Shown here: piece after piece, positions 1 to 64,000 of the stretch
Numbering within the stretch: the stretch's first letter is position 1
Layout: every line of letters begins with the position of its first letter
NCBI RefSeq assembly: GCF_000321005.1
Contig: NZ_HE578907.1
Span: forward strand, 1,294,059-1,358,058
Source of the DNA: Anaerococcus senegalensis JC48
GTDB lineage: Bacteria; Bacillota; Clostridia; Tissierellales; Peptoniphilaceae
Reading direction: 5' to 3'
DNA: 64,000 bases
Position numbers and translations under genes: made by a program
The notes under the pieces: generated by a model
The model's database searches: none
Told to the model about the DNA's origin: nothing
The model's input: the letters and a program-made list of their open reading frames with translations, nothing else

Positions 1-17
1 GGTCCTTCCGTATCCAT
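1..17 (-). CDS. 5' end of an unidentified gene running off the window
   Basis: On the minus strand an AAAGGAG ribosome-binding site (positions 24-30) is followed by two ATG codons, ending at positions 21 and 17. The one at 17 has the better spacing (6 nt) and would begin M-D-T-E-G. Only a few codons are inside the window, so nothing can be said about the product. It lies downstream of the V-ATPase operon terminator and is probably a separate transcription unit. Confidence 0.35.
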
Positions 18-44
18 TCATTTCTCCTTTAAAATTTATGTATT

Positions 45-72
45 AAAAGGACGCTTAACACGTCCCTTTTTC
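45..72 (-). terminator. Terminator of the V-ATPase operon
   Basis: A GGACG/CGTCC-centred stem (loop TTAACA-like) is flanked by A and T runs on either side. Read on the minus strand it is a hairpin followed by CCTTTTAA, just after the ntpD stop. Confidence 0.7.
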
Positions 73-110
73 CTTTATTACTAAACTATGAATTTTTCTA
101 TTTTCAAGAC

Positions 111-752
111 TTAAGCTTCGGATATAATATCTTTGACTTTCATTAATCTTGAAATAGTTGCTCTTTCATTTTCTTCTAGCTTAGCTCTAATATATTTTAT
201 TGTTTCTTCCAAATCTGGAATTGTCCTATATTCTAGGGCATTTACCCTTCTTCTTGTTCCTTCAATTTCATCTGCCATAAGTTGAGTTGATTTTTCAAGT
301 TCTGCCAAGGTTAGAAGTTTATCCATCACCTTATTTAATCCATTAATGGCAAGATCCAAATCAGCTGATGTTTGGGCAAGTCCATAAGGATACATAGAGG
401 CATTTTCATTTCCTCCCTTGTCAATTTTAAATTCCATTTTAGGAATTCTAACACTCATGACATTTTTAACTTTTATATCTACCCCAATTTTTTGAGTTGG
501 AAAACTTACAGCTTCTTCCAAAAATTCTGGGCTCATAAAAGATGATGCCATCAAAAATCCTTTTGAAGAATCTTTCAAATCAGTCTCAACTTCTTCACGA
601 AGTCTTTTATTTTCCCTAATTTTTTCAAGAAATTGTCTCATTAGCTCATCTTGCTTATCTTTTAAAAGTTTATATCCTCTTTTTGATGTAGCAAGTCTTT
701 TCTTTAGGGTATTTAAATTCATCCTGGTTGGAGTTACATTAAGCCTTGCCAT
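111..752 (-). CDS. ntpD: V-type ATPase subunit D
   Basis: Central rotor-stalk subunit of the V-type ATPase, joining the A3B3 catalytic head to the membrane ring. The 213-residue length and the N-terminus (MARLNVTPTRMNLNTLKKRL) are typical of the family; the protein is mostly predicted long helices at both ends, as expected for the coiled-coil rotor shaft. It is the last gene of a nine-gene operon, starts 3 bp after the ntpB stop, and is followed by a terminator hairpin. Family assignment is from sequence; the rotor role is from family knowledge. Confidence 0.96.
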   Translation of the reverse strand: MARLNVTPTRMNLNTLKKRLATSKRGYKLLKDKQDELMRQFLEKIRENKRLREEVETDLKDSSKGFLMASSFMSPEFLEEAVSFPTQKIGVDIKVKNVMSVRIPKMEFKIDKGGNENASMYPYGLAQTSADLDLAINGLNKVMDKLLTLAELEKSTQLMADEIEGTRRRVNALEYRTIPDLEETIKYIRAKLEENERATISRLMKVKDIISEA

Positions 753-755
753 AGC

Positions 756-2147
756 CTAAGACTCCTTTTTGTTTTCGTCTTTATCCAAATATTTATCGAT
801 TAATTCGTCATCGATTCTCTTAAGTTCAGATTTTGGTATGATTTTTAATAATTCCCAACCAAGATTTAGGGTATCTTCTATGGTTCTATTTGTGTAGAAA
901 CCTTGATTTATATATTCTTCTTCAAATCTTTTTGCAAATTCTGCAAAGGCAAGGTCTGCTTTTGATAGGGCAGAATCTCCAAGGATTTTTTGAAGCTCTC
1001 TTGCATCAACTCCTGATGCGTATGCTGCATAAATTTGGTTCATTGTATCAGCATGATCTTCTCTTGTTTTTCCCTCACCAATTCCCTTATCTTTAAGTCT
1101 TGATAGGGATGGAAGAATTGAAACTGGTGGTTGAACACCTTGGTTATACAATTCATTTGAAAGAATAATTTGTCCTTCTGTAATATATCCTGTCAAATCT
1201 GGAATTGGGTGAGTTATATCATTTTCTGGCATGGTTAAAATTGGAATTTGGGTAATGGTACCTGGTTTTCCTTTTAATTTTCCAGCTCTTTCATATAAAG
1301 TAGCAAGGTCTGTATAAAGATATCCTGGATATCCACGACGACCTGGAACTTCTTTTCTTGCTGCTGAAACTTCACGAAGGGCTTCTGCGTAGTTTGTCAT
1401 ATCTGTCATTATAACCAAAACTTGCATATTCTTTTCAAACGCCAAATATTCTGCTGCTGTAAGAGCCATTTTTGGTGTTGATAAACGTTCGATTGCAGGG
1501 TCATCTGCAAGGTTTATAAACATTACTGACCTGTCCAAAGCTCCTGTTTTTTCAAAATCTTGTCTAAAAAATTGAGCTTCTTCAAAGGTGATTCCTATAG
1601 CTGCAAAAACTACAGCAAAGTCTTCGCTATCGTTTAATACTTTTGCTTGTCTTGCAATTTGAGCTGCAAATTTGTTATGTGGAAGTCCTGAGCCTGAAAA
1701 TATTGGAAGTTTTTGTCCACGAACAAGGGTATTTAATCCGTCGATTGTTGATACACCTGTTTGAATAAATTCTGATGGATAATCACGGCTTACAGGATTT
1801 ATTGCAACTCCGTTTACATCTCTTTTTTCTTCAGGAATTATTGATGGACCATCATCAATTGGTCTTCCAAGTCCATCAAAAGTTCTTCCAATCATATCTT
1901 CGCTTACGCCAAGTTCTAGTGGTCTACCTAAAAATCTTACTGCAGTGGATTTTAAGTTAATTCCAGAAGAACCTTCGAAAAGTTGGACAACAGCGTTATT
2001 TTCATCAACTTCTATAACTCTTCCTCTTCTTCTTTCTCCTGTTTGAAGTTCTATATCTACTAGTTCTTCAAAGTTAACTCCACTAACATCTTCTACAAGC
2101 ATTAGGGGTCCAACTACTTCTGATACGCTTTTATATTCTTTTAGCAT
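756..2147 (-). CDS. ntpB: V-type ATPase subunit B (non-catalytic)
   Basis: Non-catalytic nucleotide-binding-fold subunit of the A3B3 head. At 463 residues it has the usual length. It carries the V/A-type B features FSGSGLPHN in place of a Walker A P-loop, and the [14 protein letters not shown] segment. The start ATG overlaps the ntpA stop by one base (TAATG), implying translational coupling. No anomaly seen. Confidence 0.97.
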
Positions 2148-3913
2148 TATTCATCCTCCCCCTTTGCTACAGCTTCTTTACATTCCCTGTCTATTTGTTC
2201 TTTAACTTGGTCAAATTCTTCCAAGTTTTCATCCTTTATCAATTTTAATCTTGTGATTTTTTCTTTAACTTCAAGTTCTTCAAGTTCGTCAAGATTTGCC
2301 CCATCTGATAGAGCCTCTAGACTTTTGTCATAGAAGTAGAGTATTGTATCAAGCATTAAATCTTGTTTTTCCATTGGACAGAAAGCGTCTGTTTCATGGA
2401 AGGCATTTTGTTGTAAGAAATCTTCTCTTAGTGATTTTGTTACATCAAGTTTTAATTTATCATCATCACTTAAGCCATCACGACCAATTAATCTTACAAT
2501 TTCTTGTAGAGATGATTCTTGTTGAAGCAGACTCATTGCTCTCATTCTATTTTTTGAGAATTTTTCATCTACAGTTTTATCTATATATGAATCCATCTTG
2601 TCTTGGTAAAGTGAGTATGAATTTAACCAATTTATAGCTGGGAAGTGTCTTTGGTAAGACAAATCATAATCAAGTCCCCAGAATACTTTTACTATACGAA
2701 GAGTTGATTGGGTAACAGGTTCTGATAAATCTCCACCTGGAGGAGAAACTGCTCCTATTACAGAAAGTGATCCTTCTTTTTCTACTTGTCCATTTACTAT
2801 AACTTTTCCACTTCTTTCGTAAAAATCTGCTATACGACTTGCAAGATATGCTGGGAATCCTTCGTCTCCTGGCATTTCTTCCAAACGTCCACTCATTTCA
2901 CGAAGGGCCTCTGCCCATCTTGATGTAGAATCTGCCATTAGGGCAACTGAATATCCCATATCTCTGTAATATTCTGCCAAGGTGATTCCTGTATAAACAC
3001 TGGCTTCTCTGGCTGCTACTGGCATATTTGATGTGTTCGCTATAAGTACAGTTCTTTTCATGATTGATTCGCCAGTTTTTGGATCGATTAATTCTGGGAA
3101 TTCATCAAGTACGTCAGTCATTTCGTTTCCACGTTCTCCACATCCTACATAAATTACAACGTCAGCATCAGCATATTTTGCAATTTGGTGTTGAATAACT
3201 GTCTTTCCTGAACCAAATGGTCCTGGTATTGATGCAGCTCCTCCTTTTGCAACTGGGAAGAAAGTATCAATAACTCTTTGTCCTGTTATAAGTGGAGTAT
3301 CTGGGTCAAGTTTTCTATTAAATGGTCTTGGAGTTCTTACTGGCCATTTTTGAATCATATTTATTTCTTTATCGCCATTTTCTGTTTCAATTACAGCAAC
3401 TGTTTGATCTACTGTAAATTCACCATCCTTTATTTCTTTAACTTTTCCTTTTATTCCATTTGGCACCATAATTTTATGGTTAATTACTGAAGTTTCATCA
3501 ACACTTCCTAAAATATCTCCAGGAATTACTTGGTCTCCAACTTCTTTTTCTTTATTAAATTCCCATTTTTTTTCTCTATTTAGTGGTGGAGCTGTAACTC
3601 CTCTTTTAAGGAATTCTCCTGCCAATAATTCAAGTTTTTCTAGTGGTCTTTGGATTCCATCATACATTCTTTCAAGTAGTCCTGGTCCAAGTTCAACTGA
3701 AAGTGGGCTTCCTGTAGAAACTACTTCATCTCCAGGTCCTATTCCAGTTGTTTCTTCGTAAACTTGAATATTTGCAACATCCCCTCTCATCTCAATGATT
3801 TCTCCGATGAGCTTATCTTTTGAAACTTCGACCACATCATAGATATTTGCATCAGATAGTCCCTTTGCTTCTACAAGTGGACCTGATACTTTTGTGATTT
3901 TACCTTTATTCAA
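2147..3913 (-). CDS. ntpA: V-type ATPase catalytic subunit A
   Basis: Catalytic ATP-hydrolysing (or synthesising) subunit. 588 residues, with the Walker A motif GPFGSGKT at residues 231-238 and the family-specific extra domain between the N-terminal barrel and the nucleotide-binding domain (residues about 115-190), which separates V/A-type A subunits from F-type beta subunits. It sits 13 bp downstream of ntpG and is coupled to ntpB. Recognition is secure. Confidence 0.98.
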
Positions 3914-3926
3914 ATTTGGTCTCCTT

Positions 3927-4238
3927 TTAGTTCAAAATGTTAGCTCCAACAGCTTTTTCTACACTCTTGTTTATATCTGCCATTCCAAGTCCAAGATCTT
4001 CTTTGTTGGATGGTATAAGTATAATTGCTGGAGTCATTTCTTCTCTGTATTTGTCTATAGTATCTTGGATTTTTGCTGCAAAATCTTCTGTAATAAATAT
4101 TATGCCTACATTTTCTTTAGCAAGTTTATTTACAAGTTTCTTTGCAACATCTCCATCTACTGCTGTATATACGTCAACCCCCAATGCTTTAAACATTAGG
4201 ACTGAATCTTTATCTCCTATTACGGCTACCCTATGCAT
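3927..4238 (-). CDS. ntpG: V-type ATPase subunit F (NtpG)
   Basis: Small rotor subunit of about 103 residues. I place the start at the ATG ending at 4238 (protein begins [13 protein letters not shown]), which overlaps the ntpC stop by 8 bp. A longer frame reaching 4271 exists but adds an atypical N-terminus lying inside ntpC. The Rossmann-like beta-alpha pattern with [13 protein letters not shown] and IIFITEDFA is characteristic of V/A-ATPase subunit F. Confidence 0.92.
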
Positions 4239-5226
4239 ATAGATCACGCAACCTTTCTTCCATAAATTCACGAGATAGTGAATTTAATTTGGCTGTTAGG
4301 ATAATTCTTAGATTTTTAATTTCCATTTCACGACTTATAAGATAACCCATAATAACTTCTGGACCATAGCTTACTTTTTTACTTTCTTTGGCAAAGTCCA
4401 TCAAGTGATTATCTATTACTTTTTCAAGATTTTGCATAGATTTATTCAAATCACTTTCTTCCATAGATTTTTTTACTTGTGGGTAACTTTTTTCTTTGAA
4501 AAATAGGTTTGAATAGGAATTTTTGTCGGCATTTAGTGAATCTCTAAAGAGATTTTTGTCGATATTTCCTCCATCTATTAGGGCTTTTTCCAATAAGTCC
4601 ACACTTTGTCCTTGACCTTTTATTCTTAAAAGTGTTTTTAAGTTTGTAAGATCAATTCTTTCTTTGGTGAAATTTATCAAACTTTCATAGTCTAGATTTT
4701 CGCTATCTTCTAGAAGTTTTTCATAAAAATCTTTGTCTAAGGATAGGTCTATATCTTGAGGATCCTTATTTTCTTTATATAAATCTAAGGCTTTTTTGGC
4801 ATAGGATAAATACCTATCATCATCAATTAAATCTTCTTTTAGATTTCTTTTGATCTTTACAAGGTCAATTTTTCCTATGTCTATATAAATTGAGCTATAG
4901 TCAGCATCTTGAATTAGTTCTTTTACTAGAACTTTTAAATTATGAAAATTATATTTTTCTTCCAAATAATGCACCAAATTTTCATCAGGGCTAATTTTTA
5001 TCATAGCCTTGTATGAATCTAAAAGCATTTGAGATAAGACTTTTTCATAATCTTCAGGTCTGTCTATTTTTTGTATAAGTTCACCATATTTTGTATCGTT
5101 TAATGATGATAAGGCCTCTTCTAGATTGTCTGTATCTATTATCCTTTTTAAGTTTTCTGAAGTAAGGAGATTTTTTTCATATACTCTTGTTGTAATGGAT
5201 GCTCGAATAAATTTTTCTCTATCCAC
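4231..5226 (-). CDS. ntpC: V-type ATPase subunit C
   Basis: Socket subunit (equivalent to eukaryotic subunit d) that couples the central stalk to the proteolipid ring. 331 residues, nearly all predicted helix, with the family pattern of repeated helical lobes ([40 protein letters not shown]). Its position between ntpE and ntpG matches known ntp operons. The call rests on length, composition and operon order as well as local motifs. Confidence 0.93.
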
Positions 5227-5236
5227 TTAAATCACC

Positions 5237-5788
5237 TCACTTAAATATTTCATCAACTATTATTTTTTCTAAAGAATCTTTTTCGAAATTTACCAAGGAT
5301 TTATAGGTATTATCGTAAGAAATTTTCCCATCTTTTACTATAAATCCACCATCTACGAATTCATCTGATATTTTAAGGCCGTTAAAATCATCTTCTTTAA
5401 AATGATATTTCATATCTTTTTGTAAAAGAATCTCTCCTTTTTCTATTTTTGAATCTTTTAATCTGTTCAAAACAAAGGATTTGTATGAGTTTGGACCTAG
5501 TTTTTCTAATTTTTCTACTAATTTTTCCAAAATATCTTCTACAACTTGATTTTTTGCTTCAATTTTTATATCTCTAGCTTGTCTATTTGCAGTAACTTTT
5601 GAATTATCTTTTATTCTTCCTGCTTCTTTTTGAGCATTTTTTATAATATTTGAAGCTTCTTTTTCGGCCTTTTCTTCTGATTCTTTTATTATTTCTTCTT
5701 TTCTTTTTTGACCATTAGATAGGATATGATCGGCTTCTTTTTGCCCATCTTTTCTTATTCTATCTAACAATAAATCAAGATTGTTCAT
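5237..5788 (-). CDS. ntpE: V-type ATPase subunit E (peripheral stalk)
   Basis: Peripheral stalk subunit. 183 residues: residues about 1-90 form a charged coiled coil rich in Lys, Glu and Ala, followed by a small globular C-terminal domain expected to contact the catalytic head. It is 10 bp from ntpC and 9 bp from ntpK. With the 108-residue coiled-coil protein at the operon start it would form the E/G stalk pair. Confidence 0.93.
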   Translation of the reverse strand: MNNLDLLLDRIRKDGQKEADHILSNGQKRKEEIIKESEEKAEKEASNIIKNAQKEAGRIKDNSKVTANRQARDIKIEAKNQVVEDILEKLVEKLEKLGPNSYKSFVLNRLKDSKIEKGEILLQKDMKYHFKEDDFNGLKISDEFVDGGFIVKDGKISYDNTYKSLVNFEKDSLEKIIVDEIFK

Positions 5789-5797
5789 AATAAGGCC

Positions 5798-8184
<2,387 letters not shown>

Positions 8185-8198
<14 letters not shown>

Positions 8199-8511
8199 TA
8201 TTTACAATCCTTTCTGTTAAAGAAGATAGAAGTGATTCAATTTTTCCACCATCTTGGTTTGAAATTTTCTTACTTTCTTCTTTTGCCTTGTCAATAACTG
8301 GAATTTTTTCATCATTTGCTTCTTGTTTTGCTTTTTCAATTAAATCTTGGCTTTCTTTTTTTGCCTTTTCAATTTTTTCTTTATAGGTATTTGAAGCTTC
8401 GATTTTTGATGACTCAATTATTTCTTTGGCTTTCTTTTTGGCATCGTCTACAAGTTTATCTGCAGCAATTTCTGCATCTTTAACTTGGTTAATTACATCA
8501 CTTGCCATCAT
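8185..8511 (-). CDS. ntpF: V-type ATPase peripheral stalk coiled-coil subunit (G/H type)
   Basis: First gene of the operon. A 108-residue Lys/Glu/Ala-rich protein that is almost entirely coiled coil, matching the short stalk subunit that pairs with subunit E. It begins with two adjacent ATGs (ending 8511 and 8508); the second has the better spacing from the AGGAGG site. Low complexity makes sequence recognition weaker than for its neighbours; operon position gives most of the confidence. The order F-I-K-E-C-G-A-B-D equals that of the E. hirae ntp operon. Confidence 0.88.
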
Positions 8512-8534
8512 TCACCTCCTACTGTATACAGTTT

Positions 8535-8543
8535 ATTATAACA
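8535..8543 (-). promoter_or_regulatory. Extended -10 promoter of the V-ATPase operon
   Basis: Read on the minus strand this is TGTTATAAT, an extended -10 element (TG-N-TATAAT) about 25 bp before the ntpF ribosome-binding site. No good -35 hexamer is seen, which is normal for extended -10 promoters. Confidence 0.5.
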
Positions 8544-8719
8544 TATTGACCGTATAATTATATTTTACCCAATTTGATCAATATTTATAGAGATTTTGAA
8601 AAGATAATTATTTTTATTAAAAAGATTTTAATTAAAAATATTTAAACTTTCATTTTTTTATTTTATTTTAAAATTTTATTATTTTTATGTAATACTTAAT
8701 AAACTTTGTTTATTTTTTT

Positions 8720-8761
8720 GGGGATTATAAGTTTATATTTTTATAAACTTTAATAATCCCC
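8720..8761. repeat. Inverted repeat between glpX and the V-ATPase operon
   Basis: A long imperfect hairpin: GGGGATTAT and ATAATCCCC form the base, GTTTATA and TATAAAC the upper stem. It lies downstream of glpX on the minus strand and could end glpX transcription, but an A-run rather than a U-run follows on that strand, so it is not a canonical intrinsic terminator. Confidence 0.5.
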
Positions 8762-8791
8762 GAAATTTATTTTAAAATTTTATATTAATTT

Positions 8792-9754
8792 TTATTTTTG
8801 ATCTAATTTTTGATCAAGTTTGTGAACTGAGTCAATGTATCTGATTGTTCCTGATGGTAGCCTTAATAAAAGGGATTGTGTTTTTGCCATATTATTTTTG
8901 GTATAGGATACTCCTTTTAGAAATGTTCCGTCAGTTATTCCTGTTGCTGCAAATATAACATCTTCACCTTTTACCAAATCATCTATTGTATAAACTTTAT
9001 CAAAATCTACTCCCATTTTTAGGCATCTTTTTACTTGTTTTGAATCTGATGGGGCAAATACTCCTTGGAAATCTCCACCCAAACATTTTAAAGCTGCGGC
9101 TGCTATTACACCTTCTGGAGCTCCACCTATTCCCATTATAAGATCAATTTTTCCATCGGATAATTCTGTTGCTATGGCTGTTAGGACATCTCCATCTTCT
9201 ACCATAGAAATTCTTGCTCCAGCATCCCTTATTTCTTCAACTAATTTTTCGTGTCTTGGTCTGTGCAAAACAGAAACTGTTATGTCTGAAACTTTTTTGT
9301 TTAAAGCCTTTGCAACATTTTCAATATTTTCTTTAGCAGATTTTTTTATATCTATTACTCCTTTTGCCTTGCTACCTGTGGCAATTTTATTCATATAAAC
9401 ATCTGGAGCATTTAACAAACAACCTTCAGGTGCAACAGCAATTACTGAAATTGAATTACTTGTTCCATTTGCAAGTGATGCTGTTCCGTCTATTGGGTCA
9501 ACTGCAATATCTACTACATCATCTTGGTTCATATCTCCAATTTCTTCACCAATGTATAACATAGGTGCTTCATCAATTTCACCTTCTCCAATAACAACTC
9601 TTCCGTTTATTCCCAAATAATTAAACATTGCTCTCATTTGATCTACAGCGATATTATCAGAATCGTTTTTCTTTCCTTTTCCTAAATATTTTCCACTAGC
9701 AAGTGCTGCTGCTTCAGTAACTCTACATAAGTTAATACCTAAATCTCTATTCAT
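8792..9754 (-). CDS. glpX: Class II fructose-1,6-bisphosphatase GlpX
   Basis: Hydrolyses fructose 1,6-bisphosphate in gluconeogenesis (GlpX family, metal-dependent). The family metal-binding signature appears as AVDPIDGTASLANG, with further conserved blocks IGEGEIDEAPML, VLHRPRHEKLVEEIRDAGARI and GIGGAPEGVIAAAALKCLGG. I choose the ATG ending at 9754 (MNRDLGINLCRV; 320 residues) because AAAGGAG lies 5 nt before it; an in-frame ATG at 9778 lacks a good site. The C-terminus ends in a small tandem duplication, KLDQKLDQK. Single-gene unit. Confidence 0.95.
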   Translation of the reverse strand: MNRDLGINLCRVTEAAALASGKYLGKGKKNDSDNIAVDQMRAMFNYLGINGRVVIGEGEIDEAPMLYIGEEIGDMNQDDVVDIAVDPIDGTASLANGTSNSISVIAVAPEGCLLNAPDVYMNKIATGSKAKGVIDIKKSAKENIENVAKALNKKVSDITVSVLHRPRHEKLVEEIRDAGARISMVEDGDVLTAIATELSDGKIDLIMGIGGAPEGVIAAAALKCLGGDFQGVFAPSDSKQVKRCLKMGVDFDKVYTIDDLVKGEDVIFAATGITDGTFLKGVSYTKNNMAKTQSLLLRLPSGTIRYIDSVHKLDQKLDQK

Positions 9755-9900
9755 TTTTTCTCCTTTAAATAAATTCATTTAAAACGAAATGATAAAACCA
9801 TTTCCTACATTTTTATAATACCAAGAAGTGAGCAATTTTTAAAGACTTTTTTATAGTTTCATAAGTTACTTTATATATGCATTTAAATTTTAATGATTTA

Positions 9901-9909
9901 TGATATAAT
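9901..9909 (+). promoter_or_regulatory. Extended -10 promoter for the lipoprotein gene
   Basis: TGATATAAT (TG-N-TATAAT) lies 33 bp before the ATG at 9942, with no strong -35. Together with the divergent glpX start this makes 9755-9941 a divergent promoter region. Confidence 0.5.
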
Positions 9910-9941
9910 CAATAGGTAAAATAATTATTTTGGAGATTTTT

Positions 9942-11168
9942 ATGAAAAAGTTTTTGATTTTTTTGTTTATTTTAATTTTTTCATCATGCAATAATAATGA
10001 AGATAGTAAAATAAATAGCGAAAATTTAAGTATAAAAGAAAATAAAATATCAAGTGAAAGTATTTCTAATGAAAATGAAAAGAAAAAAAGATTAGAATAC
10101 AAACATGATAATATGGAAGGTTTTATTAGGGATGATTCCTTGCTTGTAGATAGAATGCTTGGAGATTATCCAGCAAATATTTCTAGTGATTCAAACGACC
10201 CTTACAAGAAAAACGAGTTGAAAAATCTTGACTATGATAAAAATCTTTCTATTTCAGCATTTAATATTAGGATTCCTAATAGATGTATGGTTTATAAAAA
10301 AGATGATAATTATCTTATAGATTTTCCAAAAAATGACCAATATGATCTTGAAATTAATATAAAAAAATTATTCAAAGATGGCGAAAAATCTGAAGGTGAA
10401 ATTAAGGATGAACTTTATAATATAGCCGATAAAGAAACTTATAATTCTTCAATTAAAAATGCAAATGTTATTCAAAAACCTGTAATTATCGATAGCGATT
10501 ATAAAAAGTCAGCATACTCAATAATTGAAGATAATAAATTTTCCTACACAAATATATTTATGGCTACCCCTAGCAATGTACTTTCTTTTCAAATTGTTGA
10601 AAATAAAGAAAAATCATCTGCATCTGAGTATATAATGGCAGATTTACTATCAACAACTTATCCAGAAAGTGAAGATTTTGATATGGTAGCAAAATCATTT
10701 AAATCTTTTAACAAAAATATGGATCTTTACGCTACAGAAAAAGTTGATATGGGAGATTTTTCTTTTAATATTCCAAAAAACATGAAAAAAACTCAAGATG
10801 GTGAAGCACTCACTGTTTATGAGAGTCAAATTTCAGGAAAAACTATAAACCAAGTTTTAATTTCAAAAACCAAAAAAGACAAAGACCTAGATTTAAACAA
10901 AGCTTTCACTCAAAGCCAAGGCACAAAAATTCCACCAGCATTTATAAGCCCAATGGGAGAAATTAGAGAAGAAATGGTTCACGATAAATTATTTATGAAA
11001 TCAAAAGTAAGAATTTACACAGAACAATTTACAAATGAAGGTGAGAAAATAGCTTTTGAAACTAAAGATTATTATGTAAATATGATTCTTACAGGGCCTT
11101 TAAAAAACACAAATAAAACTGAGCTTTTAAATGAAAATATTATAAATTCCTTGAAATTTAACCAATAA
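9942..11168 (+). CDS. Putative lipoprotein with a duplicated domain, function unknown
   Basis: 408-residue predicted surface lipoprotein. The start at 9942 (MKKFLIFLFILIFSSCNNN) follows GGAG by 6 nt; lipobox-like SSC puts the lipidated Cys near residue 16. A Ser/Asn/Lys/Glu-rich linker follows. Two segments look related: around residues 105-135 (SAFNIRIPNRCMVYKK) and around 265-300 (GDFSFNIPKNMKKTQDG), suggesting a tandem beta-rich domain. I do not recognise the family. Plus strand on an arm where most genes are minus, and ended by its own terminator. Confidence 0.8.
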   Translation: MKKFLIFLFILIFSSCNNNEDSKINSENLSIKENKISSESISNENEKKKRLEYKHDNMEGFIRDDSLLVDRMLGDYPANISSDSNDPYKKNELKNLDYDKNLSISAFNIRIPNRCMVYKKDDNYLIDFPKNDQYDLEINIKKLFKDGEKSEGEIKDELYNIADKETYNSSIKNANVIQKPVIIDSDYKKSAYSIIEDNKFSYTNIFMATPSNVLSFQIVENKEKSSASEYIMADLLSTTYPESEDFDMVAKSFKSFNKNMDLYATEKVDMGDFSFNIPKNMKKTQDGEALTVYESQISGKTINQVLISKTKKDKDLDLNKAFTQSQGTKIPPAFISPMGEIREEMVHDKLFMKSKVRIYTEQFTNEGEKIAFETKDYYVNMILTGPLKNTNKTELLNENIINSLKFNQ

Positions 11169-11182
11169 AATCTATAGCAAAA

Positions 11183-11207
11183 GGCAGGTATAATTCCTGT
11201 CTTTTTT
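11183..11207 (+). terminator. Terminator after the lipoprotein gene
   Basis: GGCAGG/CCTGTC stem (one G-T pair) with loop TATAATT followed by TTTTTT, 15 bp after the stop codon. Confidence 0.8.
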
Positions 11208-11290
11208 AATTGTAGAAATTGAAAGATCTAAGAAAATAGACTAATTGAAAAATCTAGAAATAACTTTAATTCTATATAAATTTAATAAAA

Positions 11291-11498
11291 GAGATCTCTC
11301 CATGCACTCACCTCGTTCACTAAAACACGTTTCTTAGCAAACTTTTTCGTGCTTATGAAAACTCATTTACTAGGTAAATTCTTCTGTGCTCTCGCACTAG
11401 TTTTCATGATTTATAACCGAAATCAACGGTTATAAATCTGCACTCAGTTTTAGGGATGATTGTGCCAAATCAAGGCACAATCATCTAGTCGAGATTGG
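11291..11498 (+). repeat. Long structured interspersed repeat, copy 1
   Basis: 208-bp element starting GAGATCTCTCCATGCAC and ending GTCGAGATTGG. It holds two perfect hairpins with the same 7-nt loop AAATCAA: 11410-11436 (stem TTTATAACCG) and 11455-11485 (stem GATGATTGTGCC). ATGAAAACT and AGTTTTCAT form a third, larger stem-loop around ATTTACTAGGTAAAT, and CTAAAAC near the left end can pair with GTTTTAG near the right. No coding frame of note. Confidence 0.9.
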
Positions 11499-11593
11499 TA
11501 GAAGACTTATTTATTTAATAGCAAAAGTTATATAATTTTTATATTTTAAGAAACTAAGTTTTCCATTAGCCATTGGAAAAATATAAATTTAAT

Positions 11594-11625
11594 CTATCTC
11601 GAGTTTGCCGATAGACCTCTTGAAT
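11594..11625 (-). repeat. Degenerate short unit of the repeat family
   Basis: ATCTATCTCGAG ... CGATAGACCTCTT resembles the reverse-oriented short unit CCCATCTCGAG ... CGAGAGATCTCTT with several substitutions that keep the central CTCGAG. Confidence 0.45.
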
Positions 11626-11712
11626 TTATTTTAAACTTATATTTTTAACAAATGAGCATTCTTCACACATTACACTTTCTTTTCCTTTAGTTATCAGAAA
11701 AATATATACTTA

Positions 11713-11742
11713 CCCCATCTCGAGCTAAGTCGAGAGATCTCT
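11713..11742 (-). repeat. Short hairpin unit of the repeat family
   Basis: CCCATCTCGA-gctaag-TCGAGAGATCTCT: a short stem-loop whose ends match the ends of the 210-bp element in reverse orientation. Confidence 0.8.
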
Positions 11743-11832
11743 TCATTTACTTTGCTTTTATAGCTAGTTCCTTCCTTGATATAAAAACTAGCTTAAATTT
11801 ATTTAGAAATTGTAATTTTATTTTACAAATAA

Positions 11833-11862
11833 TTGATAAACCTTCTCATTTTCTGATAGAAT
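11833..11862 (+). promoter_or_regulatory. Promoter of the ABC importer operon
   Basis: TTGATA, an 18-bp spacer, then TAGAAT preceded by TG one base upstream (extended -10). The AGGGGG ribosome-binding site and ATG follow at 11865-11877, so the leader is very short. Confidence 0.6.
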
Positions 11863-11876
11863 GTTAGGGGGTTTTT

Positions 11877-12662
11877 ATGAAAAAATTTAGCTTTACTTAC
11901 AAATTGTGGAAAAATTTTCTAGTTTTTTTCGCAATTCTTATTATTTGGCAAATCATTTATAAAATGGGGATTTTTTCGCCAATTTACCTACCTGGACCCT
12001 ACAAGGTTTTACAAACTTTCCTTGCTATGGTTTATGATGGGTCGATTTTTGAAAATATTTTCGCTTCCCTTTATAGGGTTTTAGTGGGATATTTTTTGGC
12101 TTTTGCCCTTTCCTTTCTTTTGGCTTTGATTTTTTATTTAAAAGCTGATATTTTCCCATATTTTTCAAATATTTTAGATTTTTTAAAAAATATTCCTCCC
12201 CTAGGTCTAGTTCCACTTTTGATTTTATGGGTTGGGATTGGTGAATTTAGCAAAATCTCCATAGTTTTTATGGCTTCTTTTTTCCCGATTTTTTTGAATA
12301 TTCAAAAAGGTTTTATGGAGGCTGATAAGGATATGGTAGAAATGGGCAGGGCCTTTTCTTATAATGATAAGGAAATTTTTACAAAAATCGTACTTCCTTC
12401 AAGCTTAAAGGATATTTTTGTGGGAGCAAGGATTGGTCTTGGTTATGCCTATAGATCAATTATTGCCGCAGAAATGCTTGCTGCATCCAAGGGATTAGGA
12501 TATTTGATTAATTTTTCAAGGCTTATGTCAAGAACCGACAAGGTCATTGTTGGAATTTTAATAATTGGATTTATAGGTATGATTTCTGATAAAATTTTTG
12601 TAAAAATTGCAAGCTTATTTTTGAAAGGAGATTTGAAAAATGACTGGTATAAATCTATCTAA
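11877..12662 (+). CDS. ABC transporter permease, SsuC/TauC-like
   Basis: 261-residue inner-membrane permease with about six transmembrane helices and the EAA coupling-helix motif near residues 140-170 (AFSYNDKEIFTKIVLPSSLKDI). Length and topology fit the nitrate/sulfonate/taurine/thiamine-precursor importer family (SsuC, TauC, ThiX). The substrate cannot be read from the sequence. The ATPase gene starts inside its 3' end. Plus strand, so it would be transcribed towards the replication fork coming from the origin at 39 kb. Confidence 0.9.
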   Translation: MKKFSFTYKLWKNFLVFFAILIIWQIIYKMGIFSPIYLPGPYKVLQTFLAMVYDGSIFENIFASLYRVLVGYFLAFALSFLLALIFYLKADIFPYFSNILDFLKNIPPLGLVPLLILWVGIGEFSKISIVFMASFFPIFLNIQKGFMEADKDMVEMGRAFSYNDKEIFTKIVLPSSLKDIFVGARIGLGYAYRSIIAAEMLAASKGLGYLINFSRLMSRTDKVIVGILIIGFIGMISDKIFVKIASLFLKGDLKNDWYKSI

Positions 12663-13326
12663 TCTTTCAAAAATCTATGAAATCAACGGCAAAAAAATCA
12701 AAGCCCTGAATAATTTAAGCCTAAATCTTGATATTAAAAAAAGAAATGTCTTGATTGGCCCTTCAGGCTGTGGAAAATCTACCCTGCTTAGGACAATTGG
12801 AGGACTTTTGGAAATTAACCAGGGAGAAATTTTAAAAGATAAGGTTAAAACTTCCTTTGTTTTTCAAAATCCAAGACTTTTAGCCTGGAAAAATGTTGAA
12901 GAAAATATAAAATTTTCAAATAATGACCCAAAACTTTGCCAAAAATGGATAAAAATAATGGGCCTTGAAGGATTTGAAAAAGCCTATCCTTCCCAACTAT
13001 CTGGAGGAATGAAGGCAAGAGTATCCCTTGCCCGCGCCCTAATTTTTCCAAATAATTTTATGCTTTTAGATGAACCTTTTGCCTCTTTGGATGAAATTAC
13101 AAAGGAAAAATTGGAAGTAGAGTTAATTAATTATATGAAAATCAAAAATTCTGGCTTTTTATTTGTAAGTCATGACCTAGAAGAAGCCCTCAATGTGGGC
13201 CAAAGACTTATAATTATGAAAAAAGGAAAAATAGTTTATGATTTTGACCTTGAAGATAAAAAAATCTCCAAGGAAATTTTGAGAAATAAATTTAAAAAAA
13301 TAATAGGAGAAGAAAATGAAAAATAA
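12640..13326 (+). CDS. ABC transporter ATP-binding protein, SsuB/TauB-like
   Basis: 228-residue nucleotide-binding subunit. Walker A GPSGCGKST (residues about 39-47), Q-loop VFQNPRLLAW, signature LSGGMKARVSLARAL, Walker B MLLDEPFASLD and H-loop FVSHD are all intact, so it should be functional. It overlaps the permease gene by 23 bp, with AAAGGAG at 12624-12630, and overlaps the binding-protein gene by 11 bp: a tightly coupled three-gene operon. Confidence 0.94.
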   Translation: MTGINLSNLSKIYEINGKKIKALNNLSLNLDIKKRNVLIGPSGCGKSTLLRTIGGLLEINQGEILKDKVKTSFVFQNPRLLAWKNVEENIKFSNNDPKLCQKWIKIMGLEGFEKAYPSQLSGGMKARVSLARALIFPNNFMLLDEPFASLDEITKEKLEVELINYMKIKNSGFLFVSHDLEEALNVGQRLIIMKKGKIVYDFDLEDKKISKEILRNKFKKIIGEENEK

Positions 13327-14305
13327 ATTATTAAAAATTTTATCACTTTTTGCCCTAGTTTTTGCAATTACTGCTTGCTCAAACAAGGATAATAAAGAAA
13401 ATAATTCAAATGAAAATATTTCAAATCAAACATCACAAAGTAATGAAAAATTATCAATCGACGAATTAAACATAACATACGTAACAGCACCCTTAAATGT
13501 TCCATCAATAATTGAAAAAAACAAGGAAATTTTCAAAAAACACCTACCAGGTGTAAAAATCAATTACAAGGAAATAACTAGTGGAGCTGACCAAACTGCT
13601 GCTCTTGCAAGTGGGGATGTTGATATTTTATATGCTTTAGGAGGATCTTCTGCAATTCTTGCAAAAGCAAACGGCCAAGACATAAAAGTTTTAAATATGT
13701 ATTCAAGAGCACCAAAAGCTTTCTCACTTTTTTCTAAAGATGATTCGATAAAAAGTCCTAAAGATTTAAAGGGCAAAAAAATTGGAGGCCCTGCAGGAAC
13801 AAACCTTCACCAAGAACTTTTAGCATATTTAGATAAAGAAAATTTGACAGAAAAGGATGTAGAATTTTCAAATATGTCAATTCCAGACGCAGCAACTGCC
13901 CTTGATTCTGGAAATTTAGATGTAGCTCTTTTGGGAGGCCCTGCTGCTTATAAGGCAAAAGAAGCAGGACTTTATGAAGTTACAAATGGAGAAAATTTGA
14001 TAGATGCCATAATTTGTGTGGCAAGTTCAGAAAAATATTCCAAAGATCATCCAGACGTAATAAAAGCCCTAAATGATGCCCAAGCTGAAATTTCTAAATT
14101 TATGGAAGATGATAAAGACCAAACAAAAGAAATTGTAAAAAAAGAACTAGACCTTGATGATAAGGCCTATGATTATATGTTCCCAATGTATGATTTTTCA
14201 ACAAAAATCACAGATAAAGACAAAGAAGGATTTGAAAGAACTAAGAAATTTATGTTAGATAACAAAATGATAGAAAAAGATTTTGATATCAATCTTTTAT
14301 TTTAA
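13316..14305 (+). CDS. ABC transporter substrate-binding lipoprotein, SsuA/NMT1-like
   Basis: 329 residues with a lipoprotein signal peptide (lipobox AITAC, Cys at residue about 21) and an acidic Asn-rich linker. The mature part follows the two-lobe periplasmic-binding fold of the SsuA/TauA/THI5 group: a substrate loop rich in small residues (ALASGDVDILYALGGSSA), the hinge segment SPKDLKGKKIGGPAGT and ALDSGNLDVALLGGPAA. Sulfonates, thiamine precursors and related anions are all possible. The terminator follows directly. Confidence 0.9.
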   Translation: MKNKLLKILSLFALVFAITACSNKDNKENNSNENISNQTSQSNEKLSIDELNITYVTAPLNVPSIIEKNKEIFKKHLPGVKINYKEITSGADQTAALASGDVDILYALGGSSAILAKANGQDIKVLNMYSRAPKAFSLFSKDDSIKSPKDLKGKKIGGPAGTNLHQELLAYLDKENLTEKDVEFSNMSIPDAATALDSGNLDVALLGGPAAYKAKEAGLYEVTNGENLIDAIICVASSEKYSKDHPDVIKALNDAQAEISKFMEDDKDQTKEIVKKELDLDDKAYDYMFPMYDFSTKITDKDKEGFERTKKFMLDNKMIEKDFDINLLF

Positions 14306-14315
14306 TAAATTCTAA

Positions 14316-14350
14316 TTTAAAACCAGCTCAATTAAGAGCTGGTTTTTAAA
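14316..14350 (+). terminator. Terminator of the ABC importer operon
   Basis: Strong perfect stem AAAACCAGCTC/GAGCTGGTTTT with loop AATTAA and a T-run, 10 bp after the stop. Confidence 0.9.
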
Positions 14351-14416
14351 TTTGTATAATAATTTTAGATTTAATATTTTTGCTTATTAGTCTTTTCTTA
14401 GCATATACTATTCAAC

Positions 14417-14443
14417 GAGATCTCTCCACAAGGTCGAGATGGG
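14417..14443 (+). repeat. Short unit of the repeat family
   Basis: GAGATCTCTC, then cacaa, then GGTCGAGATGGG: both ends of the long element with the whole interior missing. Confidence 0.8.
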
Positions 14444-14554
14444 TAATTATCTAATTATTTTCATTGCTAAAGTATAGTTTTATTTTCTATATTTTAGAAT
14501 TCTTTATAATTTTTTAAGTTTTTTCTTTAGTCTTAGAAAAATATATATTTAACA

Positions 14555-14582
14555 AAATCTCGAGCTTTACGAGAGATCTCGT
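14555..14582 (-). repeat. Short hairpin unit of the repeat family
   Basis: AAATCTCGAGC-ttta-CGAGAGATCTC, the reverse-oriented short form. Confidence 0.75.
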
Positions 14583-14616
14583 GAATTAATTTTAACCCTA
14601 TATAAACTTAGTAAAA

Positions 14617-14827
14617 GAGATCTCTCCATGCGTTCGTTTCGCCCACACTAAAACACATTTACTTCGTAAACTTCTTGGTGCTTATGAAAACTCATTTACT
14701 AGGTAAATTCTTCCGTGCTCTCGCACTAGTTTTCAGGATTTATAACCGAAATCAACGGTTATAAATCTGCACTCAGTTTTAGGGATGATTGTGCCAAATC
14801 AAGGCACAATCATCTAGTCGAGATGGG
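14617..14827 (+). repeat. Long structured interspersed repeat, copy 2
   Basis: 211-bp copy in the same orientation as copy 1. The right-hand 150 bp differ from copy 1 at only about three positions; the left 60 bp differ more. Both AAATCAA-loop hairpins are perfectly conserved. With copy 1 it flanks the ABC importer operon as a direct repeat. Confidence 0.92.
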
Positions 14828-14931
14828 TGATTTTTGAATTGACATTAATTTCTAAAGTTTATGGTGTTTTTATTTTTATGATTTTATAAGATTAAATTTC
14901 TTCTTTAGTATTAACAAATTATAGAATTAAC

Positions 14932-14960
14932 CCCATCTCGAGCCTGTCGAGAGATCTCTT
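14932..14960 (-). repeat. Short hairpin unit of the repeat family
   Basis: CCCATCTCGAG-cctg-TCGAGAGATCTCTT, reverse orientation. Confidence 0.8.
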
Positions 14961-14994
14961 AAATTGATTTTGATCATTTATATAATAAATATTT

Positions 14995-15040
14995 GAGATC
15001 TCTCCACGCACTTTACTTTGTTACGTTTGGTCGAGATGGG
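14995..15040 (+). repeat. Intermediate unit of the repeat family
   Basis: 46 bp: GAGATCTCTCCACGCAC, a short T-rich middle, then GGTCGAGATGGG. It keeps the outermost part of the left arm of the long form (CTCCAtGCAC), so it looks like an internal-deletion derivative. Confidence 0.8.
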
Positions 15041-15130
15041 TGATCTATTTATTTAATAGCTAAAGTTTTATAGTTTTTATATTTTTAAATTTATTTTCTT
15101 CTTTAAGTAATAAGAGAAATACAGAATTAA

Positions 15131-15160
15131 CCCATCTCGAGCTTTCCGAGAGATTTCTTT
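15131..15160 (-). repeat. Short hairpin unit of the repeat family
   Basis: CCCATCTCGAGC-ttt-CCGAGAGATTTCTT, reverse orientation, one substitution in the right arm. Confidence 0.7.
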
Positions 15161-15212
15161 AATTTTCCAAGCTTTATAAAATCTTATCTTTTGTTTTTTT
15201 AAATTTACCCAC

Positions 15213-15243
15213 AAAAAAATCAGAGTCTTTAAACTCTGATTTT
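15213..15243 (-). terminator. nrdB terminator
   Basis: On the minus strand AAATCAGAGT-ttaaag-ACTCTGATTT followed by TTTTT, directly abutting the nrdB stop codon. Confidence 0.9.
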
Positions 15244-16301
15244 TATAGGTCATCCTCAATAACTGAAGATTTGGAATAAGCTGAAACTTTTCCTTCAAAG
15301 AAGTCTGTTTTTACTTGGTTTGGATCAGAATATTCGCTAACCCATTTCATTGATTGGGGTTCGTCTTCATATCCTTCATAAATTATTCCAAGTCCAAGGC
15401 CTTTTGCTCTAAGATTTCCCAGATATTTTATATAATCTTCAATCATTTGTGCATTTAATCCTTGGATTTCATCTCCAATGGCATATTTTCCCCAGGCAAT
15501 TTCTTGTTCTACTCCTTCTTTTAATAGTGATAAGTAGAATTCTTTTAATTCATCAGTAAATAAGTCTGGTCTTTCTTCTTTTAAATCATTTATCATTGAC
15601 CTAAATAGCCACAAGTGGGTGTTTTCATCCCTATTAATATATCTAATTTCTTGGACAGTTCCTGGCATTTTTCCGTTTCTTCCAAGATTGTAGAAAAATG
15701 AAAATCCTGAATAGAAATAAATTCCTTCAAGTATATAATTTGCAATCAAAACTCTCATCAAATTAAATTCACTATCATCTTTTATAAATTCATTGTATTG
15801 GTCGCCGATAAATTTATTCCTTTTTAAAAGATGTTCGTCTTCCTTCCACAAATACAAAATTCTTGTCCTCTCATCAGGAGAGCAGATTGTATCTAGTATG
15901 TAGGAATAAGATTGGGAGTGGATTGCCTCTTGGTAGGTTTGGATTGCAAGGCAAAGATTTATTTCATTTGCTGTTATATAGGTTTGAAGATTTGGCAAAT
16001 TTGCTGTTTGAATTGAATCAAGATAGGTTAGAAATGACAAAATCCTATCATAGGCCTTTTTTTCAGCCTTATTTAAATTTCTATAATCTTTTATATCTTG
16101 GTTTAAATTAATTTCTTCAGGAATCCAGAAGTTATTCATAGCTTGACGGTACCAATCATTTGTCCATGTATATTTTACATTGTTAAAATCATTAAGATTT
16201 GTTGTATTTCCATTTATTATTCTTCTTTTAGAAAGGTCAATATCCCCATCTTCATTAAAAATTCCTCTTTTAGAAACTTCTTCATTATATTTTTTTTCCA
16301 T
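15243..16301 (-). CDS. nrdB: Class I ribonucleotide reductase, beta subunit
   Basis: Radical-generating subunit that, with NrdA, makes deoxyribonucleotides. 352 residues. The expected di-metal ligands are visible: D95 (LDSIQ), E125 and H128 (EAIHS), E192 (EGIYFY), E226 and H229 (RDENTH). The radical-carrying tyrosine is present at Y132 in SQSYSYI, corresponding to E. coli Y122. The C-terminal tail would dock to NrdA. No nrdI or nrdH is nearby, which favours the Ia-type over Ib. It is 417 bp from nrdA with its own terminator. Confidence 0.95.
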   Translation of the reverse strand: MEKKYNEEVSKRGIFNEDGDIDLSKRRIINGNTTNLNDFNNVKYTWTNDWYRQAMNNFWIPEEINLNQDIKDYRNLNKAEKKAYDRILSFLTYLDSIQTANLPNLQTYITANEINLCLAIQTYQEAIHSQSYSYILDTICSPDERTRILYLWKEDEHLLKRNKFIGDQYNEFIKDDSEFNLMRVLIANYILEGIYFYSGFSFFYNLGRNGKMPGTVQEIRYINRDENTHLWLFRSMINDLKEERPDLFTDELKEFYLSLLKEGVEQEIAWGKYAIGDEIQGLNAQMIEDYIKYLGNLRAKGLGLGIIYEGYEDEPQSMKWVSEYSDPNQVKTDFFEGKVSAYSKSSVIEDDL

Positions 16302-16470
16302 GTATTATTGCCTCCTATCTTATGGGAAATAATTTTTTTAAACTAACATTTTTATTTTTATACCCTATTTTTAATATTGAACTTATTCTTTTACCTTTAG
16401 AGAATTAAAATATTTAAATTCATTTTTATTATCTAAATATTTTATCTCAATTAATATAATACTTCGTTAA

Positions 16471-16527
16471 GTTAGGGCGGAGGAAATGGGGGAGTTTCGA
16501 ATTCTCCCCCTTTTTCCTCCCCCTAAC
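16471..16527. repeat. GC-rich inverted repeat between nrdA and nrdB
   Basis: Three successive stems pair: GTTAGGG with CCCTAAC, GGAGGAA with TTCCTCC, and GGGGGAG with CTCCCCC, around the loop TTTCGAATT. It stands out against surrounding AT-rich DNA. It may end nrdA transcription but has no U-run. Confidence 0.75.
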
Positions 16528-16623
16528 AACCCCTACTTTTTTACCCCCCTACAAACGACCGCTGCGCGGGCTAAATTTGTAAGAAGCTTCGCTTCTTTCA
16601 AATTTTTATAAGGGTGATAAATT

Positions 16624-16663
16624 ATCATGCAAAGAATATGCTACGGAAAAAATTGTTTTAATT
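16624..16663 (+). repeat. Direct repeat flanking nrdA, left copy
   Basis: TCATGCAAAGAATATGCTAC followed by GGAAAAAATTGTTTTAATTT. It matches 19490-19529 at roughly 34 of 40 positions. Confidence 0.65.
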
Positions 16664-16718
16664 TAAAATCTTCCCCCAAATCCGAAGTAATTAATTTTAT
16701 ATTATTTTAAAAATAAAT

Positions 16719-19247
16719 TTATGACGCACATGAATCACAATCTTCTACTTCAAGAGATTTTCCTCTTACATAATATAGGGATTTTACTCCTGCTTCCCAT
16801 GCTGTTAGGTAAATATTTAAAATTTGTCTCATTGTGTATTCTGTTGTTATATAAACATTTACTGATTGGGCTTGGTCGATGTGTCTTTGCCTTACTCCGC
16901 ATGCTCTCATTGAAATATTTTGGTCAATATTGTAGGCATTTTCATATAACCAGAAGGTTTTTGTATTGAGTCCTGGGGCAACTCTTGGTACTATTGCTCC
17001 TTTTTTTTCTTCTAGGAAATATTTGTTCATTATTGGGTCTACTCCTGCAGATGTTCCTGAAATTATTGAGGTTGATCCTGTTGGAGCAATTGCCAATAAA
17101 TATCCGTTTCTAAGCCCATTTTTGTGAACTTGGTCTTTTAATTTTTTCCATCTTTCGCTTTCATATCCTCTTTGTGTGAAATAATTACCATTATCCCAAT
17201 CACTTCCTTCAAAGCAAGAATATGATCCTTTTTCCTTGGCTATCTCATTTGATGCCTTGATGGCAAAATAGTTTATATCTTCATAAACCTTGTCCACAAA
17301 ATCAAGATGGGCCTCTTCTTCTGACCATTTTATATCATTTTTTACAAGCATATGGTGATAGCCACTTGTTCCAAGGCCGATTGCCCTGTATTTTTTGTTG
17401 GTTACTTTTGCATATGGAGTTGGGTAATAATTTAAGTCTATTACATTATCCAAAGCTCTTACTATTGTTGATACAACTTCTTCTAGTTCTTCTTTGTCAT
17501 TTACATCAATATTTCCAAGAGTTAGGCTTGCTAGATTACATTCTACAAAATCTCCAGGTTTTGTTGTATTTACAATTACAGTTTCTCCATCAATAGTTTT
17601 TATCTCTTCGCTAACTGTCTCTGATGGGCCCATATTTTGGGCAATTTCTGTACAAAGATTTGAGGAATATATAATTCCCTTGTGTTTGTTTGGATTTGCC
17701 CTGTTTACTGCATCTCTATTAAATACAAAAGGTGTTCCTGTTTCTGTCCATGATTTTATCAATAGTCTAATTAAATCTTTGATTGCAATTACTCTTTTTG
17801 AAATTTCTTTGTCATTTACAAGTTTTTGATAAAATTCTTCAAATTCTTTCCCGTAGGTATCTTCGATTGATCTTCCATATTTTACCAAAACTTCATGAGG
17901 ATCAAACATATACCAATCTCCACCAATATTATCCCTACATTCTTTCCAGAATAAATCTGGCATACAAACTGCTGGGAAAATATCGTGGGCTTTCATCCTG
18001 TCATCGCCGTTATTTGTTTTTAAAGATAAAAATTCTGGTATATCCTTGTGCCAAATATCCAAATAGCAAGCCACAGCCCCTTGTCTAACCCCTAATTGGT
18101 CAACGGCAACTGCAGTGTCATTTGCAAGTTTTATCCATCTTATAACTCCACCTGCTACGTTTTTTATTCCCCTAATATCAGAACCTTGGGCCCTAACTTT
18201 TCCAAAATAAAGTCCCATTCCACCACCGTGTTTTGAAACTTGGGCAAAGTTTGTAATTGAGCGGTAGATTCCTTTTAAAGTATCTGGAACTGTATCTATA
18301 AAACATGAAGAAAGTTGATTGAAAGGCTTTCTCGCATTAGTCATGGTTGGAGTTGCCATAGTTGCCTTTAATTGGGATAAGATATCATATAATTTTTTGG
18401 CAAAAGATACCTTATCTTTTTCACCAATAGCAAGGTGCATTGAAATTCCCATAAACATTTCTTGGACGCTTTCAATGTATTCACCTTCAAAAGTTTTTAT
18501 TAAATATCTTTTTGCAACTAAATCAAGACCTGAATAGGTAAATAATTTATTTCTTTCTTCTTTTAAATAAGCTCCCAATTCTTCTAAGTCTTTGTTATTA
18601 TAATTTTCTAAAATATATTCTCCATAAAGACCAGCTGAAGTTAGATATTGGATTTTTGATCTAAAATCAACAATTTCATATTTTTCTTCGCTAAGGCTAA
18701 TTTTCAAATTAATCAAATGAATCATAAATCTTGCAGCAATAAATTCCCAATCTGGAGCTTCCTTACTTGTAAGCTCACTTGCAGCCTTGATAAGGGCGTT
18801 TAGCAAGGCTTCTTTGGTCATATTTGCCTTTGTAAATGATTCAAACTTTAAATACAAAGACTCGATTGGATATCTTTGATTATCATATTCATCGTTAATA
18901 TCCCTTATAATAGAAAGGGTGTATTCATCATCAATAAAGGCTTCAAAATCTGTTAAGACTTTCCTATCCATATTGTGTTTTGCCCTATAAAGAATATAAG
19001 ATTTTACCTCCTTATAGTAATTATTTTCAATTAATTCAAGCTCAACCAAGTCTTGAATTTCCTCAACTGTAACCACATGATCTTTGGGATATCTTTCTCT
19101 AATTGTATCTTCTATATTATGGGAAATTTTATCCAAATTTTCTTCACTAATTACAGAATCTACAGACCTAAAAGATTTAAAGATTGCACGATTTATCTTT
19201 TCTCTTTCAAAGTCAACAACTTTTCCGTCTCTTTTTTTAACTTCCAT
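16719..19247 (-). CDS. nrdA: Class I ribonucleotide reductase, alpha subunit
   Basis: Catalytic subunit reducing ribonucleotides to deoxyribonucleotides. 842 residues from the ATG ending at 19247; an in-frame GTG two codons upstream lies inside the AGGGGTG ribosome-binding site, so the ATG is preferred. Visible features: N-terminal ATP-cone (VKKRDGKVVDFEREKINRAI), active-site NLCTEI segment with the N-x-C-x-E triad, and a C-terminal redox pair in EDCDSCAS for thioredoxin/glutaredoxin. An NrdR-type palindrome lies upstream at 19283-19298. Confidence 0.96.
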   Translation of the reverse strand: MEVKKRDGKVVDFEREKINRAIFKSFRSVDSVISEENLDKISHNIEDTIRERYPKDHVVTVEEIQDLVELELIENNYYKEVKSYILYRAKHNMDRKVLTDFEAFIDDEYTLSIIRDINDEYDNQRYPIESLYLKFESFTKANMTKEALLNALIKAASELTSKEAPDWEFIAARFMIHLINLKISLSEEKYEIVDFRSKIQYLTSAGLYGEYILENYNNKDLEELGAYLKEERNKLFTYSGLDLVAKRYLIKTFEGEYIESVQEMFMGISMHLAIGEKDKVSFAKKLYDILSQLKATMATPTMTNARKPFNQLSSCFIDTVPDTLKGIYRSITNFAQVSKHGGGMGLYFGKVRAQGSDIRGIKNVAGGVIRWIKLANDTAVAVDQLGVRQGAVACYLDIWHKDIPEFLSLKTNNGDDRMKAHDIFPAVCMPDLFWKECRDNIGGDWYMFDPHEVLVKYGRSIEDTYGKEFEEFYQKLVNDKEISKRVIAIKDLIRLLIKSWTETGTPFVFNRDAVNRANPNKHKGIIYSSNLCTEIAQNMGPSETVSEEIKTIDGETVIVNTTKPGDFVECNLASLTLGNIDVNDKEELEEVVSTIVRALDNVIDLNYYPTPYAKVTNKKYRAIGLGTSGYHHMLVKNDIKWSEEEAHLDFVDKVYEDINYFAIKASNEIAKEKGSYSCFEGSDWDNGNYFTQRGYESERWKKLKDQVHKNGLRNGYLLAIAPTGSTSIISGTSAGVDPIMNKYFLEEKKGAIVPRVAPGLNTKTFWLYENAYNIDQNISMRACGVRQRHIDQAQSVNVYITTEYTMRQILNIYLTAWEAGVKSLYYVRGKSLEVEDCDSCAS

Positions 19248-19282
19248 GTTCACCCCTAAATATTGTTATTTTTATATCTAAT

Positions 19283-19298
19283 ACACAACATATTGTGT
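19283..19298. promoter_or_regulatory. NrdR-type operator upstream of nrdA
   Basis: ACACAACATATTGTGT, a near-perfect 16-bp palindrome matching the NrdR box pattern (ACAC-AT-rich-GTGT), 36 bp before the nrdA start. NrdR represses ribonucleotide reductase genes when dATP is plentiful. NrdR boxes usually come in pairs; I see only one convincing box. The nrdR gene is not in this window. Confidence 0.75.
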
Positions 19299-19489
19299 TA
19301 ATCTGAAAAATTCTACCTAACAATCATACCACAAGATAGGTATTTTAAAAAGTATAAAATACTTATAATTTTTGAAAATATAATAATATTTTAAAACAAA
19401 TATTTTCAAAATTTCCACAAAAAAAGATATATCTTGAAAAATCAAAATATATCTATATATTTCATGCTGTTGATAAAATTTACAAACCT

Positions 19490-19529
19490 TCATGCTAAGA
19501 ATATCATACGGAAAAAATTGTATTGATTC
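19490..19529 (+). repeat. Direct repeat flanking nrdA, right copy
   Basis: TCATGCTAAGAATATCATAC followed by GGAAAAAATTGTATTGATT; partner of 16624-16663. Confidence 0.65.
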
Positions 19530-19636
19530 CAAATTTAAAAATTCGTGAAAAAATTGCACTCTAAAATTTAAAGCTATGATAATTTATTAAATAAATTAAA
19601 TTCAATTAGATTTTAATTCTTCGTTTTATTCCGAGG

Positions 19637-19683
19637 GATAAATATTAAAATCGTGCCGCTGGCACAATTTTAAGCTATTTATC
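19637..19683. repeat. Nested hairpin downstream of the RDD gene
   Basis: Outer stem GATAAATA/TATTTATC, inner stem TAAAATCGTGCC/GGCACAATTTTA (one mismatch), loop GCT. It could end transcription of the minus-strand RDD gene, but no U-run follows. Confidence 0.6.
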
Positions 19684-19801
19684 TGTCATCGCGTAAGCGA
19701 GTTTACGATTTTAGAATTTTGAGATTTAGAAATCAACAATTTTTGAAGTCCGATATTCGTGACTTTGGATTTGTATAAATATAATATTTCTTAATTATTA
19801 T

Positions 19802-20296
19802 TTAATTTTCAAAAAGATAATCTACAACATCATCTTTTATTACTACAGTATCCACAAGCATATCTGCCAAAGATTGTTTGTTTGGGCTAAATCCTACTAT
19901 TAAATACAAAATTTTTATGAAATTTTGTATATATCTTGCAAAAACTTCTCTTACCAAACAATCAAAAAAACTAAGTTTTTCATCGTTTAAAGAAATGACC
20001 CTAATTCCTACAGCCATTTTTCCTAGGGTTTGACCATTATTCAAATATGTTAGGATTAAAAAATATAATAGGCAAATTCCTGTTTCTATCAGTGGATTTA
20101 ATTCTATACTCATAAAAGTTAAATCTGGACTTATTTGAAAAATTTTCAAAATGATATTTGAAAATGAATAAGCAACTATAGAATCTATAGTAAAGGCTAC
20201 AAGTCTTAGGAAAAAACCTGCATAGGCAAATTTGGGTATGGATATTGTTTTTTGATTATTTAAAGTATTATTTTCAATTACTTCCATATTTTCCAT
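19802..20296 (-). CDS. RDD family membrane protein
   Basis: 164 residues with about three transmembrane helices and the RDD family blocks: the first helix starts FAYAGFFLRLVAFTIDSI (RDD-like Arg and Asp), the conserved loop NNGQTLGKMAVGIRVI, and the C-terminal SLADMLVDTVVI. RDD proteins are small membrane proteins of mostly unknown function, some linked to ion transport. It starts 8 bp after the sppA stop, so the two are probably co-transcribed. The family call is firm, the function open. Confidence 0.88.
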   Translation of the reverse strand: MENMEVIENNTLNNQKTISIPKFAYAGFFLRLVAFTIDSIVAYSFSNIILKIFQISPDLTFMSIELNPLIETGICLLYFLILTYLNNGQTLGKMAVGIRVISLNDEKLSFFDCLVREVFARYIQNFIKILYLIVGFSPNKQSLADMLVDTVVIKDDVVDYLFEN

Positions 20297-20304
20297 TTTA
20301 TCAC

Positions 20305-21306
20305 CTATTTTCCGTAATAATACATTGGTAGTGGGGAATCTTTTTCCATCAATTCTTTCAAAACCCTAAGATCAGACGATGAATTTTTATCTAATAAATT
20401 TTCTGCTTTTGAGAAAAATCTTGTAAAATTACTTGATTCATCATCATATTCATAAACTTCAGGATTATCAATTTTGAAATCTTTTTTCATATCTTCTAAT
20501 GCCAAATCCATGTCACCAATTTTATCTACTAATCCATTGCTTTTGGCTTGAGATCCGTCATAAACTCTACCATCTGCAAGTTTTCTTACCTTATCTTCTT
20601 TCATAGATCTTCCTTGAGATACGACTTTTATAAATCTATCAAATGATGAGTTTATAAGATCTTGGAAATATTTTTTTTGTTCATCACTCATATCTTTTCC
20701 AATAGATCCTGCATCTTTCATTTTTCCTGTTGTTATATTTTGTTCTTTGATTCCATATTTTTCAAACAAACCTTGGAAAGATTTTGATGACATAATTACA
20801 CCTATTGAACCAGTTAGGGTTTCATTTGATGCATAAATTCTATCAGTTGGTGCTGAAATATAATATCCCCCACTTGCTGCCATTGTTTTCATAACTGTAA
20901 ATACTGGGATTTTTTTATCTTTTTGAATTTTTTTGATTTTGTTTGCAATTTGTTCAGAGTTATATACAGCTCCACCAGGAGAATTTACTTGCATAATTAC
21001 TCCTTTTACTGAATCATCATCATAAACATCATCAAGTCGAGCCATAAAATCATCATAAACTTGTCCGTCTCCGATTGCGCCCTCATAAGATAAAACAGCT
21101 ATTTTATTTTTGCTATCTCCTTTTTCTAATGTTTTTTTATTTGCAGTTGGTGAAAAAAGATTAAATTGTTCAAAATATTGATTTTTCAATTCTTCACTCT
21201 TCTCTTCACTCTTAGTTTCATCCTTATTTGATACAATAGTAGATGCCACAAATAAAAGTAAAGCAATAGCCACAGCTATCCATCTTTTGCTATTGTTCTT
21301 TTTCAT
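20305..21306 (-). CDS. sppA: Signal peptide peptidase SppA
   Basis: Membrane-anchored serine protease that degrades cleaved signal peptides. 333 residues: short N-terminal anchor (about 9-26), then the peptidase S49 domain. The nucleophile is expected at S145 (AASGGYY) and the general base at K195 or K197 (TTGKMKDAG), close to the B. subtilis SppA positions (Ser147, Lys199). The conserved VNSPGGAV and TGSIGV blocks are present. AAAGGAG lies 5 nt before the ATG. Short single-domain form, normal for Gram-positives. Confidence 0.94.
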   Translation of the reverse strand: MKKNNSKRWIAVAIALLLFVASTIVSNKDETKSEEKSEELKNQYFEQFNLFSPTANKKTLEKGDSKNKIAVLSYEGAIGDGQVYDDFMARLDDVYDDDSVKGVIMQVNSPGGAVYNSEQIANKIKKIQKDKKIPVFTVMKTMAASGGYYISAPTDRIYASNETLTGSIGVIMSSKSFQGLFEKYGIKEQNITTGKMKDAGSIGKDMSDEQKKYFQDLINSSFDRFIKVVSQGRSMKEDKVRKLADGRVYDGSQAKSNGLVDKIGDMDLALEDMKKDFKIDNPEVYEYDDESSNFTRFFSKAENLLDKNSSSDLRVLKELMEKDSPLPMYYYGK

Positions 21307-21405
21307 ATTTACTCCTTTAATTTTTATTTTATTAATAATAAATTATCCTAATATTAATACTATATTATTCTAAATTTAAAGATTCAAGGAATTTACAAAT
21401 TTCTT

Positions 21406-21433
21406 TTGATTTTTTTTCTCAATTGAGTACAAT
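21406..21433 (+). promoter_or_regulatory. Promoter-like pair before the candidate small RNA
   Basis: TTGATT, a 16-bp spacer, then TACAAT on the plus strand, opposite to both neighbouring genes. Confidence 0.4.
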
Positions 21434-21434
21434 G

Positions 21435-21557
21435 TAAAAGCAAGACAATTATCGTTAACACTAGAGAAATTGTTTTTGTATAGTCTCTTTACTGAGACTA
21501 TTTACATAAAGGATTTTTACCATAAAGCTTAAATGGGCAGGTGAAAATCCATTTTTT
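21435..21557 (+). ncRNA. Candidate stand-alone small RNA, about 120 nt
   Basis: Three stems follow a plus-strand promoter-like pair: ACAATT/AATTGT (21454-21472 region), TAGTCTC-tttact-GAGACTA (21481-21500), and a long terminal stem GGATTTTTACC/GGTGAAAATCC (21521-21550) with an inner CCAT/ATGG, followed by ATTTTTT. There is no reading frame of note. The last stem plus T-run looks like an intrinsic terminator. I do not recognise it as tmRNA, 6S, SRP RNA or a known riboswitch. It could instead be a leader read on the other strand before sppA. Confidence 0.4.
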
Positions 21558-21579
21558 GTATAAATTTTTTTTAAAAAAA

Positions 21580-21632
21580 CAAGAAATTTTAAAAATTAAT
21601 TTTACTTAATTTAAAAAATCTCTTGCTTTAAA
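21580..21632 (-). terminator. Terminator after the small membrane protein gene
   Basis: On the minus strand CAAGAGATTTT pairs with AAAATTTCTTG, followed by TTTTTTT, 12 bp after the stop codon. Confidence 0.65.
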
Positions 21633-21643
21633 TTTTTATATTT

Positions 21644-21952
21644 TTATTTCTTATTTTTAATACCTAGATTTTTTCTCGTTTCATTCAAATTCATAAGTAT
21701 AAGAGCTATAAATACCCCAAAAAAATTCTTAGAAACTTTTCCAATAATAAAATGATTAATCAAAATTACAAGTAAAATTGGAATAAAAACCCATACTAAA
21801 TTTGATAAATAAGGATGGTTTTTCTTAAAATTTGTAAATTTTTCAATAATAACAACTTGAAAAACCAAAGTAATCAAAAGCACCACAAAAACTTGCAAAA
21901 TCAAAAATACCATCCTATAATTTTGGTATAAATTTCTAAAAAATTCAATCAT
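21644..21952 (-). CDS. Small membrane protein of unknown function downstream of ftsH
   Basis: 102 residues from the ATG ending at 21952, which has GGGAG 6 nt upstream; a longer frame to 22024 would start inside ftsH and cross its hairpin. Three hydrophobic segments (about residues 14-35, 52-70, 76-90) separated by basic loops suggest an integral membrane protein. I do not recognise the family. Translation begins just after the hairpin that follows ftsH, so it may be expressed by read-through. Confidence 0.7.
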   Translation of the reverse strand: MIEFFRNLYQNYRMVFLILQVFVVLLITLVFQVVIIEKFTNFKKNHPYLSNLVWVFIPILLVILINHFIIGKVSKNFFGVFIALILMNLNETRKNLGIKNKK

Positions 21953-21963
21953 ATAAAACTCCC

Positions 21964-22000
21964 AATAATAAAAAGAGCCAATTAGGCTCTTTTTATTATT
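21964..22000 (-). terminator. Terminator hairpin at the ftsH stop
   Basis: Perfect 16-bp stem centred on AAGAGCC/GGCTCTT with loop TAATT and T-run on the minus strand; the ftsH stop codon lies in its 5' arm. Confidence 0.85.
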
Positions 22001-24056
22001 TATCTTCTTGATTTGATTTTTCACTTGAGCCTAAGGCTATTGAATCATCTGAATTATCATTAGAAGAATTTTGATCATTTTCTTTTAATGTTTCTTCCAA
22101 GTCTTTTTTCAAATCCTCATTTGTATTATCTGAAGAATTATCTTTATTATCATCTGATGATTTTATTTCATCATCAATTGCTTTTTCTTCTACAAGATTT
22201 CTTTTATTTTCTACAGGCTTTTTATTTAATATTTCCATAAATTGTTCGCCTGTAATTGTTTCTTCTTTTAAAAGGAAATCAGAAATTTCATGAAGTTTAT
22301 CAAGATTATCTTTTAAAATTTCTATTGCTCTCATATGAGCTTGAGCTATAATTTTTCCTACCTTTTGGTCAATTTTATCTCCAGTTCCATTTGAAACTAT
22401 CATTGATCTTTGTCCACCAAGATATTTTCCTTGAATTTGTTCAAGTTGCATGAAATCAAAGTCATCATCCATACCATAAATTGTTACCATATTTCTTGCT
22501 ATGGCAGTAGCTTTTTCTATATCATTACTTGCTCCAGTAGTTTTTGCATTAAAGATTAATTCTTCTGAACTTCTTCCACCTGCCAAGGTTACTATTTCAT
22601 CGAACAATTCTTGTTTTGTCATGATGAATTTTTCGTCTTTGTCGACTGTCATAGTATAACCCAAAGCACCACCAGTTCTTGGAACAATTGTGATTTTTGT
22701 AACCGGTGTTTTTTGTGTTTGAATTGCTGCAACTAAAGCGTGTCCTACTTCATGATAAGCAATAATTTTCTTTTGATCATCTGAAATAACTGCATTTTTC
22801 TTTTGAGCTCCTGCTATAACTGTTTCGATTGATTCTTCAAGATCTATTTGAGTAAGTTTGTTACGTCCTTCTCTTACAGCCCTCAAAGCTCCTTCATTAA
22901 CAATATTTGCAAGGTCAGCACCAGAAGTTCCTGCAGTTCTTTTTGCTATTTCTTCATAATCAATTTCATCTTCACGTTTAATTTTTTTTGCGTGAACTTT
23001 TAATATATCTTCACGACCCTTTAGGTCTGGTAATTCTACTTGAACTCTTCTATCAAAACGTCCTGGTCTTGTTAGAGCTGGGTCTAGAATTTCTGGTCTA
23101 TTTGTTGCAGATAATAAAACTACTCCTTCAGTAGCATCAAATCCGTCCATTTCGTTTAGCAATTGGTTTAAAGTTTGTTCACGTTCATCATTTCCAGAAT
23201 ATCCAGAAACATCACGTTTTTTACCGATAGCATCTATCTCATCGATAAATACAATACAAGGTGCTTTTTCTTTAGCTTGTTTGAAAAGATCACGAACCTT
23301 GCTAGCTCCCATTCCTACAAACATTTCTACAAATTCAGAACCTGAAATTGAGAAAAATGGAACATTGGCTTCCCCTGCAACTGCTTTTGCAAGAAGAGTT
23401 TTACCTGTTCCTGGAGGGCCTACAAGTAGTACTCCTTTTGGTAAAACCGCACCGATTTCCTTATATTTTTGAGGTCCATGCAAGAAATCTACAACCTCAT
23501 TTAAGCTATCTTTTGCTTCTTCTTGACCTGCTACATCAGCAAAAGTTTTTCCAGTTTTGTTTTCCATATAAATTTTGGCATTTGATTTTCCAAAATTCAT
23601 AAAGTCTCCGCCACCACGGCCTCCCATGGTTTTTGATAGGGACCTATTTGCCATATAAAAAATTAAAAACAAAAATAAAAGTGGAAGTATGCTTGTAATA
23701 AAAAGTGTAAGCCATGGGCTCATTTTTGTTTCAACTTCCTTTGTAAAGGTTAAATTTTTGTGTTTTTTACTAGCTTCTAATAATCTTTCAGTAAGATCTG
23801 TATCTGGCCACAAACCTGTAATGAAGTTTTGCTTATCTCCATCAACTACTGCTGTAAATGTATAGTTGTAATCGTCTTTTTTAACTTCTCTAACTTGTCC
23901 ATTATCAATCATTGAAACAAATTGAGAATATGTTATTTCTTTTGGTTTTCCTTCTGCTCTTATTGGTTGCAAAATTTGCTGAATAACCAAAAAGGCAACA
24001 ATGGCAATTATCCAATAGTAAACTAAAGGTCTTTTACCTTTTTTAAATGATGGCAT
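21996..24056 (-). CDS. ftsH: ATP-dependent zinc metalloprotease FtsH
   Basis: Membrane-bound AAA+ protease that degrades membrane and regulatory proteins. 686 residues: transmembrane helices at about 13-30 and 114-135, Walker A GPPGTGKT (213-220), Walker B IVFIDEID, the arginine-finger region TRPGRFDRR, and the zinc-binding HEVGH at 435-439. The last roughly 70 residues are an Asp/Asn/Ser/Glu/Lys-rich disordered tail. Its ATG directly follows the marR stop (TAGATG), so the two genes are co-transcribed. Confidence 0.97.
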
Positions 24057-24524
24057 CTATAAACCACTCCTAACAATATAATCATCTAATAAATTATCTA
24101 ATGAACTTAATTCGTCTATAATAGTTTTTAAATTAGTGTTGATATTTTTTTCATCAACTTCTGGTTTTATTTTATCGAAATACTTGCTAACTTTATCAGC
24201 TGCATCATTTCCTTTTTGAGTTAATTTAACATTAACTACTCTTTCATCTTCATCAGACCTATTTCTATCTACAAAACCTTGTTTTTCTAATTTTTTACAA
24301 ATATTAGAAATATTTCCACCATTAACGCCAATGGATTTTCCAAGATTTCCAATAGATACTGAATCGTTTGAAGCAGATAAAGTCATAATCATCTTTAATT
24401 GAAGAGTTGTAACTCCTAACTCTTGAGCTGTTTCTTGTAAAAGTAAATCTATTTTATGTGATATTTCTCTAATCATTGAAAAAATAGAGTTATTAAATTC
24501 AAAAAAATCTATGTGTCTTGTCAT
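24057..24524 (-). CDS. MarR family transcriptional regulator
   Basis: 155 residues with a MarR winged helix-turn-helix: the recognition region VSIGNLGKSIGVNGGNISNICKKLEKQGF is followed by the wing VDRNRSDEDERVVNVKLTQKG, which holds the usual DxRxV motif. MarR proteins are homodimeric repressors, often autoregulated. It directly precedes ftsH in one transcription unit, and an inverted repeat in its promoter (24558-24572) could be its own operator, so it may control ftsH. The ligand is unknown. Confidence 0.9.
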   Translation of the reverse strand: MTRHIDFFEFNNSIFSMIREISHKIDLLLQETAQELGVTTLQLKMIMTLSASNDSVSIGNLGKSIGVNGGNISNICKKLEKQGFVDRNRSDEDERVVNVKLTQKGNDAADKVSKYFDKIKPEVDEKNINTNLKTIIDELSSLDNLLDDYIVRSGL

Positions 24525-24557
24525 ATAAACCTCCTTAAAATTTATAGACTTTAGTAA

Positions 24558-24572
24558 TAGATATATAATCTA
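24558..24572. promoter_or_regulatory. Possible MarR operator upstream of marR-ftsH
   Basis: TAGATATATAATCTA, an inverted repeat (TAGAT/ATCTA) overlapping a minus-strand -10-like TATATA region, 34 bp before the marR start. AT-rich palindromes are common here, so this is tentative. Confidence 0.35.
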
Positions 24573-24706
24573 CTTAAATATTATTCTACATATATTATTT
24601 CAATTTTCAAGTAAAAAGAAAGAATATTTTTGATAATTAATTTTAATTATGTATTAATTATGTCTTTAATAATTTTTACAAATAATATTGTTAATTTTCA
24701 AAAAAT

Positions 24707-24732
24707 AATGTCATACCAGTTGGTATGACATT
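24707..24732 (-). terminator. Terminator after trxB
   Basis: Perfect stem AATGTCATACC/GGTATGACATT with a 4-nt loop, followed on the minus strand by ATTTTTTG; parS lies between it and the stop codon. Confidence 0.85.
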
Positions 24733-24735
24733 ATG

Positions 24736-24751
24736 TGTTTCACGTGAAACA
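24736..24751. other. parS: parS site (perfect)
   Basis: TGTTTCACGTGAAACA, identical to the consensus ParB/Spo0J binding site, in the trxB 3' region 14 kb left of dnaA. Confidence 0.92.
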
Positions 24752-24753
24752 TT

Positions 24754-25605
24754 TTAATTATTTTTACTAATATAGCTTGCTGCATTTAAACCTGCAACTT
24801 GTCCTTGACCTACTGCCTTATTTATTTGATAAGGTCTCCCAACTATATCTCCACAAGCAAATAAACCTTTCATATTTGTTTTCATATCTAAATCAACTTT
24901 AATGTGATTTCCTTCCATCTTTACTGATGGAACTAAACTTTCTGGTTTTGAAGAATTTTTTATAACAAAAAATCCATCTGCCTCAATTTTTTCTCCATCA
25001 TCTAAAATTAAACATGATGCTTTCATATTTCCAGTAAATTCTTTTGGTTTTTTGTTTATAATTTTAATTTCTTGATCAAGTTTTATATCTTTATTTTTTG
25101 GATTTATAAAAATAGTTTCTTTGGCAACTTTATTTATAAAATTTGCTTCTTCTATTGCTTCATCATTTAAACCAATCAAGACAACTTTTTTTCCTTTATA
25201 TAAGCTTGCATCACAAGTTGCACAATATGAAATTCCTTTGGAAAAAAATTTATCTTCACCTTGGATAGATTTTCCCATATCAATACCTGCGGCTATTACG
25301 CAAGCTTTTGATGTGATCATTTCTTCTCCAAGGTCTACTGAAAAATATTCGCCCATGGCATATACCGCCTTTATTTTTCTATCCATTATATCTATAGGAT
25401 AGTTTTTTATGTGGTCAATAAATTTTTTATATAAATCTTTACCTTCTATATCAGTAAAGCCCAAATAATTTTTTATTGAAGGACTCTTTTCTATAGCTTT
25501 TGATTTTTTTCCAATTATTAAAACTTTTTTCTTTCTTATACTTGCATTTAGTCCTGCAGCTATTCCTGCTGGACCAAATCCAACAATTATTAGATCGTAA
25601 TCCAT
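24754..25605 (-). CDS. trxB: Thioredoxin reductase-like flavoprotein lacking NADPH motifs
   Basis: 283 residues. FAD-binding GFGPAG at 9-14, redox-active CATC at 128-131 and the C-terminal FAD motif LFACGDIVG are present. The NADPH-domain dinucleotide motif (normally GGGDSA-like GxGxxA) is degenerate here, GLNDEA at 145-150, and the HRRxxxR phosphate-binding motif is absent. That matches ferredoxin-dependent flavin thioredoxin reductases described from clostridia. The stop overlaps the trxA end region; the two form an operon reducing thioredoxin. Electron donor is inferred. Confidence 0.88.
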   Translation of the reverse strand: MDYDLIIVGFGPAGIAAGLNASIRKKKVLIIGKKSKAIEKSPSIKNYLGFTDIEGKDLYKKFIDHIKNYPIDIMDRKIKAVYAMGEYFSVDLGEEMITSKACVIAAGIDMGKSIQGEDKFFSKGISYCATCDASLYKGKKVVLIGLNDEAIEEANFINKVAKETIFINPKNKDIKLDQEIKIINKKPKEFTGNMKASCLILDDGEKIEADGFFVIKNSSKPESLVPSVKMEGNHIKVDLDMKTNMKGLFACGDIVGRPYQINKAVGQGQVAGLNAASYISKNN

Positions 25606-25907
25606 TATTTAAGCTTTTCTACTTCTTCAAGTATAACTTCTTTTGCTTGGAAACCTACAAGGGTATTTTTTAATACTCCACCTTTAAAAAACATCAATGA
25701 TGGTACTGCATTTACATTATATCTTCCTGCAAGTTCTGGACTTTCGTCTACATCTACTGAATATATTTCTAATTCATCTTCCAATTCTTCAAGAACTGGT
25801 TTTTGCATCTTACATGGTCCACACCAAGTTGCTGAAAAGTCTACTAAAACTATTCCGTCATTTTCTAAAACTTTTGTATCAAATTCAACTGTATTTATTT
25901 CTTTCAT
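25605..25907 (-). CDS. trxA: Thioredoxin
   Basis: 100-residue thioredoxin with the active site WCGPC (residues about 27-31) in FSATWCGPCKM and the conserved cis-proline segment NAVPSLMFF. The ATG ending at 25907 is chosen because GGAGG lies 6 nt upstream; an ATG at 25919 is part of that same ribosome-binding site. It precedes trxB with a one-base overlap, so the reductase is its expected partner. It may supply electrons to ribonucleotide reductase, an inference from general biochemistry. Confidence 0.95.
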   Translation of the reverse strand: MKEINTVEFDTKVLENDGIVLVDFSATWCGPCKMQKPVLEELEDELEIYSVDVDESPELAGRYNVNAVPSLMFFKGGVLKNTLVGFQAKEVILEEVEKLK

Positions 25908-25940
25908 AATATCCTCCATTTATCTTATAATTATACCTTC

Positions 25941-26252
25941 TTACATTTGCTCAACAAGTCCACGAACGTCTGAAACAGGTAAAGAAAAAATTATACCTTG
26001 AGAGTTTTCATCTAATTTCATACTTTCATAATTTGCAGATTTTACATCTTCAGATATTTCTTTTTTTATTAACATTATTACTATGTCTTTTTCAGGCTCA
26101 ATTGTCATATTTAAAAAGACAGATTTTTTTTGTATACCTGATCCTCTTCCATGAACAACGGTTGCTCCCTTTGCTCCTTTAGCTTGAGATATTTCTATTA
26201 CCTTATCTGCATTTTCTTTATTAACTATTACATATAAAGCTTAGTACTCCAT
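25941..26252 (-). pseudogene. P-II-like signalling protein gene with a nonsense codon at position 4
   Basis: From the ATG ending at 26252, with AAAGGAG 8 nt upstream, the frame reads M-E-Y-stop, then continues open for 100 codons: ALYVIVNKENADKVIEI..., KGATVVHGRGSG..., MTIEPEKDIVIMLI..., GIIFSLPVSDVRG. This is a P-II/GlnB-like fold of the kind found beside DUF1538 genes. The TAA probably replaced a Lys codon. The same frame continues upstream of the ATG to about 26348 with text like the end of another P-II domain (SSIIFTTPVDF), so a tandem P-II protein has decayed. Confidence 0.75.
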
Positions 26253-26347
26253 ATTGATTTCTCCTTTAAAATCTACTGGTGTTGTAAAAATAATAGATGA
26301 ATTTTTCTTATCAAATTTATTTTCTAAATCATCTAGTAATCCATTTA

Positions 26348-26737
26348 CTAAATCATAAGTCCAAATCCTAATGAAATTATTGCAACTATTATTAAGGAAG
26401 GAAGTCCAATTGCACTTCTTACTTGATTTGCTAAAATTAAAAGCTCTGGTTCTGCAATGGAAATAATAAAGCCAATAAATATTCCAAATATTATTACCTT
26501 TAAAAGATTTTCTGATTTTGCTATAAAATCTCCCATAAAGTATCCAATTTTTGAAATAGAAAGATCAACTCCAGTTAAAAATATAGAAAGTCCAAAAATA
26601 ACTCCTATACATCCTATAAGGAAATTCACTATCAATTTATTATCTACTGGTCTAAATAAATTGAGTACCAAAACTAAAACAGCTATAGTAATTACTGCCT
26701 TAGAGTTTTGTTTTGTTTCTTCTTTAAATATATTCAT
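26348..26737 (-). pseudogene. Truncated DUF1538 membrane protein
   Basis: 129 codons with about four hydrophobic helices and the DUF1538 hallmark SIAEPELLILANQVR, plus FLTGVDLSISKIGYFMG. Family members are normally about twice as long or longer. The frame stops at LGFGLMI right where the neighbouring P-II-like frame begins mid-domain, so an internal deletion probably joined the two. There is no clear ribosome-binding site before the first ATG. Most likely a remnant. Confidence 0.65.
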
Positions 26738-26792
26738 AAATCTATTTATTGTAATTTAATATCTATATGTTTTATATATTATTTTTTTGTAT

Positions 26793-26829
26793 AACAAAAG
26801 AGGCAATCAATTGACTGTCTCTTTTGTTT
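26793..26829 (-). terminator. pta terminator
   Basis: On the minus strand ACAAAAGAG pairs with CTCTTTTGT around an inner GACAGTCAATTGATTGC-type loop, 20 bp after the pta stop. Confidence 0.7.
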
Positions 26830-26848
26830 ATTTTAATTTATAAATTTA

Positions 26849-27835
26849 TTAATCTCTAACTTGATTTGCTGTTAGAATTGTTAATTTATATACGTCTTCT
26901 TCGTTACATCCTCTTGAAAGGTCGTTAACTGGTTTATTTAATCCTTGAAGTATTGGTCCTAAAGCTTCGTAACCACCAAGTCTTTGGCCAATTTTGTATC
27001 CTATATTTGCAGCTTGTAGGTCTGGGAATATAAATACTTTAGCTTTTCCAGCTACATCTGAATTAGGAATTTTCTTTCTAGCTACTTGTGGTGATATAGC
27101 TGCATCAAATTGCATTTCTCCATCAACTTTAAGATTTGGATCCATTTCTTTAGCAAGTTTTGTAGCTTCTTCTACTTTTCTTGCAAGTTCATGTTTTGCA
27201 GATCCCTTTGTTGAGAATGATAACATAGCAACTATTGGATCAATTCCGAATTCTTCAGCTGTTTTTGCAGCTTCAACTGCAACTTCTGCAAGTTCATTTG
27301 ATTGAAGAGTAATATTTATTGCTGTATCTGCAAATAATAATTTTTCTCCGTTAGGTCCAAGCATAATCATAACACCAGATACCCTATTAACACCTTTTCT
27401 TGTTTTAATAAGTTGTAGAGCTGGTCTTACAGTATCTCCTGTCGGATTTGATGCACCTGATACCATTCCGTCTGCTTTCCCTGTTTGAACAAGCATTGTT
27501 CCAAAATAGTTGTTATCTTTTTTTAGTATATATTCACCATCTTCTCTGGTGTTTTTACCTTTTCTTAATTCAACATATTTATCAACTAATTCATCAAGTA
27601 GTTCGCTTTCTCTTGGGTTTATTATTTGTATATCACCTAATTTTACCCCTTCATCGTCTGCTACTTTTTGAATTTCTTCTTTGTCACCAAGTAGTATTGG
27701 AACTATAAGTCCATCATTATTATGTCTAATAGCTGCTCTTAATACTCTTGAATCATTGCCTTCTGGAAATACTATTCTACGATTTTTCCCTTTAATATTT
27801 TCAGTAGCAAGTTCCATAACTCCATCGTTTGCCAT
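26849..27835 (-). CDS. pta: Phosphate acetyltransferase
   Basis: Interconverts acetyl-CoA and acetyl phosphate, feeding acetate kinase for ATP formation in fermenters. 328 residues, the short Pta form without the N-terminal regulatory domains. Conserved blocks: RIVFPEGNDSRVLRAA, KADGMVSGASNPTGDTVRPALQLIKT, and the C-terminal FPDLQAANIGYKIGQRLGG. AGGAGG 6 nt before the ATG, and a TATAAT (complement at 27873-27878) suggests its own promoter. Acetate kinase is not in the window. Confidence 0.96.
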   Translation of the reverse strand: MANDGVMELATENIKGKNRRIVFPEGNDSRVLRAAIRHNNDGLIVPILLGDKEEIQKVADDEGVKLGDIQIINPRESELLDELVDKYVELRKGKNTREDGEYILKKDNNYFGTMLVQTGKADGMVSGASNPTGDTVRPALQLIKTRKGVNRVSGVMIMLGPNGEKLLFADTAINITLQSNELAEVAVEAAKTAEEFGIDPIVAMLSFSTKGSAKHELARKVEEATKLAKEMDPNLKVDGEMQFDAAISPQVARKKIPNSDVAGKAKVFIFPDLQAANIGYKIGQRLGGYEALGPILQGLNKPVNDLSRGCNEEDVYKLTILTANQVRD

Positions 27836-27900
27836 AATAACCTCCTAGTTATAATTCGATTTTAGCATTACTATTATACCCTATTTAAAGAAATTTTCTT

Positions 27901-28371
27901 CTATAATTTTGCTTTTTCTAAGCATTCCTTTTCCCTATCTGATAATTCAATTTCACTATCACCATTTACTATCTCTTTTAAGTAGGTATTTGAGCCATCT
28001 TGAGAATAAAGATTTGTTAGGATGATTCCATTATGGTAGGAATCAAGAAGTGTTAAGGAAAAAGAATTTCTTCCTCTTTGACTATTAAATGCATCATAAT
28101 GAACTACAGCCATCTTACTTACAGCACCCATAGAGGTATTTTTTGTATCAGATGCTCTTTGATCAAGTGATTTAATTTCTCTATTTGACTCTTCTATTTG
28201 AGCATTTAATTCAAGAATTAATTCTTCCATATTAATATCAGGATTTTTTCCTCTAAGTAAATGATCGTATCTTCTTTTTTGTCTTTTTAATTTGTTATTA
28301 TTAGCCTTAATCATTGAATATTCAAATATTACAAGAATAAAAAGTATAACTATGGCAATTATTTGTCCCAT
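27901..28371 (-). CDS. DUF4446 family protein
   Basis: 156 residues: one N-terminal transmembrane helix (about 4-22), a coiled-coil stretch (about 50-75), then the DUF4446 domain (KMAVVHYDAFNSQRGRNSFSL, then ITLLDSYHNGIILTNLYSQ-like). Function unknown, though DUF4446 genes often sit near parA/parB and the origin in Firmicutes, as here. It overlaps the cyclodeaminase-like gene by 13 bp and is the last gene of the long operon that begins at mnmE. Confidence 0.82.
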   Translation of the reverse strand: MGQIIAIVILFILVIFEYSMIKANNNKLKRQKRRYDHLLRGKNPDINMEELILELNAQIEESNREIKSLDQRASDTKNTSMGAVSKMAVVHYDAFNSQRGRNSFSLTLLDSYHNGIILTNLYSQDGSNTYLKEIVNGDSEIELSDREKECLEKAKL

Positions 28372-28964
28372 TTCTTTTCCCTCTCTTTGATAATTTTTAT
28401 ATTTTCATTATATAATTTATCACAAAATTTTATAATAGATTCATAATTAGTTTTTTCAATATTTTTATCTAATAAATCATCTTCATTCATAGTAAGATTA
28501 ATAAAAGAAGAATGAATGGCTTCTTTAACAAGTCTAAGTCCTATTTCACCATCACTTATAGCTTCTATTTTTCCATATTTTAAAATAAAATCACAATCTT
28601 GTAAAATAATAATCATAAGTTCAATTGTTCTTTTAGGAGCTATGTTAGCCTTTATTATTAAATCATCATAATCTTTAACTTGATCATTTTTATAAGCTCT
28701 AAGCAGATTGTTAACATTATTAATATCTTCTTGCATTAATTCTTCTAATTCTTTAGAATATTTTTTGAATTTTTCTTCAATCTTTTTTGATTTTTTATTT
28801 AATTTTTCATCACCATAGTCTTTTTTTGCCATCATCAAAATAAGATTTAAGCCAAGATTTCCAACTAGACTAGTAATAGCTCCACCACCAGGATTTGCTG
28901 TTTTTTTTCTGGTATTTTCTATAAGATTTCCAACAGTAAAATCTATCATTTTATTCTTTTCCAT
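28359..28964 (-). CDS. Cyclodeaminase/cyclohydrolase family protein (FTCD C-terminal domain-like)
   Basis: 201-residue mostly helical protein with the family's substrate-site block NPGGGAITSLVGNLGLNLI near residues 24-42 and the later IKANIAPKRTIELMI. Members act on formimino- or methenyl-tetrahydrofolate in histidine degradation or one-carbon metabolism; the exact reaction here is unknown. It lies between parB and the DUF4446 gene with overlaps on both sides, an odd place for a folate enzyme but seen in some clostridial origin regions. Confidence 0.82.
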   Translation of the reverse strand: MEKNKMIDFTVGNLIENTRKKTANPGGGAITSLVGNLGLNLILMMAKKDYGDEKLNKKSKKIEEKFKKYSKELEELMQEDINNVNNLLRAYKNDQVKDYDDLIIKANIAPKRTIELMIIILQDCDFILKYGKIEAISDGEIGLRLVKEAIHSSFINLTMNEDDLLDKNIEKTNYESIIKFCDKLYNENIKIIKEREKKWDK

Positions 28965-29796
28965 TTTTTATTCTCCAATATAAACTTTCTATATCATCGA
29001 TAGAAAAACAATCAATACTTACCTTATATCCTTCATTGTTTTTCTTGATTTCTACTTTTGAATTTAAAAGATCAATAAATTTTTCTTCAAAATCTTCAAA
29101 TAATATTTTATCTAAATTATTATCATTATTAATATTATTATTAGGTTTTATTTTTCTCGATTTTTTTTCAACTTTTCTTATATTTGTTTTTTTATTTTTA
29201 AGGTCATCTAATGATTTCTTTCTATCTTCCTCGTCTTTTATTGAAAGAAGAGTTCTAGCTTGAGAAGAAGAAATATTTCCTTCTTGAAGTTCCTTTTTTG
29301 AATTTTCATCAAGTTTTAATAACCTTAGAGTGTTTGCTATATATGATCTTGATTTACCAACAGTTTTTGCAATCTCATCTTGAGTCATATTGTAATTTTT
29401 ACACAACTCATTATAAGCATTAGCTTCCTCAAGACCTGTCAAATCTTCTCTTTGAACGTTTTCTATAATTGAAAGTATATCTATATTTTTATTATCAACA
29501 TTTTTAATAATTGCATCAATTTCTGTAAGTCCCAAAAGTTTACTAGCTCTATATCTTCTTTCACCAGCAATTATTTCATATTTAATGCCATTTTTTCTAA
29601 GGACAATAGGATTTAACAAACCATATCTTTCTATAGATTCACTAAGACCTAGAAGAGATTTGTCGTCAAAACTTTTTCTAGGCTGATCATCTCTTGTATA
29701 TATTTTTTCCATAGGAATTCTTACTATGGACTTATTTCTCTTATTATTTTCTGGTATTAGAGATCCTAGACCTCTTCCCAAAGATTTTTTTGTCAT
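28951..29796 (-). CDS. parB: Chromosome-partitioning protein ParB (Spo0J)
   Basis: 281 residues. The N-terminal CTPase/ParB-box includes GERRYRASKLLG and ENVQREDLTGLEEANAY, followed by the helix-turn-helix (MTQDEIAKTVGKSRSYIANTLRLLKL) that reads parS. A Lys/Asn-rich linker joins the C-terminal dimerisation domain. It loads on the parS sites at 24736, 31093, 32062 and 36041 and recruits ParA and SMC. Start overlaps the end of parA by translational coupling distance. Confidence 0.95.
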   Translation of the reverse strand: MTKKSLGRGLGSLIPENNKRNKSIVRIPMEKIYTRDDQPRKSFDDKSLLGLSESIERYGLLNPIVLRKNGIKYEIIAGERRYRASKLLGLTEIDAIIKNVDNKNIDILSIIENVQREDLTGLEEANAYNELCKNYNMTQDEIAKTVGKSRSYIANTLRLLKLDENSKKELQEGNISSSQARTLLSIKDEEDRKKSLDDLKNKKTNIRKVEKKSRKIKPNNNINNDNNLDKILFEDFEEKFIDLLNSKVEIKKNNEGYKVSIDCFSIDDIESLYWRIKNGKE

Positions 29797-29798
29797 AG

Positions 29799-30842
29799 CT
29801 AATCCCTCTTTTCGTTATTTTGTAGTTTGTTATCGTTAAAAGAAAATTTATTCTTATGAATTAAGCTTTCTTCAGATTTTTTTGAATTATTTTGGATATT
29901 CTTTTCTTCTTTTTCTTTTTTCAAATCTTTACTTTTTTCTTCTTCAATTTTTTTAGATTTTAAATCTTCATCTTCATTTTTACTTAAAGAATTATTTTGT
30001 GAAACATTTTCTGTTTTGGATTCATTATTTGAATCTGATACTTCTTCTCTTAATTTTTTTTCATTTAAATCCTCGGTAGGCTTTTCTAGATTTTCAATAA
30101 GTTCTTTTGCAAGATCAATATAGGCTCTAGCTCCTTTTGAATTTTCATCATAAACTATAGCACTTTTTCCAAAAGAAGGTGCCTCGGCGAGTTTTATATT
30201 TCTTGGAATCATTGTAGCAAAAACTTTATCATTAAAATAGGACTTGACTTCTTCTACTACTTCGTAAGATAAGTTTGTATCTTTATCAAACATACATAAT
30301 AAAACTCCCTCAATTTCTAAATCATCTTTTATAGAATTTTTGATAGAATTATAAGTTTTTAATAATTCACTTACTCCCTCCAAAGCATAATATTCAGTTT
30401 GTATGGGAATTATTATTGAATCACTTGCAACAAGAGCATTTAAAGATAAAAGTCCTAAAGAAGGAGGACAATCAATTAAAATAATATCAAAATCTGATTT
30501 TATTTCATCAATTATTTCTTGTAACATTTTTAGTCTTTCCTCTTCGTCTAAACTTACAAGCTCGACTTCAAGTCCAGATAAAGCATTTTCGCTTACAATC
30601 AAATAAGGTCCATCATCTGTTTTTATTATGTAATCCTTATAATCTTCTTCATAAAACATTTTATAAATTGATTTTTCTACCTTGTTTCTATCTAAACCCA
30701 ATCCTGTTGTAGTATTAGCTTGAGGATCAAAATCTATTACAAGGACTTTTTTATCTAATTTAGAAAGTGCAACAGCAAGATTAACAACGCTAGTTGTTTT
30801 TCCTACCCCACCTTTTTGATTAAATATCGATATCGTCTTCAT
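29799..30842 (-). CDS. parA: Chromosome-partitioning ATPase ParA (Soj) with a long charged tail
   Basis: 347 residues. The first roughly 253 are a typical Soj-type ParA: deviant Walker A KGGVGKTT (10-17), DFDPQANTTTGLG, and IIDCPPSLGLLSLNAL-type Walker B. After it comes a roughly 90-residue low-complexity tail rich in Lys, Glu, Ser and Asn that Soj of B. subtilis (253 residues) lacks. It overlaps cinA by 23 bp. With ParB and parS it forms the origin-segregation system. Confidence 0.95.
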   Translation of the reverse strand: MKTISIFNQKGGVGKTTSVVNLAVALSKLDKKVLVIDFDPQANTTTGLGLDRNKVEKSIYKMFYEEDYKDYIIKTDDGPYLIVSENALSGLEVELVSLDEEERLKMLQEIIDEIKSDFDIILIDCPPSLGLLSLNALVASDSIIIPIQTEYYALEGVSELLKTYNSIKNSIKDDLEIEGVLLCMFDKDTNLSYEVVEEVKSYFNDKVFATMIPRNIKLAEAPSFGKSAIVYDENSKGARAYIDLAKELIENLEKPTEDLNEKKLREEVSDSNNESKTENVSQNNSLSKNEDEDLKSKKIEEEKSKDLKKEKEEKNIQNNSKKSEESLIHKNKFSFNDNKLQNNEKRD

Positions 30843-32028
30843 ACTTACCTCTCATAATTAAAATAGCAAGATCCATAGCTCTATTTTTTGCAAAAAGTCT
30901 TGCCTTATTCCTATCAGCCGAAAATTTGAATTCTTTAATTACTTTTTTCTTTCCATATTTAATTCCTAAGAATATTTCCCCTTTATTAGCATATCCTGTA
31001 GAAACTATACAAAGATTAGAATTTGTAATATCATACAAACCATCAAGCATTTCTAAAGCACATTCATAGCTAACAGCTCCATATTGTTCTAAAGTTTCAC
31101 GTGAAACATTTAGAGTTTTCTCTTTTACTCTATCAGAATATGTTATAAACGATTCTTCTATTACTTCACTTGCACCTGATATATCAATAATAGATGAAGC
31201 AATTAAGCCACCAGTAACAGATTCTGCAGTAGAAATTTTTTCATCTCTTTCTTTTAATAAATTTATTAGTGTTTCTTCTTTTCTAAGACTATCATCAGAA
31301 ATTAAAAGACTTTTGAAAACTTCTTTTACTTCTTTTTCTTTTTTATCTAAAAGACGATCTGCTTCTTCATGACTTTTTGCCTTAGCTGTTATTCTTAAAT
31401 ATCCACCTTGATTATCAAAATATGGGGATATTGTTGGATTTTTGGATGTCAAATCAATTCTATTTGCCATATCCCATTCACCTAATAAAGCAATTTTTAA
31501 ATTTCTAGATTTTATTACAGAATTATAGTTTAAGTGTTTTACAAGTTTATTTTCAAACATATAATTCATCTCTCTAGGCGGACCAGGCAGAAGAATTATT
31601 TTATTTTTTAAAATACAACCTGGTGCAGTACCTCTATCATTATCCAAAATTATTGCATCTTTTGGAAACATAGCTTGTTTTATATTTACATTCATTGCCT
31701 TTTTTTTATTAGAAAAATTAGATTCAAGTCTTTGTTTTGATCTTTGATCTACACAAACTTGATCTTCTTGTCTCAAGACTTTTATTGCTATTTCTTTTGT
31801 AATATCATCTTCTGTTGGTCCAAGCCCACCTGTTGTAAAAACATAATCGACTTCTTTCACTGCTTCTTTCATAGCCTTAAATAATCTATCAGGATTATCT
31901 CCAACAGTAGTCATTTTAAAAACATCTATGCCTAATTCGGTAAGCTTATTTGCTAAATATTTAGAATTAGTATCTGTAATATTTCCTAATAAAATTTCTG
32001 TTCCTACAGAAATAATTTGTGCTTTCAT
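30820..32028 (-). CDS. cinA: CinA family protein (competence/damage-inducible)
   Basis: 402 residues. The N-terminal MoCF-like domain (SVGTEILLGNITDTNSKYLA; FTTGGLGPTEDDITKE) is linked in related proteins to ADP-ribose pyrophosphatase activity, and the C-terminal CinA domain (STAESVTGGLIASSIID) to nicotinamide-nucleotide deamidase activity, so a pyridine-nucleotide recycling role is likely. A parS site lies inside the coding sequence at 31093-31108, where it encodes NVSRETL. parS follows the start region at 32062. Confidence 0.92.
   Translation of the reverse strand: MKAQIISVGTEILLGNITDTNSKYLANKLTELGIDVFKMTTVGDNPDRLFKAMKEAVKEVDYVFTTGGLGPTEDDITKEIAIKVLRQEDQVCVDQRSKQRLESNFSNKKKAMNVNIKQAMFPKDAIILDNDRGTAPGCILKNKIILLPGPPREMNYMFENKLVKHLNYNSVIKSRNLKIALLGEWDMANRIDLTSKNPTISPYFDNQGGYLRITAKAKSHEEADRLLDKKEKEVKEVFKSLLISDDSLRKEETLINLLKERDEKISTAESVTGGLIASSIIDISGASEVIEESFITYSDRVKEKTLNVSRETLEQYGAVSYECALEMLDGLYDITNSNLCIVSTGYANKGEIFLGIKYGKKKVIKEFKFSADRNKARLFAKNRAMDLAILIMRGKYEDDIDI
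31093..31108. other. parS: parS site within cinA
   Basis: AGTTTCACGTGAAACA, one mismatch to the consensus at the first base; core GTTTCACGTGAAAC is perfect. Confidence 0.85.
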
Positions 32029-32061
32029 AAAACCTCTTTTCTATAAGATTCAATAAAAAAA

Positions 32062-32077
32062 TGTTTCATGTGAAACA
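32062..32077. other. parS: parS site between rsmG and cinA
   Basis: TGTTTCATGTGAAACA, one central mismatch to the consensus. As a palindrome flanked by A and T runs it could also act as a weak terminator after rsmG. Confidence 0.82.
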
Positions 32078-32081
32078 TTTT

Positions 32082-32711
32082 TTATAATGGTTTTTTCTTT
32101 GGTAAGTTTTTATCTCTTGGATATTTCTTTTTTGTAGATCTTACTTTTTTTATCAAAATATTTTTTCTTGTATTTCCATAAAGATCTAAAGAATCTATAT
32201 TAATTAATTCTCCACCTAAAATCTTCAATGCATTTTGAGCATATTCATATTCTTCTTCTGCCTTCGGACCTTTCATAGCTATAAATATTCCACCAACTTT
32301 CAAAAATGGAAGTGCATACTCAGAAAGTGTTGATAGATTTGCTACTGCTCTTGATACTACCATATCAAATTCTTCTCTGTGCTCTTTTGCGTAATCTTCT
32401 GCTCTTACATGAATTGCTCTAGCATTTTTTAGATTTAACTGATCTATAACTTGATTCATAAAATTAACTTTTTTATTAACTGAATCTATTAAGGTTAAGT
32501 CAAATTCTTTTTCTATTCTTAGAGGAATACCTGGAAATCCAGCACCAGAACCTATATCCAAAACTTTCATTCCATCATTAATATATGATTTTATGGTCAA
32601 AGAATCTTCAAAATGTTTAATTCTTATTTCCTCTGGATCATCTATACTTGTTAAATTAAATTTTTTGTTAGTTTCTATAAGCATTTGCTCATATTTTTCA
32701 AACTTATCCAT
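32082..32711 (-). CDS. rsmG: 16S rRNA (guanine527-N7)-methyltransferase RsmG
   Basis: Methylates G527 of 16S rRNA (formerly GidB). 209 residues with the SAM-binding motif [15 protein letters not shown] and the family segments [19 protein letters not shown] and [19 protein letters not shown]. The C-terminus is a basic tail ([17 protein letters not shown]) found in many Firmicute RsmG proteins. It overlaps mnmG by 8 bp, part of the conserved mnmE-mnmG-rsmG order next to the origin. Confidence 0.95.
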
Positions 32712-34605
32712 TTATATCTCCTGCTTTTAATCTAATAAGCAAGACATTAATGTCCGCTGGTGAAACTCCAGAAATTCTTGAAGCTTGTCCTATTGAATCT
32801 GGTTTTATTTTATTTAATTTCTCTGCAGATTCTTTTTTAAGTCCTTTTATCTTACTATAGTCGATGTCATGGTCAAGCCTTTTATTTTCAAGCTTTTTAA
32901 ACTTACCAATATCTGCCATTTGTTTTTTAATATATCCTTGATATTTTATTTCAGTTTGCACTTGAATTTGTTGGAATTTTGGAAGATTTGGTCTATCTGG
33001 ATCTAAGATTTCTAGTTTTTCATATGTTAATTCTGGTCTTTTTATAAGATCAAATAAACTATAACCAGTCTTTAATGGGCTAGATCCAATTTCTTCCATA
33101 ATTTTATTATTTTCTTCATTTGGACTTATCATTACCTTTTGAAGTCTTTGTATCTCATTTTCTATGTTTTGTCTTTTTTCGATCATTTTTTCAAAACGTT
33201 CATCTGTAACTAAGCCTATTTCGTGTGCTTTTTCTGTAAGTCTAAAGTCAGCATTATCTTGCCTCATTGTAAGTCTATATTCACATCTTGATGTCATCAT
33301 CCTGTATGGTTCATTAGTTCCTTTTGTTACCAAATCATCAATCAAAACTCCTATATAAGCATCAGACCTGTCTAAAATTAATGGATCATCTCCTCTTAAT
33401 TTTAGTGCTGCATTAATTCCTGCAATAAGTCCTTGACCTGCTGCTTCTTCGTATCCGCTTGAACCATTAATTTGTCCAGCAAAAAATAAATTTTCAATTT
33501 CTTTTGACTCTAAGCTTCTTTTTAGATTAGTAGAATCCAAGCAATCATATTCAATTCCATATGCAGGTCTTATAATTTTACAATCTTCAAGTCCTTTTAT
33601 AGTTTTATAAAATTCCTTTTGAATTTCTTGAGGAAGAGTTGATGATACTCCTTGAATATACATCTCATCAGTTGAAAGACTTTCAGGTTCAATGAAAACT
33701 TGGTGGATATCCCTATCAGGAAATCTTACCATTTTATCTTCTATTGATGGACAATATCTTGGTCCAATTCCTTTTACAAGGCCACCATACATAGGAGATC
33801 TATCCAAATTATCCATAATAATTTCTTTAGTTTTTTCAGTAGTATAAGTCAAGTAACAAGCTTCTTGTTTTTTATCAGAAAAATCTTCGCCTTCATTTAA
33901 AAATGAAAAAGCTACAATATTTTCATCACCTTTTTGAATTTCAGTTTTTGAAAGATCTAGACTTTTTTTGTCAACCCTAGCAGGAGTACCAGTTTTAAAA
34001 CGTCTAAGTGAAAAACCCAAGTCTTCTAAACTATCTGAAAGATGGGTTGCTGCTGAAAGTCCATGAGGACCTGATGTTTTTTGAAAATCTCCCATCAAAA
34101 TTTTCCCATTTAAGTATGTTCCTGTACAAACTACGCAAGCTTTAGTTGGAAAAATTGCTCCTTGAACAGTTTCAACACTTTTTACTTTTCCATCCTCTAC
34201 ATTAATCTTATCTACCTCTTGTTCAAACAAATCTAAATTTTCTTGATTTTCAAGAGTTTTTTTCATCTCTTGGTGGTACTTTACTTTATCAGCTTGTACT
34301 CTAAGAGAATGAACTGCAGGGCCTTTAGATGTATTTAACATCCTTGATTGAATAAAGGTCTTATCAATATTTATTGCCATCTGTCCACCAAGAGCATCAA
34401 TTTCTCTAACTATGTGTCCTTTTCCTGTTCCACCAATATTTGGATTACAAGGCATATCAGCCACAGATTCCATACTTGTTGTTAAAACCAAAGTTTTAAA
34501 TCCAAGCCTAGCACTACTTAAAGCTGCCTCACATCCTGCATGACCTGCTCCTATAACTACAATGTCATAAGATTCATCTATATATTTTTTATTATTTTCC
34601 AACAC
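32704..34605 (-). CDS. mnmG: tRNA uridine-5-carboxymethylaminomethyl modification enzyme MnmG
   Basis: FAD- and NADH-dependent partner of MnmE, modifying U34 of several tRNAs. 633 residues, full length: the FAD dinucleotide motif [17 protein letters not shown] near residue 18, the GidA signatures [11 protein letters not shown] and [16 protein letters not shown], and a helical C-terminal domain for MnmE and tRNA binding. Overlaps both mnmE (14 bp) and rsmG (8 bp). Confidence 0.97.
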
Positions 34606-35956
34606 AAAACTCCCTAAATACTTTATCCATTATTTCATCTGAAACTGTATCTCCTATTATTAGACCCAAATCATCATAAGAAGATCTCAAATCAACTTCT
34701 ACACAATCTATAGGAACAAAAGATTTTATATCACTTAATGAAGATTGTAATTTTTTCTTTGAGGAATTTAAGAGTCTTTCATGTCTTAAATTTGTAATCA
34801 TCAAGGACTCTTTATTTAATTCTTTAGAATCAAAAATTTCAAAAATTGCCCCTTCTAGTTTATCAATTCCATCTCTAGAAATCATAGAGGTTTCTATTAT
34901 TTTAAAATCTTTACTAAAATCTTCTTTTGAAATTTTAGAATCTAGATCTATCTTATTTAAAATAATAATGGCATTTTTCCCCTTTAATAAATCAAGAATA
35001 ATCTTATCTTCATCATCAAGCTCTCTTGATCTATCAAAGATAGCAATAATCAAATCAGCACCTTGAGCCAATTCTTTTGATCTTTTAACGCCAATTTTTT
35101 CAACTTCATCGTGTGTTTCTCTAATACCTGCTGTATCATTTATTTTTAAAGTTAAGTTACCAAGATTTATATATTCGGTTATAGAATCTCTAGTAGTTCC
35201 TGGTATATCTGTAACAATTGCTCTATTTTCATTCAATAAAACATTTAATAGTGAAGATTTACCTACATTAGGTTTTCCAATAATTGTAGTTTCTATTCCA
35301 CCTTTTACCAACTTTCCCTTATTAGCAGTTGATAAAAGCTTTGTGATTTCATCATTTGCCTTGTCCATATAGTCAATAATATCATCAAGAGGAAGGTCTT
35401 CTCCATCTTCTGTAAAATTGATTGAATATTCTATTCTTGATAAGGCCTCTAGTTCAATTTTTCTGATTTGTTCAATTTTTTCTCTTAGCATACCAGATAA
35501 TTGCTTTAGACCTTGTTTTTGTGAAATTTCATTAGTTGAATTTATAATGTCAAGAACAGCCTCTGCTTGGGAAAGATCAATCCTTCCATTTAGAAATGCT
35601 CTTTTTGTAAATTCACCTCTATCTGCAAGTTCACACCCTAAATCTAAGAGTAAGTTTAAAATATCTCTTACAGAAATCATAGATCCATGACAATTTATTT
35701 CGCAAATATCTTCTCTAGTATAAGTATATGGTCCCTTCATAAAATTAACCATTACTTCATCATAAATACGTCCATCTTTTTCTATATGACCATATCTCAT
35801 CATCCTATTATCTTTTTCTATATCTAAAGCTTTATTGTTAATTGGCTTAAAAATCTTTTTAATAATGTCAAAAGATTTACTGCCACTCATACGAACTATA
35901 GATATACCGCCAGTTCCTTGCGGAGTAGAAATTGCTGCTATTGTAGATTCACTCAT
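34592..35956 (-). CDS. mnmE: tRNA modification GTPase MnmE
   Basis: GTPase that works with MnmG on wobble-uridine modification, needing K+ and 5-formyl-tetrahydrofolate. 454 residues: N-terminal folate-binding domain, helical domain, and an inserted G domain with G1 [10 protein letters not shown]3 DTAG, G4 NKID; the C-terminus ends in the catalytic CVGK (C-x-G-K). First gene of the mnmE-mnmG-rsmG-cinA-parA-parB run; a parS site lies in front of it. Confidence 0.97.
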
Positions 35957-36040
35957 AATTCATCCTTTCTTAAATGACTGTTTACCTTTGACATAAACAT
36001 TCTTTCAATATTATACATTAATTTTACCAATAAAAAAAGA

Positions 36041-36056
36041 TGTTTCACGTGAAACA
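36041..36056. other. parS: parS site (perfect) between jag and mnmE
   Basis: TGTTTCACGTGAAACA, full consensus match, extended by flanking GA/TC to an 18-bp palindrome. It is the closest of the four to the origin, 3.1 kb from dnaA. Confidence 0.93.
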
Positions 36057-36060
36057 TCTC

Positions 36061-36909
36061 TTATTTATAATCAACTACTACAAATCTTTTTGGTTCAACA
36101 CCCTCTGAATGAGAATCAAGTTTATCATATTTTGCAATTTGTTCGTGGGCAAGTCTTCTTTCATATGAATTCATATATTTTAAATTCCAACTTTTTCTGG
36201 TTTTTAAAACTTTTTTACAAGCCTTATCTGCAAGCATTACTATCTTTTCATCTCTTCTTTTTTTGTAGTTATTTATATCAATATTAAGCTTAACTTTATT
36301 TGATCTAGCTTTAATAATTTTTCTTATAACAGTTTCGATAGCATCAAGTGTTTTTCCACCTTTACCAATTACTATTCCTGTATCTTTTGGATCAATCTTT
36401 GCATCAAGCTTAATTATATTATCTTCAAGATTTCCTATTACTTTAACATCTTCAAAGTGCATTTCTATAAGAATTTTTTCTAAAAGATCTTTTGCTTTAT
36501 AATAAAGACTAACTTCATCTTCTTTTTGTTCATCATCAATCAATGACTCCAAAGATTCTTCTTGATCACTATTTTCTAAAACTTCTTGGTTTTCAATAAT
36601 TTCTGATTCATGATTGATATTTTCTTCCTCAATTTTTTCTGAAATTTCTTCGACATCAAATTCTTTTTCAAGATTTTTTTTGCTATCTTCTTCGATTTCT
36701 TTAATTAAAGAATCAATACCTTCATTTATATCTTCTTCATAAGATACTTTTACAACAGCATCTTTTTGACCAATTAGTCCTAAAAAACCTGTTGATTCTT
36801 CTTCTAGAACATCAACTTGAACTTCATCTATTGATTTATTAACCTCTTTTAAAGCTTCTTTTATAGCTTCATCTTTAGTTTTTGCTGTTTTTACTATTGA
36901 TCTTTTCAT
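36061..36909 (-). CDS. jag: RNA-binding protein Jag/KhpB
   Basis: 282 residues: N-terminal Jag domain (KTAKTKDEAIKEALKEVN), an acidic Glu-rich linker (about 75-140), a KH domain with GKGGKTLDAIETV in the GxxG position, and a C-terminal R3H domain (ERRLAHEQIAKYDKLDSHSEG). Jag/KhpB is an RNA chaperone tied to cell elongation and division in streptococci. It overlaps yidC by 35 bp, the usual arrangement. Confidence 0.94.
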   Translation of the reverse strand: MKRSIVKTAKTKDEAIKEALKEVNKSIDEVQVDVLEEESTGFLGLIGQKDAVVKVSYEEDINEGIDSLIKEIEEDSKKNLEKEFDVEEISEKIEEENINHESEIIENQEVLENSDQEESLESLIDDEQKEDEVSLYYKAKDLLEKILIEMHFEDVKVIGNLEDNIIKLDAKIDPKDTGIVIGKGGKTLDAIETVIRKIIKARSNKVKLNIDINNYKKRRDEKIVMLADKACKKVLKTRKSWNLKYMNSYERRLAHEQIAKYDKLDSHSEGVEPKRFVVVDYK

Positions 36910-37633
36910 TTTCTTCCTCTTTATCTCTTTTGCTTAGACCAATTATATATTGACCACCTAATATTATAAGCCTTGCAAGTGAACTTGTTGTCCAATAAAG
37001 TGGCAAACCTGCTGGTAGGTTTCTAAATACAAAATAATAAATAATTGGCATAATCATAAGCATATTATTCATAGAACCCATGCCTGGTGTATTTTGAGCC
37101 TGACTTTGTGGTGAAGTTTTCATAGTAAAAACTTGAACCACTAATTGACTTATACTTGTTAAAAGTGGCAAACCATAAAATAAAGGATCTGCTTTTGAAA
37201 GGGTTGGTACCCATAAAAAATTATCCTTTACTTGATGCATTGATCCTGAAAAAATATACTTATCAGGACTTTGTATAACCCTATATAAGGATAATAGTAT
37301 CAATAATTGAAAAATCATTACAAGACATGAAGAAAGTCCTGGTCCAACTCCTTCTTCTTTATACAATTTTTGCATTTTTTGTTGCATAATTTGAGGATCA
37401 TAAGCATATTTTTTCTTTATTTCTTCAATTTTCGGTTGAATTTCCCCACTTTTTGCAGCTTGTTTTTGTTGATTCATAGTCATTGGTATAGTAATTAAAG
37501 ATACCAATATTGTCATTAAAATAATTGAAATAGCATAAAAACTTATATTAGATGGTTCAGCAAAATTATTTACTAAAGAATCATAAATAAATTTCATCAA
37601 GCTACCCAATAATTGTGCTATAAAATTTAACAT
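36875..37633 (-). CDS. yidC: Membrane protein insertase YidC/Oxa1
   Basis: Inserts small membrane proteins alone or with SecYEG. 252 residues with five predicted membrane helices and the cytoplasmic helical hairpin between the first two (QPKIEEIKKKYAYDPQIMQQ). The groove arginine of B. subtilis SpoIIIJ (R73, in the first core helix just before LxLP) is replaced by S45 here (TILVSLITIP). No lipobox is seen, unlike many Gram-positive YidC proteins. It lies between yidD and jag. Confidence 0.95.
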   Translation of the reverse strand: MLNFIAQLLGSLMKFIYDSLVNNFAEPSNISFYAISIILMTILVSLITIPMTMNQQKQAAKSGEIQPKIEEIKKKYAYDPQIMQQKMQKLYKEEGVGPGLSSCLVMIFQLLILLSLYRVIQSPDKYIFSGSMHQVKDNFLWVPTLSKADPLFYGLPLLTSISQLVVQVFTMKTSPQSQAQNTPGMGSMNNMLMIMPIIYYFVFRNLPAGLPLYWTTSSLARLIILGGQYIIGLSKRDKEEENEKINSKNSKN

Positions 37634-37674
37634 TATTTCTCCTAATCTCTAGTGTAATTTAAAAAAATCAATTG

Positions 37675-37887
37675 TTAGGCTGGATCATATCCTCCTTTAG
37701 AAAAAGGATTGCACCTTAAAATTCTCCAACTAGCCTTAAAAAAGGCCTTAAAAAAATTATACTTTTTAAAACAGTCAATAGCATATTGGCTACAAGTAGG
37801 ATAATATTTACATTTTCCAGAGCCTAAGAGTGGAGAAATAAACAATTGATAAAATCTAATAATTATTAGAAAAAGTTTATTTAACAT
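37675..37887 (-). CDS. yidD: Membrane protein insertion efficiency factor YidD
   Basis: Small helper of YidC-dependent membrane insertion. 70 residues from the ATG ending at 37887 ([19 protein letters not shown]), with the family's cysteine-rich core [12 protein letters not shown] and C-terminal [13 protein letters not shown] longer frame to 37926 lies within rnpA and adds a basic extension not typical of the family. It overlaps the rnpA end by 11 bp. Confidence 0.93.
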
Positions 37888-38227
37888 ATCTAATTTTCTT
37901 GTCCTTAAAGGCTTTACTAAGTACATGGCCTAAAGAAGATTTAAGTTTTTGGTAAGTGAAATCTGTAGTGTGTTTTTTTGGAATTATAATTATATCAACA
38001 TTATTAATATTTCTATAATTTTCATAAACTATTGACCTAAGTCTTCTTTTAAGTTTGTTTCTTTGATTTGCCTTTCCTACCTTTTTTGAAATAGAAAAGC
38101 CAAACCTTGGCCTATTAACACCGTTATTTTTAATAAAAACGGTAAAATCTCTATTGTAGTAGTGCTTAGATTTTCTATAAACCCTTTCAAAGTCTACATT
38201 CTTTCTTAAACTAAATTGTTTTTCCAT
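37877..38227 (-). CDS. rnpA: Ribonuclease P protein component
   Basis: Protein subunit of RNase P, which trims the 5' leader of pre-tRNAs. 116 residues, very basic, with the RNR-type signature [14 protein letters not shown] and the N-terminal [13 protein letters not shown]. Located between rpmH and yidD as in most bacteria. The RNase P RNA gene is not in the window. Confidence 0.95.
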
Positions 38228-38257
38228 AAGAATAAAACCTAACTTTATCTACAATAT

Positions 38258-38277
38258 AAAAAAGCCGCAGCTTTTTT
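38258..38277 (-). terminator. Attenuator-like hairpin between rpmH and rnpA
   Basis: AAAAAAGC/GCTTTTTT stem with a 4-nt loop directly after the rpmH stop. It probably lowers rnpA expression relative to rpmH rather than stopping it. Confidence 0.6.
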
Positions 38278-38278
38278 A

Positions 38279-38413
38279 TTATGCAGATAATTTCTTTCTT
38301 CCCTTTTGTCTTCTGGATTTTAAAACTCTTCTTCCAGCGGGAGTTGACATTCTTTTTCTAAAGCCATGGTCTTTTTTTCTTTTTCTTCTATTTGGTTGAT
38401 AAGTTCTCTTCAT
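38279..38413 (-). CDS. rpmH: Ribosomal protein L34
   Basis: 44-residue highly basic large-subunit ribosomal protein: starts [20 protein letters not shown], then [19 protein letters not shown], ending KKLSA. An excellent AGGAGGTG site lies 6 nt before the ATG. It is the first gene of the leftward rpmH-rnpA-yidD-yidC-jag operon next to the origin. The sequence is a full-length, unmistakable L34. Confidence 0.98.
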
Positions 38414-38446
38414 GTTATCACCTCCTATTATTTTACGCTGTCTTTT

Positions 38447-38475
38447 ATTATATTTAAATAATGGTAGAAAGTCAA
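38447..38475 (-). promoter_or_regulatory. rpmH promoter
   Basis: On the minus strand TTGACT, a 17-bp spacer, TATAAT: near consensus, 34 bp before the start codon. Confidence 0.8.
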
Positions 38476-38897
38476 GGTTTTATATATAAATTTATAAAAA
38501 AAATGACTAATTTAAAATTTAAAAAATAATGTTTAAAATTTCCTTAATTTTCTACAAATTTAAAATAGTAAAAAATAATAATAAATATAAATAGATGCAA
38601 ATATAAAATTCAAAATAATATACAAATATTCATTGATTTTAAATTTTTATTTATATGTATATAAGTTTTTTTATTTATATTTTATACACATAAGTAATTG
38701 ATAACTTTTTGTATGTATATTTTTTAAATTTTTTGTAAATTATTTTTTAATTACTCGTAAAATTGCAAATGTAAATATTAAAATATTAAAAAAATTTAAT
38801 ATTTTACCAACTTATCCACAAAATCCACATAGATTTAATATTACTAAATTTTTTATTTTTAATCTTATCCCAAAATTATCAACAATTTGTGGATAAC

Positions 38898-38926
38898 TTT
38901 ACAAGATGGCTATATTAGTGTATAAT
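38898..38926 (+). promoter_or_regulatory. dnaA promoter
   Basis: TTTACA, a 17-bp spacer, TATAAT, with DnaA boxes just upstream (38888) and downstream (38982). Such placement would allow DnaA to autoregulate. The leader to the ATG would be about 250 nt. Confidence 0.6.
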
Positions 38927-39180
38927 CTCTTGTGTAAAAGATGAAGATAAGTCAAATTTTAAATAATTTTTTGATTAATATTGTGGATAATTTTTTTTAA
39001 TACTGTTATTTTTTTAAGATTTTTTCAAAATTTATTTAAATTTCAGTATTTATTATATCCACACTAAACTTATCCACAACTTATCCAAATTTTGGGGATA
39101 AGTCATAAAACTTATGTAACCTCTTGTAATTTACTTATTTTTTATTTGTGGATAATATTTTATGAAAGTGAGCCAATAAG

Positions 39181-40557
39181 ATGAATCTAGAATACATAAC
39201 TAATGAATTAAAAGAAAAAATGAAAATGAATGTTCCAGATCTTCAACAATATGAAACTTGGATTGGTATTTTAAAACCTTTAAATAAGTACGATAATACA
39301 ATTTATTTAGAAATACCTAAAAATGATACCAAATTTATTTTTGACCAAATATGGGTTCCCCAATTGCAAAGTATCTTAAATGATATTAATCAAAGGGAAA
39401 ACACTACTTATAAAATTGAAATTGTTGCAAAAGATGGGCCTAATTATGAGGATATTTTAACCCTTGGTAGAAATGTTGACGATAATGGACAATTAAGGCT
39501 TAATAATGTAAATAAGTATCCTAAACCACTTTTGGAAAAAAATAATATTTTTGAAAATTTTGTCCAAGGTAAATCTAATCAATTAGCCCTTGCAGCTAGC
39601 CAATCTGTTGCTGAAAATATGGCAAACTACAAGGTATCAAGAGTTTATAATCCTCTTTTTATTTATGGATCTAGTGGGCTTGGTAAAACTCATTTAATGC
39701 AAGCTATAGCACATGAAATTCTAAAAAAAAGAGATGACTGTTATGTGATGTATCTTTCTAGTGAGAAATTTACTAATGAAATGATTTCAGCTGTTAGAAA
39801 TAATACAAATGAGGAATTTAGAAAAAAATATCGTTCTGTAGATATGCTTTTGATTGATGATATTCAATTTATAGCAAATAAAACTGGTACACAAGAAGAA
39901 TTTTTCCACACTTTTGAAGATTTATATAATCAGGGAAAACAAATTGTGATTTCTTCTGATAGACCCCCAAAAGAGATAAAACACTTAGAAGAAAGACTTG
40001 TTTCCAGGTTTGGTTGGGGAATTATCGTTGATATTTCAAAACCTGATTTTGAGACAAGGGTTGCAATTTTGCAAAAAAAACAAGATGAGCTTGGAGCTGT
40101 TGTTGATTATAAAATTTTGGAATATATAGCAGAAAATATTGAAACAAATATTAGAGATCTAGAAGGAGCCCTTGCAACTTCTATTGCTTGCGCTAAATCA
40201 AATAATAGATCTTACGTAAGTCTTGATGATGCAAGACTTGGTGTTAGATCTAGAGTTCATAAAGATAGCAAAAAAATTACAGCTGAAGATATTCAAAAAA
40301 AGGTTGCAGAAAGGTATCATGTAAAATTAACAGATCTTAGAGGTAAATCTAGAAAAAAAGAAATAGTTATGCCTAGACAAATTTCAATGTATCTTTGCAG
40401 ACACCTACTTTCTATATCTCTAGTAAGCCTTGCAAATGAATTTAACAGAGACCATACAACAATTATGCATGGTCACGATAAAATTGAAGCAATGATAGAA
40501 GAAGATCAAGATTTTAGACAAGAAATAGAAGAAATAATAAAAGAAATAAAATCTTAG
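39181..40557 (+). CDS. dnaA: Chromosomal replication initiator DnaA
   Basis: AAA+ initiator that binds DnaA boxes and melts the origin. 458 residues: N-terminal DnaB/DnaD-contact domain, a linker, then AAA+ with Walker A GSSGLGKTH (about 162-170) and Walker B LLIDDIQF, and the C-terminal helix-turn-helix signature in EFNRDHTTIMHGHDKI. The Shine-Dalgarno site is weak (GTGAG). DnaA boxes lie both before and after the gene. Confidence 0.98.
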   Translation: MNLEYITNELKEKMKMNVPDLQQYETWIGILKPLNKYDNTIYLEIPKNDTKFIFDQIWVPQLQSILNDINQRENTTYKIEIVAKDGPNYEDILTLGRNVDDNGQLRLNNVNKYPKPLLEKNNIFENFVQGKSNQLALAASQSVAENMANYKVSRVYNPLFIYGSSGLGKTHLMQAIAHEILKKRDDCYVMYLSSEKFTNEMISAVRNNTNEEFRKKYRSVDMLLIDDIQFIANKTGTQEEFFHTFEDLYNQGKQIVISSDRPPKEIKHLEERLVSRFGWGIIVDISKPDFETRVAILQKKQDELGAVVDYKILEYIAENIETNIRDLEGALATSIACAKSNNRSYVSLDDARLGVRSRVHKDSKKITAEDIQKKVAERYHVKLTDLRGKSRKKEIVMPRQISMYLCRHLLSISLVSLANEFNRDHTTIMHGHDKIEAMIEEDQDFRQEIEEIIKEIKS

Positions 40558-40789
40558 TTATCCACAAAATGTGTATAAGTTTGAGGATAAGCTTGTTTAT
40601 AAGATTAACATTTAAAAATCTTTATTTTATCTTGTGGATTATGTGTAAAAGTGGATTACTTATAAAAAAATATCCACATTTTATCATTTAAATTTTTTGT
40701 TCAAATATAAATATAAAAAAGACTTATCCACATATCCTTGTCACCTATTACTAATACTACTAAGTTTATATAATATGTTAGGAGCAAAC
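40558..40789 (+). other. dnaA-dnaN spacer with a second DnaA-box cluster
   Basis: DnaA boxes at 40558-40566(+), 40570-40578(-) and 40724-40732(+), so the origin appears to be split by dnaA, as in B. subtilis. A TATAAT at 40769-40774 is the likely dnaN -10 element, with an AGGAG site at 40780. Confidence 0.75.
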
Positions 40790-41902
40790 ATGAAAATAGA
40801 AATTCAACAAAAAGACTTATCAAATAAAATCTCCATAGCACTTAAAGCTGTGTCAAGAAAAACCAATATACAAATTCATGAATTAATATACTTTGAAGCC
40901 AAAAATGATACCCTTAGTCTAACATCATCTGATGGAGAAATATCTATTCTTACAAAAGTTTCTTGTAATGTAATAGAAGAAGGTGAAATGGCAATAAATG
41001 CTAATATCATTTCAAATATAGTAAGAAAATTACCAGATGAATTAATAAAAATAGAAGTAGACGATGCAAAAATAAAAATAACATGTAATGGATCTAAATT
41101 TAATATTTTAGCTTTTGATTATTATGAGAAAAAAGATTTGAAGGTTCCAGATGTAGATTATTTGGAAATTCAAAATGATAAATTAAAAAGATCTATTTCT
41201 CAAACAGAATTTGCAACAAGTATGGATGAAACAAAGCTTGCCCTTACAGGAATCTTGTTTGAATTAATGGATGGATATATGAATTTTGTTGCCCTTGATG
41301 GATACAGAGTAGCTCTCAAAAAATTAAAATTATCCTATCCTTCATCAATGGATAAATCTAGGCTAATAATTCCAAGAAAATCTATATCAGAATGGACTAG
41401 AATAATTGACGATGAAAAAATTACAAAAATTTATAAAGATGATAAGGATATAATTTTTGAATCTGGTGATACTACAATGTATTGCAAGGTAATAGATAAA
41501 AATTATATTGACTATACAAATATAATTTCAGATATTTCTACAACAAGTCTTGTAGTTGATAGGCAAGAGTTAATAAATTCTTTGGAAAGAGCCCAATTAT
41601 TAAACAATACTCAAAGAGCAAATCTTATAAAAATTAATATAGAAGATGATAGATGTCTAATAGAATCAAATTCTGAAATTGGAGATTTAAAAGAGACAAT
41701 ACAAGTTCAAAAAGAAGGAGAAGATGTAAAGATAGCCTTTAATGCTAGGTATTTAATAGAGGGAGTAAAGGCTTGTGATACAAAATCTATAAAAATGAAC
41801 TTAAAATCTTCATTAAATCCTTGCTTAATTTATCCAAACGAATCAAAATATGAGGACGAAGAATTTACTTATCTTGCCCTACCAGTTAGACTTGCAGAAT
41901 AG
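40790..41902 (+). CDS. dnaN: DNA polymerase III beta subunit (sliding clamp)
   Basis: Ring-shaped processivity clamp. 370 residues from the ATG at 40790 (MKIEIQQKDLSNKISIALKAVS), with TTAGGAG 5 nt upstream; an in-frame ATG at 40697 lies in the DnaA-box region and is rejected. Three similar clamp domains are visible, including the family block ALTGILFELMDGYMNFVALDGYR, and the C-terminus ends in the typical hydrophobic AYLALPVRL-like segment (TYLALPVRLAE). Confidence 0.97.
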   Translation: MKIEIQQKDLSNKISIALKAVSRKTNIQIHELIYFEAKNDTLSLTSSDGEISILTKVSCNVIEEGEMAINANIISNIVRKLPDELIKIEVDDAKIKITCNGSKFNILAFDYYEKKDLKVPDVDYLEIQNDKLKRSISQTEFATSMDETKLALTGILFELMDGYMNFVALDGYRVALKKLKLSYPSSMDKSRLIIPRKSISEWTRIIDDEKITKIYKDDKDIIFESGDTTMYCKVIDKNYIDYTNIISDISTTSLVVDRQELINSLERAQLLNNTQRANLIKINIEDDRCLIESNSEIGDLKETIQVQKEGEDVKIAFNARYLIEGVKACDTKSIKMNLKSSLNPCLIYPNESKYEDEEFTYLALPVRLAE

Positions 41903-41910
41903 GAGTTGTT

Positions 41911-42120
41911 ATGGAAAAAATAGAATTTAAAACTGAAATGATTCTTGCAAAAGATTTATTAAAAGCGACAGATATTGCTCAAAGTGGGGGCGAGGCCAAA
42001 CATTTGATAAAAGAATATGGAATTATTGTAAACGGAGATGAAATCTTTCAAGCTGGTAAAAAACTTTATAAGGGTGATCTTATAGAATTTAACAATCAAT
42101 TTGAAATAAGTCTTGTATAA
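41911..42120 (+). CDS. yaaA: S4-domain protein YaaA/RlbA
   Basis: 69-residue protein made of one S4 RNA-binding domain (LAKDLLKATDIAQSGGEAKHLI ... VNGDEIFQAGKKLYKGDLIEF split by a short loop). Conserved between dnaN and recF in Firmicutes; B. subtilis RlbA/YaaA is linked to 50S ribosome assembly. Its stop overlaps the recF start (TAATG). Confidence 0.93.
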   Translation: MEKIEFKTEMILAKDLLKATDIAQSGGEAKHLIKEYGIIVNGDEIFQAGKKLYKGDLIEFNNQFEISLV

Positions 42121-43193
42121 TGTGGATTCAAAGTTTAAAACTAAATAAATTTAGGAATTATCTTTCTCAAAATATAGAATTTAATGAAAATATAAATATA
42201 TTTTTGGGAGATAATGCTCAAGGTAAAACAAATTTACTTGAAAGTATATATTATTTGGCAAATGCAAAAAGTTTTAAGTCTTTTAGAGACAAAGATATTA
42301 TCATGTTTAATGAAAAAGAAATGTCCCTTGATGGGATTATAAGAAAAAATGAAGCCTTCAAAAATGTTAAGATAAAAGTTAATGAAAATAATAAAGAAAT
42401 TTTTGTAAATGACATAAAATATAACAAAAATAAGGATTTAAAATCACTTTTCAAATTAGTTTTATTTACTCCAGAAGACTTAACTATAATAAAAGATGGT
42501 CCAAATTTTAGAAGAAAGTTAATTGATGATATAATAATTAGTGTTAACTTTAGTTATAAGGCTTTGAAAAAAGATTTTGACAAGATTCTTAGTCAAAGAA
42601 ATAAATTACTTAAAAATCAAAGGTCAAAATATTTTAAAACTGAACTTATGGCCTTTGACCAGCAAATTATAAGGCTAAATTATAAAATTTATAGGTATAG
42701 GGAAAAATATATTTCCCTAATAAATACCTATGCTAATAAAAATCACCTAAATCTTACAGAAAATAAAGAAAATTTGTCTATAATATATAGGCCAGATGTT
42801 GTGGCAAAAGATATAGAAGAATATAGGGAAAAATTTTCAAAAAATTTATCTGATGACTTAAAATATTATAGGACTACATCAGGCAGTCAAAGAGATGAGA
42901 TAGACATTTTTATAAATGGAAAAGATACCAAAAAATTTGGATCACAGGGTCAACAAAGGTCTGCTATTTTAAATATAAAACTTGCAAATGTTAATTTAAT
43001 TGAAAATACTAGCCAAGATAAGGCTATAATTTTATTTGACGATGTTTTTTCAGAACTTGATGAAAAAAGATCTAATTTTTTGTTGGAAAATTTAGGAAGA
43101 TTTCAAACAATAATTACAGCTACAAATACAAAAAGTTTGGATAAAGTAGATAAATCTAAAATTAGAAAAATAAAAGATGGCCATATAAACTAA
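42120..43193 (+). CDS. recF: DNA replication and repair protein RecF
   Basis: SMC-like ATPase that loads RecA at gaps. 357 residues: Walker [10 protein letters not shown] near residue 30, coiled-coil-like middle, signature [16 protein letters not shown] and Walker [15 protein letters not shown]. Start overlaps the yaaA stop by one base, and gyrB follows 14 bp after the stop. Confidence 0.96.
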
Positions 43194-43207
43194 TAGAAAG
43201 GAATTTT

Positions 43208-45112
43208 ATGGAAAATACACAATATAATGCTTCGAACATTAGGGTCTTAAAGGGTCTTGAACCAGTTAGACTTAGACCGGGAATGTATATAGGATCAACA
43301 AGTGAAAGAGGACTCCATCATTTAGTTTACGAAGTTGTTGATAACTCAGTAGATGAGGCTCTTGCAGGTCGTTGTGACTACATAAAAATAAGTATTGACG
43401 AAAATAATATAGTAACAGTAGAAGATGATGGATCAGGAATACCAATTGAAAAGCATCCACAAACAGGAAAATCAACTTTAGAAACTGTTCTTACGGTTTT
43501 GCACGCTGGAGGAAAGTTTGATGATAAGGCCTACAAAGTATCAGGTGGTCTTCACGGTGTAGGAGTATCTGTCGTAAATGCTCTAAGTGAATATCTAATT
43601 GCAGAAGTAAAAAGAGAAGGTCATATTCATAGAATGACTTTTGAAAGAGGAAAACCTACAAGTGATTTGGAAATAATTGGAGATACAAAAGAAACTGGTA
43701 CAAAAATTATTTTTAAAGCAGATCCTGAAATTTTTGATGTAACTGTTTATAACAAAAAAACTCTAGAAGATAGATTTAGAGAAATGGCCTTTTTAAATAA
43801 GGGTGTAAGATTAATATTTGAAGACAAAAGAGATGAATCTGAAGTTGAATTTAAATTTGATGGAGGAATTAAAGAATTTGTTGAATACTTAAATAGAAAT
43901 AAAACTCCAATTTTTAAAGAAGTTCCATATTTTGAAGGGCGCCAAGAATCTACAGAAATTGAAATATCTTTTCAATACACAGATGGATATAGCGAAAATA
44001 TCCTAACATTTGCAAATAATATTTATACTGTAGAAGGAGGAACTCATTTATCAGGATTTAGGTCAGCCCTAACAAGAAGTGTAAATGATTATGCTAGAAA
44101 ATATAATCTTTTAAAAGAAAATGAAGATAATCTTCAAGGTGATGATGCCAGAGAAGGAATTACTGCAATTATTTCTGTAAAAATTTCAAATCCTCAATTT
44201 GAAGGACAAACAAAGGGAAAACTTGGAAATAGCGAAGTAAGAGGAGCGGTAGATGCCTTTTTCTCAGAGCATATGGGAAATTTCTTAGAAGAAAATCCAA
44301 AAATCGCTAAATCAATAATTCAAAAAGCCCTAGCGTCAAGAAGAGCAAGAGAAGCTGCAAGAAAGGCAAGAGATTTAACAAGAAAAAGATCAATTCTTGA
44401 CTCAACAACTCTTCCTGGAAAACTTGCTGATTGCCAATCTCAAGATATAGGAGAAAATGAAATCTTCATAGTCGAGGGTAATTCAGCTGGTGGATCTGCA
44501 AAAGGTGGACGTGATAATAGAATTCAAGCTATTCTTCCTCTAAGAGGAAAAATAATGAATGTAGAAAAGGCAAATCTTGATAGGATTTTAAATTATGAAG
44601 AAATAAAATCAATGATTACAGCTTTTGGTACAGGAATTGGCCAAGAATTTGATATAAATAAACTTCGTTATGGAAAAATAATAATCATGACCGATGCCGA
44701 TGTAGACGGAGCTCATATTAGAACCTTGCTTTTAACATTTTTCTATAGATACATGAAACCACTTGTAGATAATGGTCATATTTATATAGCTCAACCACCA
44801 CTTTACAAAGTTTCAAGTGGAAAAAAAGAAAGATATTGTTACACAGATAAAGAGTTAGACGAAATTGTAAAAGAATGGAAAGCAGATAAATACAAAATTT
44901 CTAGATACAAGGGTCTTGGAGAAATGAATGCAGAACAATTGTGGGAGACAACCATGGATCCAGAAAATAGGGTTTTACTTCAAGTATATGAAAAAGAAGA
45001 TTCCCAAATGTCAACTGACGCAACATTTTCAATGCTAATGGGTGAGAAGGTAGAACCTAGAAGAGAATTTATTGAAGAAAACGCCCAATATGTTGAAAAT
45101 TTAGATGTCTAG
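43208..45112 (+). CDS. gyrB: DNA gyrase subunit B
   Basis: ATPase subunit of gyrase. 634 residues: GHKL ATP-binding domain ([10 protein letters not shown] with the Mg-binding Asn, [22 protein letters not shown]), transducer domain, and the TOPRIM domain with [14 protein letters not shown] and [13 protein letters not shown]. Full-length Gram-positive type without extra insertions. It is 8 bp from gyrA. Confidence 0.98.
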
Positions 45113-45120
45113 GAGGATAA

Positions 45121-47562
45121 ATGACAGAAGAAAATTATCAAAACATCATAGAGGTAGAACTCGAAAATCAAATGAAAACTGCTTACTTGGAATACTCCAT
45201 GTCAGTTATTGTTTCAAGAGCTCTACCAGATGTACGTGATGGATTAAAACCAGTTCATAGAAGAATTTTATACGGAATGGAAGGACTTGGACTTGATCCA
45301 AATAAACCAACCAGAAAATCAGCCAGAGTTGTTGGTGAGGTTATGGGTAAATTCCACCCTCATGGAGACTCTGCAATCTACGATGCTCTTGTAAGACTTG
45401 CCCAAGATTTTTCAACTAGATATCCTTTGGCAAACGGTCAAGGTAACTTTGGTTCAATAGATGGAGATGACGCAGCAGCAATGCGTTATACAGAAGTTAA
45501 AATGAGTAAAATTGCCAAAGAAATGCTTAGAGATATCAACAAAGATACAGTTGACTTTATGCCAAACTTTGACGAAGAAGAAAAAGAACCAACAGTTCTT
45601 CCATCAAGATTTCCAAATCTTTTGGTAAATGGATCAAATGGTATAGCAGTAGGAATGGCAACAAATATGGCTCCTCATAATTTAAGAGATTCAATTGATG
45701 CTTGTATTGCCTATATGAATAATCCAGAAATTTCCATAAAAGAATTGGCAGATATTATAAAAGGACCAGATTTTCCAACAGGAGCCCAAATTCTAGGAAA
45801 AGCTGGAATCAAAAAAGCCTACAAAACTGGACGTGGAAAATTAAAACTTCGTGCAGTTGCAAGAATTGAACCTTTCAAAAAAAATAGGGAAAGAATAATA
45901 GTTACAGAAATTCCTTATCAAGTAAATAAGGCAAACTTGATCAAAAAAATTGCTGAATATGTAAAAGATAAAAAACTTGAAGGAATTTCAGATATTAGAG
46001 ATGAATCCGATAGAAAGGGAATGAGAATTGTAATTGAGGTAAAAAGAGATGCTAATGCAAATATAGTCCTAAATAATCTCTACAAACAAACTCAACTTGA
46101 AACAACCTTCGGAATTATAAACCTTGCCCTTGTTGACGGGGTTCCAAAAGTTCTTGATTTAAAAGAATTAATAAAATATTATGTAAAACACCAAAAAGAT
46201 GTAGTAAGAAGAAGAACAAAATTCGACCTTGATAAGGCTCAAAAGAGAAAACACATAGTTGAAGGTTTAATTATTGCCATTGATAATATCGATGAAATTA
46301 TAAAAATAATTAGATCATCCTATGATAATGACCAAATCAAAAAAATATTTAATGAAAGGTTTGGCCTAACAGATCCTCAATCTCAAGCTATTCTTGACAT
46401 GCAATTAAAAAGACTATCAGGTCTTGAAATTGAAAAATTGCAAGCTGAAGATAAGGAACTTGCTGAAAAAATTGAATATTTCACATCAATATTAAATGAT
46501 GAAGAAAAATTAATTGGCGTTATCGAAGAAGAAATTCTAGAAATAAAAGAAAAATATGCTGATGACAGAAGAACAAAAATTGTTCCGGATGAGGGAGAAT
46601 TTGATATAGAAGAATTAATCGAAAAAGAAGATGTATTAATTTCACTAACTCATGATGGATATATAAAAAGACTTCCAATAAATACTTATAAGGTACAAAA
46701 TAGAGGTGGCAAGGGAATTTCTGCTGGAAATACAAAAGAAAATGACTTTATTCAAAAAATTCTTACAACAAATACTCACGAATCTTTACTTTGTTTTACA
46801 AACTTTGGAAGAGTTTATTCATTAAAATGTTATGAAATTCCAGAAGCAAGCAGACAATCAAGAGGACAAGCTATCATTAATTTAATTTCCCTTGCAAGTG
46901 ATGAAAAAATTACTGATATTATGGAATTATCAGAATTAAATGAAAAAAGCCAATTGGTATTTCAAACAGCAAATGGAAAAATCAAAAAAACTGATGCAGA
47001 ATTATTTACAAATATCCAAAGAAATGGAATTATAGCAATTTCACTTGAAGATGGGGACAGACTTGTATCAATTAGGCAAATAGATAAATCTTGTGATATA
47101 ATTGTAACAACCAAAAAAGGAATGGCAATTAAATTTGCCTCATCAGACATTAGGTCTATGGGCAGAAATGCCAGAGGAGTAAGGGCTATTAGACTTGGTG
47201 AAGATGATAAGGTTGTGTCAATGAATATTGTTGAGGATGAAGTTTATTTGGTAGTTGTAACTGCAAATGGTTTTGGTAAAAAAACATCCTTCAATAATTT
47301 CAATAACCAAAATAGGGGAGGAAAAGGAGTAAGATGCCACAAAATTACAGAAAAAACTAAAGATGTGGTAGCTACTCTTCCTGCTAATTTGGATGATGAC
47401 ATAATGATGGTTTCCTTAAAAGGTGATATGATAAGAATATCTACAAGAGATATTTCAACTACAGGTAGAAATACTCTAGGTGTTAAATTAAAAAATCTTG
47501 AAAATACCGAAGATTTTATCGTTTCTGTAACCAAATATTATGAAGAAACTAGTGAGGAATAA
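45121..47562 (+). CDS. gyrA: DNA gyrase subunit A
   Basis: DNA-cutting subunit of gyrase. 813 residues: winged-helix domain with the catalytic tyrosine in AAAMRYTE, coiled-coil arm, and a six-bladed C-terminal DNA-wrapping propeller containing the GyrA-box-like NRGGKG (QNRGGKGI and, again, QNRGGKGV). In the quinolone region HPHGDSAIYDAL both commonly mutated positions (Ser83 and Asp87 of E. coli) have the sensitive residues. The STAS gene follows by 1 bp. Confidence 0.98.
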   Translation: MTEENYQNIIEVELENQMKTAYLEYSMSVIVSRALPDVRDGLKPVHRRILYGMEGLGLDPNKPTRKSARVVGEVMGKFHPHGDSAIYDALVRLAQDFSTRYPLANGQGNFGSIDGDDAAAMRYTEVKMSKIAKEMLRDINKDTVDFMPNFDEEEKEPTVLPSRFPNLLVNGSNGIAVGMATNMAPHNLRDSIDACIAYMNNPEISIKELADIIKGPDFPTGAQILGKAGIKKAYKTGRGKLKLRAVARIEPFKKNRERIIVTEIPYQVNKANLIKKIAEYVKDKKLEGISDIRDESDRKGMRIVIEVKRDANANIVLNNLYKQTQLETTFGIINLALVDGVPKVLDLKELIKYYVKHQKDVVRRRTKFDLDKAQKRKHIVEGLIIAIDNIDEIIKIIRSSYDNDQIKKIFNERFGLTDPQSQAILDMQLKRLSGLEIEKLQAEDKELAEKIEYFTSILNDEEKLIGVIEEEILEIKEKYADDRRTKIVPDEGEFDIEELIEKEDVLISLTHDGYIKRLPINTYKVQNRGGKGISAGNTKENDFIQKILTTNTHESLLCFTNFGRVYSLKCYEIPEASRQSRGQAIINLISLASDEKITDIMELSELNEKSQLVFQTANGKIKKTDAELFTNIQRNGIIAISLEDGDRLVSIRQIDKSCDIIVTTKKGMAIKFASSDIRSMGRNARGVRAIRLGEDDKVVSMNIVEDEVYLVVVTANGFGKKTSFNNFNNQNRGGKGVRCHKITEKTKDVVATLPANLDDDIMMVSLKGDMIRISTRDISTTGRNTLGVKLKNLENTEDFIVSVTKYYEETSEE

Positions 47563-47563
47563 G

Positions 47564-47872
47564 ATGTTTAAGGCAAATATAGAAGAAAAAAATGATCACT
47601 TATTGGTAAAACTTATCGGTGATTTAGACGTTTATTCAAAAGAAAATTTTTCAAAATTTTGCGATGAGTCACTAAAAGATAAAAATGAAAATTTGATAAT
47701 AGATCTTGAAAAACTTGATTATATAGATTCTACAGGACTTGGTATGTTTATAAATATATATAAAGACCAAAAAGAAAAAAACAAGACTGTAAAAATAATA
47801 AATGCCAAAGAAAATATCAAAAAATTATTTAAAATAACTGATATAAGTGATTTATTTGAGATGGAGGAATAA
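47564..47872 (+). CDS. STAS-domain anti-sigma factor antagonist (RsbV/SpoIIAA-like)
   Basis: 102 residues from the ATG at 47564, with GAGGA upstream inside the gyrA end. A single STAS domain with the phosphorylation loop DYIDSTGLGMFINIYK, the Ser of DSTGLG being the position phosphorylated in RsbV/SpoIIAA. Family knowledge: the unphosphorylated form binds the anti-sigma factor and frees the sigma factor. Its neighbours are an anti-sigma-like gene and a sigma factor gene, which makes this reading likely. Confidence 0.9.
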   Translation: MFKANIEEKNDHLLVKLIGDLDVYSKENFSKFCDESLKDKNENLIIDLEKLDYIDSTGLGMFINIYKDQKEKNKTVKIINAKENIKKLFKITDISDLFEMEE

Positions 47873-48204
47873 TGGATACAATAAGTTTAACAATTCCACC
47901 AAATACAGTTTACCTAAAATCTATGAGACTTTTGGCAGCAAGTCTTGCAAGTGATATGGGCTTTGATATAGAAGAAGTTGAAGATATTAGAGTTGTTGTT
48001 TCAGAAGCAATAAATTATAAAATGAGCGATGAAGACATAAAAATAAATTTCTATATAAAAGAAAAGCTAATGAAAGTAGAAGTAATAGGAAAAGATAGGG
48101 AAATTGAAGAGGAAAATCTAAAAATTAAACAAATTATCCTTGAGCAATTGGCAGATAGGGTAGAAGTTGTTGAAGATAAGATTATACTTACAAAAGAGAA
48201 ATAA
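47872..48204 (+). CDS. RsbW-like anti-sigma factor, shortened
   Basis: 110 residues, against about 140-160 for RsbW or SpoIIAB. The N-terminal half resembles the RsbW helix-N-box region (LAASLASDMGFDIEEVEDIRVVVSEAIN), but after the SEAIN the usual Asn-Ala-x-x-His is not seen, and the D-x-G-x-G ATP-lid motif and downstream G-box are missing. Kinase activity is therefore doubtful. It overlaps the STAS stop by one base and ends 2 bp before the sigma gene. Identified mainly by context and partial similarity. Confidence 0.75.
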   Translation: MDTISLTIPPNTVYLKSMRLLAASLASDMGFDIEEVEDIRVVVSEAINYKMSDEDIKINFYIKEKLMKVEVIGKDREIEEENLKIKQIILEQLADRVEVVEDKIILTKEK

Positions 48205-48206
48205 TT

Positions 48207-48977
48207 ATGGCAAAAACAAAAGCTTCTCTTGAAAGAAAAAAAGAGATCAAAGAAAAATTTGAACAATTTTATAAAACAAGGGACAAGGACCTAAGAAATG
48301 AGCTAATAGAAGATCATATGTATATAGTCGATATTCTTTCTAATAAATACATTGGAAAAGGAATAGAAAAAGATGACCTTTATCAAGTGGCATCTCTTGG
48401 CCTAATCTATGCCATTGATAGGTATGATCCGTCAAAAGGATACGAATTTTCATCCTTTGCAACCCCAACAATAATGGGAGAGCTCAAAAGATACTTTAGG
48501 GACAAAGGTTGGGTTATAAGAGTTCCAAGAAGAATTCAAAATTTGTATAAAAAAATAAATGTAGCAAAAAAAATTCTCCCCCAAGAACTCCAAAGAACCC
48601 CAACAATAAAAGATATTGCAGCCTATCTTGGAGAAGATGAAGAAACAATTCTAGAAACAATAGAAGCAAGTAAGGTCTATACTCCTCAAAGTTTGGATAT
48701 GAAATACCAAGTTCAAAAAGGGGAAAACTCTGTGGATTTATCCGATATGATTGGAGAAGATGATAAAAATTTTGATTCCATAGAATTAAAAGATTTGATA
48801 GAAAAATCTACAGAAAGACTAAATGATTTGGAAAAACAAATTTTAGAATTAAGATACTATGAAGGAAGAACCCAAATAGATATAGCAAATAAACTCTCAA
48901 TCTCACAAATGACAGTATCTAGAATTGAGAAAAAAATTCTTCAAAAATTCACATTAGAAATGCAAAAAATGCAATAA
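48207..48977 (+). CDS. RNA polymerase sigma factor, SigB/SigF/SigG subfamily
   Basis: 256-residue sigma-70 family factor. Region 2 contains DLYQVASLGLIYAIDRYDPSKG and FSSFATPTIMGELKRYFRDKG, followed by WVIRVPRRIQNL, the arrangement of the SigB/SigF group; region 3 covers TPTIKDIAAYLGEDEETI and region 4 ends with the helix-turn-helix QIDIANKLSISQMTVSRIEKKIL. It is the last gene of gyrA-STAS-RsbW-like-sigma and is followed by a strong terminator. General stress or envelope role is inferred; the exact regulon is unknown. Confidence 0.93.
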   Translation: MAKTKASLERKKEIKEKFEQFYKTRDKDLRNELIEDHMYIVDILSNKYIGKGIEKDDLYQVASLGLIYAIDRYDPSKGYEFSSFATPTIMGELKRYFRDKGWVIRVPRRIQNLYKKINVAKKILPQELQRTPTIKDIAAYLGEDEETILETIEASKVYTPQSLDMKYQVQKGENSVDLSDMIGEDDKNFDSIELKDLIEKSTERLNDLEKQILELRYYEGRTQIDIANKLSISQMTVSRIEKKILQKFTLEMQKMQ

Positions 48978-48980
48978 ATT

Positions 48981-49016
48981 AAAATCACCTATTGAAATAA
49001 ATAGGTGATTTTTTTA
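48981..49016 (+). terminator. Terminator after the sigma factor gene
   Basis: AATCACCTAT/ATAGGTGATT stem with loop TGAAATAA-type sequence and TTTTTT, 4 bp after the stop. Confidence 0.92.
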
Positions 49017-49500
49017 TAAAAATAAATTTATTATAAAAAAAATAGTAAATATAAAAATCTATCAGACTGTTGACAAACTAAAAATTATCCCATTTCGACC
49101 AGATAAATAACCGTTGATTTCGGTTGTTTATACCGATTCATCGTGTGCAAGAAGCGAAGAAATCTCATGAGATCTCTCCGTGCGTTCGTTTCACTCACAC
49201 TAAAACATGTTTGCTTTGCAAACTTCTTCATGATTTCTCACTTAGTTTTAGGGATGATTGTGCCAAATTAAGGCACAATCATCTAGTCGAGATGGGCTGT
49301 AGCGTAATTTTATTTTTAAATTAACAATGAATAACTAAACTGACTTTGTCTACGCTCTGATCTATTTTTTAGTTTTAAATTGATAGAATTTAAAATTAAC
49401 TAATTAATCAATATAAATATAAAAATTAAAAATAAAAGCTAAAAAATAAATTGCACTCATAATATAGAAAATGTATGGATTTTATTTATTTTATACCAAA
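49017..49500. other. 484-bp gap between convergent genes
   Basis: Holds the composite repeat (49089-49296), otherwise only AT-rich sequence. A 66-codon frame across the repeat (49124-49324) is not called. Confidence 0.7.
49089..49296 (+). repeat. Long structured interspersed repeat, composite copy 3
   Basis: The right part (49169-49296) is a plus-oriented copy from GAGATCTCTC to GTCGAGATGGG that lacks the ATAACCG hairpin; the other hairpin is present with loop AAATTAA. The left part (49089-49168) is an inverted fragment that starts CCCATTTCGACC and contains the ATAACCG hairpin on the opposite strand. So the two halves are rearranged relative to the other long copies. Confidence 0.85.
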
Positions 49501-49528
49501 AAATCCCCCTTATTTTTAGGGGGATAAT
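49501..49528 (-). terminator. Terminator of the lipoprotein gene
   Basis: Perfect ATCCCCC/GGGGGAT stem with loop of about 9 nt; on the minus strand it is followed by TTTTTTGG and lies directly after the stop. Confidence 0.85.
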
Positions 49529-49529
49529 A

Positions 49530-50510
49530 TTATTTGTCATCTCCTGGATACATTGATGATGAACCTGGATACATTTTTGCAATTTCTTTTATAACAAGTT
49601 CAATATCATCTAAACTTTTTTCATCTAATTTCTTTTGAGCTCTTAGATAAGCTAAGTCAATATCGTTGTTTGTAATTTTTTCAATAGATTTTTTTGAAAA
49701 TTTATATTTATTTTTTAGTTCTTTTCTAAAAGAATCATATTCTTCTTTATTTTCAGAAAATTTATCTATTGGTCTATTTTTGATATCTATACTTGTTTGT
49801 TCTTTAGAATTTTCTTGTGTATATTTTTTTTCATTATTTTCATTATTTTGGTTTTCTTCATATCCATTTGGATATTTTTCCTTTAATTTTTGGCTAGCTT
49901 TTACAATATTTTCGTTATATGTTGCGTATTTATCATCGTTATATATTTCAAAAAATATATTTTTGAGCTCTTTATTTGGAACTTGTGATGCATCAAAACC
50001 ATTTTGACCAATATAAGTTCTAGCATTTGTGTAATGATCAACTCCTTCATCATTACTGTAAATCCAATTATTTACAACATCTTCTACAGTAGTTTCTGGA
50101 TAGAACTTACTAGTGTTTGGATTTTCTCTAGCAATTTGATTAAACATTAAGGTTAGTTTATTCCAAAATCCAGTTTTTTCGCTTAAATCATTTGCATCCT
50201 TTTGATATTTTTTAATATCTTCATCACTTAATCCATCAACAAAACTTTGATCAAATCCTCCTAAATCTATCATAGCCTTTTTTATGTCATCTATAGATAA
50301 TTGGTTAGAAGAATCTATATTACTTGTATTTGATGATGACAAATTATTAGATTTGTAATCAACACTCTCGCCAATTAGTAAATTGTTTTTGTTATTAGAT
50401 TCACTACTAACACTACTATTTGATGAATTACTTTTATTATCTTTGTCAAAAATACCACATGATGTTAAAACAAGTGATAAACAAAGAACAAGTCCTATTT
50501 TCTTTTTCAT
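49530..50510 (-). CDS. Putative lipoprotein of unknown function
   Basis: 326 residues with a lipoprotein signal peptide (lipobox LTSC, Cys about residue 18) and a Ser/Asn-rich linker. The rest has two segments of similar shape: about 80-150, ending NPNTSKFYPETT, and the C-terminal 60 residues, ending KMYPGSSSMYPG, each with a helix followed by a YP motif. The middle (about 210-265) is Asn/Glu/Lys-rich. Family not recognised. GGAGG 6 nt before the ATG. Opposite strand to surrounding genes on this arm. Confidence 0.78.
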   Translation of the reverse strand: MKKKIGLVLCLSLVLTSCGIFDKDNKSNSSNSSVSSESNNKNNLLIGESVDYKSNNLSSSNTSNIDSSNQLSIDDIKKAMIDLGGFDQSFVDGLSDEDIKKYQKDANDLSEKTGFWNKLTLMFNQIARENPNTSKFYPETTVEDVVNNWIYSNDEGVDHYTNARTYIGQNGFDASQVPNKELKNIFFEIYNDDKYATYNENIVKASQKLKEKYPNGYEENQNNENNEKKYTQENSKEQTSIDIKNRPIDKFSENKEEYDSFRKELKNKYKFSKKSIEKITNNDIDLAYLRAQKKLDEKSLDDIELVIKEIAKMYPGSSSMYPGDDK

Positions 50511-50876
50511 AAATCCTCCATATTTTTCTTGTTATTTATACTTTACCCTTTTTATATAAAATTTTAATATATTTCTTATGTATAAGTATTTTAAATAAAA
50601 AAATTTCATAATTTATAACTTTATCCTATTAGTATGCAAATAGTAAAAACCTTATCATTCCAACATTAATCTAAGATATTCATTAAAAAATAAATTATAA
50701 AAAGTGGAAATTTCTGGTAATAAATGTATAAATATAAAATTAGAAAAAATATTATTTCTCAAAAAAATCTATTGTTGTTGAAGTTTTAAGAAATAAATAA
50801 GAATTGACAAAAATATAAATATAAATTATAATGAATCCATATAAATCAAAAAATAAAAAGAAAAGAGGAGAGAAGG
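50511..50876. other. 366-bp gap with the oppA promoter
   Basis: AT-rich; divergent promoters face both ways. The oppA promoter (50804-50832) is the only clear signal. Confidence 0.6.
50804..50832 (+). promoter_or_regulatory. oppA promoter
   Basis: Consensus TTGACA, 17-bp spacer, TATAAT. The start codon is about 45 bp downstream. One of the strongest promoter matches in the window, fitting an abundant binding protein. Confidence 0.88.
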
Positions 50877-53006
50877 ATGAATGTAAAAAAAGTTTTCTCA
50901 CAAGCTTTTGCTCTTGGATTGGCTTTGACACTTACAGCTTGTGGCGGTAATAATGACAAAGACAATAACGGATCAAATGCCGGAGCAGACAATAATGCTA
51001 GTAACGAACAAGCTAAGGGTGAAGAATTTAAAAAGCAAACTAATGATGATACCCTTGTAGTAGGGGTTGATTCACTTGGTGGAGAATTCATCCAAGGTTT
51101 TAATAACAGCCAAAACGACGTAAGAGCTAGAGAATTTATGGGAATTCAAGGTGCTGTTGGTTATGACACTTATGTTAAAGATAGAAGTGGAAAATATGTA
51201 ATCAACAAAACTGTTCTTGATGGTGAACCTCAATCAAAAGAAAATTCTGATGGATCAAAGACTGTTACTTTTAAAATTAAAAAAGATTTAAAATGGTCTG
51301 ATGGTAAACCTGTAACTGCTGATGATTATTTATTTACAGCACTTTTACACTCACCACAAGATTATTCTCTTATAACAGGATCTACTGAAATTGGTGGAGA
51401 TTCTCTAAAAGGTTACAACGAATTTAGAGAAGGAAAAACAGAAGAATTTGAAGGTGTTAAAAAAATTGACGACCAAACATTTGAAATAACAATTTCAAAT
51501 GATTTCTTACCATACTTTGAAGAGGAATCTCTAAAAGCAATGAACCCAAGACCAATTCATTATATAGCTCCAAACTTAACAGTTGATGGATCTAAATTTG
51601 CTCTTAAAGATGGCTATAAATTATCAGATGATGACAAAAAATCTTTTATTGAATCACTTGATAAGCAAATTGAAACAGAAAAATCTTCTTATGATGAAGA
51701 AGTAAAAGAAGCTGGAGAAGAAGATCCAGAATACAAAAAAGAACATGAAGAAAAATTAAAAACTCTTGAAGATAAGAAAAAATCTGCAGAAAGCGGAAAT
51801 GATATAGATCCTACAGAAATGCTTGTAGAACAAGCTATGCTTTTTGATGCAAATGACTACAGAAAAGCACCAAAAGTTACTTGTGGACCTTACAAATTTG
51901 TTTCATTTGAAAATAATATGGTTAAAATGGAACTTAATGACCAATATGCTGGAGATTTTGAAGGAAACAAAGCCACAATTCCAAATGTTATTATACAAGT
52001 TATAAATCCAGAAATATCTGTAGACTTAGTTAAAAATGGGGATATAGATGTATTCGAAGAAGAAATGAATGGTTCAAGAATTGACCAAATAAGAAAAGCT
52101 GCTGACGAAAAGAAATTACAATATGTAGCTTATGACAGAAATGGTTATGGATGTTTATCATTCTTAGACGATAGAGGACCTACTCAATATAAAGAAGTTA
52201 GACAAGCTATAGCATTCTTGATGGATAGAAACGACTTCGTACAAAACTATGCAGGTGGATACGCAGTAGTAACAAACGGAATGTATGGTTCAAGTCAATG
52301 GATGTATAAAGAAAGAGGAGCTGACGTAGAAGCTAAACTTACAAACTATACATTAAATATTGACGAAGCTAATAAGAGATTAGATAATTCTCCATACAAA
52401 TTTGAAAAAGACGGAAAAACAGCTTGGGATGCTAATAAAGCAGCTGAACAATATAAAAATAATGCTGACAAATTTGATTATTACAGATACGATGAAAATG
52501 GTAAAAAATTACAAGTTAACCAATTTGGTGCAAAAGAATCTGAAATTACAACACTTCTTTCAAACCAATTACCAGACAATGCTAAACAAGCAGGGCTTGA
52601 ATACAACGTTCAAGCAGGTGACTTTAATACCCTTCTAAACTACAGAGAAAATCCAAAAGAAGGAGATAAGGCAGAATATACAGCATTTAACATGGGACTT
52701 AGCTTTGGATCACCATTTGATCCTTTCTACCAATATAATAGTAAAGGATTTGACAATAAAACAAAAACAAATGACCCACAAGCTGACAAAATAACAGAAG
52801 AATTAAGGAGAGTAAAACCAGGTGAAAAAGAAGCTTACCTAGATAAATGGGAAGAATTCCAAAAATGGTACAATGATTACCTACCAGAAATTCCACTTTA
52901 TTCTAACCAAATCCACTCATCAGCATCATCAAGAGTTAAAGGATTTGATGGCTTAACACCAGAATGGGCAACATCTTGTCAAATAAACCAAATGAGTCTT
53001 AAATAA
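50877..53006 (+). CDS. oppA: Oligopeptide-binding lipoprotein OppA
   Basis: Extracellular peptide-capture subunit of the Opp importer. 709 residues, longer than E. coli OppA (543): lipoprotein signal (lipobox LTAC, Cys about 22), acidic Asn-rich linker, then the family 5 solute-binding fold (DLKWSDGKPVTADDYLFT; EVRQAIAFLMDRNDFVQNYAGG). A Lys/Glu-rich helical insertion at about residues 255-310 partly accounts for the extra length. It has its own promoter and terminator, so it is made apart from oppBCDF. Confidence 0.95.
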   Translation: MNVKKVFSQAFALGLALTLTACGGNNDKDNNGSNAGADNNASNEQAKGEEFKKQTNDDTLVVGVDSLGGEFIQGFNNSQNDVRAREFMGIQGAVGYDTYVKDRSGKYVINKTVLDGEPQSKENSDGSKTVTFKIKKDLKWSDGKPVTADDYLFTALLHSPQDYSLITGSTEIGGDSLKGYNEFREGKTEEFEGVKKIDDQTFEITISNDFLPYFEEESLKAMNPRPIHYIAPNLTVDGSKFALKDGYKLSDDDKKSFIESLDKQIETEKSSYDEEVKEAGEEDPEYKKEHEEKLKTLEDKKKSAESGNDIDPTEMLVEQAMLFDANDYRKAPKVTCGPYKFVSFENNMVKMELNDQYAGDFEGNKATIPNVIIQVINPEISVDLVKNGDIDVFEEEMNGSRIDQIRKAADEKKLQYVAYDRNGYGCLSFLDDRGPTQYKEVRQAIAFLMDRNDFVQNYAGGYAVVTNGMYGSSQWMYKERGADVEAKLTNYTLNIDEANKRLDNSPYKFEKDGKTAWDANKAAEQYKNNADKFDYYRYDENGKKLQVNQFGAKESEITTLLSNQLPDNAKQAGLEYNVQAGDFNTLLNYRENPKEGDKAEYTAFNMGLSFGSPFDPFYQYNSKGFDNKTKTNDPQADKITEELRRVKPGEKEAYLDKWEEFQKWYNDYLPEIPLYSNQIHSSASSRVKGFDGLTPEWATSCQINQMSLK

Positions 53007-53016
53007 TAAAATTTTT

Positions 53017-53050
53017 AAAAAGAAGTCATACTAAGTGTGGCTTCTTTTTT
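53017..53050 (+). terminator. oppA terminator
   Basis: Stem AAGAAGTCATAC/GTGTGGCTTCTT with loop TAA and a T-run, 11 bp after the stop. Confidence 0.88.
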
Positions 53051-53108
53051 ATATGAAAAATTACTTTTTAACAAAATATATTTTTCAATATATTCAAACC
53101 TAGCTAAG

Positions 53109-53145
53109 CCCATCTCGAGCGGATGCAATGAGTCGAGAGATCTCT
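53109..53145 (-). repeat. Intermediate unit of the repeat family
   Basis: CCCATCTCGAGC, then ggatgcaatga, then GTCGAGAGATCTCTT: reverse-oriented, slightly longer loop. Confidence 0.8.
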
Positions 53146-53233
53146 TTCTTATATTTAGATAATAATTTATTTTTCCCTTGGTTTTTACATAGATTTTTTT
53201 TACCTACTTTATTTCTAGATTTGCTTAATCCAT

Positions 53234-53262
53234 GAGATCTCTTGACTTAGCTTGAGATTGGA
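53234..53262 (+). repeat. Degenerate short unit of the repeat family
   Basis: GAGATCTCTTGACTTAGC followed by TTGAGATTGGAG, plus-oriented, several substitutions. Confidence 0.55.
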
Positions 53263-53551
53263 GTTTTCTACATTAAATTTCAAACTAAAGAATTATTTTT
53301 TATTTTAAATTAAGATTTTTTAAAAAAAGTGAAAATTTAAATAAATTTGAAGAAACAAATAAAGGATAAATTCCTAGTCATTTCTAGCTTGTCGTAAAAT
53401 CTCTTTGTTAACCTTGGCGTAAAATTTGTTTTATTACTAATTAATAGTGAATTTATTTTTTTGTATTTCTAGTTAGAATATGGTTTTCTTTATTTTCTTT
53501 TTTTATAAATTCATTATTTTTTATTTTTATTAATTTTTAAAAAATTGTGTA

Positions 53552-53610
53552 AATGTTATAAACATTAGAGTGTTAATGTACTATAGAATGAATATTCTAT
53601 TAATATTCAT
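53552..53610. promoter_or_regulatory. Cluster of inverted repeats upstream of the opp operon promoter
   Basis: AATGTT-ata-AACATT (53552-53566), ACATTA/TAATGT (53562-53579), and ATGAATATT/AATATTCAT with a 5-bp spacer (53588-53610). They lie 80-140 bp upstream of the promoter. Operators for an unknown regulator are possible, but AT-rich palindromes arise easily in this genome. Confidence 0.35.
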
Positions 53611-53688
53611 AGAAGTGATTTATTTCTCATTATTAATGAATCTTTAAAAATAATTATCAATCTTTATAAATTTAAGAAAAATTTTACA

Positions 53689-53717
53689 TTGACAAATTGT
53701 TGATATTATATTATTAT
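53689..53717 (+). promoter_or_regulatory. oppBCDF promoter
   Basis: TTGACA, 17-bp spacer, TATTAT. The leader to oppB would be about 165 nt. A second TATAAT at 53799-53804 has no good -35. Confidence 0.65.
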
Positions 53718-53890
53718 TATGACTATGATATGATAAGTTTATTCTATGCTGATTTTTTATATTTATTTATAAAATTTTATAGTTAATGTTTTCCTTTGTA
53801 TAATTTATGGGAAATTATTTCATATTTATCAAATTAAAGTGAAAAATAAGTAAATGAGTAAATTTAAAAACATTTAAGGAAGGGATGAAA

Positions 53891-54853
53891 ATGTTAAAAT
53901 ACATAATAAAGAGAATCATTAATTTGATTCCAGTAGCCATAATTATTTCTATCTTGGTTTTTGTACTTTCTAAATCTATGCCTGGCGATCCTGTTTTGGC
54001 AATGATGCCAAAGGATGGAAGAATGACCAAGGCTCAACAAGAACAAATGTATAAAAATCTTGAAAAACGTTATGGTTATGACAAATCGTTGCCAGAACAA
54101 TATTTTATGTGGATGGGAAGAAGTTTGAAGGGGGATTTTGGTGAATCTACCCAAGTTAAAAGACCTGTTAAGGAATATCTTTCTGAACCACTTAAAAATA
54201 CTATTTTACTTAATATTGGTTCAACCCTAGTTTCTTTTATACTTTCGGTTTTAATAGGAATAAGGTCAGCTGTACATAAGGGTGGGCCTTTTGATAAATT
54301 CTTCCAGGTATTTACCTTGGTTGGTATTTCCTTGCCTACATTTTTTATAGGTTTATTTTTGATATTTTTATTTGCCTTTAAGTTAGGATGGTTTCCAGCA
54401 AATGGTATGCCTAGAAACAATAATTTTGGTGAATGGTTAAAATATTTAATTTTACCAACTTTAACTTTAACTTTTGGATCTATGGCTTCTATTTCTAGGT
54501 ATGTTAGAAATTCAATGCTAGATTCACTTAATGAAGATTATATTAGAACTGCAAGAGCAAAGGGATTAAAAGAAAAAACTGTAATTTATTCTCATGCTTT
54601 TAGAAATGCTCTTATCCCAGTTGTAACTGCTATGACTTGGGCAATTCTTTCTATGTTTTCAGGTTCAGCTATAACTGAAACTATTTTTGCATATAGGGGA
54701 ATTGGAAATATTCTTATAAAATCTGTTTTGGCTCAAGATTATAATGTTATTCTTGCTTTAACTATGTTTTATGCAATTTTGACACTTCTTGGAAACTTGA
54801 TTATGGATATTGCTTATGCACTTGTTGATCCTAGAGTAAAATTGGAGGCTTAG
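53891..54853 (+). CDS. oppB: Oligopeptide ABC transporter permease OppB
   Basis: Inner-membrane channel subunit. 320 residues from the second of two close ATGs (53885 and 53891), which has the better spacing from AAGGAAGGG. Six predicted membrane helices; first helix NLIPVAIIISILVFVLSKSMPGDP, and the cytoplasmic EAA loop DYIRTARAKGLKEKTVIYSHAFRNALIP near residues 215-245. Ends DPRVKLEA as in other OppB. Two bases from oppC. Confidence 0.95.
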   Translation: MLKYIIKRIINLIPVAIIISILVFVLSKSMPGDPVLAMMPKDGRMTKAQQEQMYKNLEKRYGYDKSLPEQYFMWMGRSLKGDFGESTQVKRPVKEYLSEPLKNTILLNIGSTLVSFILSVLIGIRSAVHKGGPFDKFFQVFTLVGISLPTFFIGLFLIFLFAFKLGWFPANGMPRNNNFGEWLKYLILPTLTLTFGSMASISRYVRNSMLDSLNEDYIRTARAKGLKEKTVIYSHAFRNALIPVVTAMTWAILSMFSGSAITETIFAYRGIGNILIKSVLAQDYNVILALTMFYAILTLLGNLIMDIAYALVDPRVKLEA

Positions 54854-54854
54854 T

Positions 54855-56750
54855 ATGAAAGATGAATTAAAAAAATCATTTAAATCTTTTGGGAAATTAG
54901 TTCTTTCTTTATTTACTTTTGGAACAAATGCAAATGAAAGTGAAGAAGTTTTGGCAGATGTTAATCCTAAAAATGAAAATGAAGCTTTGAAAGAAGATGC
55001 TATTACATCTCCTGGAAAAATGGCTGTAAAAAATTATTTTAGAAACCCACTTGGAGTTATAGGTCTTGTATTACTTCTTGGAATTATTCTTGTCGTTTTT
55101 ATTGGATCAGCAATAATTCCTTTTAATCCTTATCAATCTGAAGGTAATCTTATAAATGTATCTCCAGGTTCTGGGTATATGGATTTTCCTTCTGAAATGC
55201 AAAAAGAAGGCGTTGAGAAAGTTTCTGTAGGAAATACTTTTGGTGTTGGTCTAACTAAGGAGAAAAATTATTATATCTGGGGAAAAAATAACGAAGATAA
55301 TGTTATGAAAATTCCAGAAGATATTAAAGAAAAACTAGATGGTAAAAAAATAAAAGATGTTGCAGCTGGAGATAGACACATTCTTGTTGCAACTGAAGAT
55401 GATGAAGTTTATGGTTGGGGTAATGATTCCTTCCAACAAACAAAACTTCCACCAATGCAAGAAAGTCAAATAAAAGAAGAAGGAATTAAAAAACTTGGTG
55501 GTGGAGTTCAATATTCTGTAGTTTTAACAGAAAAAAATAATATATTTGTTTGGGGTTCTACAATGAACTCAAGGCTTGATCTTATTCCAAAAGAAGTTCA
55601 AGGAAAAGTTGTAGATTTTGATACAAGTGGTTCAAATATTTTGGCTGTATTAAAAGATGGATCTACAAAACTACTTGGTGTAAGAGGAGCTGAAATTGAT
55701 GTTGGAGCTCCTGATGAAATTAAAAATGATAAGCTTAAAATTAAAAAAGTTGCCCTAACTACAAATTCTGCAGCAGCCCTTGATAAAGATGGAAAACTTT
55801 ATGTATGGGGTCCTTCTAGAGATAATTTATCTGGAAAAAATGTTCCTGAATTTAAAGGAAAAGTTAAAGATATAGTTGGAGGCACAAACCATTTTACAGC
55901 CCTTGATGAAAATGGAAAACTTTATTCTTGGGGAAATAATAATTATGGTGAAGCTTCTTGTCCTAATGGAAAATATGAAAAAATATTTTCAGGATATTTT
56001 AACAACTATGCTGTAAATAAAGATAATAAAATAGATACTTGGGGACTAAAAGGATTTAAATTTGGTTCTGATGATCAAGGTCGTGATATCTTTACAAGAT
56101 TAATTCACGGTGGAAAGATGACTATAATAATTTCTTTCGTATCAGTTATTATCCAAGTTGTTCTTGGTGTAATTATAGGTATGGTATCAGGTTATGCTGG
56201 AGGAAAAGTCGACAATGTTCTTATGAGAATTACAGAAATTGTTCAGTCTTTCCCATTCTATCCATTAATTATTACACTTTCTGCCCTACTTCCTGTAAAT
56301 ACAAGTCAAAACACAAGACTAATGATGATTATGGTTTTACTTGGAGTTATTGGATGGACAGGAATAGCAAGGCTTGTTCGTGGACAAATTTTAGCTGAAA
56401 GAGAAAGAGATTATGTAATAGCGGCAAAAGCTTTGGGTGTTACAAATTCATCAATTCTTGTTAGACACATACTTCCAAATATTCTTTCAATAATAATTGT
56501 AAATGCTACTCTTGGTTTTGCTGGAAACCTCCTTACAGAAGCAGGACTTTCTTTCTTAGGTTTTGGTGTCCAAGAACCAATGCCATCTTGGGGAAATATG
56601 ATGACAAGTGCCCAATCATCTGATGTAATTAATATTTATTGGTGGAGATGGGTAATACCAGCACTTGCAGTATTTTTGGCAGCATTTTCAGTAAACTTAA
56701 TTGGAGATGCCCTAAGAGATGCAATAGATCCAAGATCAAATGAGAGATAG
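54855..56750 (+). CDS. oppC: Oligopeptide ABC transporter permease OppC with an inserted RCC1-like propeller
   Basis: 631 residues, about twice a normal OppC (about 300). Residues 1-60 are cytoplasmic, helix 1 spans 66-89, then residues about 118-400 hold seven RCC1-type repeats, each with a hydrophobic strand followed by a WG-type motif (WG near 142, 188, 233, 318, 359 and 396; the fourth, 252-275, has LG instead). Standard OppC resumes at GSDDQGRDIFTRL (404 on), with the EAA loop ERDYVIAAKALGVTNSSILV near 517-536. Topology puts the propeller outside the cell, where OppA docks. Confidence 0.93.
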   Translation: MKDELKKSFKSFGKLVLSLFTFGTNANESEEVLADVNPKNENEALKEDAITSPGKMAVKNYFRNPLGVIGLVLLLGIILVVFIGSAIIPFNPYQSEGNLINVSPGSGYMDFPSEMQKEGVEKVSVGNTFGVGLTKEKNYYIWGKNNEDNVMKIPEDIKEKLDGKKIKDVAAGDRHILVATEDDEVYGWGNDSFQQTKLPPMQESQIKEEGIKKLGGGVQYSVVLTEKNNIFVWGSTMNSRLDLIPKEVQGKVVDFDTSGSNILAVLKDGSTKLLGVRGAEIDVGAPDEIKNDKLKIKKVALTTNSAAALDKDGKLYVWGPSRDNLSGKNVPEFKGKVKDIVGGTNHFTALDENGKLYSWGNNNYGEASCPNGKYEKIFSGYFNNYAVNKDNKIDTWGLKGFKFGSDDQGRDIFTRLIHGGKMTIIISFVSVIIQVVLGVIIGMVSGYAGGKVDNVLMRITEIVQSFPFYPLIITLSALLPVNTSQNTRLMMIMVLLGVIGWTGIARLVRGQILAERERDYVIAAKALGVTNSSILVRHILPNILSIIIVNATLGFAGNLLTEAGLSFLGFGVQEPMPSWGNMMTSAQSSDVINIYWWRWVIPALAVFLAAFSVNLIGDALRDAIDPRSNER

Positions 56751-56758
56751 GTGTAAAA

Positions 56759-57763
56759 ATGAAAAATTTACTTGAAATAAACAAACTCCATACCTACTTT
56801 AAAACAAGACGTGGTCTTATAAAAGCTGTAAATGGAGTATCATGTACAATTGAAGAAGGGAAAACTTTGGGCCTTGTTGGAGAAAGTGGATCAGGAAAAA
56901 GCCAAACTGCTATGAGTATTTTGCAACTTTTTGAACCAAACCAAAAAATCTATAGTGGAGAAATTATTTTTGATGGCAAAAAAATTTCTGACTTTAATAG
57001 GTCTCAAATGGAAAAAATAAGGGGAAATGATATTTCCATGATTTTCCAAGAGCCTATGAGTTCACTAAACCCAGTTTTTACAGTTGAAAAACAAATTTCA
57101 GAAGTTTTAATTCTTCATAAACATATGAATAAAAAAGAGGCTGCAAAAAGAGTGGAGGAATTACTTGCTCAAGTTAAAATTCCTAATCCACATGTTGTTG
57201 CCAAACAATATCCTTTCGAGCTTTCTGGTGGAATGAATCAAAGGGTTATGATTGCCATGGCCCTTGCTTGTGAACCAAAATTATTAATAGCAGATGAGCC
57301 AACAACAGCTCTTGACGTAACAATCCAAGCTCAAATTCTAAAATTAATGAATGAATTAAAGGAAAAGAAAAATACATCAATTTTATTTATAACTCACGAT
57401 TTGGGAGTAATAAATCAAATGGCAGATGAAGTTGCTGTAATGTATTGTGGACAAATTGTAGAACAATCTCCAGTCGATTATATTTTTAAACACGACATAA
57501 CAGATTATAACCACCCATATACAGTTGCTTTATTAAATTCTATTCCTGCAATTACAAGTGATAGAGATGAAAGACTAGATATAATCCCAGGTTCTGTTCC
57601 ACATCCACTTAATCTTCCAGACGGATGTAAATTTGCAGATAGGTGTAAATATGCAACTGACAAATGTAGGTCTGAAATGCCAGAGCTTGTAGCAATAAAT
57701 GAAAATCAAAAAATAAGATGCCACTACCCAAATAGAAAGGAGAGAGAAGATGGAGAAGAATAA
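56759..57763 (+). CDS. oppD: Oligopeptide ABC transporter ATP-binding protein OppD
   Basis: 334 residues, normal OppD length: Walker [11 protein letters not shown] (about 41-50), Q-loop [12 protein letters not shown], signature [15 protein letters not shown], Walker [14 protein letters not shown]-loop FITHD, and the C-terminal oligopeptide-family extension with four cysteines spaced as in iron-sulphur-like motifs ([16 protein letters not shown] ... RCHYP). The stop overlaps the oppF start by 14 bp. Confidence 0.96.
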
Positions 57764-59366
57764 TAAAAAAGTCTTATTTAAAATAAGAAATCTTAAAAAA
57801 TATTTTCCAATCAAGAAAAAATCTATCTTTTCTAGGGGAGCAAATGAATACGTTCATGCAAACGAAAATATTTCCATAGATATATTTGAAGGTGAAACAT
57901 TTGGTTTGGTTGGAGAAAGTGGTTGTGGAAAATCTACCTTTGGTAGGACAATTCTTCAAATTTATGAACAAACAGAAGGAACAACCCTTTATTATGGAAC
58001 AACTCTAGATAGACTTGCCCCATCTTATATGGGAAAAGATATACTTGATATACCAAAGAAGTTCCCTAGCTATGACAAAGAAGTTGAAACTCTTCATATA
58101 ATTTATGATGGACTAGAAAGAACAGATGATGAGGAGAAAATAGCTGAACTAAACGAAGCTGCTATGCATCAAAGAAGACTTCTACAAGAAGAATATGAAA
58201 ATATGATGAGAATTGCAGGAGGTCTTCTTGCTAGTGACAATTTAGAAGAAATTACAAGTATTCTAGATGACTATTATAAAAAAATTAAAGAAAGATCAAA
58301 AATTTTACTTCAAATCAAAAAAATTAAAGAAAAAGATGAAGTAAGGATTAGAGATAAAAAAGAATTAAAAAATGCTATCCTAAACGATCCAAAATATAAG
58401 GAGCTTTTAAATAAAAAAGAAGTTCTTGATAAGGAAGTTTTAGAAAAAGAAAAAGTTATATCTTCTAAAAAAGAAGAGTTAAAATCAAAAGAACTTTTTG
58501 AAAAATTCGAAAGTTTTGTTGATGATGGAATAGATTTATCAAGACTAACAAATGAAGAAATGAGAGAGCTTAGAAAAGATCTTCAAATAATTTTCCAAGA
58601 TCCTTATGGTTCTTTAGATACAAAAATGACAGTTGGAAATATAATTGGAGAAGGTGTCTTGGGTCATGGACTTTTTAAATCTAGAAAAGAAGCGGGCTAT
58701 AACGAATACATTCAAGATGTAATGAATCAATGTGGGCTTGCTCCATATTTCATTCACAGATATCCTCACCAATTTTCGGGAGGACAAAGACAAAGAATAG
58801 GAATAGCTAGAGCTCTTGCTTTAAATCCAACCTTTATAGTTTGTGATGAAGCTGTATCAGCACTTGACGTTTCAATTCAATCTCAAATTATAAATTTATT
58901 GCAAGATTTAAAAACAGACTTAAACCTTACCTATCTTTTCATAACTCACGATCTTTCAGTAGTAAAATATATATCTGATAGAATCGGGGTAATGTATTTG
59001 GGAGTTATGGTTGAACTATCTGATTCAGATAGAATTTTTAAAAATCCACAACATCCTTATACAAAAGCACTTTTACAAGCAATTCCAAGAACAGATGTTG
59101 ATAAAGGACAAGAATTGCAAACTATAGATGGAGATATACCATCAGCCGTTAAACCACCAAAAGGATGTAGATTCCATACAAGATGTAAATATTGCATGGA
59201 TATATGCAAACAATTTGAACCAGAATTAAAAGAAGTAGAAGAAGGTCATTTTGTAGCTTGTCACTTGATGGATGTATCAGAAAAAACAAAACAAGAAGCC
59301 TTCGAAAAAAACGAAGAAAAAAGGCTTAAAGAAGAACATGAATTAGCTAAGGAAGCTAATCTATGA
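57750..59366 (+). CDS. oppF: Oligopeptide ABC transporter ATP-binding protein OppF with a long insertion
   Basis: 538 residues, versus about 320 for typical OppF. Walker A GESGCGKST at 55-63; the Q-loop IIFQDPYGSLD does not come until about 280, because residues about 84-257 are an extra charged, coiled-coil-prone segment. After it the protein is standard: signature FSGGQRQRIGIARAL, Walker B IVCDEAVSALD, H-loop FITHD, and the cysteine-containing C-terminal domain (GCRFHTRCKYCMDIC), then a 25-residue Glu/Lys tail. Catalytic motifs are intact. Confidence 0.93.
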   Translation: MEKNNKKVLFKIRNLKKYFPIKKKSIFSRGANEYVHANENISIDIFEGETFGLVGESGCGKSTFGRTILQIYEQTEGTTLYYGTTLDRLAPSYMGKDILDIPKKFPSYDKEVETLHIIYDGLERTDDEEKIAELNEAAMHQRRLLQEEYENMMRIAGGLLASDNLEEITSILDDYYKKIKERSKILLQIKKIKEKDEVRIRDKKELKNAILNDPKYKELLNKKEVLDKEVLEKEKVISSKKEELKSKELFEKFESFVDDGIDLSRLTNEEMRELRKDLQIIFQDPYGSLDTKMTVGNIIGEGVLGHGLFKSRKEAGYNEYIQDVMNQCGLAPYFIHRYPHQFSGGQRQRIGIARALALNPTFIVCDEAVSALDVSIQSQIINLLQDLKTDLNLTYLFITHDLSVVKYISDRIGVMYLGVMVELSDSDRIFKNPQHPYTKALLQAIPRTDVDKGQELQTIDGDIPSAVKPPKGCRFHTRCKYCMDICKQFEPELKEVEEGHFVACHLMDVSEKTKQEAFEKNEEKRLKEEHELAKEANL

Positions 59367-59551
59367 AAAGACCAGTAGATCCTTTCAAAGGAAAAACTAA
59401 AGAAGAAATCTATGAAAAAGAAGAACTTTTAGAAAAAGATAATCTGGAAAAACACGACAGATTTGCCATGTTTTTGGCAGCTATGAAAGTCTTTATGCCA
59501 CCAGTATTATTAATACTTCTACTTTTTACATCCTTAATATTTTTCTTTTAA
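59363..59551 (+). CDS. Small single-pass membrane protein at the end of the opp operon
   Basis: 62 residues. The start overlaps the oppF stop by 4 bp (ATGA), which indicates translational coupling. A charged N-terminal half (about 35 residues, Lys/Glu-rich) precedes one transmembrane helix at about 38-62 (PPVLLILLLFTSLIFFF). No family recognised. Possibly an accessory subunit of this Opp system, judged only from its coupling to oppF. Confidence 0.75.
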   Translation: MKRPVDPFKGKTKEEIYEKEELLEKDNLEKHDRFAMFLAAMKVFMPPVLLILLLFTSLIFFF

Positions 59552-59623
59552 GTTTATAAAACAAAATTAAGGGTAATAAACTAAAAGAGGAAATAGACGA
59601 ATGAAACTAGGAAAGGAAGTATT

Positions 59624-59869
59624 ATGAGTAAATTTGAATTATATTTTAAACCAGATTGTCCATATAGTTTAAAAGTTTTAAATTATATGAAAGATAATAA
59701 AATATTAGATTTTACATCTTATAATATAGAAGATGGAAGATGTGGAGAAGAAAATAAAAAAGCCCTTGAAGAAATAGGTGGCAAAGTCCAAGTTCCATTT
59801 ATGGTTTTTGGTGATGAAAAAATGTATGAATCTGATGATATAATAGAATATCTAAAAGAAAATTATTAA
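59624..59869 (+). CDS. Glutaredoxin-like protein (CPYS motif)
   Basis: 81-residue thioredoxin-fold protein of the glutaredoxin/GST N-terminal type: redox motif CPYS near residue 14 (first Cys only), cis-proline motif QVPFM, and C-terminal SDDIIEYLKENY helix. With a single Cys it would act monothiol-style. AAAGGA upstream; an 8-codon frame (59601-59627) overlaps its start. Single gene with its own terminator. Confidence 0.88.
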   Translation: MSKFELYFKPDCPYSLKVLNYMKDNKILDFTSYNIEDGRCGEENKKALEEIGGKVQVPFMVFGDEKMYESDDIIEYLKENY

Positions 59870-59874
59870 AATTA

Positions 59875-59902
59875 TGCCAGCGGCTTATACTGCTGGCTTT
59901 TT
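59875..59902 (+). terminator. Terminator after the glutaredoxin-like gene
   Basis: GCCAGC/GCTGGC stem (bulged) with loop GGCTTATACT-like and TTTTTT. The ribosome-binding site of the next gene follows directly. Confidence 0.85.
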
Positions 59903-59916
59903 TATTGGAGAAAAAA

Positions 59917-60303
59917 ATGAAAAAATTAATATATAGAGATGACAAAATTTTTGAAAATGAAAGAATGACTTATAAATTGGATGGCAAGTACAATGTATTG
60001 TGTCCTAGTGGTAAATTAGTTGCAAGATTTAAAATAAAAAATTTATTTAGCCTAAGAGGAAAAAAACAAGCTGTAATAGGAAACTTAAAAATAGAAAAAA
60101 TGAAAGATGAACCTATAAGTGAGGCTAAAATTATAAATAGACAAATGAAGTTAATAAATCATGAAAATGAAATTTCCCTAATAAAAGACGATGAATTTCT
60201 AGGAAGTTACGATTTTGAAAATAACACAATAGAAGTATCAGAAGACGAAGGACTTGTAGTAAGCGTGTTTTTTGCCCTTAAAAAATTGGAGGAAAATAGA
60301 TAA
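59917..60303 (+). CDS. Hypothetical protein, 128 residues
   Basis: Start at ATG 59917 (MKKLIYRDD), six bases after GGAG; a TTG at 59905 lies inside that site and is rejected. The predicted structure is a series of short beta strands with turns (YNVLCPSGKLVARFKI; EISLIKDDEFLGSYDF; NTIEVSEDEGLVVSVFFAL), reminiscent of small barrel proteins of the LURP-one/tubby-like type, but I cannot confirm that. No signal peptide or membrane helix, so probably cytoplasmic. Confidence 0.7.
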   Translation: MKKLIYRDDKIFENERMTYKLDGKYNVLCPSGKLVARFKIKNLFSLRGKKQAVIGNLKIEKMKDEPISEAKIINRQMKLINHENEISLIKDDEFLGSYDFENNTIEVSEDEGLVVSVFFALKKLEENR

Positions 60304-60353
60304 ATTAAAAAAATAGAGATAAAAACTTTAGCAATAAAATAAGTCTCACCCTC

Positions 60354-60399
60354 ACCCATCTCGACTAAATGAGCGAAGCGAGTGCATGGAGATATCTCA
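60354..60399 (-). repeat. Intermediate unit of the repeat family
   Basis: CCCATCTCGAC, then aaatGAGCGAAGCGAGTGCATGG, then AGATATCTC. The GAGCGAAGCGAGTGCATGG part matches the outer left arm of the long form read in reverse. Confidence 0.8.
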
Positions 60400-60435
60400 T
60401 GGATTAAGTAAATATTGAGAAAATATTAAAACCAA

Positions 60436-60463
60436 GAGATCTCTCGACTACGCTCGAGATGGG
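60436..60463 (+). repeat. Short hairpin unit of the repeat family
   Basis: GAGATCTCTCGAC, tac, GCTCGAGATGGG: the plus-oriented short form with a perfect CTCGA/TCGAG stem. Confidence 0.85.
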
Positions 60464-60600
60464 TTTAGCTACGTTTTAATATTAGAAATTAATTATTAAA
60501 TCAAATAAAAGAAAGAATAAATTCTAATATATCTAAATTTTCTAGTGTAAATAAAAAAATAGAAATAAAAACTTTAGCAATAAAACAAGTCATACCCTCA

Positions 60601-60811
60601 CCCATCTCGACCAGATGATTGTGCCTTGATTTGGCACAATCATCCCTAAAACTAAGTGCAGATTTATAACCGTTGATTTAGGGTATAAATCCTGAAAACT
60701 AGTGCGAGAACACGGAAGAATTTACCTAGTAAATGAGTTTTTATAAGCACGAGAAAGTTTGCCTAAAAAACGGGTTTTAGTATGAGCAAAGCGAATGAGT
60801 GGAGAGATCTC
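60601..60811 (-). repeat. Long structured interspersed repeat, copy 4
   Basis: 211 bp, reverse orientation. The GATGATTGTGCC hairpin is perfect with loop AAATCAA (read on the minus strand); the ATAACCG hairpin has decayed on one arm (AGGGTATAAA in place of CGGTTATAAA). The rest follows copies 1 and 2 closely. Confidence 0.9.
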
Positions 60812-60867
60812 ATGGATTACATAAAAATAGATAAAATATCAAAACAAAGAAATCTATACATTTTAAA

Positions 60868-60918
60868 GAAATAAAAAATCGATTAGGAAAATTTTAAGTT
60901 TTTCTAGTCGATTTTTTT
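60868..60918 (-). terminator. Terminator of the TM2 gene
   Basis: AAAAAATCGA/TCGATTTTTT outer stem with an inner AAAATT/AATTTT region, followed by a T-run on the minus strand; 6 bp after the stop. Confidence 0.8.
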
Positions 60919-60924
60919 ATTTTT

Positions 60925-61374
60925 TTATAAATATATATTTCCAAATTTATCAGCAGGTTTTGTAAGACCTATTATGAATTCAATAAAAGCTATAATTCCT
61001 GGTATAAATGTCCAGCAGAAAATTAAATAAACTATTCCAGCACCAGTTTTACCTGCATAAAACTTGTGAGCTCCAATTCCACCTAGGAAAAATGCCAACA
61101 ATACATAAGCTAATTTGTTTACAGGTCTTCCTTGATTATAATAATTATTAGTTACATTACCATTTCCATCCATAGTTATAGCTCCAATCATATTATCTTG
61201 TGTTTTATCTTCTTTTAATTTACTAACTAAGTATCCGTTTTCGTCCTTAAAGGTTCTTACCTTATCTCCTATTTCAGGAATAAAATCTACATCTGAAAGA
61301 TTTACTCTTACAACGGAACCATCATTAAGGCCTACAACAACACTATCAGCTTCGATTTTGATTATTTCGCCCAT
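60925..61374 (-). CDS. TM2-domain membrane protein
   Basis: 149 residues. N-terminal part (about 1-60) is a small beta-rich segment (MGEIIKIEADSVVVGLNDGSV) ; the C-terminal part is a TM2 domain, two helices flanking a short loop (KLAYVLLAFFLGGIGAHKFY, then GAGIVYLIFCWTFIPGIIAFIEFIIG). The conserved G-x-x-G-x-H-x-F-Y pattern (GGIGAHKFYAG) is intact. Function of bacterial TM2 proteins is poorly known. Single-gene unit. Confidence 0.87.
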   Translation of the reverse strand: MGEIIKIEADSVVVGLNDGSVVRVNLSDVDFIPEIGDKVRTFKDENGYLVSKLKEDKTQDNMIGAITMDGNGNVTNNYYNQGRPVNKLAYVLLAFFLGGIGAHKFYAGKTGAGIVYLIFCWTFIPGIIAFIEFIIGLTKPADKFGNIYL

Positions 61375-61509
61375 AATTCCCCCTTATTTTCTATAATTAT
61401 ATCATTATTTACAAGAAAAAATAAGAATAAATGAAAAAATCCCCCAAGTTGCCCTATAGTTGCTAGCTTTTTTTGAAAAAATCTTTAAAATAATAGAAAA
61501 GGAGGAAAT

Positions 61510-62016
61510 ATGATTGGAGAAAAAATTAAAAATAAAAGAAAAGAATTAAATTTAACCCAAGAATATTTGGCAAAAGAATTAAATATTTCAAGACAAGCCG
61601 TATCGAAATGGGAAAAAGGAACAAGCGAGCCTTCCATGGAAAATCTTGTGAAATTATCTGGAATTTTTGGAGTAGATATAAAATATTTTAAAAATAATGA
61701 TGATAAAGAAAATGAATCTCTTATTTCAAAAATTTTTTGGAATTTTTTATATGCAGCTATAGGCCTTGTTTTTTATTTAATATATTATTTTGGAATAATG
61801 GAGGGGGTCTTAAATAAAGATCCAAAACAAATGCCCTTTTTAATACTTACAATTTTTCTAGCATTTTCAGTAATAGCCTTTCCTCAAGCTATTAAAAATA
61901 TGGGAGATAGATTAGAAAAAATAGATTATTTTACATTTTCAAAATTAGTCTTGCCAGTAATTTTTATAATTTCACCCCTTATTGTTTTTTATTATATTTT
62001 TAAAAATGAAGAATAA
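61510..62016 (+). CDS. XRE-family regulator with C-terminal membrane helices
   Basis: 168 residues. N-terminal helix-turn-helix of the Xre/Cro type (KRKELNLTQEYLAKELNISRQAVSKWEKG, residues 11-39) ends near 60; the C-terminal half has three hydrophobic helices (about 76-95, 108-125, 138-160), so it is probably a membrane-bound repressor. Ribosome-binding site GGAGG 6 nt upstream. Target unknown. It is convergent with the restriction gene, separated by a bidirectional terminator. Confidence 0.88.
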   Translation: MIGEKIKNKRKELNLTQEYLAKELNISRQAVSKWEKGTSEPSMENLVKLSGIFGVDIKYFKNNDDKENESLISKIFWNFLYAAIGLVFYLIYYFGIMEGVLNKDPKQMPFLILTIFLAFSVIAFPQAIKNMGDRLEKIDYFTFSKLVLPVIFIISPLIVFYYIFKNEE

Positions 62017-62038
62017 ACTTTAATTTTTAAATTTAAAA

Positions 62039-62075
62039 GGCGATTGCAAAATTATTATCACATTTTGCAATCGCC
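62039..62075. terminator. Bidirectional terminator between the regulator and restriction genes
   Basis: Perfect stem GGCGATTGCAAAAT/ATTTTGCAATCGCC with a 9-nt loop, A-rich on one side and T-rich on the other, serving both converging genes. Confidence 0.88.
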
Positions 62076-62081
62076 AAAATC

Positions 62082-64000
62082 TTACCTATCTAATTCATTA
62101 ATCATAGCTACAATATCATCATTTTTTAATTGCTTTTTAAAGACAACATTGATTCCATTTTCTTTCATTGTTTCAAAAAATTTTTCAGCCGATTTTATAC
62201 GGATTTTTTCATCATATCTTAAAGATTTCTCGTCTTTCATATCCTTAGTTTCCACAATAAAATTAATTTGTTTTGCCCCATCCTTTGAATCAATCACATA
62301 CATAAAATCTGGACTTGTTGTTCCTCCATTAAATAAAGGAATTTGAATTGATCTTCTAGGAATTTTCCCAAAAACTCTGACTTTTTCAATATCACTTTTA
62401 ATAAGAGTTTCTTTTTCTTTATCACTGTCATAAATAACAGCATCATAAAGAAATCTTTTTGGAACATCAACATTTTCGTCCCTATAAACTCCCAAAACTC
62501 CCTGAACCAATTCGTCCAAAACATTTCCATTTCTATCTGTCAAGCTTGTTTCCTTAACATCAATATTAAGAGCCCTATAAGAAAAATTCTTTATAAGCTT
62601 TTTATCAAGCCAAATATTAAATTCATTTCCTATCGAATTAATAGCAACTTTTGAAAATAATCTATCATCAATAAAGCCCTTATCTTGATTAATCTTGCAC
62701 AAAACTTTGTGAATTGTTTTTATACTCAAGCCTGTTTTCTTATTGACCTCTTTTAAAAATTCATTATAAGGAAGTTTATCATTAGTGACAAAATAATTTG
62801 CCATATTTTCTCTCAAAACAATCCTATCATCTTCTTTTTCAGTTCTTTTTGAAATTATTTCAACATTAGTATCTCTGTAAATATCTTTTTCTAAAATTTT
62901 ATAAAAAGCATCTTCTAATTCATTTTCTGGAATTTCTTCAAACTTTAAAAAGTATTTTTGATTAACCGTCTTCCACAAGCTTTTAATTTCTGAAAATTTA
63001 TCCTTGCGAATTTTTACATAGGCTTTCTTCTTGTTACCATCTATAAGCTTGTTAGGCTTCAAGTTATTAATAGCCTCAGGATAATCTTCATATAACTTAG
63101 ATAAATTTTCAAGATTTATCTCGCCCTTACGGTTGATGTATTTTTTAGATAACATATCAATAAAAATATCATCTTCAGAAATTGCTCTCAACTTTGAAAT
63201 TTTTGGAAGAATTGAATTGATATTAGAAATTTTATTTGGCGTATCATTATTTATTTCCCCAAGCAATTTATTAGCAAAATCTTTTTCAGAATAATCAATT
63301 AAGTATCTCAAATAAAATTGATCATCAGAAATCCTATAACCATTTTCATTTACAGGAAGCCTTAGGCCCCTGCCGACTTCTTGAAGTTTGCTAGTTTCTG
63401 AACCCGAAGATCTTAATTTTACAATTTGAAAGACATTTGGATTGTCCCAACCTTCTTTTAAAGTCCATTTTGAAAAAATAAAACGCATTGTATTCCAATT
63501 TTCATTCTCATCCTTAAAATTTAAAAGAAATTCCTTGTCCCTCAAAATCTTATCAACTTCATTTTTAATATCTTCTTCAGAAGTAGAATTATCCTCGCTA
63601 AAATAACCACCACTTGTCTTGGAAATATCACAAAGAGAACTTTCCAAAAAAGATTTATATTCCAAAAGTCCCTCATCACTATCGTCATTGATATTTTGAA
63701 TTTCTTTTTTAATATGGTCTTCTAGTATTTTTTCAAATTTAAGTCTTAAATGTCCGGATTTTCCATTTTCATCACGAAAAGATCGAACGGAATCAATAAA
63801 AAATAAGGATAGAGTTTTTATCTTGTCTTTTCTTAAAAAATTTTTCTTTTCAGTTTCAAAATGGTTGATGATAGCTTGCTTTAACATCATTTCCTGATAA
63901 GTTTCAGTATAAATTCCCCCATAAATAATATCGCCCTTAGATAAAACTTGACCATTAGACAAAGTTACACCACGATTAATATTTTCATCATTAGTTTTTC
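62082..64000 (-). CDS. Type III restriction enzyme Res subunit, C-terminal part
   Basis: Helicase/nuclease subunit of a type III restriction-modification system. The frame is open to the window edge, so the N-terminal helicase motifs (Walker A, DExx) lie outside. Visible: SKWTLKEGWDNPNVFQI, and helicase motif VI as QEVGRGLRLPV. Near the C-terminus the PD-(D/E)xK nuclease core appears as SPDFMYV, then VETKD about 18 residues later. The Mod methyltransferase gene is not in the window and would be expected upstream, beyond 64 kb. Confidence 0.9.
   Translation of the reverse strand, partial: KTNDENINRGVTLSNGQVLSKGDIIYGGIYTETYQEMMLKQAIINHFETEKKNFLRKDKIKTLSLFFIDSVRSFRDENGKSGHLRLKFEKILEDHIKKEIQNINDDSDEGLLEYKSFLESSLCDISKTSGGYFSEDNSTSEEDIKNEVDKILRDKEFLLNFKDENENWNTMRFIFSKWTLKEGWDNPNVFQIVKLRSSGSETSKLQEVGRGLRLPVNENGYRISDDQFYLRYLIDYSEKDFANKLLGEINNDTPNKISNINSILPKISKLRAISEDDIFIDMLSKKYINRKGEINLENLSKLYEDYPEAINNLKPNKLIDGNKKKAYVKIRKDKFSEIKSLWKTVNQKYFLKFEEIPENELEDAFYKILEKDIYRDTNVEIISKRTEKEDDRIVLRENMANYFVTNDKLPYNEFLKEVNKKTGLSIKTIHKVLCKINQDKGFIDDRLFSKVAINSIGNEFNIWLDKKLIKNFSYRALNIDVKETSLTDRNGNVLDELVQGVLGVYRDENVDVPKRFLYDAVIYDSDKEKETLIKSDIEKVRVFGKIPRRSIQIPLFNGGTTSPDFMYVIDSKDGAKQINFIVETKDMKDEKSLRYDEKIRIKSAEKFFETMKENGINVVFKKQLKNDDIVAMINELDR

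Follow-up and report, generated by a model that had tools for sequence, protein, structure and literature searches.

A conserved Opp-type peptide importer subtype with a predicted RCC1-type propeller in its permease OppC, found in Anaerococcus senegalensis and relatives

Results

Organization of the opp operon

The window analyzed here is a stretch of 64,000 nucleotides from Anaerococcus senegalensis JC48 (contig NZ_HE578907.1); coordinates are positions in this window, and all features given below lie on its forward (+) strand. One operon codes for a binding protein, two permeases and two ATPases: oppA (50877..53006; a substrate-binding lipoprotein of 709 aa, SBP_bac_5 E 1.6e-36, whose best match among solved structures is 9p48, an OppA), oppB (53885..54853; a permease of ordinary length, 322 aa, BPD_transp_1 E 4e-43), oppC (54855..56750; a permease of 631 aa), oppD (56759..57763; an ATPase of ordinary length, 334 aa) and oppF (57750..59366; an enlarged ATPase of 538 aa). 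Both ATPases contain ABC_tran and oligo_HPY domains. The gene order is kept in relatives, with some loci cut by contig ends. A four-cysteine Fe-S pattern was present in all 46 OppDs and in 42 of 46 OppFs, and the A. senegalensis ATPases have the Fe-S-site Cys spacing of E. coli DppD, as given in passages of a report on E. coli Dpp (PMC12136057). Judged by its domains, operon structure and four-cysteine pattern, the operon belongs to the Opp/Dpp peptide ABC importers, with peptide import as its predicted function. Its products missed the NCBIfam Opp4 equivalog cut-offs (OppC, 309.6 against 350 bits; OppB, 308.7 against 450; OppA, 154.3 against 650).

A promoter-like sequence (50804..50832, 12/12 match) lies 5′ of oppA, where the total of promoter-like sites did not exceed that in shuffled sequences, and a terminator-like hairpin (59876..59897) lies 3′ of oppF. 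The gap between oppA and oppB (53007-53884) consists of 878 AT-rich bases, in which the operon strand has no ORF that reaches 60 aa and a promoter-like match of 11/12 lies at 53689-53717; it is much shorter in many relatives. No Rfam match was obtained in this gap or elsewhere in 48000-62000.

RCC1-type repeats in OppC

In a single open frame, OppC combines OppC_N (residues 52-98, 35.8 bits against a cut-off of 23.9) and BPD_transp_1 (residues 438-627, 106.5 bits against 26.4) with approximately 290 extra residues, which form RCC1-type repeats between TM1 and the GSDDQGRD motif (residues 118-400, 55206-56054). Such repeats had been proposed in a preliminary description, and a Pfam search of this segment bore them out: RCC1_2 matched at E 2.4e-39 (123.9 bits against a cut-off of 22, six stretches at E up to 1) and RCC1 at 1.9e-8, together with WD40_RLD at 7e-38 (131 bits, under its cut-off of 150). 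By sequence, the closest solved structure was UVR8 (4.4e-23), followed by HERC2, RCC1-type proteins and BLIP-II; a propeller profile built from 18 rows matched UVR8 at 3.9e-40 and BLIP-II at 3.1e-28. All 18 OppCs scanned had RCC1 repeats between OppC_N and BPD_transp_1. When the Pfam model PF00415 was used to scan the A. senegalensis genome, no match was found, and 14 control genomes were likewise empty; protein and alignment queries did match. An assembly error is ruled out, as the open frame was present throughout the genus (31/31 genomes) and recurred in many assemblies beyond it.

Repeat boundaries were set by eye, with starts at residues 118, 165, 210, 252, 295, 336 and 373, and each blade was scored against an HMM of the other six in 18 homologs, with 900 shuffles (720-797 scored). 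In A. senegalensis, blade 1 (55206..55346) scored 22.6 bits against a shuffle maximum of 11.0 (median of the homologs, 26.3 bits), blade 2 (55347..55481) 33.7 against 5.2 (median 30.2), blade 3 (55482..55607) 21.1 against 6.3 (median 21.6), blade 5 (55737..55859) 31.2 against 6.9 (median 24.9) and blade 6 (55860..55970) 36.3 against 9.3 (median 26.6). The short blade 7 (55971..56045) was moderate, with 13.1 bits against 8.9, a median of 12.2 and a lowest score of -0.7 among the homologs. Blade 4 (55608..55736) scored 3.1 bits, below its shuffle maximum of 5.5 (median 7.4), and is placed by spacing and conserved glycines. The earlier count of seven repeats holds in that seven could be placed and six exceeded every shuffle, but not for blade 4 as a scoring repeat; we take the OppC loop as seven repeats, one of them degenerate.

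Seven repeats would close into a seven-bladed disc. The propellers of UVR8, HERC2, RCC1 and BLIP-II have seven blades, and OppC resembles these proteins in repeat family and, with the weak blade 4 counted, in repeat number; however, its repeats sit within a permease of the membrane, one blade (blade 4) has degenerated and the ring is a prediction. Among 50 OppCs, 31 of the 42 columns conserved in at least 85% of sequences (residues 93-403) are Gly, Trp or Pro. No catalytic-looking set was found among columns kept at this level, and an enzymatic function of the propeller is unlikely.

Location of the repeats relative to the membrane

A single transmembrane segment, TM1 (residues 66-84, 55050..55106, hydropathy 3.09), precedes the repeats, and no TM-like stretches were detected by hydropathy inside them. 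The permease core, which starts with GSDDQGRD and makes up the rest of the protein (56064..56747), aligns to residues 84-301 of E. coli OppC. The distance from TM1 to the GSD/GTD motif was 302-337 residues in 50/50 propeller OppCs and 23-29 in 26/26 plain ones, which agrees with the insertion site originally proposed. According to the passages on E. coli DppC (PMC12136057), the TM1-TM2 region lies on the periplasmic side and the EAA helix, located between TM4 and TM5, on the cytoplasmic side. Since the equivalent region of DppC is periplasmic and only one TM segment precedes the repeats, these are placed outside the cell, as had been predicted, and a cytoplasmic placement is ruled out.

Expansions in OppF and OppA

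In plain opp operons of the order (19 operons at 18 loci), the gene order is the same, OppC has 294-344 aa, OppF 323-393 aa and OppA 562-635 aa (17 found). Operons with the propeller differ from these in two further proteins. The A. senegalensis OppF contains an insert at about residues 93-258 (58026..58523), between Walker A and the Q-loop, as delimited in an alignment of 17 long OppFs. The Walker A to Q-loop distance was 187-229 residues in 44 of 49 OppF-assigned ORFs from propeller loci (those measurable) versus 41-47 in 19/19 plain OppFs. With a profile of the insert, matches were obtained in 63 of 249 genomes of the order, each of which belongs to the 64 genomes that have a propeller OppC, either whole or partial; in the missing one (G200), the permease match stops 540 bases from the contig end.

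In OppA, four of nine anchor-to-anchor segments were longer in propeller loci, with no overlap in length. The most enlarged segment (residues 199-337, 51471..51887) has 138 residues in A. senegalensis, and measured 71-191 residues in 46 propeller loci versus 47-52 in 17 plain loci. OppB and OppD showed no comparable change. The OppF insert, the propeller OppC and the enlarged OppA occur together. Because these differences separate two clades, the OppF and OppA expansions represent few events, whatever the number of sequences compared.

Occurrence of propeller OppCs

Among named organisms, the best matches to full-length OppC came from Anaerococcus species (up to 94% identity). Propeller OppCs were found in 31/31 genomes of the genus, one of which (G013) has two copies, and in 44 of 130 genomes and 10 of 39 genera of the family, where all 13 outside the genus were confirmed as OppC. 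In the order, 70 of 249 genomes matched at 1e-10: 63 had complete copies in ORFs of 605-670 aa, one match (G223) was a fragment and six were partial matches in other ORFs (455-639 aa). At 1e-30, 17 of 391 genomes in the class sample matched, 16 of them in ORFs of 609-665 aa and one (G421) in an ORF of 1952 aa; all nine copies outside the order were confirmed. The phylum sample gave 17 matches in 398 genomes, 14 in ORFs of 555-642 aa. Twelve of these 14 were new, and 11 were confirmed, which covers all of the new ones but G917. The other matches comprise G662 and, in G956 and G990, proteins other than OppC. Confirmed copies span 16 family codes (f1, f12, f14, f15, f16, f18, f22, f33, f43, f59, f77, f82, f112, f121, f154 and f158).

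Several loci contained additional components. The second propeller OppC of G013 is in an oppB-oppC-oppA cluster (L094, 3548-9150) with no adjoining oppD or oppF in the fetched stretch, raising the possibility that the ATPases encoded in the first operon serve this cluster as well. A tandem pair of propeller-type opp operons was present in G187 (L104, 4015-19001), and two oppA genes preceded a single propeller-type operon at L093 (27-4898) and L102 (9419-13934). The matches in G990 (L126) and G956 (L127) are large RCC1-type-repeat proteins other than OppC, a possible source of the propeller.

Evolution of the permease

When the permease part alone was used as a query against the 249 genomes of the order (threshold 1e-75), 115 places were found, which fell into two classes. 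The high class comprised 65 places with at least 338 bits, all in ORFs of 605-670 aa, and none of these high-scoring permeases was without a long frame. The low class comprised 50 places with at most 320.3 bits, all in ORFs of 295-347 aa; six matches cross a stop.

A permease tree was built from 75 sequences, 50 with the propeller and 25 plain (18 from plain loci of the order, with L139 omitted, and seven OppC relatives). Propeller OppCs fell on one side of a branch as one clade (support 100/98), and a single change accounted for their distribution in all 200 bootstrap trees (100%); quick trees split likewise for OppB (98) and for OppD (91, with a long-branch warning). The propeller permeases apparently have a single origin. 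Within the propeller clade, genomes of the family of A. senegalensis fell into two widely separated parts, suggesting that operon transfer, or an old duplication followed by loss, is likely.

Comparison with known transporters

Solved relatives of this importer include E. coli DppABCDF and OppBCDF (PDB 8z1v and 8z21) and M. tuberculosis OppABCD (8j5q). The permease profile matched E. coli OppC (9.3e-60), DppC (1.2e-53) and Rv1282c (2.1e-50), which places them in the same family, and the A. senegalensis OppF matched 8z21_D at 4.2e-86. However, E. coli OppC and DppC (302 and 300 aa) have no propeller, and OppF and DppF (333 and 334 aa) have no long insert. Enlarged ATPases are also represented by the Mycoplasma Opp models NF043079 and NF043078 of NCBIfam (561 and 649 positions), and residues 161-527 of OppF align to positions 190-556 of NF043079; the model for OppC of Mycoplasma is 307 positions long. 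With the A. senegalensis insert alone, no NCBIfam model matched, and no Opp model matched for two relatives.

A folded domain on the outer side, in a permease loop and in contact with the binding protein, is known from the maltose importer (MalF P2). That domain belongs to another importer family and has another fold, and for the OppC propeller a contact with OppA is a prediction.

The preliminary description knew of no OppC with this architecture, and no published OppC with RCC1 repeats was present among the literature matches listed, in a search that lay outside preprints and most subscription journals. The passages with stray matches in PMC10928387, PMC2394750 and PMC10710014 concerned different subjects.

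Discussion

Opp importers supply bacteria with peptides and carry peptide signals in Gram-positives. The operon described here goes beyond a single unusual OppC: the transporter subtype is conserved, and its OppF and OppA carry expansions that match the propeller. The recurrence of the propeller and the enlarged OppF in relatives from many families of the phylum makes it look like an undescribed importer type, and we read the operon as an undescribed Opp subtype, a variant within the Opp/Dpp importers.

What the propeller does can be approached through its location and its evolution. Median divergence was 1.99 for the propeller and 1.93 for OppA, compared with 0.92 for the permease, and in 40 operons the distances of the propeller tracked those of OppA most closely (r 0.959, partial correlation 0.534, permutation p 0.001). 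Distances of the OppF insert also showed a partial correlation with those of the propeller (0.448, p 0.001); since this insert is intracellular, part of the OppA-propeller signal is shared speed. The outer location, the enlarged OppA, the OppA-like divergence and the closest correlation with OppA suggest a docking and gating role, and of the functions offered earlier, holding or gating OppA fits best, while no tested result points to a host or peptidoglycan ligand. We consider the chances about even that, in this conserved Opp/Dpp subtype, the propeller is a platform on the outer side at which OppA docks and is gated. The disc would lie beside the docking place of OppA and hold loaded OppA over the pump entrance, and the enlarged OppA segments would form part of the contact. 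According to the passages on E. coli (PMC12136057), DppC pairs with DppF, so the disc and the OppF arm should share one pump half; there the arm would adjust ATPase coupling or bind a cytosolic partner. Several observations count against the docking role: a scoop motif of DppB already reaches into DppA, as the same passages describe (PMC12136057), related importers work without a propeller, the OppA enlargement amounts to few events and blade 4 is weak.

The fast evolution of the propeller would also suit a receptor or anchor that positions the importer at a partner different from OppA; candidates are the cell wall, a peptidase outside the cell and other proteins of the surface. RCC1-type propellers are versatile binding platforms, and the best PDB matches include an inhibitor (BLIP-II) and a photoreceptor (UVR8). 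However, no partner gene was common to the operon neighborhoods (none beyond 7 of 46 loci, save an antisense open frame in 12), and this explanation, which we regard as possible but doubtful, leaves the enlarged OppA unexplained. The co-occurrence of propeller and OppF insert, on subunits whose counterparts in E. coli Dpp contact each other according to the passages cited above (PMC12136057), and their partial correlation could instead reflect one transmembrane control device, in which the disc would sense either a signal from outside or the state of OppA, and the arm would in turn control ATPase activity. The physical path between disc and arm is presumed, the same correlation is expected from any two fast-evolving parts of an operon, and the idea overlaps with docking; we consider it unlikely. 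That the propeller is a decoration kept by chance, with no role in transport, would agree with the existence of plain Opp importers and with a donor at hand, given that the phylum also has RCC1-type repeats in different, larger proteins. The propeller is retained at all 65 places where its class of permease was found in the order, and the spacer length is retained in all 50 OppCs, which makes this very improbable.

A conserved subtype that combines a large folded domain on the presumed docking side with a co-inherited ATPase insert constitutes a natural experiment on the holding and gating of binding proteins and on their coupling to ATP consumption. For genome annotation it is relevant that, within this phylum, an ORF of about 600-670 aa with an RCC1 match may code for OppC. 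A bolder and rather unlikely proposal is that these operons represent an importer class with its own outside receptor, in which a seven-bladed OppC disc would detect either an external ligand or the state of OppA, to which the coiled arm on the contacting ATPase OppF would respond within the cell. If this were true, the propeller, the arm and the enlarged OppA would constitute one transmembrane control device that is absent from plain Opp importers, and a disc that acts as a receptor would represent a new mode of importer control.
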